DNA from: Candidatus Bathyarchaeota archaeon | GTDB lineage: Archaea; Thermoproteota; Bathyarchaeia; Bathyarchaeales; Bathyarchaeaceae | Direction of reading: 5' to 3' | Assembly: GCA_030608565.1 (NCBI GenBank) | Contig: JAUWDY010000013.1 | Coordinates: 1-40,410, forward strand | Length of the DNA: 40,410 nt | Part shown: positions 1-40,410 of the stretch, in pieces | Position numbering within the stretch: the stretch's first letter is position 1 | How the letters are laid out: each line of letters opens with the position of its first letter | The notes under the pieces: generated by a model | What the model was told of the DNA's origin: nothing | Seen by the model: the letters and a program-made list of their open reading frames with translations, nothing else | Databases searched by the model: none | Program-made: the position numbers and the translations under genes

Positions 1-827
1 ACAGTCACGTTTCCCTTGCGAATAGGCTCAGTTGAGGCGTTCGGATAGCCGAGTGACATAACAATTTGATAATCGCCTGGGAACTCTTTGAAGATTTGTC
101 GGAGGATACCTGTAAAGTAGGCACGTTCTTTCACCGGTCCACTTATCGGTGCAAAAATAACTGGCTTATTTTCACTTAAACCAAGCTTTTTCCGAATTCG
201 TTTTTGACTAGGCAACTCGTTGGGACGCACGGCTATTATGGGACCTATAAGCCTTACTCGTTTTTGATACCCATTTGGAATTCGCAGATTTCCTGCTGAA
301 AGGGTATATGGCTGAGGGTAGTCCGGAATCAGAACGCGTTTCACAGAGGTCCACAACTTCCCAATGATGGCTAACGAGCCAGCATCCGCCAGTCTAGCAA
401 GCCTCAAAAACCGTGTCCGCCGTGGAACGATAATCTGAAACTGATTGAGGATGCAAATATCCGGTATCCCCAACAATTTTGCAGCTATCAAAGGCGAAGC
501 TCGCGAATCCGATACAACCACATCAGGCTTGAACGCCTTCATAACATCAATTTCAGCTTCAACCTGTTTTAGGAACGTGAATGACGATAAGAACGGTCCA
601 ATGTTGACCAGTGATTGCTTAAAATCCACGGTTCCATCCGGTTTAACAACGAATTCTATCGGCGGGACCTCTACTACCTGAAATCTTTCTTGCTGAGCGT
701 ATCGTGTGCCGTCTTTATAGGTGGAGAACAAAACTTGGGCTCCTCTCTCCTCCAGTTTCTTAGCTATGGGAAGGCAACGTCCCACATGGCCTAATCCTAT
801 TCCACACGGAGAAAATTGAACGCGCAT
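1..827 (-). CDS. GT28/MurG-like glycosyltransferase, C-terminus off the window
   Basis: Reading the minus strand from the ATG at 827 gives an open frame to the window edge (275 codons). The N-terminus has the glycine-rich motif GIGLGHVGRC, the GxGxGHxxR loop of the MurG/UDP-sugar (GT-B) glycosyltransferases. It is followed by alternating beta strands and helices, including VVVSDSRASPLIAAKLLGIP, typical of the N-terminal Rossmann lobe. The second lobe begins with VIFAPISGPVKERAYF before the sequence ends, so the nucleotide-sugar binding part is mostly missing from view. By family it would move a sugar from a UDP-sugar to a lipid, protein or small-molecule acceptor at the cytoplasmic face of the membrane; the acceptor cannot be told. 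It is divergent from the gene at 905 across a 77-base gap. Fold assignment is fairly secure, substrate unknown. Confidence 0.8.
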   Translation of the reverse strand, partial: MRVQFSPCGIGLGHVGRCLPIAKKLEERGAQVLFSTYKDGTRYAQQERFQVVEVPPIEFVVKPDGTVDFKQSLVNIGPFLSSFTFLKQVEAEIDVMKAFKPDVVVSDSRASPLIAAKLLGIPDICILNQFQIIVPRRTRFLRLARLADAGSLAIIGKLWTSVKRVLIPDYPQPYTLSAGNLRIPNGYQKRVRLIGPIIAVRPNELPSQKRIRKKLGLSENKPVIFAPISGPVKERAYFTGILRQIFKEFPGDYQIVMSLGYPNASTEPIRKGNVT

Positions 828-904
828 TGAACTGTTCTACCCACCACAATTAAGATTAAGCTTACAACATTTAATAATAGTGGAAAAATCGGAGAAGCTG
901 CCTA

Positions 905-1888
905 TTGTCTGACGAACGAAGAAGAACAAAATACGACATTTACGCTGACATAATAGAAGTGATTGCAAGGAAGGGTGTATGCTCTTTAACTAGAGTTTCC
1001 TATGGAGCAAATATGCCTGTAGATAGACTAAAGAAAACCTTGAATTTTCTAGTTTCACACGGAGTCGTAAGAGAAATAACCGTAGGCGACCGCAAAAAAT
1101 ACAGAGCAACAAAATGGGGGCTAGAATATCTGGAAGCATTTAAGCGCATGCAAAAGTTCTTCGCCGCGTTAGAAGAACCTGTAACAGTAAAGATTCCAGA
1201 GGTCGTTCTTCCCGGTCGCATCACCACAGGGTACAAAGACCTTGATAACATGTTGTTTGGTGGGATACCTGAAAACTATGCAGTTATATTAACCTCACCT
1301 TCATGCGATGAAAAAGACCTTCTAATTAAGAGATTTCTGAAAGCGGGAGCGAAAGAAGGGCAAATCACGTTTTACATTACTACAGAGGCTGGAGGAGTAG
1401 GAGCCTTAGCAGAGGAGTTTCAGTCAAACTTTCACGTTTTCATATGTAATCCTCAAGCAGACAAAATCATCAAAACCTTGCCCAACGTATCCAAACTAAA
1501 GGGTGTAGAAAACCTTACTGACATTGGCATTGCGTTGACCTCCGCTTTCCGCAAATTAGACAAATCACTCAAAGGTCCACGAAGGGCTTGCGTTGAAATT
1601 GTTTCAGATGTCTTGTTGCAACATCATGCTGTTCATACTAGAAGATGGTTGACTGGACTTATTCCCGATTTGAAATCAAGAGGTTTTACTTCTTTGGCAG
1701 TAATGAACCCCCACATGCATTCTCCACAAGAGGTTCATGCGGTTTTAGGTCTATTTGAAGGGGAGATCAACATCTTCGAGAAAGAGACAGAGAAAGGTTT
1801 AGAGAAATTCCTGAAAATCAGGAAAATGTATAATCAAAGATATCTGGAGAGCAAAATGCCTCTAAGAAATGAGAAACTGAAGATGTGA
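905..1888 (+). CDS. Winged-helix protein with degenerate KaiC/RAD55-like domain
   Basis: A 327-residue protein starting at TTG 905 behind a GGAGAAG ribosome site. Residues about 5-75 look like a winged helix (YADIIEVIARKG, LNFLVSHGVVREI, KYRATKWGLEYL), as in archaeal PadR/ArnR-type regulators. Residues about 99-327 are a RecA-fold domain recognisable by DLDNMLFGGIPENYAVIL, which matches the opening of KaiC/RAD55 domains. Where those have the P-loop GxxxxGK(T/S), this one has SPSCDEKDLL, so it probably does not bind ATP in the usual way. The same domain, with the same altered loop, forms the C-terminus of the protein at 2442. An inactive RecA fold joined to a DNA-binding domain suggests a regulator that senses a partner protein; this is inference. 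Confidence 0.8.
   Translation: MSDERRRTKYDIYADIIEVIARKGVCSLTRVSYGANMPVDRLKKTLNFLVSHGVVREITVGDRKKYRATKWGLEYLEAFKRMQKFFAALEEPVTVKIPEVVLPGRITTGYKDLDNMLFGGIPENYAVILTSPSCDEKDLLIKRFLKAGAKEGQITFYITTEAGGVGALAEEFQSNFHVFICNPQADKIIKTLPNVSKLKGVENLTDIGIALTSAFRKLDKSLKGPRRACVEIVSDVLLQHHAVHTRRWLTGLIPDLKSRGFTSLAVMNPHMHSPQEVHAVLGLFEGEINIFEKETEKGLEKFLKIRKMYNQRYLESKMPLRNEKLKM
1199..1888 (+). repeat. Duplicated pseudo-KaiC domain, partner at 5700-6389
   Basis: The 3' half of the gene at 905 and the 3' end of the gene at 2442 align without gaps at a constant offset of 4501 bases. Blocks of exact identity include 1265-1313 with 5766-5814 (49 bp) and 1805-1842 with 6306-6343 (38 bp), while other parts have drifted at many positions. 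Patchy identity of this kind fits an intragenomic duplication with some later gene conversion. Confidence 0.85.
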
Positions 1889-2187
1889 AAGAAGAGAAGC
1901 GAGTGTCAAAGAACCGAAACCACTGAGAATCTTGTTGTTGCATTAATGTATAACATCTGTGAAGTCGTGTCAGGATTCTTGTGAGTTATACATGCAGGCA
2001 GGTGTTTGGTTACGTCGGAATGAAGACAAAAAACCATGATTAGACAAAAGAGAAAATCAGCATTTTATGCATTCATGGATTAGTTTTGTAGGTCCTTATA
2101 CATACATACAGACAAAACTTATTAGATCGCAAAATCTAATTCCTACGCAATGATTCTAGGTCCACAAAGAAGAAAGGAGGTGATAGA
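1889..2187. other. Gap without a recognised gene
   Basis: No convincing ORF on either strand. It holds a degenerate palindrome-like stretch (CATGCAGGCAG near 1990) and a 14-bp string CATGGATTAGTTTT at 2074-2087 that recurs at 23200-23213, there also directly behind a GCATGC palindrome. The right end carries the strong ribosome site of the next gene. Confidence 0.5.
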
Positions 2188-2322
2188 TTGGTAGCTCCTA
2201 ATTGTCCAAAGTGTGGGGAACAGATGGAACACGGAAAACATCATGAGATATATAAGTGTAAGAACAAGAATTGCAAAGACAGGTATATGTGCATTCCACA
2301 GGGCATTTTTGACATACGATAG
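2188..2322 (+). CDS. 44-residue zinc-ribbon protein
   Basis: A TTG start at 2188 sits 6 bases after a full-strength ribosome site AGGAGGTGAT (2176-2185), which makes this short frame credible. The protein has CPKCGEQM at the N-terminus and CKNKNC about 15 residues later, a CxxC...CxxxxC arrangement of a zinc ribbon, ending PQGIFDIR. There is no membrane segment or signal. It lies between the two pseudo-KaiC genes and ends 119 bases before the second. Such tiny zinc ribbons are common in archaea and often act as nucleic-acid or protein adaptors; no specific role can be assigned. Confidence 0.65.
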   Translation: MVAPNCPKCGEQMEHGKHHEIYKCKNKNCKDRYMCIPQGIFDIR

Positions 2323-2441
2323 TGCACTCATACTTCGGAAGCTTCGAGATCCCCATTGCCTTCATTACTGTATGGAGCTCACCCCAAAATAAGTGTCCTC
2401 ATTGCGTATATGCCTGCAAGATGAAGTAAGATAACAGATGT

Positions 2442-5400
2442 GTGCATGCCATGGAGAGAAAAAAAGTGGAAGATGTTCTTGGCAAAGCTGGAGAATTGGA
2501 GAAGGAGTACAATTGGGTGATGGCCACGGATCTCTATAAGCAGGCTTTGGGCAGGCTTAGAAAAAAAGATTTTTGGAAAGCTGGTGAGATCGGAGAGAGG
2601 ATTGCCTACTGCCTTTGGCGGGCTGCGTTTCAAGCCGAGACTCGAGAAGAGTTCTGGAGGCGCATGGGGGTGTCAGTGGAGGCTTATGAAGAAGCAGCCA
2701 AGCTATTTGAGAGGTCGAAAGATTCCGAGAAGCATACTAGAACGAACTTTTGCAGGGCAATGGCCACATATAACAAATCTCGGCTTGTTGGGGGTACTGA
2801 AAGAAAAGCATTGCTGGACGAAAGCTGGAAATTAGAGAAGGAGACTTTGAGGGCTTTCGAGGAGGCTGGAGACCGCTCAGGCCAAGGAAAACTATGTAAC
2901 GAACTCCTATACTGCCTATATGATAGGTCTCAAATCGAATGGGATGGACAGCAGCTGAGCAAAATTGTGGAGGAAGCGGTGGGCTATGGCGAAACCGCTA
3001 TAGATGCTCTCTCTCAAGTCAGAGATGAAAAAGAACTTGCTAGAGCATATTCCATGACAAGTCTCCACTGTTACTACGGCGCGAACATTAGTGAGTCGGA
3101 GGAGAAAAAGAAGGAGTTCAGTCAGAAATGTTTGGGTTACGCGAAGAGTGCTTTAAAGCTCTCCAAGAAAGTTGGAGATAAATATCTCACCGGTTTGTCG
3201 AACTGGGCAGCGGCTCGGGCCCTCCTTTTCTCTGGCAACATGGCATCGTCGCTAGAACATGCTCAGAAAATGTTGCAGCAAGGCATGACCATGCAAGACA
3301 ACTACGTGATTGGAGTGGCATGCTATCGACTAGCTTCCACCACCAACTGGATGATGGCGGTAGAAGAGGATCCAGACAAGAAAAGAGAAGGATATAGCAA
3401 AGCCATTCGATATGCTAAGGACGCGATACGCCATCTCCGCATAGTCGCTAATGATTATTTTATTGCTTTAACCCCTCTTGCTACGAACTACTTCTCTCTG
3501 GCATGCGAAGTTGAGACCAACCGAGAAGAAAGACGTGTTTTCTTGGAGAGGGCCGTTGAAGCTGGGCGGAAAAGCCTAGAACACGCTGAGCGATCAGGTT
3601 CTCCAGAGGCCATAGGAGCCAACCTCCATGAACTGAGCAAGGCCTTGTACTCCCTTTCCAACGTGAAGACGAAAATCAACGAGAAAAAAAAGCTCCTTGA
3701 GGAAGCGTCGAAGCACAGACAAGGCTACACAAACATTGTAGAACGGCTGTATCCATCCAACTACTGGCTTCGCGGTGTAGGTCAAAACTACCAAGCTTTG
3801 ATAAGAGCTGAGTTGGCTAAGACAGAACCAAAAAAGAAAAGGAAAAGAGAGCTCTTAGAAGAAGCCGCCTCAAACATGAACAATTGCCTGAAATTAATCG
3901 AAGAATGGGCAAAACTATACCCGCAGACAAGAATTTTTGCTGTCCTTGGAGAGTACTATGACTGGTTTGGTGGCATTCTGAACCAGTTGTGGTGGGTGAC
4001 TAGAGATGAAAAAGTCTTGAAAGAGGCCATTGAAGCTTATGAAAGGGCTGTCGGCACGTATGGTAAAGCTGAGCTACCAAGTCGCTTGGCTGAGGCTCAC
4101 TGGAATATAGCTAAACTATATGATCGCCTCAACGAGTATGTGAAAGCCTCAGAAAATTTTGAGTCTGCGGCTGACGCATACAAAACATCTGCAGAGAAGA
4201 TACAACGGCTCAGCGATTTCTATTCGGATTACGCCACTTACATGCACGCTTGGAGTGAAATAGATAAGGCAAAACTTGCTCACGAGAGAGAAGAATACAC
4301 TGGTTCAGAGGAACATTATAATAAAGCAGCCAATTACCTCGAATCTTCGACATTATGGAATTATCTTGCCCTAAATTATTCGGCATGGGCCCTTCTAGAA
4401 CATGCTGAACATCTGAGTAGACAAGAGAAAAATCAAGAGTCAACACAGGTTTTCCAACGAGCGGCTGAGATGTTTAGTGAAGCTAAGAAGTCTCTTGAGA
4501 CGGCTTGGAGCAAAATCGTGGATCCGTATGAGAAAGAGAAGGCAAGCGAACTAAGTAGAGCTTGTGACGGGCGAAAAGAATATTGTATCGGTAGGGTTAG
4601 AGTTGAAGAGGCCCGAGTGTTTGACAGAGAAGGTGATTATGAATCAAGCGCTAAGAGATATGGATTGGCAGCCAAAGCGTTTGAAAAAGTACTGGAAGGA
4701 ATGGAAATTGAGTCTGACCAGAGAGAGTTGCAGTCCATAGTCTACTTATGCCAAGCATGGCAGAAAATGAAGCTAGGAGAAGAAAGACTTGACCCAACCC
4801 TTTATGCTGAAGCATCCCAGCTCTTCATGAAAGCCAAGGAAAGCAGCCTAAAGAAAAGAGCTAGTCTCTTAGCGGCCGGTAACTCCTACTTCTGTAAGGC
4901 TCTAGAATTGGGCGCCAGATTTAAGGACACTCGAAACATGAAGTTCTACTCCAAAACTAAACAGTACATGGAAAGTGCATCTGATTGTTATACAGAAGCA
5001 GGCTTCAAAAAAGAGTCATTTTGGATTAACGCTACTCAAGTCCTGTTTGACTCCTATGTTTACATGGGCAAAGCGGAAACAGAGGTTGATCTGGAGAAGA
5101 AGCTGAGGCTATATCTTCTGGCTGAAAAATTCCTGGACCGTTCAGCAAATCTCTTTGAGAAAGCGGGCTATCTAAGGAAGAGAAATGAAGTTCTAAGGAG
5201 CATAGAGAAGGTAAAGCAAAAACGTGAATTCATGCTTTCTCTAAGAGAGGTTTTGTCGGCACCGTCTATCGCCTCCAGTACTAGCAGCATATCGACACCA
5301 GGCCCAACCCATGAAGAAGCAGTTGGCCTAGAGAGGTTTGAACAAGCTTATGTCCAAGCGAATCTCGTCATTTCTCCCAAAAGGGCCAGCGTAGGCGAAG

Positions 5401-6389
5401 ACCTTGGATTGGAGATAGAACTTGTTAACACAGGGAAAGAGCCGGCCTCGCTAGCCAAAGTTGAGGGAATCCTCCCTCCAGGCTTCGAACCAGTTGCAAA
5501 ACCCGATTACTGCCGCTTCGAAGACGCATATGTTGACATGAAAGGGAAAAAACTTGACCCACTAAAAACCGAAGAAATCAAACTTGTCTTAAGGTCGTTT
5601 GACAAAGGCACATTTGCGATAAAGCCAAGAATTGTTTACGCAGACGAAGCTGGGCGTGAGATGTTTTGTGAGCCTGAACCTGTAACAATTAATGTTTCAG
5701 AGGTTATTCTTCCCGGTCGCATTATTACAGGACATAGAAATCTTGACAATTTGCTTTTTGGTGGAATACCTGAAAACTATGCAGTTATATTAACCTCACC
5801 TTCATGCGATGAAAGAGACCTGCTAATCAAGACATTTCTCGAGACCGGGGCAAGGCGGGGCGAAGTCACATTTCATGTCACCATTGATGCGAGTGGGGTA
5901 AGGACCCTCGCAGAAGATTTTCAATCAAACTTCTACCTCTTCATTTGCAATCCTCAAGCAGACAAAATGATAGAAAGCTTACCTAACGTATTCAAATTGA
6001 AGGGGGTAGAAAACCTTACCGAAATCAGTATCTCCTTGACCTCAGCTTTCCGCAGATTAGACAAGAAACAGAAAGGTCCAAGAAGAGCCTGCATAGAAAT
6101 AATCTCAGATGTCTTGCTCCGACATCACGCTGTTTCTGCCAGGAGATGGCTAACAGGACTTATCCCCGAATTGAGATCAAAAGGGTTCACCACTCTGACA
6201 GTAATTAATCCACACATGCATCCTTCACAAGAAGTCCAAGCAATTCTAGATCTTTTCGAAGGAGAAATAAACATCTGCGAAAAAGAAACCGAAAAAGGTT
6301 TGCAAAAATTCCTGAAAATCAGGAAAATGTATAATCAAAGATACTTAGAGAGTGAATTGCCTCTGAGAAAAGAAAGACTAGAAACATGA
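2442..6389 (+). CDS. Large TPR protein with beta-sandwich and pseudo-KaiC C-terminus
   Basis: A 1315-residue protein. Residues about 1-930 are helical tandem repeats of TPR type, recognisable by recurring A..Y..A...F units such as EHYNKAANYLESSTLWNYLA and YESSAKRYGLAAKAFEKVL. A low-complexity Ser/Thr/Pro linker (about 945-965) leads to a beta-sandwich resembling CARDB/DUF11 domains (about 970-1080: VGEDLGLEIELVNTGKEPAS). Residues about 1086-1315 are the same degenerate KaiC-like domain found at 905, with SPSCDERDLL in place of the P-loop. There is no signal peptide, so it is probably cytoplasmic. The frame opens at GTG 2442; ATG 2451 is an equally possible start, and neither has a clear ribosome site. 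The layout suggests a protein-interaction scaffold feeding a RecA-fold output module; this is inference. Confidence 0.85.
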   Translation: MHAMERKKVEDVLGKAGELEKEYNWVMATDLYKQALGRLRKKDFWKAGEIGERIAYCLWRAAFQAETREEFWRRMGVSVEAYEEAAKLFERSKDSEKHTRTNFCRAMATYNKSRLVGGTERKALLDESWKLEKETLRAFEEAGDRSGQGKLCNELLYCLYDRSQIEWDGQQLSKIVEEAVGYGETAIDALSQVRDEKELARAYSMTSLHCYYGANISESEEKKKEFSQKCLGYAKSALKLSKKVGDKYLTGLSNWAAARALLFSGNMASSLEHAQKMLQQGMTMQDNYVIGVACYRLASTTNWMMAVEEDPDKKREGYSKAIRYAKDAIRHLRIVANDYFIALTPLATNYFSLACEVETNREERRVFLERAVEAGRKSLEHAERSGSPEAIGANLHELSKALYSLSNVKTKINEKKKLLEEASKHRQGYTNIVERLYPSNYWLRGVGQNYQALIRAELAKTEPKKKRKRELLEEAASNMNNCLKLIEEWAKLYPQTRIFAVLGEYYDWFGGILNQLWWVTRDEKVLKEAIEAYERAVGTYGKAELPSRLAEAHWNIAKLYDRLNEYVKASENFESAADAYKTSAEKIQRLSDFYSDYATYMHAWSEIDKAKLAHEREEYTGSEEHYNKAANYLESSTLWNYLALNYSAWALLEHAEHLSRQEKNQESTQVFQRAAEMFSEAKKSLETAWSKIVDPYEKEKASELSRACDGRKEYCIGRVRVEEARVFDREGDYESSAKRYGLAAKAFEKVLEGMEIESDQRELQSIVYLCQAWQKMKLGEERLDPTLYAEASQLFMKAKESSLKKRASLLAAGNSYFCKALELGARFKDTRNMKFYSKTKQYMESASDCYTEAGFKKESFWINATQVLFDSYVYMGKAETEVDLEKKLRLYLLAEKFLDRSANLFEKAGYLRKRNEVLRSIEKVKQKREFMLSLREVLSAPSIASSTSSISTPGPTHEEAVGLERFEQAYVQANLVISPKRASVGEDLGLEIELVNTGKEPASLAKVEGILPPGFEPVAKPDYCRFEDAYVDMKGKKLDPLKTEEIKLVLRSFDKGTFAIKPRIVYADEAGREMFCEPEPVTINVSEVILPGRIITGHRNLDNLLFGGIPENYAVILTSPSCDERDLLIKTFLETGARRGEVTFHVTIDASGVRTLAEDFQSNFYLFICNPQADKMIESLPNVFKLKGVENLTEISISLTSAFRRLDKKQKGPRRACIEIISDVLLRHHAVSARRWLTGLIPELRSKGFTTLTVINPHMHPSQEVQAILDLFEGEINICEKETEKGLQKFLKIRKMYNQRYLESELPLRKERLET

Positions 6390-6481
6390 GAGAAAGAAGG
6401 AAGCAATAAAAGTGTGAGCCTTAGGATTAGTTGTACATCAACAGATAGTACATGCAAGGATATGTTAGAGTTTTTATGGGC

Positions 6482-7240
6482 CTACTTTTCCCCAAATAGC
6501 GGCATGTTAGGAAAGATTTCAATGCCATTCCGATCTATTGAATATGGCACAAGGCTTGGATTGACTTTTGCTTCTCTCATTTTCTCGACTTGTATCGCTC
6601 TCGTAGTAGTTCCACCTGAAAACAGAGTTTGCATCATGATAACCCCATGAACCAGAAATTCTTCTTCCACGGCATTACGTTCAAGACCCAAATACCCGAG
6701 TTCAGTGGTCACAAGACTGGTAACTCCCAAGTCCGCAAGCGATTCAATCAAATCCACAATTGCGGTCCTTCGTTCTATAGGATCTGGAAACCTGTAGGTA
6801 AGTGCCGCCAAAGTGTCTACTACAACCCTTTTCGCTTTAGTGCGTTGGATTTGCGTTTGCAAACCTTCAACTAATTTATCAATAGATAGTTGTTTACCTC
6901 GTAAGCTGCGAGTCTCTTCTTTGTAGAGTTTCTCTTTCAGCATGGCTACTCTTGACATTCGCGTGGCGTTTACAAAAGCGAATTTCCCCCCCTCTTCTAG
7001 TTTGCGAAAGTCCCACCCGAATTTCTGCATTTCCGAGTAGAAGTGATCTTTACTCTCGTCTAGGCTGACGAAAACTCCATTTTCTTGTTTTTCATGGATT
7101 CCCTTGTACAGGAATTGGCTGCACAGAATGGTTTTTCCAGTGCCTGGTCCTCCGATGACCAAAATGACCCTTCCTTCAGGAATGCCACCGCCAACCAGTT
7201 CATCTAAGCCGGTAATCCCAGTAGCAATCTTTTTTGACAT
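6482..7240 (-). CDS. KaiC/RAD55-like RecA-fold ATPase
   Basis: A 252-residue single-domain KaiC homologue. It opens with KIATGITGLDELVGGGIPEG, then an intact Walker A motif GGPGTGKT (about residues 31-38), a Walker B-like strand KRVVVDTLAALTY, and the C-terminal RAIQVEKMREAKVNPSLVPY segment typical of archaeal KaiC-like ATPases. It starts at ATG 7240 behind the ribosome site GGAGA and a TATA box at 7282-7289. It converges on the TPR/pseudo-KaiC gene, with stop codons about 90 bases apart. Archaeal relatives bind ATP, often oligomerise and modulate signalling or motility. As the only family member here with an intact P-loop it is a natural partner for the two degenerate domains; that is inference. 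Confidence 0.9.
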   Translation of the reverse strand: MSKKIATGITGLDELVGGGIPEGRVILVIGGPGTGKTILCSQFLYKGIHEKQENGVFVSLDESKDHFYSEMQKFGWDFRKLEEGGKFAFVNATRMSRVAMLKEKLYKEETRSLRGKQLSIDKLVEGLQTQIQRTKAKRVVVDTLAALTYRFPDPIERRTAIVDLIESLADLGVTSLVTTELGYLGLERNAVEEEFLVHGVIMMQTLFSGGTTTRAIQVEKMREAKVNPSLVPYSIDRNGIEIFPNMPLFGEK

Positions 7241-7276
7241 TTCTATTTCTCCTAGTGACTTTAGATAATCTTTAGT

Positions 7277-7290
7277 GAATATTTATACCT
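7277..7290 (-). promoter_or_regulatory. TATA-box promoter of the KaiC-like gene
   Basis: On the minus strand the sequence reads AGGTATAAATATTC, a purine-rich BRE-like edge followed by a consensus archaeal TATA box. It lies about 43 bases upstream of the ATG at 7240, placing the start of transcription near 7257 and leaving a short leader that contains the GGAGA ribosome site. Confidence 0.6.
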
Positions 7291-7379
7291 TATGCATACT
7301 CAAGGTTCCATCCGTAGGTTTTGAACAGACACCTCTGGAGCGGCAAAACAGCCCGTGTATCTGGGAGAACACTCATAAT

Positions 7380-7506
7380 ATAGTAACAAATTGTGACTAC
7401 AGAACGTGAGTTTCCCTTTTATTCCTCTCACAACACAACTTACTATGTCGGAGGATTAACGGTGAACAACAGAATATTTGTTCCTTCAAGAATCAGAGTA
7501 ACATCA
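7380..7506 (+). repeat. 5' expression cassette, copy 1 (partner 9320-9445)
   Basis: This stretch matches 9320-9445: an imperfect palindrome with arms ATAGTAACAA (7380-7389) and TTGTGACTAC (7391-7400), a leader with the shared strings CGTGAGTTTCCCTTTTAT and CTTACTATGTCGGAGGA, a GTG start, and about 14 codons of homologous N-terminus (MNNRIFVPSR here, MNSKVSVPSR in the partner). After that the two genes have unrelated bodies. Confidence 0.8.
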
Positions 7507-7890
7507 GTCGCTTACATTTTTGGTGTTCTGACCCTAGCTATTTATGGTTTCATTGCTTACAGTGTTGTTCCTATAGTAAACGTCATCGTCATGACAGTTG
7601 CTTTGTACGCAGCAAGCTCTATTGTAGTTGGAGGAGAATCTAAGAAACTTCTAACAGTTTTCACAATCTCAGTTCTTTTCACTATTGTCTCTGATTTGTG
7701 TTTTGCTTCCCTTCAACCTTTCATTGCCCTCTGCATCTCTCTCTTTATCATGCTAGTTGGGATAAGGTATTCTTTGATTAAAGACCATGATTCAGGTTGG
7801 TTTGGGGCCTTGTGTGCTGTGCTACTGGGTCTAGTATTCTTGTTGCCGATCACGATAGTTCTGGCGATAGCTCAATTCTTCCTATTCTGA
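7462..7890 (+). CDS. Small polytopic membrane protein with cassette-type 5' end
   Basis: A 142-residue protein with four predicted membrane segments (VAYIFGVLTLAIYGFIAY, PIVNVIVMTVALYAA, LTVFTISVLFTIVSDLCF with FIALCISLFIMLVGI, and a C-terminal ALCAVLLGLVFLLPITIVLA). The frame is open back to GTG 7393, but GTG 7462 is preferred: it has the ribosome site CGGAGGA at the right distance and corresponds exactly to the start of the gene at 9401, which shares this leader. No family recognised. The common control region suggests co-expression with the bactofilin-like protein, so a role at the membrane in the same structure is possible but unproven. Confidence 0.7.
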   Translation: MNNRIFVPSRIRVTSVAYIFGVLTLAIYGFIAYSVVPIVNVIVMTVALYAASSIVVGGESKKLLTVFTISVLFTIVSDLCFASLQPFIALCISLFIMLVGIRYSLIKDHDSGWFGALCAVLLGLVFLLPITIVLAIAQFFLF

Positions 7891-7918
7891 ATGGATGTAC
7901 GCCTGTTTCCTTCCGAGG

Positions 7919-7930
7919 TGCATGCATGCA
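7919..7930. repeat. ATGCATGC palindrome
   Basis: The 12-bp perfect palindrome TGCATGCATGCA starts 29 bases after the stop codon of the membrane protein gene and about 75 bases before the RAM-domain gene. Confidence 0.8.
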
Positions 7931-8002
7931 ATGTAAGCACGTAATACAAATAAGCGAGATACATTTAACATGGATAGAGAGGAGTCTTAAGGAAGTGCAG
8001 AT

Positions 8003-8290
8003 ATGAAATTACAAAGAGGAAAACGCAATATCTTTATCTTAATTGATACTGAACTTGATGAAGATGAAGACGACCTCATGGAAAGGCTGTTAGGAATTGG
8101 AGAAGTCAAAGAAGTTCACATCATAAGTGGACAATATGATATTCTTGCTGTAGCAGAGATAAATCTACATGGAAAACCAATATTTTCAACAGTCCAGGAG
8201 CTATCTCAAAAAGTCATTAGAAAAATTAGAAAAATCAGTGGCATTAGAGATACTAATACAATTGTGCCATTTGTAACAGCCACAAGATAA
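8003..8290 (+). CDS. Stand-alone Lrp/AsnC ligand-binding (RAM) domain
   Basis: A 95-residue protein that is essentially one RAM/AsnC effector domain: strand FILIDTELDEDEDDLM, helix, then VKEVHIISGQYDILAVAEI and the closing strand of the ferredoxin-like fold. No helix-turn-helix precedes it. In the family such single-domain proteins form rings or dimers, bind amino acids or related ligands and can pair with full-length Lrp regulators. It starts at ATG 8003 behind GGAAG. It follows the membrane protein gene in the same direction after a gap of about 110 bases with an ATGCATGC palindrome, so it may have its own promoter. Ligand unknown. Confidence 0.85.
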   Translation: MKLQRGKRNIFILIDTELDEDEDDLMERLLGIGEVKEVHIISGQYDILAVAEINLHGKPIFSTVQELSQKVIRKIRKISGIRDTNTIVPFVTATR

Positions 8291-8340
8291 TACGCTCATC
8301 CTCTCACCGCCCTTCTCTTTATTCTCTATATTACATACAT

Positions 8341-8350
8341 ATGCATGCAT
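8341..8350. repeat. ATGCATGC palindrome
   Basis: ATGCATGCAT lies 50 bases after the stop of the RAM-domain gene, inside a longer imperfect palindrome that begins TTACATACAT and ends ATGTAA. The rest of the 8291-8638 gap holds no ORF that can be supported, only this site and the hairpin repeat at 8453. Confidence 0.8.
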
Positions 8351-8452
8351 GTAATTTGAGGGGAAATCTGTTTTTCCGAACTTGTAGGATTTTCAATGTT
8401 AAAAGCTACAAATTCAACATCAAAATAATCCATGCCTGCCCAAATAGTAGTC

Positions 8453-8507
8453 TATCAGTTGTGCGTGCCCTCGTACGTAGTACTCTTGTACAACCCTAAA
8501 ATCTTAC
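8453..8507. repeat. Hairpin-bearing direct repeat, copy 1
   Basis: About 55 bases resemble 9169-9223 (shared TATCAGTTGT, CTCGTACGTAGTAC and AATCTT). The core is an inverted repeat, TGCGTGC at 8462-8468 and GTACGTA at 8473-8479, with a 4-base loop. Two A-to-G differences from copy 2 turn A-U pairs into G-U pairs and so keep the stem intact if it is read as plus-strand RNA. Confidence 0.6.
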
Positions 8508-8638
8508 GTGCATACATATATGCAGTAAAATATACACTGCTAAATATCCCTAATTTTCAACATACAGCTGAATCATAAAGAAAAGGGATGTACTGTTTCC
8601 GACCAGTGTCTCATCAGCATAGGTTTGTGTCCGTGCTG

Positions 8639-9085
8639 TTAGGGAACCATGAAACTGCCGCTGTCAATCGTGGCTCCATTCTTGTCTGTAGTCCACCAAC
8701 TGACTTTGAACTTTTTGTCTGTGGTTACTATTTTGAAACCAGCCTGTGATCCTCCATTCAGGATCGCACGTTTGTCACCTGTTTCCCATTTGAGTGAACT
8801 TGGTTTCAAAAGCCATTTAGCTCTCCAACCTTTTGGTTTGCCAACGGCGAGTATCGTAGTGTTGACTGACACATGGAAGTCGTAGATTGGTTGAGTGTCA
8901 TTTCCATCGTTGACAACTTCGATATCAGTTTTGTATGCCACCCCTTTCCCTTTGTATTTCACATCCGTGGGAGGAGTTGCACCCGCAGAATCAGCGAAAA
9001 CTGGCTGGACAACTAGTGCTTCGACCACCAGGAGAGATAGCAGCAACAAGACAGGAATTGCTGTAACACGAAGCATCTTTCTCAC
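8639..9085 (-). CDS. Secreted beta-rich protein, family unknown
   Basis: A 148-residue protein with an obvious signal peptide, basic MRKMLR then a hydrophobic core (PVLLLLSLLVVEALVV) and a cleavage-like QPVFADS. The mature part (about 115 residues) is rich in beta strands (YKTDIEVVNDGNDTQPIYDF, AGFKIVTTDKKFKVSWWTTD), reminiscent of Ig-like or carbohydrate-binding sandwiches. No family is recognised. The frame is open further upstream, but GTG 9085 is chosen because GGAGGTGA precedes it at normal spacing and the signal peptide follows at once. The gene is bracketed by the hairpin direct repeats at 8453 and 9169, and a 10-codon frame precedes it at 9091-9123. Confidence 0.75.
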   Translation of the reverse strand: MRKMLRVTAIPVLLLLSLLVVEALVVQPVFADSAGATPPTDVKYKGKGVAYKTDIEVVNDGNDTQPIYDFHVSVNTTILAVGKPKGWRAKWLLKPSSLKWETGDKRAILNGGSQAGFKIVTTDKKFKVSWWTTDKNGATIDSGSFMVP

Positions 9086-9090
9086 TTCTC

Positions 9091-9123
9091 TCACCTCCCT
9101 TCTCCTAGAGCGCTGGCTTTCAT
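9091..9123 (-). promoter_or_regulatory. Possible 10-codon leader peptide upstream of the secreted protein
   Basis: An ATG at 9123 follows a CGGAGGA ribosome site and reads MKASALGEGR, then stop. Its TGA is formed from bases of the GGAGGTGA ribosome site of the main gene, so translation of the two would be coupled. It is short enough to be chance; the good ribosome site is the only reason to list it. Confidence 0.35.
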
Positions 9124-9168
9124 GTCCTCCGATCTTACTTTTAACTCTTGAGAAAGAATGTTCTATAA

Positions 9169-9223
9169 TATCAGTTGTACGTACTCTCGTACGTAGTACG
9201 CTTTCACAAACACGAAATCTTGA
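9169..9223. repeat. Hairpin-bearing direct repeat, copy 2
   Basis: Partner of 8453-8507. Here the stem is perfect: TACGTAC at 9178-9184, loop TCTC, GTACGTA at 9189-9195. It lies 84-138 bases upstream of the secreted-protein start on the minus strand, while copy 1 lies beyond that gene's 3' end, so the two copies bracket the gene. Confidence 0.6.
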
Positions 9224-9319
9224 ACCCACGTTCAAATTTGCGTGCATGAAAGCAACAACCACGGCTCAATTCTCTTTTCTGGCTCTGCTTCATATATGCC
9301 CAATGCGTGCATTATCTGC

Positions 9320-9340
9320 GTAGTCACAATTTGTGACTAC
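9320..9340. promoter_or_regulatory. Operator-like perfect palindrome before the bactofilin-like gene
   Basis: Two 10-base arms, GTAGTCACAA and TTGTGACTAC, around a single central T. A TATA-like element (TTCATATATGCC, 9289-9300) lies about 25-30 bases upstream, which puts the palindrome on the predicted transcription start, a classic repressor position in archaea. An 8/10-matching version stands at the same distance before the gene at 7462. It could also fold as a leader hairpin. Confidence 0.6.
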
Positions 9341-9445
9341 AAGACGTGAGTTTCCCTTTTATGTCTCGGAGTTACAGCTTACTATGTCGGAGGACTAGCA
9401 GTGAACAGCAAAGTATCTGTCCCTTCGAGAAGTAGAACAACACTA
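9320..9445 (+). repeat. 5' expression cassette, copy 2 (partner 7380-7506)
   Basis: This is the palindrome, leader, GGAGGA ribosome site, GTG start and first codons in common with the membrane-protein gene. The leader of this copy can encode an out-of-frame 21-residue peptide starting at GTG 9333. In copy 1 the matching reading (VTT.REFPFY) is in frame with the gene, so the leader seems to be kept as DNA or RNA rather than as protein. Confidence 0.8.
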
Positions 9446-10738
9446 GATTTTGTTGAAGGAAACTTGGTGATAGGCAGGCGTGCAGTTATCGATGGAACAG
9501 GAACACCGCCCACAGTGAAAGTTTCCGGCACAATTTACTGTGAAGGAGACAACACTTTCGAGTGCAACGTCTCAGCAGAAAATCTGGAAGCCGAAGACAA
9601 CGTGACAATTCATGGAAACTTGGAAATAGAAAATGACGTTAAGGTGGAAGACGGTCACTTAGAAGTTCACGGCAAAATGACTGCAAAACGTGTAGATGTA
9701 GACGCGGCCTTATATGTGAGCAAGGATCTGACGGTTGAAAAAGTTGATGTTGGCGGAAGCCTAAAGGTTGATGGAAATGTTAAAGCCGAAGACATAGATG
9801 CGGGTGGAAGCTTTAAAGCCCAAGGAGAAGTAGAGGCGGAGAAAATAGACGTGGGAGGAAGCGTTTCAATCGAATCCAAAGTGAACATCACAAAACTAGA
9901 TGTAGGTGGCACGGCAAAAGTTGGAGGCGGAAAAGTCTGCGAAGTAGATATCGGCGGATGCTTTGAGTCGAAAGCCCCATTAGAGTTTGAAAAAATCAAT
10001 GTGGGTGGAGTAGTTCGACTAGCCAGCAAAAACAAGGGGGGCGACGTAGATGTTGGAGGGTCATTCAAAGTCGAAGGGGACTTGGAGTTCAAAGACATCG
10101 ATGTGGGAGGCAAAGTAGAGATAACTGGTTCAGGCGAAGGCTGCGAAATGGATGTTGGTGGCAAGGTGGAAGTAGGTAAGTCACTGAATCTCTCAGGAAA
10201 CCTTGACGTAGGAGGCAAAGTGGGAGTCAACGAGGAGATTTCAGCAAAAAACATCGAGGTAGGCGGAGTATTACACTCAAGAAAGGCTACAGCAGAAGAG
10301 TGCATAGAGGTTGGCGGATCAATAATTAGTGTAGAAGGCGTAACAGCACGTTGTGTTGAAATAGGAAGAAGAGGCAAAGTCCGTGGACCCATAAAGGCAG
10401 ACCAAGTCATCATAGGTAGAGACGCACATGCAGAAGACATCTACGGAAAACAAGTTCTACTCAGAAGGGGAGCACAAGCAGAAAACGTCTACGGTGAAAA
10501 CATCACCATAGAATCCAACTGCCACATCTGCGGCGAAGTACAATATACCGGCGAATTAAGAATGAACGAACATGTTTCGTTGGCTAAAGAACCACAAAAA
10601 GTAGACGCATACATGCCAACACCTTCGCAAGCACCTGTTGCTCCTACAGGAAAGAAGTACTGCCCATACTGCGGAACAGAGAATAAGGATGACGCTGTCT
10701 TTTGCAAAAAATGTGGAAAGAAGATACCCAAAGAGTAG
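9401..10738 (+). CDS. Bactofilin-like beta-solenoid protein with C-terminal zinc ribbon
   Basis: A 445-residue protein built mostly of a repeat of about 17 residues with a (V/I)D(V/I)GG core: KVDVGGSLKV, KIDVGGSVSI, DVDVGGSFKV, EMDVGGKVEV and so on, at least 12 units between residues about 105 and 320. The repeat then drifts to GRDAHAEDIYG and RRGAQAENVYG units. Regular short repeats with alternating valines are the signature of right-handed beta-helices, as in polymer-forming bactofilins, which assemble into nucleotide-free filaments. The last 30 residues are a zinc ribbon (CPYCGTENKDDAVFCKKCGKK) after a Pro/Ala linker. There is no signal peptide, so it is cytoplasmic or on the inner membrane face. 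Start at GTG 9401 with GGAGGA. The bactofilin-type fold is likely; polymer formation is inferred. Confidence 0.8.
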   Translation: MNSKVSVPSRSRTTLDFVEGNLVIGRRAVIDGTGTPPTVKVSGTIYCEGDNTFECNVSAENLEAEDNVTIHGNLEIENDVKVEDGHLEVHGKMTAKRVDVDAALYVSKDLTVEKVDVGGSLKVDGNVKAEDIDAGGSFKAQGEVEAEKIDVGGSVSIESKVNITKLDVGGTAKVGGGKVCEVDIGGCFESKAPLEFEKINVGGVVRLASKNKGGDVDVGGSFKVEGDLEFKDIDVGGKVEITGSGEGCEMDVGGKVEVGKSLNLSGNLDVGGKVGVNEEISAKNIEVGGVLHSRKATAEECIEVGGSIISVEGVTARCVEIGRRGKVRGPIKADQVIIGRDAHAEDIYGKQVLLRRGAQAENVYGENITIESNCHICGEVQYTGELRMNEHVSLAKEPQKVDAYMPTPSQAPVAPTGKKYCPYCGTENKDDAVFCKKCGKKIPKE

Positions 10739-10754
10739 AAAATCAATACCTCCC

Positions 10755-10764
10755 ATGCATGCAT
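10755..10764. repeat. ATGCATGC palindrome at the outer edge of the left inverted repeat
   Basis: ATGCATGCAT starts 17 bases after the bactofilin-like gene's stop and ends 5 bases before the left arm of the 52-bp inverted repeat. A second palindrome follows that arm at 10831-10839. Confidence 0.85.
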
Positions 10765-10768
10765 TCGA

Positions 10769-10820
10769 GATTTGGACGTTAAGTGATGTTGAGTTTACAA
10801 GAAACGTCCACGATCTATGT
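10769..10820 (+). repeat. 52-bp inverted repeat, left arm
   Basis: This is the exact reverse complement of 12991-13042. Both arms are flanked on both sides by ATGCATGC palindromes. The arm includes an ATG and 11 further codons (MLSLQETSTIYV) that the right arm also encodes. Perfect identity over 52 bp implies a recent duplication or active conversion. Confidence 0.9.
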
Positions 10821-10866
10821 ATATTCCTTTATGCATGCACTCTATCTGTTTATCTCAACTTCATAA
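10786..10866 (+). pseudogene. Truncated 26-codon frame inside the left inverted repeat
   Basis: It starts MLSLQETSTIYV, identical to the start of the broken recombinase frame at 13028, then diverges, meets a palindrome-encoded MHA and stops after 26 residues. It looks like a 5' fragment of the gene carried by the right arm and is unlikely to be functional. Confidence 0.4.
10831..10839. repeat. ATGCATGC palindrome at the inner edge of the left inverted repeat
   Basis: ATGCATGCA lies 10 bases inside the left arm. The right arm has TGCATGCATGCAT at 12968-12980, also 10 bases inside, although the 10 bases between differ. The unit palindrome-repeat-palindrome is therefore kept on both sides. Confidence 0.8.
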
Positions 10867-10906
10867 ATCAAATAAGAATGACTTTTCAACCTAATTTTGA
10901 TGTTCC

Positions 10907-11314
10907 ATGAGAAGAATTGCTACACATTATATAACTGGTTACGCGTTGGGCTTCGCACTCTGCCTTGTCGGACTAACTATGCTAGCTGCCATATTATGGA
11001 GGGCATGGCCGAATGTGTCCACTTCACACAGTGTATTCCCAGCTTTAGAGCAGTATCTCTGGACAAAAGACTTTGACTTTGGCTTCGGCGTTAGGTTAAA
11101 ACTGATGCACTTGACCATAATGGGAGCTGCCGCTTTAGCTTTTGGGATTTTCGTTCTTGCGTTCAGCCGAAAAGTCTTCTATGTAGGAAAAAATGTTTTG
11201 TTGCAGTGTCCGTTCTGTAAGAACCAATGGAAGGCAAGCCGAGCAAGGGGATGGGGTACATGCCCCTACTGCAACCAGATGGTCCAACCGAAAGTAGTAA
11301 AAATTAGAAAATGA
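10907..11314 (+). CDS. Two-pass membrane protein with cytoplasmic zinc ribbon
   Basis: A 135-residue protein. Two hydrophobic helices (ALGFALCLVGLTMLAAILW at about residues 13-31 and LTIMGAAALAFGIFVLAFS at about 68-86) are followed by a soluble tail with CPFCKNQW and CPYCNQMV, a zinc ribbon of CxxC...CxxC type, ending in a basic KVVKIRK. It starts at ATG 10907 without a clear ribosome site, so initiation may be leaderless. It lies inside the inverted-repeat segment, directly before a recombinase remnant. No family name; membrane-tethered zinc ribbons of this kind are frequent in archaea. Confidence 0.75.
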   Translation: MRRIATHYITGYALGFALCLVGLTMLAAILWRAWPNVSTSHSVFPALEQYLWTKDFDFGFGVRLKLMHLTIMGAAALAFGIFVLAFSRKVFYVGKNVLLQCPFCKNQWKASRARGWGTCPYCNQMVQPKVVKIRK

Positions 11315-11321
11315 ACAGAAT

Positions 11322-11447
11322 ATGCATGTATACGTGAAGACCAAAGACATAGTTTACGTTCAGAGACAGTTGGGATACAAGAGCATCTCAAACACCCTCA
11401 GGTATATTGGAATCATAGACTCCGATGCAAGCATGGTTCATACATAG
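11322..11447 (+). pseudogene. C-terminal remnant of a tyrosine recombinase/integrase
   Basis: The frame from ATG 11322 to TAG 11447 reads VYVQRQLGYKSISNTLRYI, the typical C-terminal signature of archaeal XerA/phage-type tyrosine recombinases: helix, LGHKS-like turn (here LGYKS), then NTLRY with the catalytic tyrosine. Only 41 codons remain and they begin inside an ATGCATGTAT sequence 8 bases after the preceding stop codon. The rest of the enzyme, including the catalytic Arg and His boxes, is missing, so this is a fragment. Confidence 0.75.
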
Positions 11448-11548
11448 GAATTAGAACTTTGACTTTCGGCTCTATCGGATTAGCTTCTTCAATGAAAATC
11501 TTGTTCACTGTAACTCTATTCTACTGACCACAACCAGAACACTTCATT

Positions 11549-11890
11549 CTACGATTCGTTCTCGTTGGTTTCTTCGTCTTGCTTTCTCTCCTTTCGTTCC
11601 TTGAGATGGCGATTTAGCTTATTTACTGCGTCAGCAAAGGCACTTGCCACCAATCTGAGGAGGTCAAGAAGAAGTGTAATTATAGCTTTTGCGAAACCCT
11701 TAGTGATATCTGGAGCTATAGGCAGTGCCATAAGATAGAGACCTACAAGGAGAGCCACTATTCCGGCAACAATGTCAGAGACGGAAGTAGGGTTAAGTAG
11801 AGTAGAGATGCCAAGAAGAACAACTACTGCGCCTATCACAGCTACAAGATACTTGTAGTCTATCTCATCACTTTCTCTTCGCTTAGTCAC
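11549..11890 (-). CDS. Small two-pass membrane protein
   Basis: A 113-residue protein with a charged N-terminus (MTKRRESDEID), two membrane helices (YLVAVIGAVVVLLGISTLL and IVAGIVALLVGLYLMALPI), an amphipathic helix and a highly charged C-terminal tail (LKERKERKQDEETNENES). It starts at GTG 11890 after GAGAAGG at good spacing. No family recognised. It lies on the opposite strand to the recombinase remnant within the inverted-repeat segment. Confidence 0.7.
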   Translation of the reverse strand: MTKRRESDEIDYKYLVAVIGAVVVLLGISTLLNPTSVSDIVAGIVALLVGLYLMALPIAPDITKGFAKAIITLLLDLLRLVASAFADAVNKLNRHLKERKERKQDEETNENES

Positions 11891-11942
11891 CTATTCCTTC
11901 TCCCATACCTTAATCTCAAGAGAAGTGTATGCCTGCATAGTA

Positions 11943-12260
11943 TTATCTTACAAATGTCTGCGCGTGCGCTTTGTTTGTGCATTCTGTTAATCTTTTGCAT
12001 GTTAGGCATTCTTCTGGAATCTGACCGCCACTAGAGAATAGCTTCAGATATCCAAAGTAGTGCGGGCAACTTGATGGTTTTTCTTTTTTGATGTCTCGTG
12101 AGTGGCTTGGGAATTTTAGGCTTTCCTTTTCTAAGGTAAGGTCGATTCGGTTTTTGCAGTGTGGGCAGGCATAGTAGGTTTCTCGGGGAATTCTTGAAAG
12201 GTCGACTCGTATGATTAGTTGGTCAATTTTCTTTCCACAGTCTGGATGGGGACACTTCAC
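11943..12260 (-). CDS. Double zinc-binding protein, unknown function
   Basis: A 105-residue protein. The N-terminal half has CPHPDCGKK and CPHCKNR separated by about 25 residues, a zinc ribbon. The C-terminal half has CPHYFGYL then CLTCKRLTEC, a second cysteine cluster. It starts at GTG 12260, with a TATA-like stretch (CTTAATATAG on the minus strand) roughly 25 bases upstream, which suggests a leaderless transcript. Similar small two-part cysteine proteins occur in Bathyarchaeota and Thermoplasmata genomes, but no function is known to me. Confidence 0.7.
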   Translation of the reverse strand: MKCPHPDCGKKIDQLIIRVDLSRIPRETYYACPHCKNRIDLTLEKESLKFPSHSRDIKKEKPSSCPHYFGYLKLFSSGGQIPEECLTCKRLTECTNKAHAQTFVR

Positions 12261-12401
12261 TGGCCTTTCAACCCACTATATTAAGTATCAATTGGAGGCG
12301 TAGTTCCTAACACTCGCAACATTCTTCTATTGTCAGATTAAACGTTTATGAATAGGCAATCAATATTCGAAAACGCGCATAGATGCATGTATGCAGAGAT
12401 G

Positions 12402-12473
12402 TTAAGCTAACACTTTGAGGTTAGCCCTATCATAGGTCTCCTGGAGTTTCTCAGGGTTATCTTTATTGTATGT
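12402..12473 (-). pseudogene. Second recombinase C-terminal remnant
   Basis: On the minus strand the last 23 codons read TYNKDNPEKLQETYDRANLKVLA then stop, parallel to the end of the frame at 12745 (HYTGKSLQQLKRIYDKAGLKVLA). It is closed upstream by an in-frame TAG, so only the tail is left. It is a decayed relative of the neighbouring recombinase gene. Confidence 0.55.
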
Positions 12474-12577
12474 CTATGACAAGAATATTATCCAGAATTA
12501 CTCATTTCCATATTGGAAAATTCGCTTTTAAACCTCAATGGAAAAGATAGGCATGAGAGAAAGGAGAAATCTTGCAG

Positions 12578-12727
12578 TTGAATAAATACAAAAGAATCCC
12601 CAGCTATCGCCGATATTGGAACCACCCCAGTATGGTAAGCACTGACCAGAAGCTTTCAAAGGAACAAAGAAGGAAGATTACTGAAAAATTCTTCCAGTTA
12701 ATGGAAAAAACTGGAAAGAGCCGGTAA
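12578..12727 (+). CDS. Small basic helical protein, possible element gene
   Basis: A 49-residue frame from TTG 12578 (or TTG 12572, two codons longer) behind AAGGAGA. It is basic and mostly helical, with aromatic residues near the start (YRRYW) and the helix KLSKEQRRKITEKFFQLMEK. It sits between two recombinase remnants, so it may be a leftover small protein of the integrated element. No family recognised; the ribosome site is the main support. Confidence 0.35.
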   Translation: MNKYKRIPSYRRYWNHPSMVSTDQKLSKEQRRKITEKFFQLMEKTGKSR

Positions 12728-12744
12728 TAAGCAAAGAAGGAAGG

Positions 12745-13028
12745 TTAGGCCAGAACTTTTAGGCCAGCCTTATCATAGATTCTTTTCAGTTGTTGTAGGC
12801 TTTTTCCTGTATAGTGTTTAGCTATGACAGTTCTCGAAGCTCTTCCTTGAAATATATCAACAAATCTGTCGGCATGCTGTCCAGACCAATCCAAGGAAGT
12901 GGCTTAGGTAACTCGACGTAAGATTTGTAATTCTGCTTCTTTATCCAGCGATTGAGCAAATCGATTTTGCATGCATGCATAATCGGCTTAACATAGATCG
13001 TGGACGTTTCTTGTAAACTCAACATCAC
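12745..13028 (-). pseudogene. Frameshifted archaeal tyrosine recombinase, C-terminal part
   Basis: From ATG 13028 the frame reads MLSLQETSTIYV through WIKKQNYKSYVELPKPLPW. To continue as a recombinase it must change frame near 12890, after which the sequence reads GQHADRFVDIFQGR then TVIAKHYTGKSLQQLKRIYD and ends KVLA at 12745. The DxxQGR...(A/R)HY pattern is characteristic of archaeal (SSV-type) integrases, with the tyrosine of HY as nucleophile. Uncorrected, the first frame stops at 12822. The N-terminal catalytic region is absent. The right inverted-repeat arm covers its start, and a palindrome (12968-12980) falls inside it, encoding MHAC. Confidence 0.7.
12968..12980. repeat. ATGCATGC palindrome inside the broken recombinase
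   Basis: TGCATGCATGCAT interrupts or replaces the coding sequence between the repeat-encoded start (TIYV) and the recombinase-like KIDLLNRWIKK. Confidence 0.8.
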
Positions 13029-13042
13029 TTAACGTCCAAATC
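12991..13042 (-). repeat. 52-bp inverted repeat, right arm
   Basis: Exact reverse complement of 10769-10820. Together the arms bracket about 2.2 kb containing the recombinase remnants and three or four small genes. The ends carry no obvious transposase or IS-type terminal sequence. Confidence 0.9.
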
Positions 13043-13046
13043 ACAC

Positions 13047-13056
13047 ATGCATGCAT
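13047..13056. repeat. ATGCATGC palindrome at the outer edge of the right inverted repeat
   Basis: ATGCATGCAT lies 4 bases outside the right arm, mirroring the site at 10755-10764, and 46 bases before the SIS-domain gene. Confidence 0.85.
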
Positions 13057-13102
13057 AATGGTTCAAGATTTAAATTGTTAGAGGTTATTTCTTTAATAAG
13101 GT

Positions 13103-14266
13103 GTGAGTGCGATCAGAAGTAAGATTAGCCGTATAGGATACGTTAACAGGATACAAGATAACATTCTTGACATAAAAAGAAAAAAACTGTTGCCGCTGTA
13201 TGAGGATCTAAAATCTGCAAACTGTGTGGTTTGTGGCGGATCTGGAAGATCATTGTATTCCTTGAACGCTGCGATGAGTCAAATTGCAATGAGCCAGATA
13301 GGCTGGAGAAACAAAGTGGTGTTGACTCCCGACGACCCCGGTTTTCCTGGGAAAAGCATGTACGATGCGGCAACCGAACTTGAAAGAAGATACAAAAAGA
13401 TTTTGCTATTAATCAACTCTGGAAGCGGCCTCTCCGGAGACTCCGTGACAATGGCGCAAGATTTGGCAAGATATATTGAAGATAAAAAGACGTCGAAGTT
13501 TTCCATGGGACTTATAACCTCTAATATGAGCTCACCGTTAGCCAAAATAGTTCGTGAACACGGGCATGTCGCCAAGTTAAAAGGGCGACGAAGCTCGAAG
13601 CCTTCCTTGGAATACAGTGAGATAGGCATTATGGGTGACGTGTTCGAACTTGGAAGCCTGTTCCTTTTGTGCATGATGACTGAAGCGATTTTCCGAAACC
13701 TCCAAGTAGGTGGAATGTTTCAACTCTGCGAAGAGGAATTCACAAAGCTAGGACCCATGATCGACTCAAATTTGGAGTCGGAAACCTATGCGCATCTTGT
13801 TGACATGATGGAAAAGCGGACCAACGTGTTTCTAGGGGGAAAAGGCACGGCAAACGAGATCATCAAAATGGCTGCCATAAGACTTTTTCACATCAAAGGT
13901 TTTTTGGGAGACAATGTATACGTAGCCCGGGGGGTGAACACCCCACGTCCTAGAGCCGGAGACCTTGAGATCTTGGTGTCGTTTTCCGGAGAAACCAAAC
14001 CTGTCATTAGCTGGTGTGATGTCTTCAAGAAACTGAACGGAATGGTTCTGTCAATCACGGGGACAAGAAAGTCAACTTTAGCCGAGAAGTCAGACTTCCA
14101 AATAACCCTAGAAGAAACTGTGAAGTCAGGTCAACCTAGGAGGTTTTATATGCGAGCAGCATACGTCTTGAGTCCTTTACCAGTGAAACTTGCTGAAAGA
14201 CTGCGGGAAAGAGGGCTAAAACTGCCCGAATACATAATCAATTGGTATCACTCGGTTACACAATAG
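13103..14266 (+). CDS. Double SIS-domain sugar-isomerase-like protein
   Basis: A 387-residue protein with two SIS (sugar isomerase) folds. The first has NCVVCGGSGRSLYSLNAAMS and ILLLINSGSGLSGDSVTMA, the second has NVFLGGKGTANEIIKMAAIRLFHIKGF and LEILVSFSGETKPVISW. These are the phosphosugar-binding serine/glycine loops. SIS proteins isomerise or sense phosphorylated sugars; the nearest archaeal types are 6-phospho-3-hexuloisomerase and glucosamine-6-phosphate isomerase relatives, but two SIS domains with this spacing do not match PHI (single domain). Start GTG 13103; an A/T-rich TATA-like GATTTAAATTG lies about 30 bases upstream, so the mRNA may be nearly leaderless. It stands just outside the inverted-repeat element. 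Confidence 0.85.
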   Translation: MSAIRSKISRIGYVNRIQDNILDIKRKKLLPLYEDLKSANCVVCGGSGRSLYSLNAAMSQIAMSQIGWRNKVVLTPDDPGFPGKSMYDAATELERRYKKILLLINSGSGLSGDSVTMAQDLARYIEDKKTSKFSMGLITSNMSSPLAKIVREHGHVAKLKGRRSSKPSLEYSEIGIMGDVFELGSLFLLCMMTEAIFRNLQVGGMFQLCEEEFTKLGPMIDSNLESETYAHLVDMMEKRTNVFLGGKGTANEIIKMAAIRLFHIKGFLGDNVYVARGVNTPRPRAGDLEILVSFSGETKPVISWCDVFKKLNGMVLSITGTRKSTLAEKSDFQITLEETVKSGQPRRFYMRAAYVLSPLPVKLAERLRERGLKLPEYIINWYHSVTQ

Positions 14267-14297
14267 AACTATGCACACATACATGCATAAAATTGTG

Positions 14298-14924
14298 CTA
14301 GCCTGATTTTTCTCTTAGCATAGCCCAATGATTGACACCTGTTCCCGGAATGGTGTCTTCCTCAACTACTTTAAATCCAAAATGCTTGTAGACCGGTACA
14401 TTCTCTTCATTTTGGGTTTCAAGATAGCAGGGGAAATGTTCTTGGTCTATTCGAGCAAGCATAGGTTTCAACAATCTACTTGCATAACCTTTCCCCTGAA
14501 ACGAAGGGTCGACACCAGTAAGGAACAAATACCAATGACGAAAAGGTGCATGGCGATCATGCACCTTGAAAGCATATTCGTTATAAGACATCATTCTTGA
14601 AATAACCTTTCCAAACTTAAAATAAAAATGAACAAGTGATAACCCTCCAATCCGAATCATCTTCCATAATGTCATCTTGGCTTTCTCAGGTGGAAACCAA
14701 ACTGCAACTGCTTCCAGATTAGGGGATGTTGCATAAACTTCACCGTACATGACTCCAAAACGAGTCATAAGCTGTAAAGCGTATGACAAAGCCTTTCTTT
14801 CTGAAGGATCTGAAATGAAATAATTAAACAGCGGATCATCTTGAAGCGCTCGGGCAAACGTTTCAGCAGCCGGTTTGATCTGAACTTTTGACAACCGGAC
14901 AAGACTGTCCAAATCGATTACCAT
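14298..14924 (-). CDS. GNAT-family N-acetyltransferase
   Basis: About 208 residues, GNAT fold. Motif A, which binds the acetyl-CoA pyrophosphate, is GVDPSFQGKGYASRLLKP (about residues 136-153), preceded by the strand WYLFLTGV and followed by CYLETQNEENVPVYKHFGFKV, the typical motif B. The N-terminal region (AALQDDPLFNYF-like) resembles archaeal and fungal small-molecule GNATs. ATG 14924 is taken as the start; a TTG two codons upstream is possible. It converges on the SIS gene with a short gap containing CATACATGCATAAA. The substrate is not deducible. Confidence 0.88.
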   Translation of the reverse strand: MVIDLDSLVRLSKVQIKPAAETFARALQDDPLFNYFISDPSERKALSYALQLMTRFGVMYGEVYATSPNLEAVAVWFPPEKAKMTLWKMIRIGGLSLVHFYFKFGKVISRMMSYNEYAFKVHDRHAPFRHWYLFLTGVDPSFQGKGYASRLLKPMLARIDQEHFPCYLETQNEENVPVYKHFGFKVVEEDTIPGTGVNHWAMLREKSG

Positions 14925-15076
14925 AGCCAATCATCGCTCATCACTATCTGTTATTAATATCCTTAAAAACAAAAATGCAAGCGCAGAGAACACAACCTTT
15001 AGCACATGCACGCATATTGAGAAAAGGAGACTTTCTGCATTTGATTCGGCGTGATGAACATGGAAACCCGTAAATA

Positions 15077-16942
15077 CTAACCAAGCATATGGGCAACCCA
15101 TGCTACATCTAGTTCTTCGAGCTTTCCCTTTGTTGGAACCCCATTCTCATCCCAACCCATCATCTCGTAGTATGTGCTTCTCGCCTTCTCAAGCTTAGTT
15201 GGATCAACCGCGGTTTCGGATAGAGCCCCCGAAGTCTTAGGATGGAAAAACCTTTCAGGCAGCCAGTCATCCTTCTTCGTGAATCCCTCTCTTACGTTGA
15301 ATGCCCTGGCCATGGTTGTAATCCGCTCTCCTACCTTCATCAGCTCCCAAACCGTAGTGTTCCAACCAGTCGCGGCTCTAACGATCTCTGTTTTCTGAAT
15401 GTGATCCCAAGGTAGAAAACAACACATCAACAGGCTGTTGTCCAAGACACACCAGTCAACAACATAGATTAAAGCCCTAACCTTCCTCGGTCCCAAGTTC
15501 TCTCGGGGAACTGGTTCCAAAATTCCCAAGGCAGCCAACTTTTCGAAGTAGGGGTTCCTACTAGCGACGGACCCGTCATGCAGGTTGTGTACGTGGTCCG
15601 CACCTGTCGGAGAAATAGCGTAGCCAAGTCCGAGTGCCCGACTACGACGAGGCTCATGCATAGGAACTTCTTGACCTTTTACATGAATTGCAAATCTCTC
15701 AGCGCCCCTACCTATCTTCTCAGCCGCCCTTTTAACGCCTTCAGCTAAGATGTCGCCCAAGCCTTCACGTCTACCTATCTTCTCGACCATCTGAACCATA
15801 GCCTGAGCGTTACCAAAGTTTAATTTCACTCCGCCAGTCTCTGTGTCCGTTAAGATGTCGTTCTCGTAGCATTCCATGGCAAAGGCTACAGTATCCCCAG
15901 TAGATATTACATCCAACGAATACCGGTTGCAGATCTCATTCGCTTTACACACAGCTTTTAAGTCGTCCACCCCGCAGTTGGAACCCAAAGCAGCGAGAGC
16001 TTCATATTCCGGTCCTCCATAGACTGGGTCTACACGCCAAGGCTCCTCAATCTTCACAACTTTCTTGCATCGAACAGGACACGCGTAACAACTCTCCATA
16101 CCAATACTAATCATATCCTTTATCGTTCTAGCATCCAAAGCCACGGCGTTCGAGAAGTCCCCGTCCCTGAAGTTACGAATTGGAAGATTACCCAACTCGA
16201 CAAAAGCTTCCATCGCTCCCCCAGTACCCAAATCATGAGCCCAAGACCAAGTTTTTGGATTCTGAATCAGCCACCTTGCCAACTCCTTCAACTTCTCAGC
16301 GTCAGCCACTTTCCCCCTTTCATGTCCCCTAACAGCCACAGCCTTAAGGTTCTTCGAACCCATAACAGCGCCCATACCGGTTCGTCCAGCTGCATCATGA
16401 AGATCATTAATCACGCATGCATAGCGAACCAGCCGCTCGCCTCCAGGACCAATCTGAGCAACACGGATAAGCTTGTCACCCAACTCTTCTCGTATGATTC
16501 TCTGAGCATCGCCAGTATCCTTGCCCCAAAGGTGACCAGCATCCCTTATTTCAGCCTCCCCATCGTGAACCCAAAGGTAGACGGGACTTTCAGCCTTACC
16601 CTCAAAGATGATTGCGTCAAAACCTGCATGTTTCAACTCCGCGCCCCAATAACCTCCAACCTCAGCTTCGCCGAAGCCCTCTGTCAAAGGCGATTTTGCT
16701 CCCACACTGTTTCTTCCATTCCCAGGAATAGAGGCTCCAGTCACAGGACCAGCGGCGAAAATCAATTTATTCTCAGGACCAAGAGGGTCTACACAGGGCT
16801 TAAGTTCCTTGAGAAGAAAGTAAGCAACAAATCCTTCTCCACCTATATATCTGCGGTAGAATACGTCGTCGGGGCTGTCAATTGAGATTTTCTCTCTCGA
16901 CAAATCTACCCTAAGGATTTTACCGTTATATCCAAACGCCAA
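15077..16942 (-). CDS. aor: Aldehyde:ferredoxin oxidoreductase (tungsten enzyme)
   Basis: About 621 residues, the usual AOR length. The N-terminus GYNGKILRVDLSREK and GGEGFVAYFLLKELKP, then GPVTGASIPGNGRNSVGAKSP, are family hallmarks of the tungstopterin-binding domain. The [4Fe-4S] ligands are CYACPVRC (about residues 283-290) and a Cys near 505 (LLMCCF). The enzyme oxidises aldehydes to carboxylates with ferredoxin as acceptor and binds a bis-molybdopterin tungsten cofactor; MoaD and MoaE for that cofactor lie elsewhere in the window. TTG 16942 is preferred because GAGGT stands 6 bases upstream; TTG 16948 is directly against that site. Substrate range (amino-acid-derived aldehydes, for example) is not visible. 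Confidence 0.95.
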   Translation of the reverse strand: MAFGYNGKILRVDLSREKISIDSPDDVFYRRYIGGEGFVAYFLLKELKPCVDPLGPENKLIFAAGPVTGASIPGNGRNSVGAKSPLTEGFGEAEVGGYWGAELKHAGFDAIIFEGKAESPVYLWVHDGEAEIRDAGHLWGKDTGDAQRIIREELGDKLIRVAQIGPGGERLVRYACVINDLHDAAGRTGMGAVMGSKNLKAVAVRGHERGKVADAEKLKELARWLIQNPKTWSWAHDLGTGGAMEAFVELGNLPIRNFRDGDFSNAVALDARTIKDMISIGMESCYACPVRCKKVVKIEEPWRVDPVYGGPEYEALAALGSNCGVDDLKAVCKANEICNRYSLDVISTGDTVAFAMECYENDILTDTETGGVKLNFGNAQAMVQMVEKIGRREGLGDILAEGVKRAAEKIGRGAERFAIHVKGQEVPMHEPRRSRALGLGYAISPTGADHVHNLHDGSVASRNPYFEKLAALGILEPVPRENLGPRKVRALIYVVDWCVLDNSLLMCCFLPWDHIQKTEIVRAATGWNTTVWELMKVGERITTMARAFNVREGFTKKDDWLPERFFHPKTSGALSETAVDPTKLEKARSTYYEMMGWDENGVPTKGKLEELDVAWVAHMLG

Positions 16943-17005
16943 ATTCAAACCTCAAAGCTACCCTTTTTTTGGTGCCGCTATTCACTTTGTAGCATCCATA
17001 GACTC

Positions 17006-17926
17006 TTATATCCTCTTTGATAAAGCAGAGATCATAAGAGGCAGTATGGATGTCGCCTCTCCCCAAACGAGAACTTTTTCAGCTTTTTCCTTAATCTTGC
17101 CCCAAGACACTGCTTCTCTCGGTGTCGCCCCGGACAAAGAGCCATCGAGTTCAATAGCGGTAGTAAGATAAACGACGTAGTCTAGTCCTCCTCTAAACTG
17201 GTTCCACCAAATTGTGTGATGTTTGCTTATTCCCCCTCCAACTATGAAAGCTCCAGTCTTCTCAGCTTCCCAAACCCGGTCGTTCAGCAATTGCTCATCT
17301 TTGAGAACATCGATCTTGAAATCTTTGTCTTGGGAGAACATCCATAACTGGTATCCAATCATTCCATCAGTTATCCCTGGAACTATAATTGGAATTTTGT
17401 TTTTCGTAGCCCAATAGATTATCGAGTCTTTAGCTTTCAGTCTTTTCCCAAATTCCCAAATCAGCTCATAGGTCGCTAATTCTTTTTTCTCTTTGTAGAT
17501 TTCCGTTAGAAACGTTTGAACGTTTTTTTCCACTTGTTCACCATAAACCTTGTCCGGAACCAAAACGTTGCCCAATCGGCTGTAACCTTTTTTCTTTACT
17601 TCCTCATCGTTCAGTTCGAAAGAACCCTCGTAATAGTCTCCCCAGCTCCTTGCCAAATCGTGGTCTAAGGTCCCACAAGTTGTAATGACTAAATCGAACC
17701 AGTTTCGTTTCACCATTTCTCTGAAAACACCTCTTATCCCTGTAGCTACCAGACAAGCGGGAAAAGCCAGAAAATTCAGTGATTTTTCATCCTTGATCAT
17801 CCTTTCCAAGACGTTTACTGCTTTAGCTACCTTGTTCCCTTGAAAGCCACCTAGCTCTTCCATTTGCTCCAGAATTTCGTCAGAATCCCTTGATTTTCTT
17901 ATCTCGAAATCTTTCACTTTCTTCAT
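17006..17926 (-). CDS. dys: Deoxyhypusine synthase
   Basis: A 306-residue enzyme that transfers the aminobutyl group of spermidine to a lysine of translation factor aIF5A, the first step of hypusine formation. Recognisable parts are GGFQGNKVAKAVNVLERMI near the N-terminus, LVITTCGTLDHDLAR (NAD site) and the active-site segment VGGGISKHHTIWWNQFRGGLDYVVYLTTA, with the catalytic lysine in SKHH at about residue 236, then ELDGSLSGATPREAVSWGK. All key parts are present. It lies 60 bases upstream of AOR on the same strand. No clear ribosome site precedes ATG 17926. The presence of this gene is a strong archaeal marker for the window. Confidence 0.95.
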   Translation of the reverse strand: MKKVKDFEIRKSRDSDEILEQMEELGGFQGNKVAKAVNVLERMIKDEKSLNFLAFPACLVATGIRGVFREMVKRNWFDLVITTCGTLDHDLARSWGDYYEGSFELNDEEVKKKGYSRLGNVLVPDKVYGEQVEKNVQTFLTEIYKEKKELATYELIWEFGKRLKAKDSIIYWATKNKIPIIVPGITDGMIGYQLWMFSQDKDFKIDVLKDEQLLNDRVWEAEKTGAFIVGGGISKHHTIWWNQFRGGLDYVVYLTTAIELDGSLSGATPREAVSWGKIKEKAEKVLVWGEATSILPLMISALSKRI

Positions 17927-18027
17927 TATTCTAACTGTGCTTTAACCCTTCATTTAAAGATAATCGCCTATACATTCCTTATTTGCATTCATGGATGCTG
18001 GTATACATGTTTTTAGATGTTTAAACA

Positions 18028-18288
18028 TTAAAAAACCTCTAGGCGAACCCCCAAGTCACTTTTTTCTTGTTGCATGTTTGCATCAGGACTAAAAATTCTT
18101 GCGTCAAGGTATCCTTTGCATTCATCCAATCCCTGCACACCAATGCGCACGCGTAAAATGAGTGGAAAGCATTCATAAGAGTCGAATCCAACAAAATCTT
18201 CCACTGAACATACGTTTTTCAACCAAAGTGACCTTCTCTTTTCTTGCATCGAAACATTTAAGGAAAGCCAATGGCGTATAATAAACAA
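18028..18288 (-). CDS. Hypothetical small protein
   Basis: An 86-residue frame in the gap between deoxyhypusine synthase and the dockerin gene. The middle reads as alternating strands (FPLILRVRIGVQGLDECKGYLDARIFSP), faintly like Imm8-type immunity folds, but the match is too weak to name. It has no recognisable ribosome site, and an internal start at MQEKRRSLW is possible. The remaining 18289-18386 carries only the AAAGGAGATG ribosome site of the next gene. Confidence 0.35.
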   Translation of the reverse strand: MFIIRHWLSLNVSMQEKRRSLWLKNVCSVEDFVGFDSYECFPLILRVRIGVQGLDECKGYLDARIFSPDANMQQEKSDLGVRLEVF

Positions 18289-18386
18289 GGGGTTTCATTG
18301 ATATCCTGGCAATGAGAGCTTAGATCATGCTATGATATCCTTGTTAGACTCCCCTCAAACCCGCGTGCACAGAAAGGAGATGCGCT

Positions 18387-20504
18387 ATGAGACGATGCCA
18401 GGTAACTGGAAGTTTAGTTCTATTTTTGTCTGCAACTCTTCTAGTGGCGCCGCACCCCAGCGGGATGTCGGCAGCTTCTCAATCTTCAGCGCTGGACCTA
18501 CTACGATTCAGGGTCATAGAAACCTATGATAGTAGGCTTCTTGCCATGCAGACTGAAGTGACAGATGTTTTGCCCGATCTCATAAGAACATCTGACATTG
18601 AAAAGCTAGATTACGATGGCTTTCTTGTTACACAAGACGTAGGTTTTCACATAGGTTTTCTAGCATATAACATCAGGGACACAGCAACGATCAATTCCTA
18701 CTACAGACCTGAGGTAAGTTACTGGCCTCTTCACGATGTGGAATTCAGGCATGCACTCTTCCACTGCTTTGACCAATCGACGATTATATCTCAGATATAC
18801 GGTTACACTGCAACGCCTGTTCGTTCGCTTGTTCCACCTGCCCAAAGCAAATACTACAACCCTGGTGTTCCCGAACATCCATATAACCCAGGCAACCCAT
18901 TCACATCCCTACCTGGAGAGCACTCAACATGTGGCATACTGAAAGCTGCAGGCTACACATTTACGGACGCAGACAGCAGCGGAACAATTACAGCCGCAGA
19001 CTACTGGAAATGCCCAGACGACTCTCCTCTGCCATACCTAGAAATATGGTGGCCACAACCCCCTATAGCCTGCTGTGTGCCCAGCGTCTCCGACGAGTTC
19101 GTCGCAGACCTATCCAAAGTAGGGTTGGCAGCAACCACGGCAAACGGGAACAGCGGCTTCATAAGCATGGGCCGAGACCTCTTCGAGTACCTAACAGACG
19201 TGTACGATTTTGCTGCGTTCGACGCTTACGTGATCTTCTACAATCTTGGGCGAACCCCTGGTCAACTGTATACACGGCTTCACACAAGCCAAGACTGCCT
19301 GTCGCATCCAGGTAGAGGGAATGCTCCTGGAGTCAACGATTCAACTATAGATGCACTCTGTGACGTAGTAAAATTCAGCCTTGACACAAACAACATCGAA
19401 ACAGCAGCAAAACAAGTTCAAGAAATGCTGTACACACCAGACTACAATGAAAACACCGACAACTTCGCATTATCTTACATGACCTATTATTCAAGGACAT
19501 ACTTCAACGCTTACAATCCAAACCTGAGAGGAGTTATCAAATCACCAGGCTACGGATCGGACAATGGGTGGACTTTCCTGAACATCCACTGGTTGCCAGA
19601 GACCGAAAGGATTGAAGAGGGAAGAGAAGTGGTAATATGGACCCAAGACCGTAAACCTGACAGCTTTAATCCGCTCTACGCAAGAACTGCATGTGAGTGG
19701 GAAATTTTAGATCGCCCATATGATGGGCTCACCAACATGAACCCTTACAACCACCATGACATTCCTTGGCTCACCTCAGATTGGGCAGTCACAGAAACAG
19801 TAGGTGGAATGGATATAGATTTTACACTGAGAAGCGATGTCGAATGGCAAGACGGCACCCCGTTCACAGCTTACGACGTTAAATTCTGCCTGGATTTCCT
19901 CAAAGACTACCAAGTGCCCAGGTACGCTGAAACATGGCAGACACTCGTGGGCGTCTCGGTCACAGACGTAACTCACTTCACGATACATACCAACAAGGCA
20001 GGGCTCGATCTGTTCTACGACTACTCAGGTCTCGCGGCGATGCTTCCAGAACACATTTGGAATCGATTTGGCGATCCAAATGACCCACTTGTCAGACAAG
20101 CCGTCTTAGACTATGATCCAACTGAGTCTTACAATGTTGCCTCGGGCTACACGGCTGGACCAAACCCAACTCCAACAAACTTGTTCGGAACAGGTTCTTG
20201 GATATTCCAATTCTACGACGAAGTAAATATGTACTGCGATTTGTGGAAAAACGAGAACTACTTTATAACGAATGCTGAGACACAAAACCGATTAGGAGAC
20301 ATGTTCTGGGGAGTTGGCGACTACAACAAGGACGGTGTTGTAAACGTTGTCGACTTGACTTTCGTGAGCTTCGCTTACGGATGTATTCAAGGACTCGACC
20401 TCTGTTACGATGCTGATGCAGACTTTAACTCAGACGGCATCGTAGACATGAGAGACATAGCCAACTGCGCCCACCACATGCTGTGGCAAAGAGAAGATCC
20501 ATAA
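18387..20504 (+). CDS. Family 5 solute-binding protein, apparently permuted, with C-terminal dockerin
   Basis: A 705-residue exported protein: signal peptide (VTGSLVLFLSATLLVAPHP), then residues about 30-410 resembling the C-terminal lobe of peptide/nickel-type SBPs (LLRFRVIETYDSRLLAMQ, VEFRHALFHCFDQSTIISQI, LVPPAQSKYY). Residues about 413-635 resemble the N-terminal lobe (VVIWTQDRKPDSFNPLY, FTLRSDVEWQDGTPFTAYDV, MLPEHIWNRF). That order is the reverse of the family's. Residues about 644-700 are a type I dockerin with two calcium loops (DYNKDGVVNVVD and DFNSDGIVDMRD). Dockerins bind cohesins, two of which are encoded just downstream. Start ATG 18387 behind AAAGGAGATG. Family function would be capture of peptides or oligosaccharides for an ABC transporter; no transporter genes are in the window. 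Confidence 0.88.
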   Translation: MRRCQVTGSLVLFLSATLLVAPHPSGMSAASQSSALDLLRFRVIETYDSRLLAMQTEVTDVLPDLIRTSDIEKLDYDGFLVTQDVGFHIGFLAYNIRDTATINSYYRPEVSYWPLHDVEFRHALFHCFDQSTIISQIYGYTATPVRSLVPPAQSKYYNPGVPEHPYNPGNPFTSLPGEHSTCGILKAAGYTFTDADSSGTITAADYWKCPDDSPLPYLEIWWPQPPIACCVPSVSDEFVADLSKVGLAATTANGNSGFISMGRDLFEYLTDVYDFAAFDAYVIFYNLGRTPGQLYTRLHTSQDCLSHPGRGNAPGVNDSTIDALCDVVKFSLDTNNIETAAKQVQEMLYTPDYNENTDNFALSYMTYYSRTYFNAYNPNLRGVIKSPGYGSDNGWTFLNIHWLPETERIEEGREVVIWTQDRKPDSFNPLYARTACEWEILDRPYDGLTNMNPYNHHDIPWLTSDWAVTETVGGMDIDFTLRSDVEWQDGTPFTAYDVKFCLDFLKDYQVPRYAETWQTLVGVSVTDVTHFTIHTNKAGLDLFYDYSGLAAMLPEHIWNRFGDPNDPLVRQAVLDYDPTESYNVASGYTAGPNPTPTNLFGTGSWIFQFYDEVNMYCDLWKNENYFITNAETQNRLGDMFWGVGDYNKDGVVNVVDLTFVSFAYGCIQGLDLCYDADADFNSDGIVDMRDIANCAHHMLWQREDP

Positions 20505-20671
20505 CACCAAGCATCAGAACAAAAACTCCCATTCTTTTTTCTGAAATGCACTATGTCCATCATATAGAATTCAGAAAGCAGAAAGATATTGAGTATCGGA
20601 CAATCTCAATTGTGTGCGCGTTATAGCGAGGAGTTAATGCTGATGCAAATGTTACAACCTCTAATCTTTTC

Positions 20672-20679
20672 ATGCATGC
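20672..20679. repeat. ATGCATGC palindrome
   Basis: ATGCATGC lies between the dockerin gene stop and the 3' end of the minus-strand zinc-ribbon gene at 20714, in an otherwise featureless A/T-rich gap (20505-20713). Confidence 0.75.
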
Positions 20680-20713
20680 TAAAGTATTTTTACGATAATG
20701 GGATTTTGTAGTT

Positions 20714-20854
20714 TTAATTAGCTTTCAGTTCTGTTGGTGCCCTACCACATTTCTCGCATCTTATAGGCTCAAAAACGTGGAAGACTTCAAAGACTGGAAT
20801 AAGGTTGAGACGCCTACATCGGCATTTGATTTTAACAAACTGCAACTTTTTCAC
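20714..20854 (-). CDS. 46-residue zinc-binding protein
   Basis: A minus-strand frame from GTG 20854 to TAA. It has KCRCRRLN near the start and RCEKCGRAP near the end, separated by a beta-like LIPVFEVFHVFEP, i.e. CxC...CxxC, a compact zinc ribbon of the Com/rubredoxin-knuckle kind. No good ribosome site; an in-frame stop lies just upstream, which fixes the start closely. It lies alone between the dockerin and cohesin genes on the opposite strand. Cysteine spacing is the evidence; function unknown. Confidence 0.5.
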   Translation of the reverse strand: MKKLQFVKIKCRCRRLNLIPVFEVFHVFEPIRCEKCGRAPTELKAN

Positions 20855-20999
20855 GACTCAGTATGTCATTTCAAATTGCATTGAAAATTCAAGGAGAAAA
20901 GTTCTATGTTGAATATCAGTTAGAAGATTCTTCCATAAACACTAAAAGCTTCGAAAAGTAATTACAGTAGTAGTTACCTTTGATAGGAGAAAGTGGAAT

Positions 21000-21848
21000 A
21001 TGAAATTGGAAAAGAAAGTAGCATATGGAATAATACGGTCACTGCTATTGGTGGGCATGTTAACATTAACCTTTAATCTGACGACAGCTTATGCTTCGCC
21101 TGATACTATTCTTTACATAGAACCTCCAAGCATTATAGACCCAACCCTAACACCTGGAAATAGCTTTACAGTAGACGTGATGGTTTCTGATGTTGAATAT
21201 TTCTTCGCTTGGCAGGTTAACATGAGCTTTAATCCTGCTGTGTTGGAAATTATCGACATAATTGAAGGAGATTTCCTAAAAGATCAGCCAGAGGGAACAA
21301 GTGGTATTGTGAGCAGAGTCGAAAATGAACAGGGATGGGCACTCTTTGGCTGTGCTACTATTGGACCATATATTGGAAAAAATGGTAGCGGAACATTGGC
21401 CACAGTAGAGTTTGAAGTCGTGGCAGAGGGGGAATCTCTCATCAAATTTGAGACTGATCCAGTCTATGTTAACCCCCCAGGCTATTGGCTATATATGACC
21501 TATCTGGTGGGACAAAGCGAGTCTAACCCTCCCCCTAACTTCTATGATATTCCTTTCACAGCAGAAGACGGGTATTTCAACAATTTCGGTGTTGCGCCCC
21601 CTAGCATCTACGAATTGATTGAGATTATCGAAAGTTGGAACTTGCCTAGAGGAACTGAAAAGAGTCTGATAGCTAAATTGAAAGTTGCAGAGCACATGTT
21701 AGATATGGGAAGAGAGGATGGAGCAATACGAAAACTAACCGCCTTCATTGACAGAGTTGAGATCCTAAGAGGCAAAACATTAACGAATGAACAGGCGGGC
21801 TATCTAAAAACGGAAGCACAAAGAATTATAGACCTTATCGAAGGATAA
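21000..21848 (+). CDS. Secreted cohesin-domain protein with FIMAH-like tail
   Basis: A 282-residue protein. Signal peptide at residues 1-33 (IIRSLLLVGMLTLTFNLTTAYA). Residues about 38-190 form a cohesin-type beta-sandwich: LTPGNSFTVDVMVSDVEYFFAWQVNMSFNPAVLEI, then GDFLKDQPEGTSG, and SGTLATVEFEVVAEGES, all placed as in type I cohesins. The last 70 residues (TEKSLIAKLKVAEHMLDMGR, AIRKLTAFIDRVEILRGKTL) are a helical FIMAH-like module. By family the cohesin binds a dockerin, here most simply the one ending at 20504. There is no sortase signal, S-layer domain or membrane anchor, so how it stays on the cell is unclear. Start ATG 21000 after AGGAGAAAG. Confidence 0.85.
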   Translation: MKLEKKVAYGIIRSLLLVGMLTLTFNLTTAYASPDTILYIEPPSIIDPTLTPGNSFTVDVMVSDVEYFFAWQVNMSFNPAVLEIIDIIEGDFLKDQPEGTSGIVSRVENEQGWALFGCATIGPYIGKNGSGTLATVEFEVVAEGESLIKFETDPVYVNPPGYWLYMTYLVGQSESNPPPNFYDIPFTAEDGYFNNFGVAPPSIYELIEIIESWNLPRGTEKSLIAKLKVAEHMLDMGREDGAIRKLTAFIDRVEILRGKTLTNEQAGYLKTEAQRIIDLIEG

Positions 21849-22130
21849 CTTCGCAATCCTTCTTTTTTCTGCTATGTATATCTAAAACTGATGTTTCTTC
21901 CGGAATTCTATTAGTTCTTTCTAAGAGTGAGAGGTCATCGTAAGCATCTTGCTACGTCCTTCCTATCTCATTTCTCAAGTCTCCTATTTTTCACTGTAAC
22001 TAGCTTTGGGATTTTGCACAGCGCAAAAAATGTATAGACGGCGAAAAGAATAGTTGGGTGTTTTGTGTTTACTTCACCTTGATTGACATGGGTATTCGAT
22101 GAAAACAGTAGCTTTGGAAACTGTCAGCAT
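21849..22130. other. Gap without a recognised gene
   Basis: No supportable ORF or RNA was found here. It separates the two cohesin genes, which converge on it; its right edge is the terminator-like structure of the minus-strand gene. Confidence 0.5.
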
Positions 22131-22177
22131 GCAAAAAAGAGGAGATGTTGGTTGTACCTTGCATTTTATGGTACAAC
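22131..22177 (-). terminator. Hairpin and T-run at the end of the cohesin gene
   Basis: On the minus strand the arms GTTGTACC (22177-22170) and GGTACAAC (22158-22151) form a perfect 8-bp stem whose loop contains the TAA stop codon. A CTTTTTTGC run follows at about 22132-22139. Archaeal termination depends mainly on the T-run; the hairpin overlapping the stop codon is unusual. Confidence 0.45.
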
Positions 22178-23023
22178 GGCGAAGCTGAAGGTTTTCACCT
22201 TCTCTCCCTGGGACCAATAGGTTCCGCTCCAACTATACCAAGCTTTAGCGCTCACATAGTATTTCCCAGCATCCGCAGGTACCAACGGCCCGAAATTCGC
22301 TGTTAGTGTCATTATTGTGTCAGGCGTAACGACAATCTCGTCCGTGCTCACAGTGGTAACAAAGGTGTCACCGCGCATAATATCGAATGTTACCTTGACG
22401 TAAAGGTCGATAGGTCCAATGTTTTTCACTTTAGTAAAGAGACTTTGAATCGCATCTTCGTCTTTTGACACAACAAAGTGGTGGTGCTCTGGCCATGCGC
22501 TTCGTCTAACCAAATTAGCACATGCAGTGATGTAGAAGTATCCGCCCGCTGTGTCGTGAGACATCATTGTACCAGTAGAATCTAGGAGAATAGTATCGTA
22601 TAGAGGCAAGTCGCACGCTCCAGCATCCATGACATTAAAGGTTATACTGACCAAGACTCCGCTGCCGCTAATTCCAGGATATTTCCCTAAGGTGACGCAG
22701 GCAACATAGATGTAGTCGCTGCTGACGATGTATGTGAAGTAGGTTCCCATGGGGGACGTTGTTTGATCTCTTATGAAGGGTCCCTCGTCGACGCTAACTG
22801 GGGTCAGAAGATTGCTGTCAAAGCCTAGTTTAGCCTCGTAGGAGAACAGGTCCACAACATCTTCGATGTTAATATCAATGGTAAATGAATCTCCAGGATT
22901 CGCACTTATTTCGGGGGGTGAAACCCGCAGAACTGGAACAGGTGCAAACGCTTCTGCAAAAGCTACGCTCGATAGACATACTAAACAAGCAAGTATCAGA
23001 GAGAGCTCCTTTATCTTTAACAT
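22166..23023 (-). CDS. Secreted cohesin-domain protein with C-terminal beta-sandwich
   Basis: About 285 residues. Signal peptide ELSLILACLVCLSSVAFAEAFA. Residues about 33-170 are a cohesin: NPGDSFTIDINIEDVVDLFSYEAKLGFD, then EGPFIRDQTTSP, and GSGVLVSITFNVMDAGACDL. The remaining 110 residues form a second beta-sandwich (FTKVKNIGPIDLYVKVTFDI, FGPLVPADAGKYYVSAKAW) resembling CARDB-type domains. The frame opens at 23050, but ATG 23023 is chosen because the signal peptide begins there and GAGG precedes it. Together with the genes at 18387 and 21000 it makes a small extracellular cohesin-dockerin set. Confidence 0.85.
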   Translation of the reverse strand: MLKIKELSLILACLVCLSSVAFAEAFAPVPVLRVSPPEISANPGDSFTIDINIEDVVDLFSYEAKLGFDSNLLTPVSVDEGPFIRDQTTSPMGTYFTYIVSSDYIYVACVTLGKYPGISGSGVLVSITFNVMDAGACDLPLYDTILLDSTGTMMSHDTAGGYFYITACANLVRRSAWPEHHHFVVSKDEDAIQSLFTKVKNIGPIDLYVKVTFDIMRGDTFVTTVSTDEIVVTPDTIMTLTANFGPLVPADAGKYYVSAKAWYSWSGTYWSQGEKVKTFSFAVVP

Positions 23024-23193
23024 TCCTACTGCCTCACTTCTCGCATTCAAACTTTAAGCTCTAGTTGTATTAATGGCTTGTGAAACAATTTTCTAGGATT
23101 CTGTTGTGTTGAAGCTTGTTCTGGAAGGGAAGAGCGGAGAAAAGAAAAAAGCGTGAGGAGAAACACTCCAAGAAGCAGTGACACGATATTTCT

Positions 23194-23202
23194 TGCATGC
23201 AT
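23194..23202. repeat. ATGCATGC-type palindrome with shared flank
   Basis: TGCATGCAT is followed by GGATTAGTTTT, matching the flank at 2074-2087. This suggests the palindrome is part of a slightly longer interspersed unit at some sites. The gap 23051-23340 holds nothing else that can be named. Confidence 0.7.
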
Positions 23203-23340
23203 GGATTAGTTTTAGAGGATGGACAACATTAACATAACATTATGTGCGCGCATTGGACGAATTCCCCACTAATCGAGGCGTAAAATGACAAGTGCCATTG
23301 ACACTATACTATTCCTTTTTCTTTTTTTCTTACGTTCGTT

Positions 23341-23544
23341 TTACTGTGAAGTATACTCTTTGATGTGAATTATTGTCGCAAAGAGTGAGTGTTGTATTGC
23401 TTCAACAAAGAAAAATATTGCTAATACCAGAATTGCGGGAGACCACCATTCTGAGGAATAATAGGACCAGACCAGAACGCAGATAATACTAATAATCAAC
23501 CACATAATAGACGCTAATTTAGCCGCCGCAGGTGTATGTTTCAT
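23341..23544 (-). CDS. Small two-pass membrane protein
   Basis: A 67-residue protein with two membrane helices (IMWLIISIICVLVWSYY and SPAILVLAIFFFVEAIQHSLF). ATG 23544 is preceded by AAGGTGAT at good spacing and by an A/T-rich TATA-like stretch (ATTATTAATAATC on the minus strand), so it is probably expressed. It stands alone. No family recognised. Confidence 0.65.
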   Translation of the reverse strand: MKHTPAAAKLASIMWLIISIICVLVWSYYSSEWWSPAILVLAIFFFVEAIQHSLFATIIHIKEYTSQ

Positions 23545-23808
23545 AGTTTTATCACCTTATTCTTTACTTCGGATAAGATTATTAATAATATTTGTCATCG
23601 CATGCACGCAAACAGACACTTAAGGTAGGAGACAACTAAACAACCGTAGCCATTGTTCTTTTCATGTTTGTTTGTCGTAGTAATACTATTTTTTGTGTTT
23701 TTTCTGGCTTAATGTTGAAATACCATTAGATTTTGTCGGGTTTTCAAAACCAATTTCGACCTCTAAAAACCTTTAAGTCACGAGACAGAAATCCAATGAG
23801 GGATGCAG

Positions 23809-24237
23809 ATGCCCTCCGCCAAATTCGACCTAGAGAGAAATTTACTCGTACGTGCTGACCATGACTCGGATCTGGTTCAGTTTGTAACCGAACTCGCCGA
23901 AAAAAGAGGAATCACGGCTGCAGCCTTCACCGCAATAGGTGCATTGAAACGCGCGAAACTTGGATTCTACGACCAAGAAAAACATGAATACCGAGAGATA
24001 ACGGTTGACTCTCCTCACGAGATAGCGAGTTGCATAGGAAACATCTCCATAAAGAATGGAAAACCCTTCGTTCACGCACATGCAGTTCTCGCCGACAAAG
24101 ATGGAAATACCAAAGCTGGCCACCTATTTGAGGGAATAGTTTTCGCAGCTGAGGTTCATTTACGCGAATTAAAAGGGGGAAAACTTGAGCGAAAATATAA
24201 TGAGGCAACCAATCTCTCGCTCTGGGACATAAAGTAG
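23809..24237 (+). CDS. PPC/DUF296-domain protein
   Basis: About 142 residues forming one PPC (plants and prokaryotes conserved) domain: LLVRADHDSDLVQFVTELAEKRGI, AAAFTAIGALKRAKLGFYD, and the conserved histidine-rich PFVHAHAVLADKDGNTKAGHL, which in crystallised relatives binds a metal, ending in VFAAEVHLREL. In archaea and bacteria it is usually a stand-alone trimer, often described as DNA-binding by analogy with plant AHL proteins. ATG 23809 is preferred over ATG 23803 because GAGGG (23798-23802) abuts the latter but is 6 bases from the former. Confidence 0.85.
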   Translation: MPSAKFDLERNLLVRADHDSDLVQFVTELAEKRGITAAAFTAIGALKRAKLGFYDQEKHEYREITVDSPHEIASCIGNISIKNGKPFVHAHAVLADKDGNTKAGHLFEGIVFAAEVHLRELKGGKLERKYNEATNLSLWDIK

Positions 24238-24387
24238 AAATATTGCGATGCTCTTGGCTTCCCGTGTAATTTTTATGTGTTTGATAGAGATACGTGAGAC
24301 TCAGACTAGAAAGGAAATGCATATTTACAACCGGGTCATAAAAACAAATAGTTCAAAGAGTGAAACACAAAGTTCTGGAAGATCCTG

Positions 24388-25629
24388 TTGGGGGATTTTG
24401 TCATATTCAAAAGTGTCGAGAAGCTGATTAAGGCTCATGAAGGAATTGAAAGAGAAGTCTACTTAGACTTGGAAAACTCTAGTCCCATACCCACAGAAAT
24501 AGTCGAAGCAATGATCCCATACTTCTCAGAAAAGGCTTACGGTAATCCAACAATAACCCACAAACCCGGATGGATGGCTTATGAAGAGATCCAGAAGGCT
24601 TCTGGGCGCATAGCTGAATATGTTGGGGCAAGTTCAATTGAGGAAATAAACTTCACTCCCGGCGAAACAGAATCGAATAACCTGGCTTTGATCGGCACAG
24701 CACTAGCAAACAAAAAGAAGGGCAGCAAGATAGTGGTTTCAGAGATAGAACCCTTGAGCATAACGTTTGCGTCAAAGATGCTTGAAAAATACGGATTCAA
24801 AGTTGAAAAGATTCCAGTCGATAGCGAAGGCTTCGTGAGCTTGGAGAAGCTTCTTGATGCCATTGATAAAGAAACCATACTCGTCAGCATAATGTTGGTT
24901 AACCACGAAATTGGAACAGTTGAGCCGATTAAGGAAGCTGTTAAAATAGTCAAGGAAAAAAATCCTGAAATACTATTTCACACAGACGCGTCAGACGCCT
25001 ATGGAAAAATCCCGATAAACGTTGACGAGTTAGGAGTCGACTTGATGACTTTAAGCAGTTATAAAATCCTTGGCCCAAGAGGCATTGGAGCGCTTTACGC
25101 TAGAGAGGGAGTGAACGTTAAGAGACTTTTGGAAGGGCAGATTGGAACGCAGAAGCTTTGGCCTGGAGTGGAAAATGTACCCCTCATAATAGGTTTCCTA
25201 AAAGCGTCAGAACTTGCATTCAAAAACTTTGGCGAAAATATTTCTCGAATGAAGAAGCTTAGGACCAGATTGATAGGTGGGATTTTTGAGAGAATATCTG
25301 AAACTGTTCTAAACGGACCAAAAGGGGACAAGAGGGCTCCAGATAACGTTAACATCAGCATCCTGCACTGTGAAGGTGAGGCCTTAACGATTGAATTAAG
25401 CTTGAGGGGTGTTTATGTTTCAAGTGGAAGTGCTTGCACTAGACTGATTCTGCAGCCAAGCCACGTTTTAACAGCCATTGGAAGGAAGTTTGAGGAAGCA
25501 CATGGAAGCGTCTTGATGAAAGTGACGAGATACCATACAGATGAAGACATTGAATACGTTCTTAAAGTGTTTCCAAAAGCCGTTGAAAGACTTCGAGTGA
25601 TAAGTTCAATCAAAGGAGATGCAAAGTGA
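24388..25629 (+). CDS. Divergent cysteine desulfurase (IscS/NifS family)
   Basis: A 413-residue PLP enzyme that by family releases sulfur from cysteine for Fe-S clusters. Seen: TESNNLAL, LVNHEIGTVEPI, HTDASDAYGKIPI, the PLP lysine in SSYKILGPRGIGALY (about residue 226), and the active cysteine in SSGSACTR (about residue 350). Odd points: the PLP-stacking histidine of the usual EH(H/P)AV motif is replaced (EIEPLSI), the His before the PLP lysine is Tyr, and GGTESNN is PGETESNN. It starts at TTG 24388 behind GGAAG and is followed directly by an IscU scaffold, which supports a sulfur-transfer role. The substitutions leave room for a different amino-acid substrate or altered kinetics. Confidence 0.85.
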   Translation: MGDFVIFKSVEKLIKAHEGIEREVYLDLENSSPIPTEIVEAMIPYFSEKAYGNPTITHKPGWMAYEEIQKASGRIAEYVGASSIEEINFTPGETESNNLALIGTALANKKKGSKIVVSEIEPLSITFASKMLEKYGFKVEKIPVDSEGFVSLEKLLDAIDKETILVSIMLVNHEIGTVEPIKEAVKIVKEKNPEILFHTDASDAYGKIPINVDELGVDLMTLSSYKILGPRGIGALYAREGVNVKRLLEGQIGTQKLWPGVENVPLIIGFLKASELAFKNFGENISRMKKLRTRLIGGIFERISETVLNGPKGDKRAPDNVNISILHCEGEALTIELSLRGVYVSSGSACTRLILQPSHVLTAIGRKFEEAHGSVLMKVTRYHTDEDIEYVLKVFPKAVERLRVISSIKGDAK

Positions 25630-25630
25630 A

Positions 25631-26146
25631 ATGTCAAGGGCTCCATTACCATACAGTTCCAAGATACTGGAGCTTTTTAGAAATCCAAAGAATCTCGGCA
25701 AAATGGAAGACGCAACTGTCTGTGCTATAGCGGGAAGCCCAGCATGTGGAGACATGATAGCTTTCTACCTGAAGATAAACGAAGATGAAGTGATAGAGAA
25801 AGCAACCTTTGAAAGCTACGGATGTGCAGCCAACATTGCAACCGCAAGCATTACAACAGAAATGGTTAAGGGCAAAAAATTAGAGGACGCCTGGAAGATT
25901 TCATGGAAGAAAGTTGCAGATGAAGTCGGTGGTTTACCCACTGTGAAGTTTCATTGCGGAATCCTATCTGTAGGTGCAGTTAGAAGAGCGATTAGAGAAT
26001 TTTATAAGAAAAAAGATGAAAAACCAAGCTGGCTACAAGATGAATTGACCATTGAGGAGAAGCACGCTTTAGAAGAGGAGGAGTTAGCCCGAGTTCTTTC
26101 AAAGAAGTTAGCTAAAGTTCTATCGAAGAAAACTGGAGGAAAGTAA
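25631..26146 (+). CDS. iscU: IscU/NifU-type Fe-S scaffold
   Basis: About 171 residues. The three cluster-binding cysteines of IscU are all present: GSPACGDM, YGCAANIATAS (the usual GCGAxIASSS) and KFHCGILSVGAVRRAI. A charged helical tail of about 40 residues (DELTIEEKHALEEEELARVL, then two SKKLAKVL-like repeats) is an extension beyond the normal domain. It follows the desulfurase gene immediately: the upstream stop is at 25629. ATG 25619 inside that gene is in frame, but the AAGGAG site (25613-25618) abuts it, so ATG 25631 is preferred despite 12-base spacing. The pair is translationally linked. Confidence 0.9.
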   Translation: MSRAPLPYSSKILELFRNPKNLGKMEDATVCAIAGSPACGDMIAFYLKINEDEVIEKATFESYGCAANIATASITTEMVKGKKLEDAWKISWKKVADEVGGLPTVKFHCGILSVGAVRRAIREFYKKKDEKPSWLQDELTIEEKHALEEEELARVLSKKLAKVLSKKTGGK

Positions 26147-26166
26147 AGAAACTGTATGGAAGAAGC

Positions 26167-26433
26167 ATGTTGCTAAAGGAATATGTAAGTAGAATCGAGG
26201 AGGCTTGCGGAGAAGGTCGAGACTTCATCGTTATCTTAAAGTATGCTAAAAGAGAAGAGGCCGTTAGAAGAATACTCGAGAAATGTAAGATTGAACGCAC
26301 TTTTTCAAAGGTTATGATAATGGGAAAATACAAGAATAAAGAGATTAGTGTTTTCATAACCGGAAAACTCATTCTTAAAGGATTAAAGGGAAGAAAAGAA
26401 GCAGAAGAAATCCTAGAAGAACTTCTCACATAG
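26167..26433 (+). CDS. Small companion protein of the iscS-iscU pair
   Basis: An 88-residue protein 20 bases after iscU, probably the third gene of the operon. The second half (KEISVFITGKLILKGLKGRKEAEEILEELL) resembles one half of a TATA-binding-protein fold, in which a strand, SGKIV.TGAKS-like turn and helix alternate. The first half (EYVSRIEEACGEGRDFIVIL) is a helix and a strand. The likeness may be structural chance. No cysteine cluster (two scattered Cys only). Function unknown; context suggests Fe-S assembly. Confidence 0.7.
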   Translation: MLLKEYVSRIEEACGEGRDFIVILKYAKREEAVRRILEKCKIERTFSKVMIMGKYKNKEISVFITGKLILKGLKGRKEAEEILEELLT

Positions 26434-26473
26434 TCAAAAACGTATGGTACATTTACATGAAACACCACGTCTC

Positions 26474-26482
26474 ATGCATGCA
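26474..26482. repeat. ATGCATGC palindrome
   Basis: ATGCATGCA lies 40 bases after the stop of the small isc companion gene and 50 bases beyond the 3' end of the minus-strand zinc gene. Confidence 0.75.
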
Positions 26483-26531
26483 GTCTCTGCATCATTTTCT
26501 GTCAATGTTGCTTTCTATCAATTGACAGCTT

Positions 26532-26651
26532 TTATGGAATGGATTTCTGTCTCTTCTCTGTCATTTGCGTTAAGATGTCATCGAATCTACAGGGATCACA
26601 GAAACCATCTTTATCAGTTGCCAGTCTCTTGCCACATCTACTGCAATGCAT
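26532..26651 (-). CDS. Small zinc-knuckle protein
   Basis: A 39-residue frame from ATG 26651 with MHCSRCGKRL and GFCDPCRFD, i.e. CxxC...CxxC at 12-residue spacing, a treble-clef or ribbon zinc site, followed by a basic helix. The frame extends upstream to ATG 26729 (65 residues), but the added part is basic and not obviously conserved; neither start has a strong ribosome site. It shares the minus strand with arsM but lies beyond that gene's 3' end. No specific function. Confidence 0.5.
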   Translation of the reverse strand: MHCSRCGKRLATDKDGFCDPCRFDDILTQMTEKRQKSIP

Positions 26652-26793
26652 CTGAAGCTCTTCCCCAAGTGAGCTCTTCCCTCTTGCTGACTTCAGCAAA
26701 CGAACAATTCTCGACACTAGCATCCCCATATTCTACAATACCACAAACAGATACTTCACTATTGTGAAGGAAAGTTCCATACTTCCGATTCCT

Positions 26794-26805
26794 ATGCATG
26801 CATGC
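26794..26805. repeat. ATGCATGC palindrome
   Basis: ATGCATGCATGC ends 5 bases before the arsM stop codon position on the minus strand, i.e. directly downstream of the gene. Confidence 0.8.
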
Positions 26806-26810
26806 GTAGA

Positions 26811-27572
26811 TTATTTGCTCACTTTGTATGCTTCAACTTTCACACTTGTTATTTTACCTTTTAACTCTTCAGAAATATCGATATCATAACTCGACTCAGA
26901 TACAACCTTGACCTTTTTGAATCCTGCTTTCATTACCGTCTCCAAGTATTCCCTTTTTTCCAAAGCCCCCGCAATGCATCCTGCCCATGCATCAAAGCTT
27001 TTCTTTACTTCTTCAGGCAATTCCCCTTCTGTGACAAGATCAGAAATCATAATCTTCCCACCATGTTTCAATACTCTATAGGCTTCGCGAAACACCTTTT
27101 CTTTGTCGATAGACAGATTGATAACACAGTTGCTGATGATGACATCTACGGAATTATCCTCAACTGGGAGACTCTCTATCTCACCCAACCTGAACTCTAT
27201 GTTTGTATAGCCATATTTCCTAGCAGTAGATTCCGCTTTCTCAACCATTTCTTCTGTCATGTCAACCCCAATGACTTTTCCTTTATGTCCAACTCTTTTA
27301 GCTGCAAGAAAAACATCGATTCCACCACCTGAACCCAGGTCAAGAACGGTGTCACCTTCCTTCAAGGCGGCTAACGCAACAGGATTTCCACATCCCAAAC
27401 CCATGTTAGAAGCTTCTGGAACATTTCGCAGATCTTCATCTGAATAACCTATTCTCTTCCCAAACTCAATGAGAGAAGACCCGCATTTACACGATGGACA
27501 GCAGGACACCCCCGCTTTCGCCATCTCGCTATATCTCTTCTTAACAAACTTTTTGATCTCTTCCTCTTCCAT
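26811..27572 (-). CDS. arsM: Arsenite S-adenosylmethionine methyltransferase
   Basis: A 253-residue class I methyltransferase. The SAM-binding motif is VLDLGSGGGIDVFLAA (about residues 75-90), with GVDMTEEMVEKAE following. The N-terminal SCCPSCKCG and the residues NMGLGCGNP, IISNCVINL and AWAGCIAGAL place cysteines as in ArsM, where they hold As(III). It would methylate arsenite stepwise with SAM. Start ATG 27572 after GGAGGAAC. It lies just downstream of the copper-type ATPase gene on the same strand, so the two form a metal and metalloid resistance pair. Confidence 0.92.
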   Translation of the reverse strand: MEEEEIKKFVKKRYSEMAKAGVSCCPSCKCGSSLIEFGKRIGYSDEDLRNVPEASNMGLGCGNPVALAALKEGDTVLDLGSGGGIDVFLAAKRVGHKGKVIGVDMTEEMVEKAESTARKYGYTNIEFRLGEIESLPVEDNSVDVIISNCVINLSIDKEKVFREAYRVLKHGGKIMISDLVTEGELPEEVKKSFDAWAGCIAGALEKREYLETVMKAGFKKVKVVSESSYDIDISEELKGKITSVKVEAYKVSK

Positions 27573-27624
27573 GTTCCTCCACCTTCTAACTAAGACTGAA
27601 TTCTATCTTTAAATTTCTTATGAC

Positions 27625-29772
27625 TCATTTTCTAAGCTCTTCCAACCTTGTTTTCGGAACGTATCTTCTCAATAACAGCGAATTCCCAGCAACAGTGATG
27701 TCGCTTAGAATCATAGCGATAGCGGACATCTCAGGTCTTAACAGGATTCCAAGAAGTGGATACAACACACCAGCAGCCATTGGAATAGAGAAGACATTAT
27801 AGAAAAATGCCCAGAAAAGATTTTGCTTAATCTTCTTTAATGTCTGTCTACTCAATTGGATTGCGGCAATAACATCATGAAGATCTTCCCTAATCAGGAC
27901 GATATCGCCAGCCTCAATCGCGACATCTGTACCTGATCCAATCGCTATTCCAACATCCGCTTGTGTTATGGCTGGAGCATCATTTATTCCATCGCCAACC
28001 ATGGCAACTGTTTTTCCTTCTTTCTGCAACTCCTTTATTTTGTTAACCTTCTCCTCTGGAAGAACCTCTGCCAAAACCGTGTCTATACCTACTTGTTCAG
28101 CAACTGCATATGCTGTTCTTTCGGTGTCCCCAGTAAGCATGATGACATCTAAATTCATTTTATGCAGTTTTTCTATTGCTTCCTTGGAATATTGCTTTAA
28201 GGTGTCGGCAACCGCGATTAGACCACTCGCTTTTCCGTTGACCGACAGGATCACAACAGTCTTTCCCTCTTTCTCCAAAGCTTCAACGTTATCTTCAAGA
28301 TGGTCTATCGGTATTTCATGATCTTCCATTAGCCCTCGGTTGCCGACCAATATATGTTTTAGTTTGTGTCTTGCTTCTACACCTTTTCCAGGTATAGTTT
28401 CAAGGGACTTCGCCTCTGGAATGTCAATTTCCTCCTCTTTTGCCTTCTTCAGAATAGCCTCAGCCAGAGGATGCGTCGATCCTCTCTCTGCAATAGCCGC
28501 CATCTTTAGCACCCTTGTTTTGTTCTTTCCAATTATATCCGTGACCTCTGGCTTTCCCTTTGTCAACGTTCCAGTTTTGTCAAAGACGACAGTGTCCAGT
28601 TTGCCTACGATCTCTAGCACTCCGCCATTTTTGATCAAGACCCCATGTTCGGCTCCCTTTCCTATCCCAACCATGATCGCTGTTGGAGTGGCTATTCCTA
28701 AGGCACAGGGGCAGGCGATAACTAACACAGAAACCATTGCTGTTAGAGCGAAAATGAATTCGGATTTGAACAGGAAAAACCAGAGTGCAAATGCAATTAT
28801 CGATATCAAGACAACCAACGGGACAAAGAAATTTACAACCTTGTCTGCAATTCTCTGAATTGGAGCTTTACTCATTTGAGCTTCTTTAACCAACCTAATG
28901 ATTTGAGCTAATGCGGTTTCTCGCCCTACTTTTGTTGCCTTGAACTTCAAGACGCCAGTCTTGTTAATTGTTGCACCGATAACCTCATCGCCCACGTTCT
29001 TTTCAACGGGGATGCTCTCTCCCGTAATCATAGATTCATCTACTGAGGAGTATCCCCATACGACTATTCCATCTACAGGTAACCTTTCCCCAGGTCTCAC
29101 CATTATAACATCGTTTACCTTGACTTCCTCGACAGGAATTTCTGTCTCCTTTCCATTTCTCACCACTATTGCCTTCTTTGGTTGAAGCTCAATCAGCTTT
29201 CTAATTGCTTCGCCCGCTTTTCCACCAGCCATATCTTCCAATAACATGCCAAGGCTGATGGTGGTGACGGTTATTGCAGAAGCTTCATAGAACACAGGCC
29301 CCTCAGCGATGAAGGTTGCGAATAAGGAATACAGATATGCTGTAGTTGTGCTTAGAACAACCAGTACATTCATATCAGCAAACCTGCTTTTTAGCGAAAA
29401 GTAGGCTCCCCTGTAAAAGTGCCATCCCACCACAAATTGAACCGGAGTGGTTAAAAGAAGAAGTAAGATATTTCTTCCCGGAAAATCAAAATACATTTTT
29501 GTTATGAAGATCGGTATCGTGAGAATTAGCCCAAGGATAAAGAGTCCGATCTTTCTTCTTTGCTCTTCTTTCCCCTCTTCTAGGAATTCCTTCTTTTCTA
29601 CACCCTTATAACCAATGTCTTCTATGATCTTCTGAATTTCCTTCAGATCGGTTTCATCTGGATCATACTCAATAATCGTCTCCTTTGATGCAAAGCTAAC
29701 ACTCACATCCTTAACGCCACTTACTCTAGAAAGTGTTTTCTCTATTCTTTGTGCACAAGCAGCACAATGCAT
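27625..29772 (-). CDS. copA: Copper-transporting P1B-type ATPase
   Basis: A 715-residue pump. HMA metal site MHCAACAQ at the very N-terminus, eight membrane helices, the transmembrane CPC motif ([11 protein letters not shown], about residue 353), phosphorylation site DKTGTLTKG (about residue 396), HP motif [17 protein letters not shown] and [17 protein letters not shown] with these helices indicates Cu(I) export. The start is odd: the usual first strand of the HMA domain (ITLQIIG) is encoded just upstream of ATG 29772 in the same frame, yet no ATG, GTG or TTG precedes it. The first possible codons are ATA 29808 or ATT, with a GGTGGGGGAT ribosome-like site. Either the domain is clipped or a rare start codon is used. 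Confidence 0.95.
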
Positions 29773-29810
29773 CCCAATTATTTGTAGGGTGATCTTCTTG
29801 CTCGTTATGG

Positions 29811-30188
29811 TTATCCCCCACCAACCGGCGGAAGTACTGCGATTTCATCTCCGTCCTTTAGTTTGTACCTAAGACCGGGACATCTTTCATCTTCAGAAAT
29901 CGAATTGTACGATCTTCCGTTTACTAGAATTAGATAATAGCTGAGAATAGGCATCCCATCTTTATCGAACTTGACCTCATGTCTCTCGGTCTCAAAAATC
30001 CACTCTTTCCAGCTTTTAGAAACATTGCTATGCCTTCCAGGTATATACTGAAGGAGTAAATCTATTAACGTAGTTCCATCCTTGACTTCGTACTCCTCCT
30101 CCCTTATGTTACCCAGCAACTCTCGCAAGCTTGCGAAGAACCTTACCTTTACCTTCAACACAGAATTACCTGCCTTAGTCTCTATCAT
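29811..30188 (-). CDS. moaD: MoaD-type molybdopterin synthase small subunit
   Basis: A 125-residue ubiquitin-fold protein ending in VLPPVGGG; the C-terminal Gly-Gly is the thiocarboxylate carrier of MoaD/Thi[17 protein letters not shown] is the first strand and helix. It is about 30-40 residues longer than bacterial MoaD, with an insertion after the first helix ([21 protein letters not shown]) as in archaeal MoaD relatives. ATG 30188 is directly against AAGGGA; GTG 30161 is an alternative that fits the TATA-like GGATTTAAATG (30202-30215) better. Its stop is 39 bases before copA. The partner MoaE lies about 480 bases upstream. Confidence 0.88.
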
Positions 30189-30329
30189 TCCCTTTTGACT
30201 TCCACATTTAAATCCGCTTCCCTCTCATATTCACCGATAGTCTTCGCCGTCAGTTTAGTGTTTCCCATGCTTGAATCATAGACTGTTAACACCTTAGGCA
30301 TGGAAGACGGCACCAACCAATAATTGCAC

Positions 30330-30337
30330 ATGCATGC
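30330..30337. repeat. ATGCATGC palindrome in the moaD-moaE gap
   Basis: ATGCATGC here is immediately followed by a 43-codon open frame (30330-30461, helical, ending in EADEINKTL) that reads like the tail of a lost gene. The rest of 30189-30472 shows only the moaD promoter. Confidence 0.7.
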
Positions 30338-30472
30338 TGTTTCACTTGACTATGCTATTTTGTCCACTGCCTTTCACCTCATAAATTGTAGAGAGATTAA
30401 AAAGAGAGCAAGTGAAGTTCTAGGTTTAAGAGAGGCGGACGAAATCAACAAAACCTTATAAGAGATGTGAAG

Positions 30473-30628
30473 ATGGCTCAGAAGAAGAGAATCTTAGTGT
30501 GCCCGAAATGCGAGTTTAGATTCGACGTTAGCTATGCCCGAGCATTTGCGTGTAGAGGGTGCCCCTCGCTTGTGTCCTGCGGTTATGTGAAATGCCCCAA
30601 GTGCGATCATGAATTTCCTATTCGATGA
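30473..30628 (+). CDS. 51-residue cysteine-rich zinc protein
   Basis: ATG 30473 to TGA 30628 on the plus strand, in the gap between moaD and moaE. It has ILVCPKCEFRF, then CRGCPSLVSCGYV and CPKCDHEF, seven cysteines arranged CxxC...CxxC.....C...CxxC, enough for one zinc ribbon plus one extra site. GTG 30467 two codons upstream could also start it; a CTTATAAG TATA-like box lies only about 15 bases upstream. No family name. Confidence 0.6.
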   Translation: MAQKKRILVCPKCEFRFDVSYARAFACRGCPSLVSCGYVKCPKCDHEFPIR

Positions 30629-30667
30629 CTTTTTATGTGTACCCAACCATCTGAGGCTTGCCTTGGT

Positions 30668-31108
30668 CTAGCGTGGCTCTGAAACCCAGTTGGATTTTCC
30701 GCTTTCCAGATATTCTTTCTTCCAAATTGGAGCCTCCTTCTTGTAACGCTCCACAGCCTCTCTCAGAACTGGAAACACATCCGTTCTGTGAGTACCGGCC
30801 ACGACGACGTAAACTAACTCTTCAGAAACGTTAAACTCCCCGACGAAATGATGGATCTGCACATCTACTATGCCCGCCCTCTTTCGAAGCTCTTCACAAA
30901 TATCGTTAAGAACCTTGTCGGCTTTTTCCTCATACGCTTCTAGGTACAGCTTTTTTACAGCCTCACCGTGTGTGGTTTCACCTCGGACTACACCGACGAA
31001 AACTCCGAAGGCACCAGCCTTAGGAAAATCTGGTTTATTCTTAATGGATTCGAGCACATCAAAGAGCGAAAGCTCTCCTTTATTGTGGATTCCCACGTGT
31101 TTAACCAT
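30668..31108 (-). CDS. moaE: Molybdopterin synthase large subunit
   Basis: About 146 residues. GAFGVFVGVVRGETTHGEAVKKLYLEAYEEKAD is the MoaE N-terminal region, VQIHHFVGEFNVSEELVYVVVAGTHR the core, and APIWKKEYLESGKSNWV the conserved C-terminus with the catalytic lysine. With MoaD it converts precursor Z (cPMP) to molybdopterin, which the AOR in this window needs. ATG 31108 is chosen; GTG 31123 five codons upstream is possible. The truncated MoeB lies directly upstream on the same strand. Confidence 0.92.
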   Translation of the reverse strand: MVKHVGIHNKGELSLFDVLESIKNKPDFPKAGAFGVFVGVVRGETTHGEAVKKLYLEAYEEKADKVLNDICEELRKRAGIVDVQIHHFVGEFNVSEELVYVVVAGTHRTDVFPVLREAVERYKKEAPIWKKEYLESGKSNWVSEPR

Positions 31109-31159
31109 ATAGACACACCGCACTTCTATTGAACTATGTATTATTTGTAAAGCTTTATG

Positions 31160-31456
31160 TCAGCAAAAATGCATGCATGCCACTTCAGCCTTGAATCGCC
31201 CCAAATCGCTTTGCCAACATAGAACTTGACAGTTTAGATCACTTAGCTTGAATTTCCCTTTGTCTATTAGAACGATTTTTCCGGTGCCAGCAGCCGCGAG
31301 GTAGAGTGATGCAGGACATCCTAATCCACCGAGGCCAGCCACAATGACCTTTGAAGCTTTTAGCTTTCTCTGCTCCTCCAACCCCCAACCATAAATTAGC
31401 ATCTGTTTGTTATACCGCTCCAGCTCTGACGGTGACTGGCTCATTTGGAACCCCAC
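31160..31456 (-). pseudogene. MoeB/ThiF-type activating enzyme, truncated at a palindrome
   Basis: A 98-residue frame that is the N-terminal third of an E1-like enzyme: LERYNKQMLIYGWGLEEQRKL, the nucleotide-binding GLGGLGCPASLYLAAAG and LCWQSDLGRFKAEVA. Full-length MoeB is about 240-270 residues. At exactly the point where the family continues (DLGRxKAEVA), the sequence becomes ATGCATGCATGC, encodes CMHFC and stops. The adenylation aspartate region, zinc cysteines and catalytic cysteine are gone. It would have activated MoaD. Another E1 elsewhere in the genome must serve MoaD if the pathway works. Confidence 0.8.
31169..31180. repeat. ATGCATGC palindrome at the break point of MoeB
   Basis: ATGCATGCATGC stands at the junction between MoeB-like coding sequence and unrelated sequence, 9 bases before the new stop codon. 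It is the clearest case of this palindrome marking a gene break. Confidence 0.85.
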
Positions 31457-31560
31457 AAAGCTAAGTTACTTTGTTGTCATGTCACCTCATAGTTTAAGCT
31501 GGTTCATGCATAGCTCCTTAACAAAAAAGGGAGAAGGAGAACTATAGGAGTTCTTTATGT

Positions 31561-31659
31561 CTATTTCTCACAGCAGTCCTTGTATTTTTTCCCGCTACCG
31601 CATGGACAAGGATCATTCGGCTGTGCTGCTTTCTTCGTTCCTCCACATCCACATGACAA
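31561..31659 (-). CDS. 32-residue SEC-C zinc-motif peptide
   Basis: TTG 31659 follows CGGAGGCG at normal spacing. The product is MSCGCGGTKK then the SEC-C motif DPCPCGSGKKYKDCC, which in SecA and many other proteins binds one zinc through CxC...CC and contacts ribosome or SecB-like partners. Here the motif is the whole protein. It lies about 105 bases upstream of the MoeB remnant on the same strand. Such minimal SEC-C peptides are easily missed in annotation; the motif match is strong. Confidence 0.75.
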   Translation of the reverse strand: MSCGCGGTKKAAQPNDPCPCGSGKKYKDCCEK

Positions 31660-31768
31660 TACTATTCGCCTCCGATTGAGAACTATGAACTTGTGAATAT
31701 AAACATATTTATTTTATAATATAAGGTATCCATAAATTATGATTATAAATTATAAGCAAAAACAAAAA

Positions 31769-31778
31769 GCTTATATCC
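31769..31778 (+). promoter_or_regulatory. TATA-box promoter of the cysteine-rich Lrp gene
   Basis: GCTTATATCC lies in a very A/T-rich gap (31690-31768), about 30 bases before a probable start near 31798 and an 11-base leader to ATG 31809. Confidence 0.45.
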
Positions 31779-31808
31779 AGAATAAGGGATTGCATACAGC
31801 GTGAGAGT

Positions 31809-32372
31809 ATGTTAAAGCTGGATGATACAGACAAAAGAATTCTGTCTTTGCTTGTTGAAAACGCTGAATTGTCTCAGAGTGAAATCGCGCGTTTTCTGAA
31901 AATCTCCCAACCTGCAGTTGCCACAAGGTTACGGAAATTGAAAAAGAGAGGGATTATAACGCATCAGGTTGGAGTGAACCTGGGGAAAACCAAATTAGGA
32001 TTCGCAAAGATTGATCTTTCGACGAACAACAGCGGCAAGATTCTTAAACTTTTTGAAAAGTGCCCCTTATTCTTGAACGGGTTTGTAACGTCTGGAAAGC
32101 ACAATCTGTGCCTATTTTTGGTTAGCGAAGATCTAGCATCTCTTGATGCATGCATGGATTCCCATATCAGATCGAACCCAAATGTCTCTGATGTGGAATT
32201 TAGTGTTATCCTTTCCTCTGCAAGAGATTTTGTATCGCCGCTGAAAATGATAACAGAAAAAACGGAAGTTTCTCCATGCGGTGGACGATGCAACAAATGC
32301 TCCTATCACAAGTCTGAACGATGTCTTGGCTGCCCAAACACAATATACTATAAAGGCGCCCTATTTGGATAA
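31809..32372 (+). CDS. Lrp/AsnC regulator with C-terminal cysteine cluster
   Basis: A 187-residue protein. Residues 1-60 are the Lrp helix-turn-helix (DDTDKRILSLLVENAELSQ, FLKISQPAVATRLRKLKKRG). A divergent RAM domain follows to about 150. The last 35 residues hold CGGRCNKCSYHKSERCLGCP, five cysteines plus His, a pattern seen in DUF3795-type clusters and suited to a metal or [Fe-S] site. It ends PNTIYYKGALFG. It stands next to nfu and the Fe-S assembly genes, so a sensor of iron or Fe-S status is an attractive inference. An in-gene ATGCATGCATG at 32146 encodes DACMD and does not disturb the frame. Confidence 0.85.
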   Translation: MLKLDDTDKRILSLLVENAELSQSEIARFLKISQPAVATRLRKLKKRGIITHQVGVNLGKTKLGFAKIDLSTNNSGKILKLFEKCPLFLNGFVTSGKHNLCLFLVSEDLASLDACMDSHIRSNPNVSDVEFSVILSSARDFVSPLKMITEKTEVSPCGGRCNKCSYHKSERCLGCPNTIYYKGALFG

Positions 32373-32497
32373 GCACATAAGTTGAGTGCCAAGGTTCTTT
32401 TTGATTACTTCAAAAATAAATCATCAGTATATGTAAAACAAAAATTTCGCGCGCTATTTATAAGACAGCATTTTATAATGCAGTGTTGGTGAACACG

Positions 32498-32728
32498 ATG
32501 GAAGAAACAATCAAAGACCGAGTGGAAAAAGCCCTTGAAGAACTGAGACCTCAGTTGCAAGCTGACGGAGGAGACATAGAGCTCTTGGGAGTAGATCAAG
32601 GTGTTGTTAAGGTTAGGCTGAAGGGAGCATGCGCTGGATGTCCAATGTCAACTATGACCCTCAAAATGGGAGTGGAGCAACATCTTAAGAAAAAGATACC
32701 TGAAATAGTTACGGTAGAGGCGCTCTAG
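32498..32728 (+). CDS. Nfu-type Fe-S carrier protein
   Basis: A 76-residue protein equal to one NifU C-terminal domain: KALEELRPQLQADGGDIELLG and VRLKGACAGCPMSTMTLKMGVE, with the cluster-binding CxxC at GACAGCP. It carries and delivers a [4Fe-4S] cluster. ATG 32498 is preferred (GGTGA at proper distance) over GTG 32483. A TATA box CTATTTATAA (32454-32463) lies upstream. It stands alone in its transcript, between the Lrp and MBL genes. Confidence 0.93.
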   Translation: MEETIKDRVEKALEELRPQLQADGGDIELLGVDQGVVKVRLKGACAGCPMSTMTLKMGVEQHLKKKIPEIVTVEAL

Positions 32729-32794
32729 CACTAGCTTAGCGAAATTGCCAAAAGAGAGAGCGCACGCATAATATTCTCATCGAACCAAAGTTTT

Positions 32795-33487
32795 ATGAAC
32801 CAAGAAGCATTACGGCAGGCGATTGAAAAAGAAAGGACGAAGATTAAAAAGATGAAAGTCACCATTATTTACGACAACGAAGCCTACAAGAAAGAGCTTA
32901 AAGCTGATTTCGGCTTCTCTTGCCTCGTGGAAGTGGAGAATACAAAAATTCTTTTCGACACTGGGACGAATGGTTCAATACTGCTTTCAAACATGGAAAA
33001 ATTAAACATTGATCCTAGTTCCATTGATGAAGTTTTTATTTCCCACGCTCATCACGATCACGTTGGTGGGCTTCCAGATTTTCTTAAAGTGAATAAAACA
33101 GCCAAGATTTATGTTCCGTCTTCATTTGCTGGACCTGCTGGAAGAGAAGTAATCACTATAAAACGGCCTAGAAAGATTTATCAAAATATTTTTTCTACAG
33201 GTGAACTCGACAACATAGAACAGAGCATGACAGTCAAAACACAAAAAGGGCTAGTTATAATCGCGGGGTGTTCCCATCCGAAAATGGAACATATTCTTGG
33301 TGCAGCTTCACAATATGGAAAGGTTTATGCCATCATCGGCGGCTTGCATGGATTCAACGATTTTGACTTGTTTAAAGATTTAGAATTGATTTGTCCCGCT
33401 CATTGCACTCAACACACATCGGAAATAAAGTCCCTATACCCCGAAAAGTATGTCGAAGCCGGAGCGGGCAAAATAATCCAGCTATAA
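32795..33487 (+). CDS. Metallo-beta-lactamase fold hydrolase
   Basis: A 230-residue MBL-fold protein. The metal motif is SHAHHDHVGG (about residues 88-97), with LFDTGTNGSIL before it, IIAGCSHPKMEHIL (third metal His) and GGLHGF later. The overall shape matches the archaeal subfamily that includes the 7,8-dihydropterin-6-methyl-4-(beta-D-ribofuranosyl)-aminobenzene-5'-phosphate synthase of methanopterin biosynthesis, a name spread widely over relatives without proof. The product is shorter than that enzyme usually is. A second start at ATG 32852 (MKVTIIYDNEA) is possible. It ends 7 bases before the convergent radical-SAM gene. Fold certain, reaction not. Confidence 0.85.
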   Translation: MNQEALRQAIEKERTKIKKMKVTIIYDNEAYKKELKADFGFSCLVEVENTKILFDTGTNGSILLSNMEKLNIDPSSIDEVFISHAHHDHVGGLPDFLKVNKTAKIYVPSSFAGPAGREVITIKRPRKIYQNIFSTGELDNIEQSMTVKTQKGLVIIAGCSHPKMEHILGAASQYGKVYAIIGGLHGFNDFDLFKDLELICPAHCTQHTSEIKSLYPEKYVEAGAGKIIQL

Positions 33488-33494
33488 AAACAAG

Positions 33495-34502
33495 TTAAAC
33501 GCAGCGAATAAATGACTGATAGTACTTCTCTCCATTAGAGGTTTTCTCCACTATAAGGCCTCTGCCAAGAAGTTCTCTGAGATTTTCCAAAGTCTCCTTA
33601 TAGGAGATGCCCAAGCTATCAGCCATATCAACAGCTCTACAGGGTCTTCTTTTGAGCAATCCCATAATTTCATCAGGTATAGATGCGTGTTTTGTCCAAG
33701 AAACCTTTCTTCCACGCATGTCATGCACTCCAAAAACCCATAGATCACTGCGTCTCCCCTCTTTTTCGAAATACTCTTCAAACTTTCTGGCGATGGTTTT
33801 CAGCTCATCAACTGAAGCCGGTTTCACAAATTTCTCTCCACCAGGGCGATAAGGCGTATCTATCTGAATTACGTCGGGTTCGATATCAATCAGCGTGTTT
33901 ATCAAATTCTTCAGGGTATCTCCGTCACAGTTGGTGAAGCCGAAGGTTGTGTGTAGAAACATCGTTTGAATCATGAGTTTTCCACTCATCTCCCTCTTGA
34001 GTTTTTTGATAGATTCTTTGATGTTTTCTAGGTTAGACATCTCACCTATGGGTCTATTGATTGTCCTGTAGGCCTTCTCATCCCCTGCATCAAATTTGGC
34101 AACAACCACATCAAATTTGGACACGTTTTCTCTAACTTTGTCTTTATAAAAAAGCGAGGAATTTGTAAGAAGAACTATTGGAGTCTCCTCACCGATTAAC
34201 CTCTTCACTCGGTCAACCGTCTTGCCAAGATTGGGATTTAACGTAGGCTCACCGCTACCGCTAAAAGTGATTACATCAATGCTGCTCAAATCCACTTCAT
34301 TCACGTATCTTTTTAGATGCTTCTCTACAGCCTCCACGCTTACGTAGTTTTTGACCTCACCGGGATCCGGTATCTTAACCACGGTCTTACCTAATTGGCA
34401 GTAAATGCAGTTGAAGGTGCACATCTTTGGTCCCATTATAACATCTATTCCGAGAGAACGCCCAAAACGCCAAGACGGAACAGGACCATAAACTGTGGAC
34501 AA
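33495..34502 (-). CDS. Radical-SAM protein with C-terminal winged helix
   Basis: A 335-residue protein. The radical-SAM cysteines are CTFNCIYC (CxxxCxxC, about residues 28-35), with GSGEPTLNPNL as the GGE-like motif and VLLTNSSLF, VVVAKFDAG following. The last 75 residues (RRPCRAVDMADSLGISYKET, LLGRGLIVEK) are a winged helix. This matches the COG0731-type archaeal radical-SAM family. It starts at TTG 34502, 6 bases after the stop of the upstream MinD-ferredoxin gene, with AAGGAGGAA as ribosome site, so it is the last gene of the operon from 38037. The reaction is unknown. Confidence 0.9.
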   Translation of the reverse strand: MSTVYGPVPSWRFGRSLGIDVIMGPKMCTFNCIYCQLGKTVVKIPDPGEVKNYVSVEAVEKHLKRYVNEVDLSSIDVITFSGSGEPTLNPNLGKTVDRVKRLIGEETPIVLLTNSSLFYKDKVRENVSKFDVVVAKFDAGDEKAYRTINRPIGEMSNLENIKESIKKLKREMSGKLMIQTMFLHTTFGFTNCDGDTLKNLINTLIDIEPDVIQIDTPYRPGGEKFVKPASVDELKTIARKFEEYFEKEGRRSDLWVFGVHDMRGRKVSWTKHASIPDEIMGLLKRRPCRAVDMADSLGISYKETLENLRELLGRGLIVEKTSNGEKYYQSFIRCV

Positions 34503-34508
34503 ACTAAC

Positions 34509-35378
34509 TTATTCCTCCTTCAAAGCTGAAAGAACTCTTTTCCACACGGTTTCTACCCCTCTTGAGACTGTGCTCTGGGGAGAATATTCAATAATTGTTT
34601 TCCCAGCAACCATAGCTTTAGTCACAATGGGATCAAAAGGAATTTTCCCACAGGCTTCTACTCCGTTCTCGTGGCAAAACTGCACTATTTTCTCCGTGTT
34701 TCTCCTGTTTATATCATACATATTTATGCATACGAGTGGTTGTATGTGAAAATGGTTGAGTAGCTGCAATGCTCTCTCGAGATCGTGAATCCCTGATAGG
34801 GTTGGTTCTGTGACCACAAGTCCAATATCCACTCCGGTGACGGAAGCTATTACAGGACAACCGATACCGGGCGGGCCATCGATTAGAACTAGTTCACAAT
34901 TCTCTTTCTCAGCGATTTGGCTTGCGTTTTGTCTCACCAAGGTGACGAGTTTGCCTGAGGTTGATTCGCTAGGTTTTAGTCTTGCATGAGACATTGTACC
35001 ATACTTAGTTTTCGAAATGAAAGCATGTCCAGAGATTCTCTCCTTGAGATTTATCGCTTTTTCCGGGCAAACGACAACACACACGCCACATCCTTCACAC
35101 AAGACAGTGTCTACTTCAAAAACATCCTTTATCGCGTCAAATCTGCAAGCGTCTCTGCATAAGCCACACTCGATGCATTTAGTCTTATCTATCACAGCTA
35201 ATTTGAAGCCTCTGAACTCCTGTGTTTCCACTATTTTGGGATGTAAGAGTAGATGGAGGTCAGGGGCATCCACATCGCAGTCTGCGACCACAATGTTATG
35301 GGCCAACGCTGCGAAAGAAGCAGTGATTGTGGTTTTTCCTGTGCCTCCCTTTCCGCTCAACACGGTTACTTGCTTCAC
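34509..35378 (-). CDS. MinD/ParA-type ATPase with inserted 2[4Fe-4S] ferredoxin
   Basis: About 289 residues. The deviant Walker A is SGKGGTGKTT; two ferredoxin clusters are inserted at about residues 65-115 (CIECGLCRDAC and CEGCGVCVVVC), then LVLIDGPPGIGCP is the Walker B region. Such proteins pair with NifX-type and Mrp proteins in archaeal and clostridial Fe-S or cofactor assembly clusters. The frame is open to 35432, but GTG 35378 is taken: its GTGA overlaps the TGA stop of the upstream gene, and the product then begins MKQVTVLSGKGG like its neighbour. The 4-base overlap indicates coupled translation, so the two may form a heterodimer. Confidence 0.92.
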   Translation of the reverse strand: MKQVTVLSGKGGTGKTTITASFAALAHNIVVADCDVDAPDLHLLLHPKIVETQEFRGFKLAVIDKTKCIECGLCRDACRFDAIKDVFEVDTVLCEGCGVCVVVCPEKAINLKERISGHAFISKTKYGTMSHARLKPSESTSGKLVTLVRQNASQIAEKENCELVLIDGPPGIGCPVIASVTGVDIGLVVTEPTLSGIHDLERALQLLNHFHIQPLVCINMYDINRRNTEKIVQFCHENGVEACGKIPFDPIVTKAMVAGKTIIEYSPQSTVSRGVETVWKRVLSALKEE

Positions 35379-36211
35379 TTGCTCACCCGCTTCTTTATTT
35401 CTTCGAAGAGCGTCTGAAATTTGGTCCTCCACTCTGGCATTTCCAAACTGAATGGAACACCCTGAGAATATAGCTCCGCTATCCTTCTTTGAAACGGAAT
35501 TTCAAGCAGGATGGAGACGCCTGCGTCTTTGCAGTAGTCATAGAGTTTTCTGTCTCCGATTCCCGCACGGTTTACAACAACGCCGCAAGGGACTTTCATC
35601 TCCTTCATAACCTGAACCGTTATTTTCAGGTCGTGTAAACCAAATGGCGTAGGTTCAGTTACGAGGACGCAGAAATCGCTTTCATAAACCGATTCTATTA
35701 CTGGACAGGAAGTTCCTGGCGGGGAATCTATTATTGTGGTTTTTTGGCTTTCGATCTGTTTTTTGACCTCCCTTATTATGGGAACTGCCATTGGTTCACC
35801 AACCTCCAGCTCACCATACACCAGATCCACGTTTCCTGCCATACCAGTCTTAATCGTTCCAATCCTCCGTTTCTCCTCGGTAATGGCCTTTCTGGGACAA
35901 ACAATAACGCAACCGCCACAGCTATTGCAGAGTTCTGGGAAGAACAAAACTTTTTCAGAGCTTACAAAAAGGGCGCTACGTTCACAAAATTCGGAGCATT
36001 TCCCACAATGGTCGCACAGTTTTTCATTAACTCGCGGAATTGGGACATAGACCGACCTTGTTTCATTTATTTTAGGATGTAAAAGTAGGTGAGCATTCGG
36101 TTCTTCCACGTCGCAATCTAGGAGCTGGACGTCTTTGAGAGACAGCGCCATGTTTACGGCTACCGTTGTCTTTCCAGTCCCACCTTTCCCACTGGCAATT
36201 GATACAATCAT
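35375..36211 (-). CDS. MinD/ParA-type ATPase with inserted 2[4Fe-4S] ferredoxin
   Basis: A 278-residue paralogue of the next gene in the operon. SGKGGTGKTTVAVNMA at the N-terminus, ferredoxin motifs CDHCGKCSEFC and CNSCGGCVIVC (about residues 65-108), TTIIDSPPGTSCPVIES as Walker B and LVTEPTPFGLHDLKITV following. It differs from its partner in the residues around the inserted clusters and in HLLLHPKINETR versus HLLLHPKIVETQ. It begins at ATG 36211, 45 bases downstream of the NifX gene. Confidence 0.92.
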   Translation of the reverse strand: MIVSIASGKGGTGKTTVAVNMALSLKDVQLLDCDVEEPNAHLLLHPKINETRSVYVPIPRVNEKLCDHCGKCSEFCERSALFVSSEKVLFFPELCNSCGGCVIVCPRKAITEEKRRIGTIKTGMAGNVDLVYGELEVGEPMAVPIIREVKKQIESQKTTIIDSPPGTSCPVIESVYESDFCVLVTEPTPFGLHDLKITVQVMKEMKVPCGVVVNRAGIGDRKLYDYCKDAGVSILLEIPFQRRIAELYSQGVPFSLEMPEWRTKFQTLFEEIKKRVSK

Positions 36212-36255
36212 CGAAGGTGTTCCTTAGAGATTCATGTTAATGTCCAGTGAATCCT

Positions 36256-36630
36256 CTATTGGTGGTGTGCGTGTTGGCAGCCCTCTGTCAATTCTTCAAG
36301 TCTGTCTTCATTGTACGATGCGATCACATCTTTCACTGTGTTCGCGTTAGCCCTCAATACCGCCACCCCAGCATTTTGAAAAGTGCTCAAGCCCCTAGGG
36401 CCCATTCCATAGACTATGATTACGTTGGGGTTTAACTCTAAGATTCGGTCGTGGGTATGTCCTCTTCCTCCAAAGTGCTCACCTACATTGGATACTGTTT
36501 TCGAGTTTGAAACCCCGCCCTTCTCGTCCAAGTCAACGACGGCGAAGTACGGTGTCCTTCCAAAATGATCTGACAAATGAGCGTTTAAGCCACTCTCGTC
36601 CACTACTGGAACCACAATACGCATTTCCAT
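36256..36630 (-). CDS. NifX/NafY-type cofactor-binding protein
   Basis: A 124-residue dinitrogenase iron-molybdenum cofactor family (PF02579-type) protein: RIVVPVVDESGLNAHLSDHFGRTPYFAVVDL, GGRGHTHDRILELNPNVIIV and GMGPRGLSTFQNAGVAVL. The C-terminus is a short metal-binding tail, CQHAHHQ, plus GRGHTHD internally. Family members bind FeMo-cofactor precursors or related metal clusters. No nif structural genes are seen, so here it more likely handles Fe-S or another metal cluster. AAAGGAGGTGA precedes ATG 36630. Confidence 0.92.
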   Translation of the reverse strand: MEMRIVVPVVDESGLNAHLSDHFGRTPYFAVVDLDEKGGVSNSKTVSNVGEHFGGRGHTHDRILELNPNVIIVYGMGPRGLSTFQNAGVAVLRANANTVKDVIASYNEDRLEELTEGCQHAHHQ

Positions 36631-36650
36631 TCTGTCACCTCCTTTACCTT

Positions 36651-36719
36651 CTAGATCTCGAAGCAGCTTCTCAAGCTTTTTCGTTTTGTCTTCTCAAGTT
36701 CTTCATCTTCTTTTTTCAC
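36651..36719 (-). CDS. Short charged ORF before nifX, possibly frameshifted
   Basis: GTG 36719 stands 6 bases after a strong GGAGGGGG site and reads VKKEDEELEKTKRKS, stopping after 22 residues. If one base is re-read at the AAAAA run (CGAAAAAGC), the frame becomes KKLEKLLRDLEGKGGDRM and runs in frame straight into NifX at 36630. So there is either a disrupted small coiled-coil gene, a sequencing error, or a -1 frameshift that adds a helical N-terminus to NifX. The ribosome site is the strongest sign that translation starts here. Confidence 0.4.
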   Translation of the reverse strand: MKKEDEELEKTKRKSLRSCFEI

Positions 36720-36737
36720 GGTAAGCCCCCTCCAATT

Positions 36738-37127
36738 TCATCTTGAATGACGTCCTTGGCCCCTACCCATTCCGAAATGTCCACGAACTGTTGGTGAACC
36801 AGCCTCCTTCAATTCTCCTCGTTCATACCTTTCAACGGCTTCCCTTACAGTTCCAAAGACACCTATCAAAACCTTTATTCCCGCGGCAGACAACGCCTGA
36901 AAAGCGTTTGGGCCAACATTTCCTGTTAAAACCACGTTGACGCTTTTGCTTGCTAACGTTTGGGCGGCTTGGATTCCAGCTCCACTCATTTGGCTTGAAG
37001 CGGTGTTTGGAACAGCTTCGAACTTCATGGTTTCGGAATCTACGAGCACAAAGTATGGGCACCTGCCAAACCTAGGGTCTACTTGGGCATCTAAACTGTC
37101 CGCAACCGCAGACACACATATTCTCAT
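36738..37127 (-). CDS. Second NifX/NafY-type protein
   Basis: A 129-residue paralogue of the downstream gene: RICVSAVADSLDAQVDPRFGRCPYFVLVDS, MSGAGIQAAQTLASKSVNVVLTGNVGPNAFQAL. It ends in a Gly/Arg/His-rich tail (GHFGMGRGQGRHSR) instead of the HAHH tail of the other copy. AAGGTGTAATTAA precedes ATG 37127. Two differing NifX copies in one operon suggest that each carries a different cluster or partner. Confidence 0.92.
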   Translation of the reverse strand: MRICVSAVADSLDAQVDPRFGRCPYFVLVDSETMKFEAVPNTASSQMSGAGIQAAQTLASKSVNVVLTGNVGPNAFQALSAAGIKVLIGVFGTVREAVERYERGELKEAGSPTVRGHFGMGRGQGRHSR

Positions 37128-37146
37128 TTAATTACACCTTCTTTTA

Positions 37147-38037
37147 TCACTTTTCGGATTGTGTTTTCTTGGTTTTAAGGAATACTTCAATCTTTTTGAC
37201 AATTTTCATAAAAGCCTTTGTTGCAGGAGAATTCATGTGCTCAACTATAAAAGGCACACCTTTGTCGGAGGCCTCGCAGATTTCAGGATCTATTGGAATA
37301 GTTCCTAAGAAAGGAACAGTCAAGTCTTTCGCTATCTTTTTTCCGCCTCCAGCTTTGAAAATGTTGATCTCTGCGCCGCATTTTGGACAGACGAACCCGC
37401 TCATGTTTTCTACGATGCCTATGACAGGGATGTTCAATTTCCTAGAAAAGGTCACAGCTTTCTTAACGACGATCTGCGAAACCTCTGAAGGTATGGTAAC
37501 TATTACAACACCATCCATTTCTGGAAGGAGCTGCATGATACTAAGGGGTTCATCGCCTGTCCCTGGTGGAAGATCTATGAAAAGAAAGTCGAGTTCTCCC
37601 CAAACGATGTCTGACAAGAACTGGCTGATTGCCTTCATCTTTAACGGGCCACGCCAGATGACTGGTGTTTCGTCGCTTGGAAGCAGGAAGTCCATAGACA
37701 GCACTTTAATTCCTAGAGGGCCCATTGCTGGAAATATGCCTGCGGGTCCAGCTTGAACCCTCTGTCCATGCAAGCCGATTATCTTTGGCACACAAGGGCC
37801 TGTTATGTCCGCGTCAAGAATTCCTACACTATGAGCATAACCATGCATGGCAAAAGCCATCGCCAAGTTCACAGTCACGGTGCTCTTACCTACCCCACCT
37901 TTGCCGCTTATCACGGCTATCTTGTGCCTGATCTTGCCCGTTCTGGCTTTGATTTTTCGCTGTTCTTCGTCGTAGGCGCGTTTTCTTACGTCGGCTAATT
38001 CCTTTGCCTTTGAACTCAAAACTACATTCACCGCCAC
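37147..38037 (-). CDS. Mrp/NBP35-type Fe-S carrier ATPase
   Basis: A 296-residue P-loop protein: IAVISGKGGVGKSTVTVNLAMA is the deviant Walker A, FLFIDLPPGTGDEPLSIMQ the Walker B region, and VCPKCGAEINIF the CxxC that bridges a [4Fe-4S] cluster in the dimer. It lacks the N-terminal MIP18-like domain of bacterial Mrp and so resembles archaeal NBP35/ApbC. It is the first gene of the minus-strand operon ending at 33495; start at GTG 38037, with a TATA-like GTTAAATATGC on the minus strand near 38090. It would deliver Fe-S clusters to apoproteins with help of the ATPases downstream. Confidence 0.93.
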   Translation of the reverse strand: MAVNVVLSSKAKELADVRKRAYDEEQRKIKARTGKIRHKIAVISGKGGVGKSTVTVNLAMAFAMHGYAHSVGILDADITGPCVPKIIGLHGQRVQAGPAGIFPAMGPLGIKVLSMDFLLPSDETPVIWRGPLKMKAISQFLSDIVWGELDFLFIDLPPGTGDEPLSIMQLLPEMDGVVIVTIPSEVSQIVVKKAVTFSRKLNIPVIGIVENMSGFVCPKCGAEINIFKAGGGKKIAKDLTVPFLGTIPIDPEICEASDKGVPFIVEHMNSPATKAFMKIVKKIEVFLKTKKTQSEK

Positions 38038-38256
38038 ATTTTCCCATATTTCAAAGAACTAACTATCCGAGGTGCTTACCCGATAGAGCATATTTAACGA
38101 TTTCTGTCTGTTTTGGGCAAATAGATGACAGCACAATATCGTTGTTCTCATTGGTGGTTTCATCAAGGTCGCTGGTTACATCTGTTTCGAGATAGTCTCG
38201 TTACATACTTTGTCGTGATGCGGCTAATCCACAGATGGATTCATGTGTGCAACAGA

Positions 38257-38264
38257 TTTATAAA
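38257..38264 (+). promoter_or_regulatory. TATA-box promoter of the thioredoxin gene
   Basis: TTTATAAA, about 30 bases upstream of a probable start near 38288, followed by the ribosome site GGTGGAGG (38304-38311) before ATG 38316. The gap 38038-38256 to its left holds no gene that can be supported. Confidence 0.55.
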
Positions 38265-38315
38265 GTGCTACAAGAAGATTGAGCGAAATAAGAAACCATA
38301 TCGGGTGGAGGCTCT

Positions 38316-38732
38316 ATGAAAGAGGAGAAGGACGAGGAACTGGAGAAGATTAAACTGGCAAAACTGGAAGAAATGACACATAGAGTAGTTCAAAAACCCG
38401 AGAAACCAGCTTCGAATAAACCTATTGAGGTAACTGATGCGACGTTCAAAGAGACTATTCAAAATCATTCCCTAGTGGTGGTTGACTGTTGGGCACCTTG
38501 GTGTGCTCCATGCCATATCGTTGCCCCTATCATTGAGGAGATGGCGCAAGACTACGCTGGAAAAATCTTGTTTGGGAAACTGAACGTGGATGAAAATCGG
38601 AAAGTCGCTATGCAGCACCAGATTATGGGCATTCCCACATTGTTAGTGTTCAAGAATGGCCAACTTGTAGATAGAATCGTCGGTGCGATGCCTAGACAAA
38701 TGCTAGAACCAAAAATAACACACTATCTCTAG
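38316..38732 (+). CDS. Thioredoxin with charged N-terminal extension
   Basis: A 138-residue protein. Residues about 40-138 are a thioredoxin fold: VVVDCWAPWCAPCHIVAPIIEEMA with active-site CAPC instead of the common CGPC, then GKLNVDENRKVAMQHQIMGIPTLLVFKNGQ with the cis-proline. The first 40 residues (KEEKDEELEKIKLAKLEEM...) are a charged helix, similar in style to the short frame at 36719. It would reduce disulfides. It is followed by the CoA-binding gene after 25 bases, so the two may be co-transcribed. Confidence 0.93.
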   Translation: MKEEKDEELEKIKLAKLEEMTHRVVQKPEKPASNKPIEVTDATFKETIQNHSLVVVDCWAPWCAPCHIVAPIIEEMAQDYAGKILFGKLNVDENRKVAMQHQIMGIPTLLVFKNGQLVDRIVGAMPRQMLEPKITHYL

Positions 38733-38757
38733 TACGCTGCTAAGGGAAAAGAATGGG

Positions 38758-39156
38758 ATGAACGAGGAATTAATAAAGGAATTTTTGAACAAGCGAAACA
38801 TATTCGCCGTTGTAGGCGCCAGCAGAAACCCCAAAAAATACGGATACCAAGTGTACAAAGACCTGAAAGAAGCTGGATATAAGACGTACCCAGTAAACCC
38901 AAACGCCAACGAAATCTTGGGTGCCAGATGTTATCCTGATATCAGGGACTTGCCAACGAAACCTGATGTTATCGACCTCGTAGTTCCACCGAAAGTTACC
39001 GAAGAAACAGTTAAGACTTGCAAGACGCTTGGAATCACAAAGGTTTGGATGCAACCAGGCTCAGAATCTGAAAAAGCCATCAAATTCTGCGATGACAACA
39101 ACATTGATGTCGTACACGGAGTTTGCGTCATGATTGAACGCAAACATTTGGCATAA
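38758..39156 (+). CDS. CoA-binding domain protein
   Basis: A 132-residue Rossmann-fold protein of the CoA_binding_2 family: FAVVGASRNPKKYGYQVYKDLKEAGYKTYPVNPNA is the nucleotide loop, then CYPDIRDLPTKPDVIDLVVPP, and VWMQPGSESEKAI. Related single-domain proteins bind CoA or NAD and accompany redox genes; the adjacent thioredoxin fits that. Two cysteines near the end (CDDNN, GVCVM) are conserved-looking. Function otherwise unknown. Confidence 0.9.
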   Translation: MNEELIKEFLNKRNIFAVVGASRNPKKYGYQVYKDLKEAGYKTYPVNPNANEILGARCYPDIRDLPTKPDVIDLVVPPKVTEETVKTCKTLGITKVWMQPGSESEKAIKFCDDNNIDVVHGVCVMIERKHLA

Positions 39157-39323
39157 ACGATAATTGTCAAAGTAGATGTAAAAAATAACTTTAAGCGTGC
39201 ATTTATGTCCTTAACTCACAGTTATGAGGTTGAAAACTGTGAAAGGGAAAATTCGTTTGAACGCACTTTGTTGCAAATTTAATATTGCAGACGTTACACA
39301 CAAAGGAAGAGAGGCATTGATCA

Positions 39324-40034
39324 ATGGAGATAAAAGGAGTTGTTGACTTAAGTTTCGTGGATTGGGACGGAAAAATATCATCTGTCTTCTTCCTTCCAAG
39401 CTGCAACTTTCGTTGCCCATTCTGTCACAACGTCGCCCTCGTTCTTCACCCCGAAACCGAGGAGACCACCCCTTTTGAACGAGTGGAAGACTATCTGAAG
39501 AAGCAAAAAACTTGGATCGATGGAGTATGCATTACAGGTGGGGAGCCGACGCTTCACAGCGATCTGCCAGACCTCTGTTTAAAATTGAAGGAAATGGGCT
39601 TCCTAGTTAAGTTGGACACGAACGGGAGCAACCCGATGATGGTAAAAGCGTTGATTGAAAAGGGACTTGTTGACTACATAGCTATGGACATTAAGGCCCC
39701 GCTGACTGTGGAAAAATATTCCAAGGTAATAGGCATCAACGCAGAGAAACTTCTCAAAAATGTGAAGGAAACCGTAAAACTCTTACTGGAATCCAAGATA
39801 GACTACGAGTTCAGAACCACGATAGTCCCTACACTCCACGAAGAGAAAGGCATCAAAGAAATATGTCGCAGTATAAAGGGCTGCAAGAAATACGTTTTAC
39901 AGAAGTTCGACGTCAGCGTCGGAAAGGAAACTATAGATCCAGATTTCAGCAAGTTAAAACCTTTCACGGATAAGGAGATGAAAATTTTCCTAACCACAGC
40001 TCAAAGATTCCTTCCGAACACAAAACTTAGATAA
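39324..40034 (+). CDS. Radical-SAM activase of the NrdG type
   Basis: A 236-residue protein: GVVDLSFVDWDGKISSVFFLPSCNFRCPFCHN with CxxxCxxC at about residues 27-34, CITGGEPTLHSDLPDL (GGE motif), and VKLDTNGSNP. This is the archaeal anaerobic ribonucleotide reductase activating protein family (NrdG), which generates the glycyl radical on NrdD. It is longer than bacterial NrdG (about 155 residues), as archaeal members usually are. No nrdD is in the window. The start at ATG 39324 has AGAGG upstream. Confidence 0.9.
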   Translation: MEIKGVVDLSFVDWDGKISSVFFLPSCNFRCPFCHNVALVLHPETEETTPFERVEDYLKKQKTWIDGVCITGGEPTLHSDLPDLCLKLKEMGFLVKLDTNGSNPMMVKALIEKGLVDYIAMDIKAPLTVEKYSKVIGINAEKLLKNVKETVKLLLESKIDYEFRTTIVPTLHEEKGIKEICRSIKGCKKYVLQKFDVSVGKETIDPDFSKLKPFTDKEMKIFLTTAQRFLPNTKLR

Positions 40035-40105
40035 GTTTTGTGTTGCGCCGACGCTTAACTCACAGGTTATCGAGTAGTTCGCTTCTATAGTAACTCTGGT
40101 TTTTC

Positions 40106-40365
40106 CTATCCGCAGGTTGGGCATGTGCCACCTGAGCCTGTGGTGCCACATATCATGCGGTTTTTATTCCAAAGTTTTTTCCAGCACTCTTCGCAAACCA
40201 TGATTTGGCCCAGGTCTTTGTGGTCAGCTTGAAGTAACGTTAAGTCTTCGCCGTTTTTTTCGCAAAGCTCACACCTGCCATTATCTCAATGAATTTAACC
40301 TGTGCAGGTGTTGGTTCGTGCCCCAGATTTTCCCCAAGAAGTCCGGCTATGTGGTTTTTTAGCAT
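40106..40365 (-). pseudogene. Frameshifted zinc-ribbon protein
   Basis: On the minus strand, ATG 40365 reads MLKNHIAGLLGENLGHEPTP and continues to IEIMAG. The frame must then shift near 40285, after which it reads RCELCEKNGEDLTLLQADHK, VCEECWKKLWNKNRMIC and ends CPTCG. The joined product, about 86 residues, has three CxxC pairs plus one Cys. Without the shift the first frame stops about 13 residues on, and the second part has no start codon before MVCEEC. This is either a broken gene or a one-base error in the sequence. The right end of the window (40366-40410) is A/T-rich and could hold its TATA box. Confidence 0.55.
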
Positions 40366-40410
40366 GTGTTGAATTAATCCATAATTAAAATTTTAAATTT
40401 AATTTATTAT

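Follow-up and report, generated by a model that had tools for sequence, protein, structure and literature searches.

The open reading frame (ORF) at positions 18387-20504 of the window, the whole 40.4-kb contig analysed here, very probably encodes an anciently permuted binding protein of the Opp/Dpp kind (probability roughly 0.85), which is predicted to form a two-lobed clamp and to be tethered near an importer through a dockerin-cohesin link. Chain order, completeness, conservation, gene neighbourhoods and anchor types were established directly, whereas the fold, the binding of ligand and cohesin and the sharing of an importer are predictions. The permutation is a conserved, widespread form that is not peculiar to the window gene.

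The ORF is on the forward strand, as are all of its features, and is a single open frame encoding 705 amino acids (aa). A signal peptide (approximately residues 1-30; coordinates 18387..18476), comprising a hydrophobic segment behind MRR, is the sole part of the protein that resembles a membrane helix. The protein scored 104.8 bits against the Pfam family 5 solute-binding protein (SBP) profile SBP_bac_5 (PF00496; cut-off 32.4 bits) in two stretches that abut with zero overlap, 18489-18890 matching profile positions 147-266 and 19764-20264 matching positions 4-141. As positions 147-266 are found ahead of 4-141, the order of the chain is reversed, and as the canonical N-to-C order is absent the protein was classified as a permuted variant of SBP_bac_5. 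None of the NCBIfam models reached its cut-off. When divided by profile position into segments N (about 1-145), C1 (about 145-280) and C2 (from about 285), the protein has the order C1-C2-N, and the original prediction that the signal peptide is followed by the C-terminal part, with the N-terminal part after it, was thus borne out. Each of the three segments is present once and is complete, as opposed to two incomplete SBP copies, and no ordinary upstream gene that could supply the N-lobe was seen.

The canonical C-terminal portion (residues 36-397; 18492..19577), which is placed first and includes SBP_bac_5 positions 147-266 with C1 and C2 complete, comprises the second part of domain I, domain III and the last piece of domain I. 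It is connected by a joint of 15 residues, LNIHWLPETERIEEG (residues 398-412; 19578..19622), that leads from the native C-terminus to the native N-terminus, and is followed by the canonical N-terminal portion (residues 413-633; 19623..20285), which carries the GTPFTAYDV motif and SBP_bac_5 positions 4-141. The sequences NYFI and LLRFRVIE at the new ends agree with those named previously. The type I dockerin that had been predicted at the C-terminus was also found (residues 644-693; 20316..20465), with a score for Dockerin_1 (PF00404) of 26.8 bits against a cut-off of 22.9 bits, and the DxNxDGxxxxxD pattern is intact in both of its calcium loops, DYNKDGVVNVVD and DFNSDGIVDMRD.

Proteins with the order C1-C2-N were designated class A, and 45 of them were analysed in 41 genomes of the Thermoproteota, the phylum in which GTDB places the Bathyarchaeia. 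The host genome (G000) encodes a paralogue, L002 (C8:62595-64718), with the same order and 63% aa sequence identity over residues 10-705. The profile was matched in 134 of 257 Bathyarchaeia genomes, with the class A order co-linear in many of them, and of the 398 genomes sampled across the Thermoproteota, 33 had listed matches that span both parts and are co-linear in this order. Homologues with the same order, for which a search had been proposed, are therefore numerous. The length of the joint varies little, being exactly 10 residues in 31 of the 45 proteins and 7-10 residues in 35 (range 7-18). No relative was found in viral contigs. Unpermuted relatives are present in the same family and class, and a 2064 aa frame in genome G024 (L120:5926-10999; contig C28) was found to combine an unpermuted family 5 SBP with CBM96, thioredoxin/redoxin-like and PQQ-type beta-propeller modules. 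In two class A SBPs, L014 (residues 136-311) and L089 (residues 121-452), C1 is interrupted by a module to which the tail of L013 is related. The second half of the module is ahead of the first in L014, and half, whole and half copies follow one another in L089, indicating that the insert is itself rotated or out of phase.

The window protein was rotated stepwise, and each version was scored with a profile built from unpermuted relatives (630 positions). Rotation at residue 405 converted the two matches into one co-linear alignment covering profile positions 64-568 of 630 and raised the score of the single best alignment from 98.8 to 154.1 bits. The best cuts were at residues 405-420, i.e. at the joint within a few residues, and the outcome was the same for the paralogue L002. 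The single-alignment score was not raised by rotation of L131 and L088, two distant class A proteins, as the C part alone dominates their score. The circular permutation that had been proposed is backed by this test together with the paralogue, the dozens of co-linear homologues and the agreement between trees of the two halves described below.

Family 5 structures have a domain I assembled from three pieces of the chain, with the two termini among them, an inserted domain II, and a domain III that forms lobe 2; in AliD, domain I consists of residues 29-63, 191-296 and 583-617, domain II of residues 64-190 and domain III of residues 297-582 (PMC11192437). On the 4oet chain, the class A cut maps to the interval from about residue 192 to about residue 201, and on mature DppA to the vicinity of residues 205-211. 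Judged by comparison with AliD, it lies within the second piece of domain I, in lobe 1. With the new ends at that site, lobe 1 is re-threaded and the two lobes are not simply exchanged as blocks, so that the original description of two lobes in reversed order holds for the reversal of order but is imprecise as to the lobes. Among the 60 solved chains listed, there was no match crossing the joint. In the best of them, 4oet, the N part matched at residues 6-192 and the C part at 201-487, and the listed chains agree with the N-part-first order that had been described as canonical for the family. An AlphaFold2 model built with an input of only two sequences (the window protein and one relative) had a pLDDT of 29.

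Class A tails are mostly a dockerin or a membrane helix, those outside the Pfam-scanned set being assigned by eye; in L105 (G199) the tail is neither. When 20 genomes were searched for cohesins, these were present in all 10 genomes whose class A protein had a dockerin tail on inspection (G000, G011, G014, G023, G024, G025, G124, G141, G184 and G195) and in none of the 7 with a helix-tailed protein. Genomes G026 (tail masked), G021 (tail not inspected) and G199 (neither tail type) are also cohesin-positive and are uninformative. This pattern suggests that the dockerin takes the place of the membrane helix as the tether.

Two cohesin genes are located next to the window SBP gene, and both products are candidate partners for the dockerin. 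The first (21000..21848, forward strand) encodes a secreted cohesin-FIMAH protein (PF00963, 35.1 bits; PF22888, 33.8 bits) with no C-terminal membrane helix, and the second (22166..23050, reverse strand) encodes a secreted cohesin protein (PF00963, 49.1 bits) that is a distant relative of the cohesin-like protein encoded beside the paralogue (29% identity over 217 residues). The FIMAH module (PF22888) was also found at the C-terminus of the class A SBP-dockerin protein L014 and is possibly another attachment module. The cohesin-PKD-CARDB proteins encoded at the paralogue locus and at the G011 locus end in a membrane helix, making them natural candidate anchors for the dockerin proteins.

ATPases with an oligo_HPY domain are typical of Opp/Dpp importers. 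Among 20 genomes checked, at least 12 have a gene for one within about 8 kb of the class A gene, often in divergent orientation. At the paralogue locus, the genes for cohesin-PKD-CARDB, BNR-repeat-dockerin, cohesin-like and SBP-dockerin proteins are followed by divergent genes for OppB, OppC and two ATPases, and the cassette OppF-D-C-B / SBP-dockerin / cohesin-like / BNR-dockerin / cohesin-PKD-CARDB-TM recurs in G011, which belongs to another genus. The BNR-repeat (sialidase-like) dockerin protein of the conserved cassette (L074, 4491-6110; L077, 11717-13627) hints at ligands derived from glycans.

On the window contig itself, no oligo_HPY ATPase was found in the 40.4 kb and there were no importer genes among the scanned ORFs, and hence the window copy may not feed a transporter. 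Together with the two neighbouring cohesin genes, this would fit a reading that accepts the permutation but takes the window copy for a docked surface scavenger or sensor that no longer serves as an importer subunit. However, its 63% identical paralogue lies beside a complete Opp-type operon, and the use of several binding proteins by one importer is established for DppA1-A5 of Pseudomonas aeruginosa (PMC4206461). Loss of the importer role is considered unlikely.

A second alternative is that the C-part of one SBP gene was joined to the N-part of a different neighbour, producing a chimera that would work as a swapped dimer or as separate halves. All 45 class A proteins fell into a single clade (bootstrap 76) when a maximum likelihood (ML) tree was computed from the re-ordered segments, and the branches next outside this clade were L115, which is unpermuted, and L143, which belongs to the second permuted class considered below. 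When the halves were analysed separately, class A formed a clade by itself in the N-part tree and a clade together with the unpermuted long-branch L115 in the C-part tree. Both trees have L143 as the next branch, and their agreement points to one rotated gene and not to a fusion of unrelated halves. The packing of the two portions on each other is not readable from sequence alone, and a domain-swapped dimer exists for an unpermuted family 5 SBP, AliC (PMC11192437). However, each segment is single and complete, and the short, near-constant joint is what would be expected if native termini had been covalently closed, so that a chimeric origin is regarded as very improbable. An assembly or gene-calling artefact, of which no sign was found, is extremely improbable, as the frame is open throughout and the order is repeated in dozens of genomes that were assembled independently, including single-contig ones.

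The position of L115 (L115:4806-6881; G203:C32), a long-branch SBP with native order in or beside class A, may reflect reversal, a chimera or long-branch attraction. Under a mixture model, a free quick search placed it inside class A, whereas a tree with class A held together had a likelihood above that of the free quick tree (p-AU 0.83). As class A held together outscores the free tree, a reversal of L115 to the native order was not adopted.

The preferred explanation, that of an ancient permutation, is that a gene for a family 5 binding protein was circularly permuted long ago, with a short loop linking the native C- and N-termini, both of which are in domain I, and new termini created in the same domain, where the strand that ends in '..ANPxYF' was separated from the one that begins with 'GPRxDxLxxxV'. 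The permuted chain would be expected to retain the two-lobed clamp of the family, and the tether would leave lobe 1 from a different point. In this lineage, the tether is a dockerin, which would bind the cohesin of a surface protein, either secreted or anchored in the membrane, a link that would keep the binding protein near its importer. For the paralogue at G000:C8, an importer and a membrane-anchored cohesin are encoded nearby, and the window copy may be a second binding protein that shares the C8 importer, or else a surface scavenger.

The third family 5 SBP found in the host genome (G000:C21:21222-22946; L039, L072) has the order C2-N-C1 and was designated class B. This class is cut near profile position 285, which falls in domain III, and the order was counted as co-linear in about 26 of the 398 genomes of the phylum. 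The class B gene at G000:C21 adjoins an Opp-type ATPase pair. The class A paralogue and the class B protein, the other two family 5 SBPs found in the host genome, are both permuted, and none with the native order was thus detected there. The two classes are alike in that the native C-terminus is closed to the native N-terminus, the same kind of importer is found nearby and both occur in the host genome, but they differ in the domain that is cut (domain III in class B, domain I in class A) and in the tail. Most of the class B proteins aligned have a membrane helix at the end, and no dockerin was found among the 11 aligned. A common clade of classes A and B was not rejected (p-AU 0.29).

For the Thermoproteota as a whole, the odds appear even that permutation of family 5 SBPs is standard and arose at least twice, in domain I for class A and in domain III for class B, that it moved the tether relative to the clamp, and that membrane helix and dockerin-cohesin link were exchanged at the same new C-terminus. 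If so, import in these archaea would run on binding proteins with an attachment geometry unlike that of the bacterial models. Few receptors of ABC importers have been studied as closely as the family 5 binding proteins, and a single chain order is common to the solved chains found. A conserved natural permutant with a short joint offers a ready test of how strongly docking to the importer and closure of the lobes depend on the site of the chain end and anchor. The exchange of dockerin and membrane helix at one position suggests a role for archaeal cohesin-dockerin pairs outside cellulosomes, in holding import receptors at the surface. As profile searches return two partial matches, permuted proteins look truncated and annotation is misled.

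The window protein resembles the family 5 SBPs (OppA, DppA, NikA and AppA) in scoring above the cut-off of the profile, in carrying the full set of segments and in the type of partner importer, OppBCDF, which is found beside the paralogue, but its chain order is rotated whereas that of the listed solved chains is canonical. No description of a permuted family 5 binding protein of either class was found among the solved structures searched or in the open-access literature, which is an incomplete coverage, and an earlier account is possible. The original statement that no permuted SBP of this family docked through a cohesin was known to have been described agrees with this result, but fusions of SBPs to dockerins as such are known, as OppA/NikA-type binding proteins with a dockerin have been reported in ANME archaea (PMC9012536). 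The ANME proteins are similar in combining a NikA/OppA-type SBP with a dockerin in genomes that encode cohesins, and differ in that permutation is not mentioned in that report (PMC9012536). An SBP from the Methanosarcinales (L037:1563-3407) with normal order and a dockerin-like tail at the C-terminus represents an unpermuted counterpart. Circular permutation has been described in glycine betaine-binding proteins (PMC2395249), which likewise represent a natural permutation in binding proteins of ABC importers. However, these belong to another SBP family, and their permutation relates them to molybdate-binding proteins and CysB at less than 24% identity (PMC2395249).

What the first reader, a model, noticed from the sequence alone, without database searches (positions are those of the whole stretch)
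31160..31456. MoeB cut off exactly at an ATGCATGC palindrome
The E1-like frame follows the family up to DLGRxKAEVA, then turns into ATGCATGCATGC and stops 9 bases later. The same motif also stands where other coding sequences begin or end abruptly (11322 recombinase tail, 12968 inside the second recombinase, 30330 before an orphan tail). This suggests the palindrome marks junctions of deletion or recombination rather than being a passive spacer.
Basis: partly seen in the sequence, partly recalled or inferred. Interest (0 to 1): 0.7.

Follow-up and report, generated by a model that had tools for sequence, protein, structure and literature searches.

The report
ATGC-repeat scars at archaeal DNA joints
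In a group of uncultured archaea, a short self-complementary stretch of ATGC repeats sits exactly where pieces of the genome were deleted, moved or stitched together, which points to an unrecognised way of joining or shuffling DNA ends.

Summary
The moeB frame is a dead remnant, cut at residue 93 of about 245 exactly at ATGCATGCATGC, with its catalytic Arg changed. The congener G003 has a decayed copy in the same place, so this is not an assembly join.

The motif is a period-4 (ATGC)n run, mostly 9-13 bp, in every phase. It is the most over-represented 8-mer in both genomes (11-15 times) and patchy across the order.

Comparing 740 kb of G000 with 1.18 Mb of G003, synteny-block ends fall on the motif 33 times against 4.5 expected. 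Control repeats show nothing.

The motif is made at joints. One enolase-superfamily gene, intact in nine relatives, lost 173 and 791 bp in G000, each replaced by ATGCATGCA. Copied segments (TBP, HAD and zinc-ribbon genes, 66-74 bp elements) are bounded by it at both ends.

My best mechanism is Ku-independent end joining, with self-complementary tails acting as universal sticky ends. That mechanism is inferred. The main rival is a dedicated recombinase acting on motif-bounded cassettes.

The parts
31169..31180 (.). (ATGC)n junction motif ATGCATGCATGC at the 3' end of the moeB remnant
   Evidence: exact match; G003 homology on the moaE side runs up to its first base, G003 differs beyond it
31160..31456 (-). 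moeB/ThiF pseudogene remnant, N-terminal 93 of about 245 aa; NRQ catalytic Arg changed to NCQ
   Evidence: PF00899; alignment to intact relatives; congener copy has in-frame stop
30668..31123 (-). moaE (molybdopterin synthase large subunit), intact, next to the joint
   Evidence: PF02391; 95% identical in G003
30330..30337 (.). (ATGC)n motif where G003 has a 174-bp interval
   Evidence: flanks contiguous in G003 with 174 bp between them; direction of change not polarised
26474..26482 (.). (ATGC)n motif, left edge of an exchanged segment; conserved in G003
   Evidence: homology with G003 ends exactly here in both genomes
26483..26793 (.). 311-bp segment lying between two motifs; G003 has 1.8 kb of unrelated DNA between the same two motifs
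26794..26805 (.). (ATGC)n motif, right edge of the exchanged segment (ATGCATACATGC in G003)
   Evidence: homology with G003 starts exactly here
23194..23202 (.). (ATGC)n motif; 44 bp to its right shared with G003:C2:23148, left side unrelated
10755..10764 (.). (ATGC)n motif, outer edge of left copy of a 66-bp element
   Evidence: inverted repeat I1
10765..10830 (+). 66-bp hairpin-forming element, motif-bounded (copy 1); third copy in G000:C14:13099-13170
10831..10839 (.). (ATGC)n motif, inner edge of copy 1
12968..12980 (.). (ATGC)n motif, inner edge of copy 2
12981..13046 (-). 66-bp element, inverted copy 2, motif-bounded
13047..13056 (.). (ATGC)n motif, outer edge of copy 2; homology with G003:C2:16078 starts at it
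7919..7930 (.). (ATGC)n motif (TGCATGCATGCA)
8341..8350 (.). (ATGC)n motif
32146..32155 (.). (ATGC)n run inside an AsnC-like regulator ORF (31809-32372)
   Evidence: junction not tested

Best explanation
Shown: (ATGC)n runs of about 9-13 bp are junction sequences. They appear where DNA was deleted, where copied segments were inserted (one motif at each edge), and where segments were exchanged. In the best polarised case the unbroken ancestral gene lacks the motif, so the motif is made at the joint. Inferred: a Ku-independent end-joining route adds a short self-complementary (ATGC)n tail to broken ends or captured fragments. Because (ATGC)n pairs with itself, any two tailed ends anneal, are filled in and ligated, leaving one run of variable length and phase. 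Later breaks within a run re-expose the same sticky ends, so motif-bounded segments can be shuffled again like cassettes. The archaeal primase PriSL, which does terminal transfer and anneals strands over 2-4 GC pairs, is a plausible enzyme but was not tested here. The moeB truncation is read as one such deletion scar in a decaying gene.
For: Breakpoint coincidence: 33 vs 4.5+-2.0; 17 vs 2.3 in G000 and 12 vs 2.1 in G003 within 3 bp. Polarised scars: the enolase-superfamily gene at G003:C1:19341-20450 is present full-length in nine relatives (G003 included); G000:C19 keeps only residues 244-292 of its middle, and the 173 and 791 missing bp are each replaced by ATGCATGCA. A whole acyl-CoA-synthetase-like ORF of G000 is absent in G003:C14 with TGCATGCATGC in the joint. 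Two sides of one unbroken G003:C16 stretch (no motif) sit at two G000 places, each carrying its own motif. Run lengths 4-8 are at or near chance, 9-13 are about 4 to 900 times enriched, falling from 14 on, with all phases used at both ends: a short random-phase insert, not a fixed site or an open-ended microsatellite. Captured fragment: the 93-bp stretch at G003:C10:50945 matches G003:C21, which has no motif there. Ku occurs only in G013 and G015, both motif-free; no reverse transcriptase in 31 genomes. PriSL activities: PMC12019639.
Against: Three larger cassettes recur flush at both ends in two places of one genome, and the same two motifs flank different inserts in the two species. These look motif-directed rather than like random end joining. 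Most block ends (about 80%) do not lie on a motif. No enzyme was identified, and a replicative primase should be universal, so it cannot by itself explain the patchy distribution. Tailing was never observed directly. The junction analysis rests on one species pair.
Confidence: 0.5

Rival explanations
1. A dedicated recombinase or transposase uses (ATGC)n as its end or target sequence and moves motif-bounded cassettes, with loose target choice; deletion scars are sites where a cassette came in with loss of DNA and later left.
For: Cassettes flush at both ends in two genomic places: HAD gene 768 bp 99%, zinc-ribbon 300 bp 99%, TBP gene 733 bp 92%, and 66-74 bp hairpin elements. Exchange between two conserved motifs at window 26474-26805. 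Tyrosine-recombinase genes lie nearer to motifs than other non-syntenic ORFs (median 757 vs 1956 bp, p=0.012) and their number follows motif number among motif-bearing genomes (rho 0.73).
Against: No fixed phase or length of site. Scars arose in a gene that lacks the motif in its intact relatives. The nearby recombinases belong to many dissimilar types. G015 and G024 have 10-11 of them and no motif; G004 and G006 have motif and none detected. Serine recombinases are nearly absent.
Confidence: 0.3
2. The motif is a selected functional site (regulatory, chromatin, DNA-uptake or replication signal, like HIP1 or uptake sequences) in fast-changing intergenic DNA, so breaks lie near it for that reason only.
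For: About 80% of sites are in noncoding DNA, which is 16-17% of the sequence. A lineage-restricted over-represented palindrome resembles HIP1.
Against: The null already keeps sites in their coding/noncoding class, and the excess is at 0-3 bp. No fixed phase. New sites arise inside a broken gene.
Confidence: 0.1
3. Palindromic (ATGC)n runs are merely fragile microsatellites that grow by slippage and then break.
For: Tetranucleotide tandem; runs reach 18-21 bp in G012/G018; G003:C2:2598 and G000:C17:17215 share motif and left side but differ on the right, as if re-broken at the run.
Against: Lengths 5-8 show at most slight excess, and the distribution drops at 14 in G000/G003. The intact alleles have no seed repeat of 8 bp or more at the joints.
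Confidence: 0.07
4. Assembly or library artefact (linker-like sequence at chimeric joins).
For: The motif marks joins in draft metagenome assemblies; reads could not be mapped here.
Against: About 15 sites are conserved between two species with flanks several percent diverged. Degenerate, apparently decayed copies exist. Present in single-contig assemblies G001, G009 and G011. moeB flanks are in the same order in G003.
Confidence: 0.02

Closest known systems
Interstitial telomeric sequences inserted at double-strand-break sites in mammals (PMC7215372, PMC2246262)
   Same: A stereotyped short tandem repeat appears in one step at a break joint; orthologous empty loci lack it; flanking deletions are common; the scar persists as a marker
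   Different: Here the repeat is self-complementary and 9-13 bp, the host is an archaeon, no reverse transcriptase was found in 31 genomes, and joints also bound moved cassettes
HIP1 highly iterated palindromes of cyanobacteria (PMC4390886)
   Same: Lineage-restricted, strongly over-represented short palindrome; some reports of site-specific recombination at HIP1
   Different: HIP1 is a fixed 8-mer at about 1000-2000 per Mb linked to matching methyltransferases; this one has no fixed phase, is about 190 per Mb and sits at rearrangement joints
Primase-mediated microhomology end joining in Saccharolobus (PMC12019639)
   Same: Archaeal, Ku-independent, terminal transfer plus annealing over very short GC-containing overlaps
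   Different: That work reports mostly 1-2 bp indels; no ATGC repeats are described in the passages read
Integron gene cassettes / MITEs
   Same: Segments of 0.07-0.8 kb with a common short sequence at both edges, some with hairpins, some carrying one gene
   Different: No fixed core site or attC-like site common to all was seen; unrelated contents; no single recombinase; scars without cassette

Membership tests
MoeB/ThiF E1-like enzyme (the ORF itself) | Complete about 245-aa adenylating enzyme with catalytic Arg and C-terminal CPxC zinc site | tested here: not met
   Only 93 aa remain, NRQ is NCQ, C-terminal part missing: pseudogene
HIP-type highly iterated palindrome | Strong over-representation of one fixed palindromic word | tested here: not met
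   Over-represented 11-15 times, but all four phases and lengths 9-13, many not palindromic
HIP-type highly iterated palindrome | Cognate DNA methyltransferase in the genome | not tested
   not searched
Break-repair insertion scar (ITS-like) | Orthologous empty locus lacks the repeat | tested here: met
   Two joints in the enolase-superfamily gene, full-length in nine relatives; other joints rest on one pair only
Break-repair insertion scar (ITS-like) | Flanking deletion or addition at the joint | tested here: met
   173 and 791 bp lost in G000, 2170 bp difference at G003:C14
Break-repair insertion scar (ITS-like) | Telomerase or other reverse transcriptase as source | tested here: not met
   RVT_1 absent from all 31 genomes searched; a divergent enzyme missed by the model is not excluded
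Microsatellite | Continuous length distribution growing from short runs | tested here: not met
   Lengths 4-8 near chance, 9-13 enriched
Ku/LigD NHEJ | Ku gene present | tested here: not met
   PF02735 absent from motif-bearing genomes, present in motif-free G013 and G015
Transposon / cassette system | Segments with identical edges at several sites | tested here: met
   18 paralogous ends flush with motif in both copies, null 0.05
Transposon / cassette system | A cognate recombinase | tested here: inconclusive
   Tyrosine recombinases near motifs but heterogeneous

The most novel reading that the evidence does not exclude
A DNA-joining system that makes its own universal sticky ends: a short self-complementary (ATGC)n tail is put on any broken end or captured fragment, so unrelated pieces can be joined anywhere, in either orientation, and re-shuffled later at the same scars. 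It would be a major source of genome rearrangement in several families of one archaeal order.
Probability: 0.35. Interest if true: 0.92.

Novelty: new variant of a known kind. Interest (0 to 1): 0.77.

Why it matters
Most archaea lack Ku, and how they join unrelated DNA ends is an open question. Here the genome appears to keep a readable signature of many of its joints. That lets one count and polarise deletions, gene captures and duplications in an uncultured lineage, and gives a concrete sequence outcome (9-13 nt of ATGC repeat) to look for in biochemical end-joining assays. It also suggests that core genes such as TBP travel as motif-bounded cassettes. If a recombinase rather than end joining is responsible, it is a cassette system unlike integrons.

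Tried and rejected
Rfam: no hit. GCGCGC words, also enriched in G003, tested at breakpoints: not enriched. Reverse transcriptase, PolX palm and serine resolvase as drivers: absent or not tracking the motif. Viral contigs scanned for a 14-bp run: 65 scattered loci in 2.9 million contigs, nearly all with one site, no motif-rich virus. Literature search for this motif in archaea: nothing relevant.

Full report
WHAT IS THERE. Window 31160-31456 (-) encodes the first 93 residues of a MoeB/ThiF enzyme (PF00899). It runs into ATGCATGCATGC at 31169-31180 and stops 9 bases later. Intact relatives continue for another 150 residues from exactly this point (KAEVA-KEKLEALNPE...). The remnant has also changed the catalytic Arg of the NRQ motif to Cys. 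In the congener G003 the orthologous stretch (87% DNA identity) has an in-frame TAG and a different 3' junction; its moaE side matches up to the first base of the window's motif. So it is a pseudogene in both species; an assembly join or a preserved short protein is unlikely.

THE MOTIF. ATGCATGC occurs 25 times in the window against 1.2 expected. TGCATGCA occurs 332 times in the 1.76-Mb genome, while the reversed control word occurs 5 times. In 740 kb of G000 and 1.18 Mb of G003, ATGCATGC and TGCATGCA are the two most enriched 8-mers (11-15 times). About 80% of sites are in noncoding DNA, which makes up 16-17%. Maximal (ATGC)n runs of 4-8 bp are at or near chance; 9-13 bp are about 4 to 900 times enriched; the count drops from 14 bp on; all phases occur at both ends. 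In genus g10 runs reach 18-21 bp. In 189 genomes of the class the 12-mer is common in family f1 (except genera g11-g13) and f6, sporadic in f7, and practically absent elsewhere.

JUNCTIONS. I aligned G000 with G003 and asked where alignment blocks end. In G000 17 of 136 ends are within 3 bp of a site (null 2.3+-1.5, largest of 500 was 11), in G003 12 (null 2.1, largest 7). With runs >=8 and 5 bp the sum is 33 against 4.5+-2.0 (largest of 200 was 12), with sites kept in their coding class; other repeats gave nothing clear. Within each genome, paralogous copies end flush with the motif in both copies 18 times against 0.05 expected. In the window, homology with G003 breaks at or within a few bases of the motif at 13047, 23194, 26474, 26794, 30330 and 31169.

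THE MOTIF IS MADE AT THE JOINT. An enolase-superfamily gene (MR_MLE) is full-length in G003 and eight other relatives. The six loci read have no (ATGC)n run of 9 bp or more; two carry a lone CATGCATG. In G000 only residues 244-292 of its middle remain. The lost 173 and 791 bp are each replaced by ATGCATGCA. G003:C14 lacks an acyl-CoA-synthetase-like gene present in G000 and has TGCATGCATGC in the joint. One unbroken G003:C16 sequence without motif corresponds to two separate G000 places, each bearing its own motif at the broken end. A 93-bp fragment in G003:C10 begins at a motif and is 98% identical to G003:C21, where there is no motif.

THE MOTIF IS ALSO RE-USED. Segments with the motif at both edges recur in different places: a HAD hydrolase gene (99%), a zinc-ribbon gene (99%), a TBP gene (92%), and short hairpin elements. 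The latter include the inverted pair at window 10765-10830 and 12981-13046. At window 26474-26805 the same two motifs flank 311 bp here and 1.8 kb in G003. Any mechanism must explain both creation and re-use.

MECHANISM. Shown: junction status, creation at joints, cassette re-use. Inferred: self-complementary tails. (ATGC)n is complementary to itself, so two tailed ends anneal whatever their origin; phase and length are then free, as seen; and later breaks inside a run regenerate compatible ends, giving cassette exchange. The motif-bearing genomes lack Ku, and the two Ku-bearing genomes in f1 lack the motif; with two cases this is only suggestive. No reverse transcriptase was found. Archaeal primase does terminal transfer, anneals over 2-4 GC pairs and promotes end joining (PMC12019639). 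It is a candidate, not a demonstrated actor, and a replicative primase cannot explain the patchy distribution alone. The main rival is a recombinase. Tyrosine recombinases are nearer to motifs than other non-syntenic genes (p=0.012) and follow motif numbers among motif-bearing genomes (rho 0.73), but they are of many types and are abundant in some motif-free genomes too.

COMPARISON WITH KNOWN THINGS. It works most like interstitial telomeric sequences left at repaired breaks in mammals (PMC7215372) but has no telomerase-like source that I could find and is self-complementary. As an over-represented palindrome it resembles HIP1 (PMC4390886) but has no fixed phase, is rarer, and lies at rearrangement joints. 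It is not a microsatellite by length distribution and not an integron or MITE family by its lack of a fixed core and common contents.

LIMITS.

Noticed in passing
window 7381-7503 and 9321-9442; also G000:C17 about 17400-17500: A leader of about 120 bp (TAGTCACAATTTGTGACTAC...GTGAGTTTCCCTTTTATGTCTC...TTACTATGTCGGAGG) is repeated upstream of unrelated genes, 80-87% identical within the window; possibly a shared promoter or regulatory region.
   Followed up: no
G013:C4:174829 and G015:C1:319882: Ku genes occur only in two of the motif-free genomes of the family, an inverse pattern to the motif.
   Followed up: partly
G003:C1:44833-45566, C36:1600-2332, C12:36660-37301, C21:1983-2619: At least four TBP gene copies in one archaeal genome, three of them between ATGC motifs; the fourth lies just behind a tyrosine-recombinase fragment.
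   Followed up: partly
G003 sample: GCGCGCGC is also over-represented (7 times) but is not enriched at synteny breakpoints.
   Followed up: yes
G000 and G003 noncoding DNA: A separate word family around GACCCCCCTATA is strongly enriched (about 150-200 times as 10-mers, about 14 copies).
   Followed up: no
window 11326-11445 (+) and 12873-12748 (-): Two tyrosine-recombinase C-terminal fragments lie between the inverted motif-bounded 66-bp elements.
   Followed up: partly
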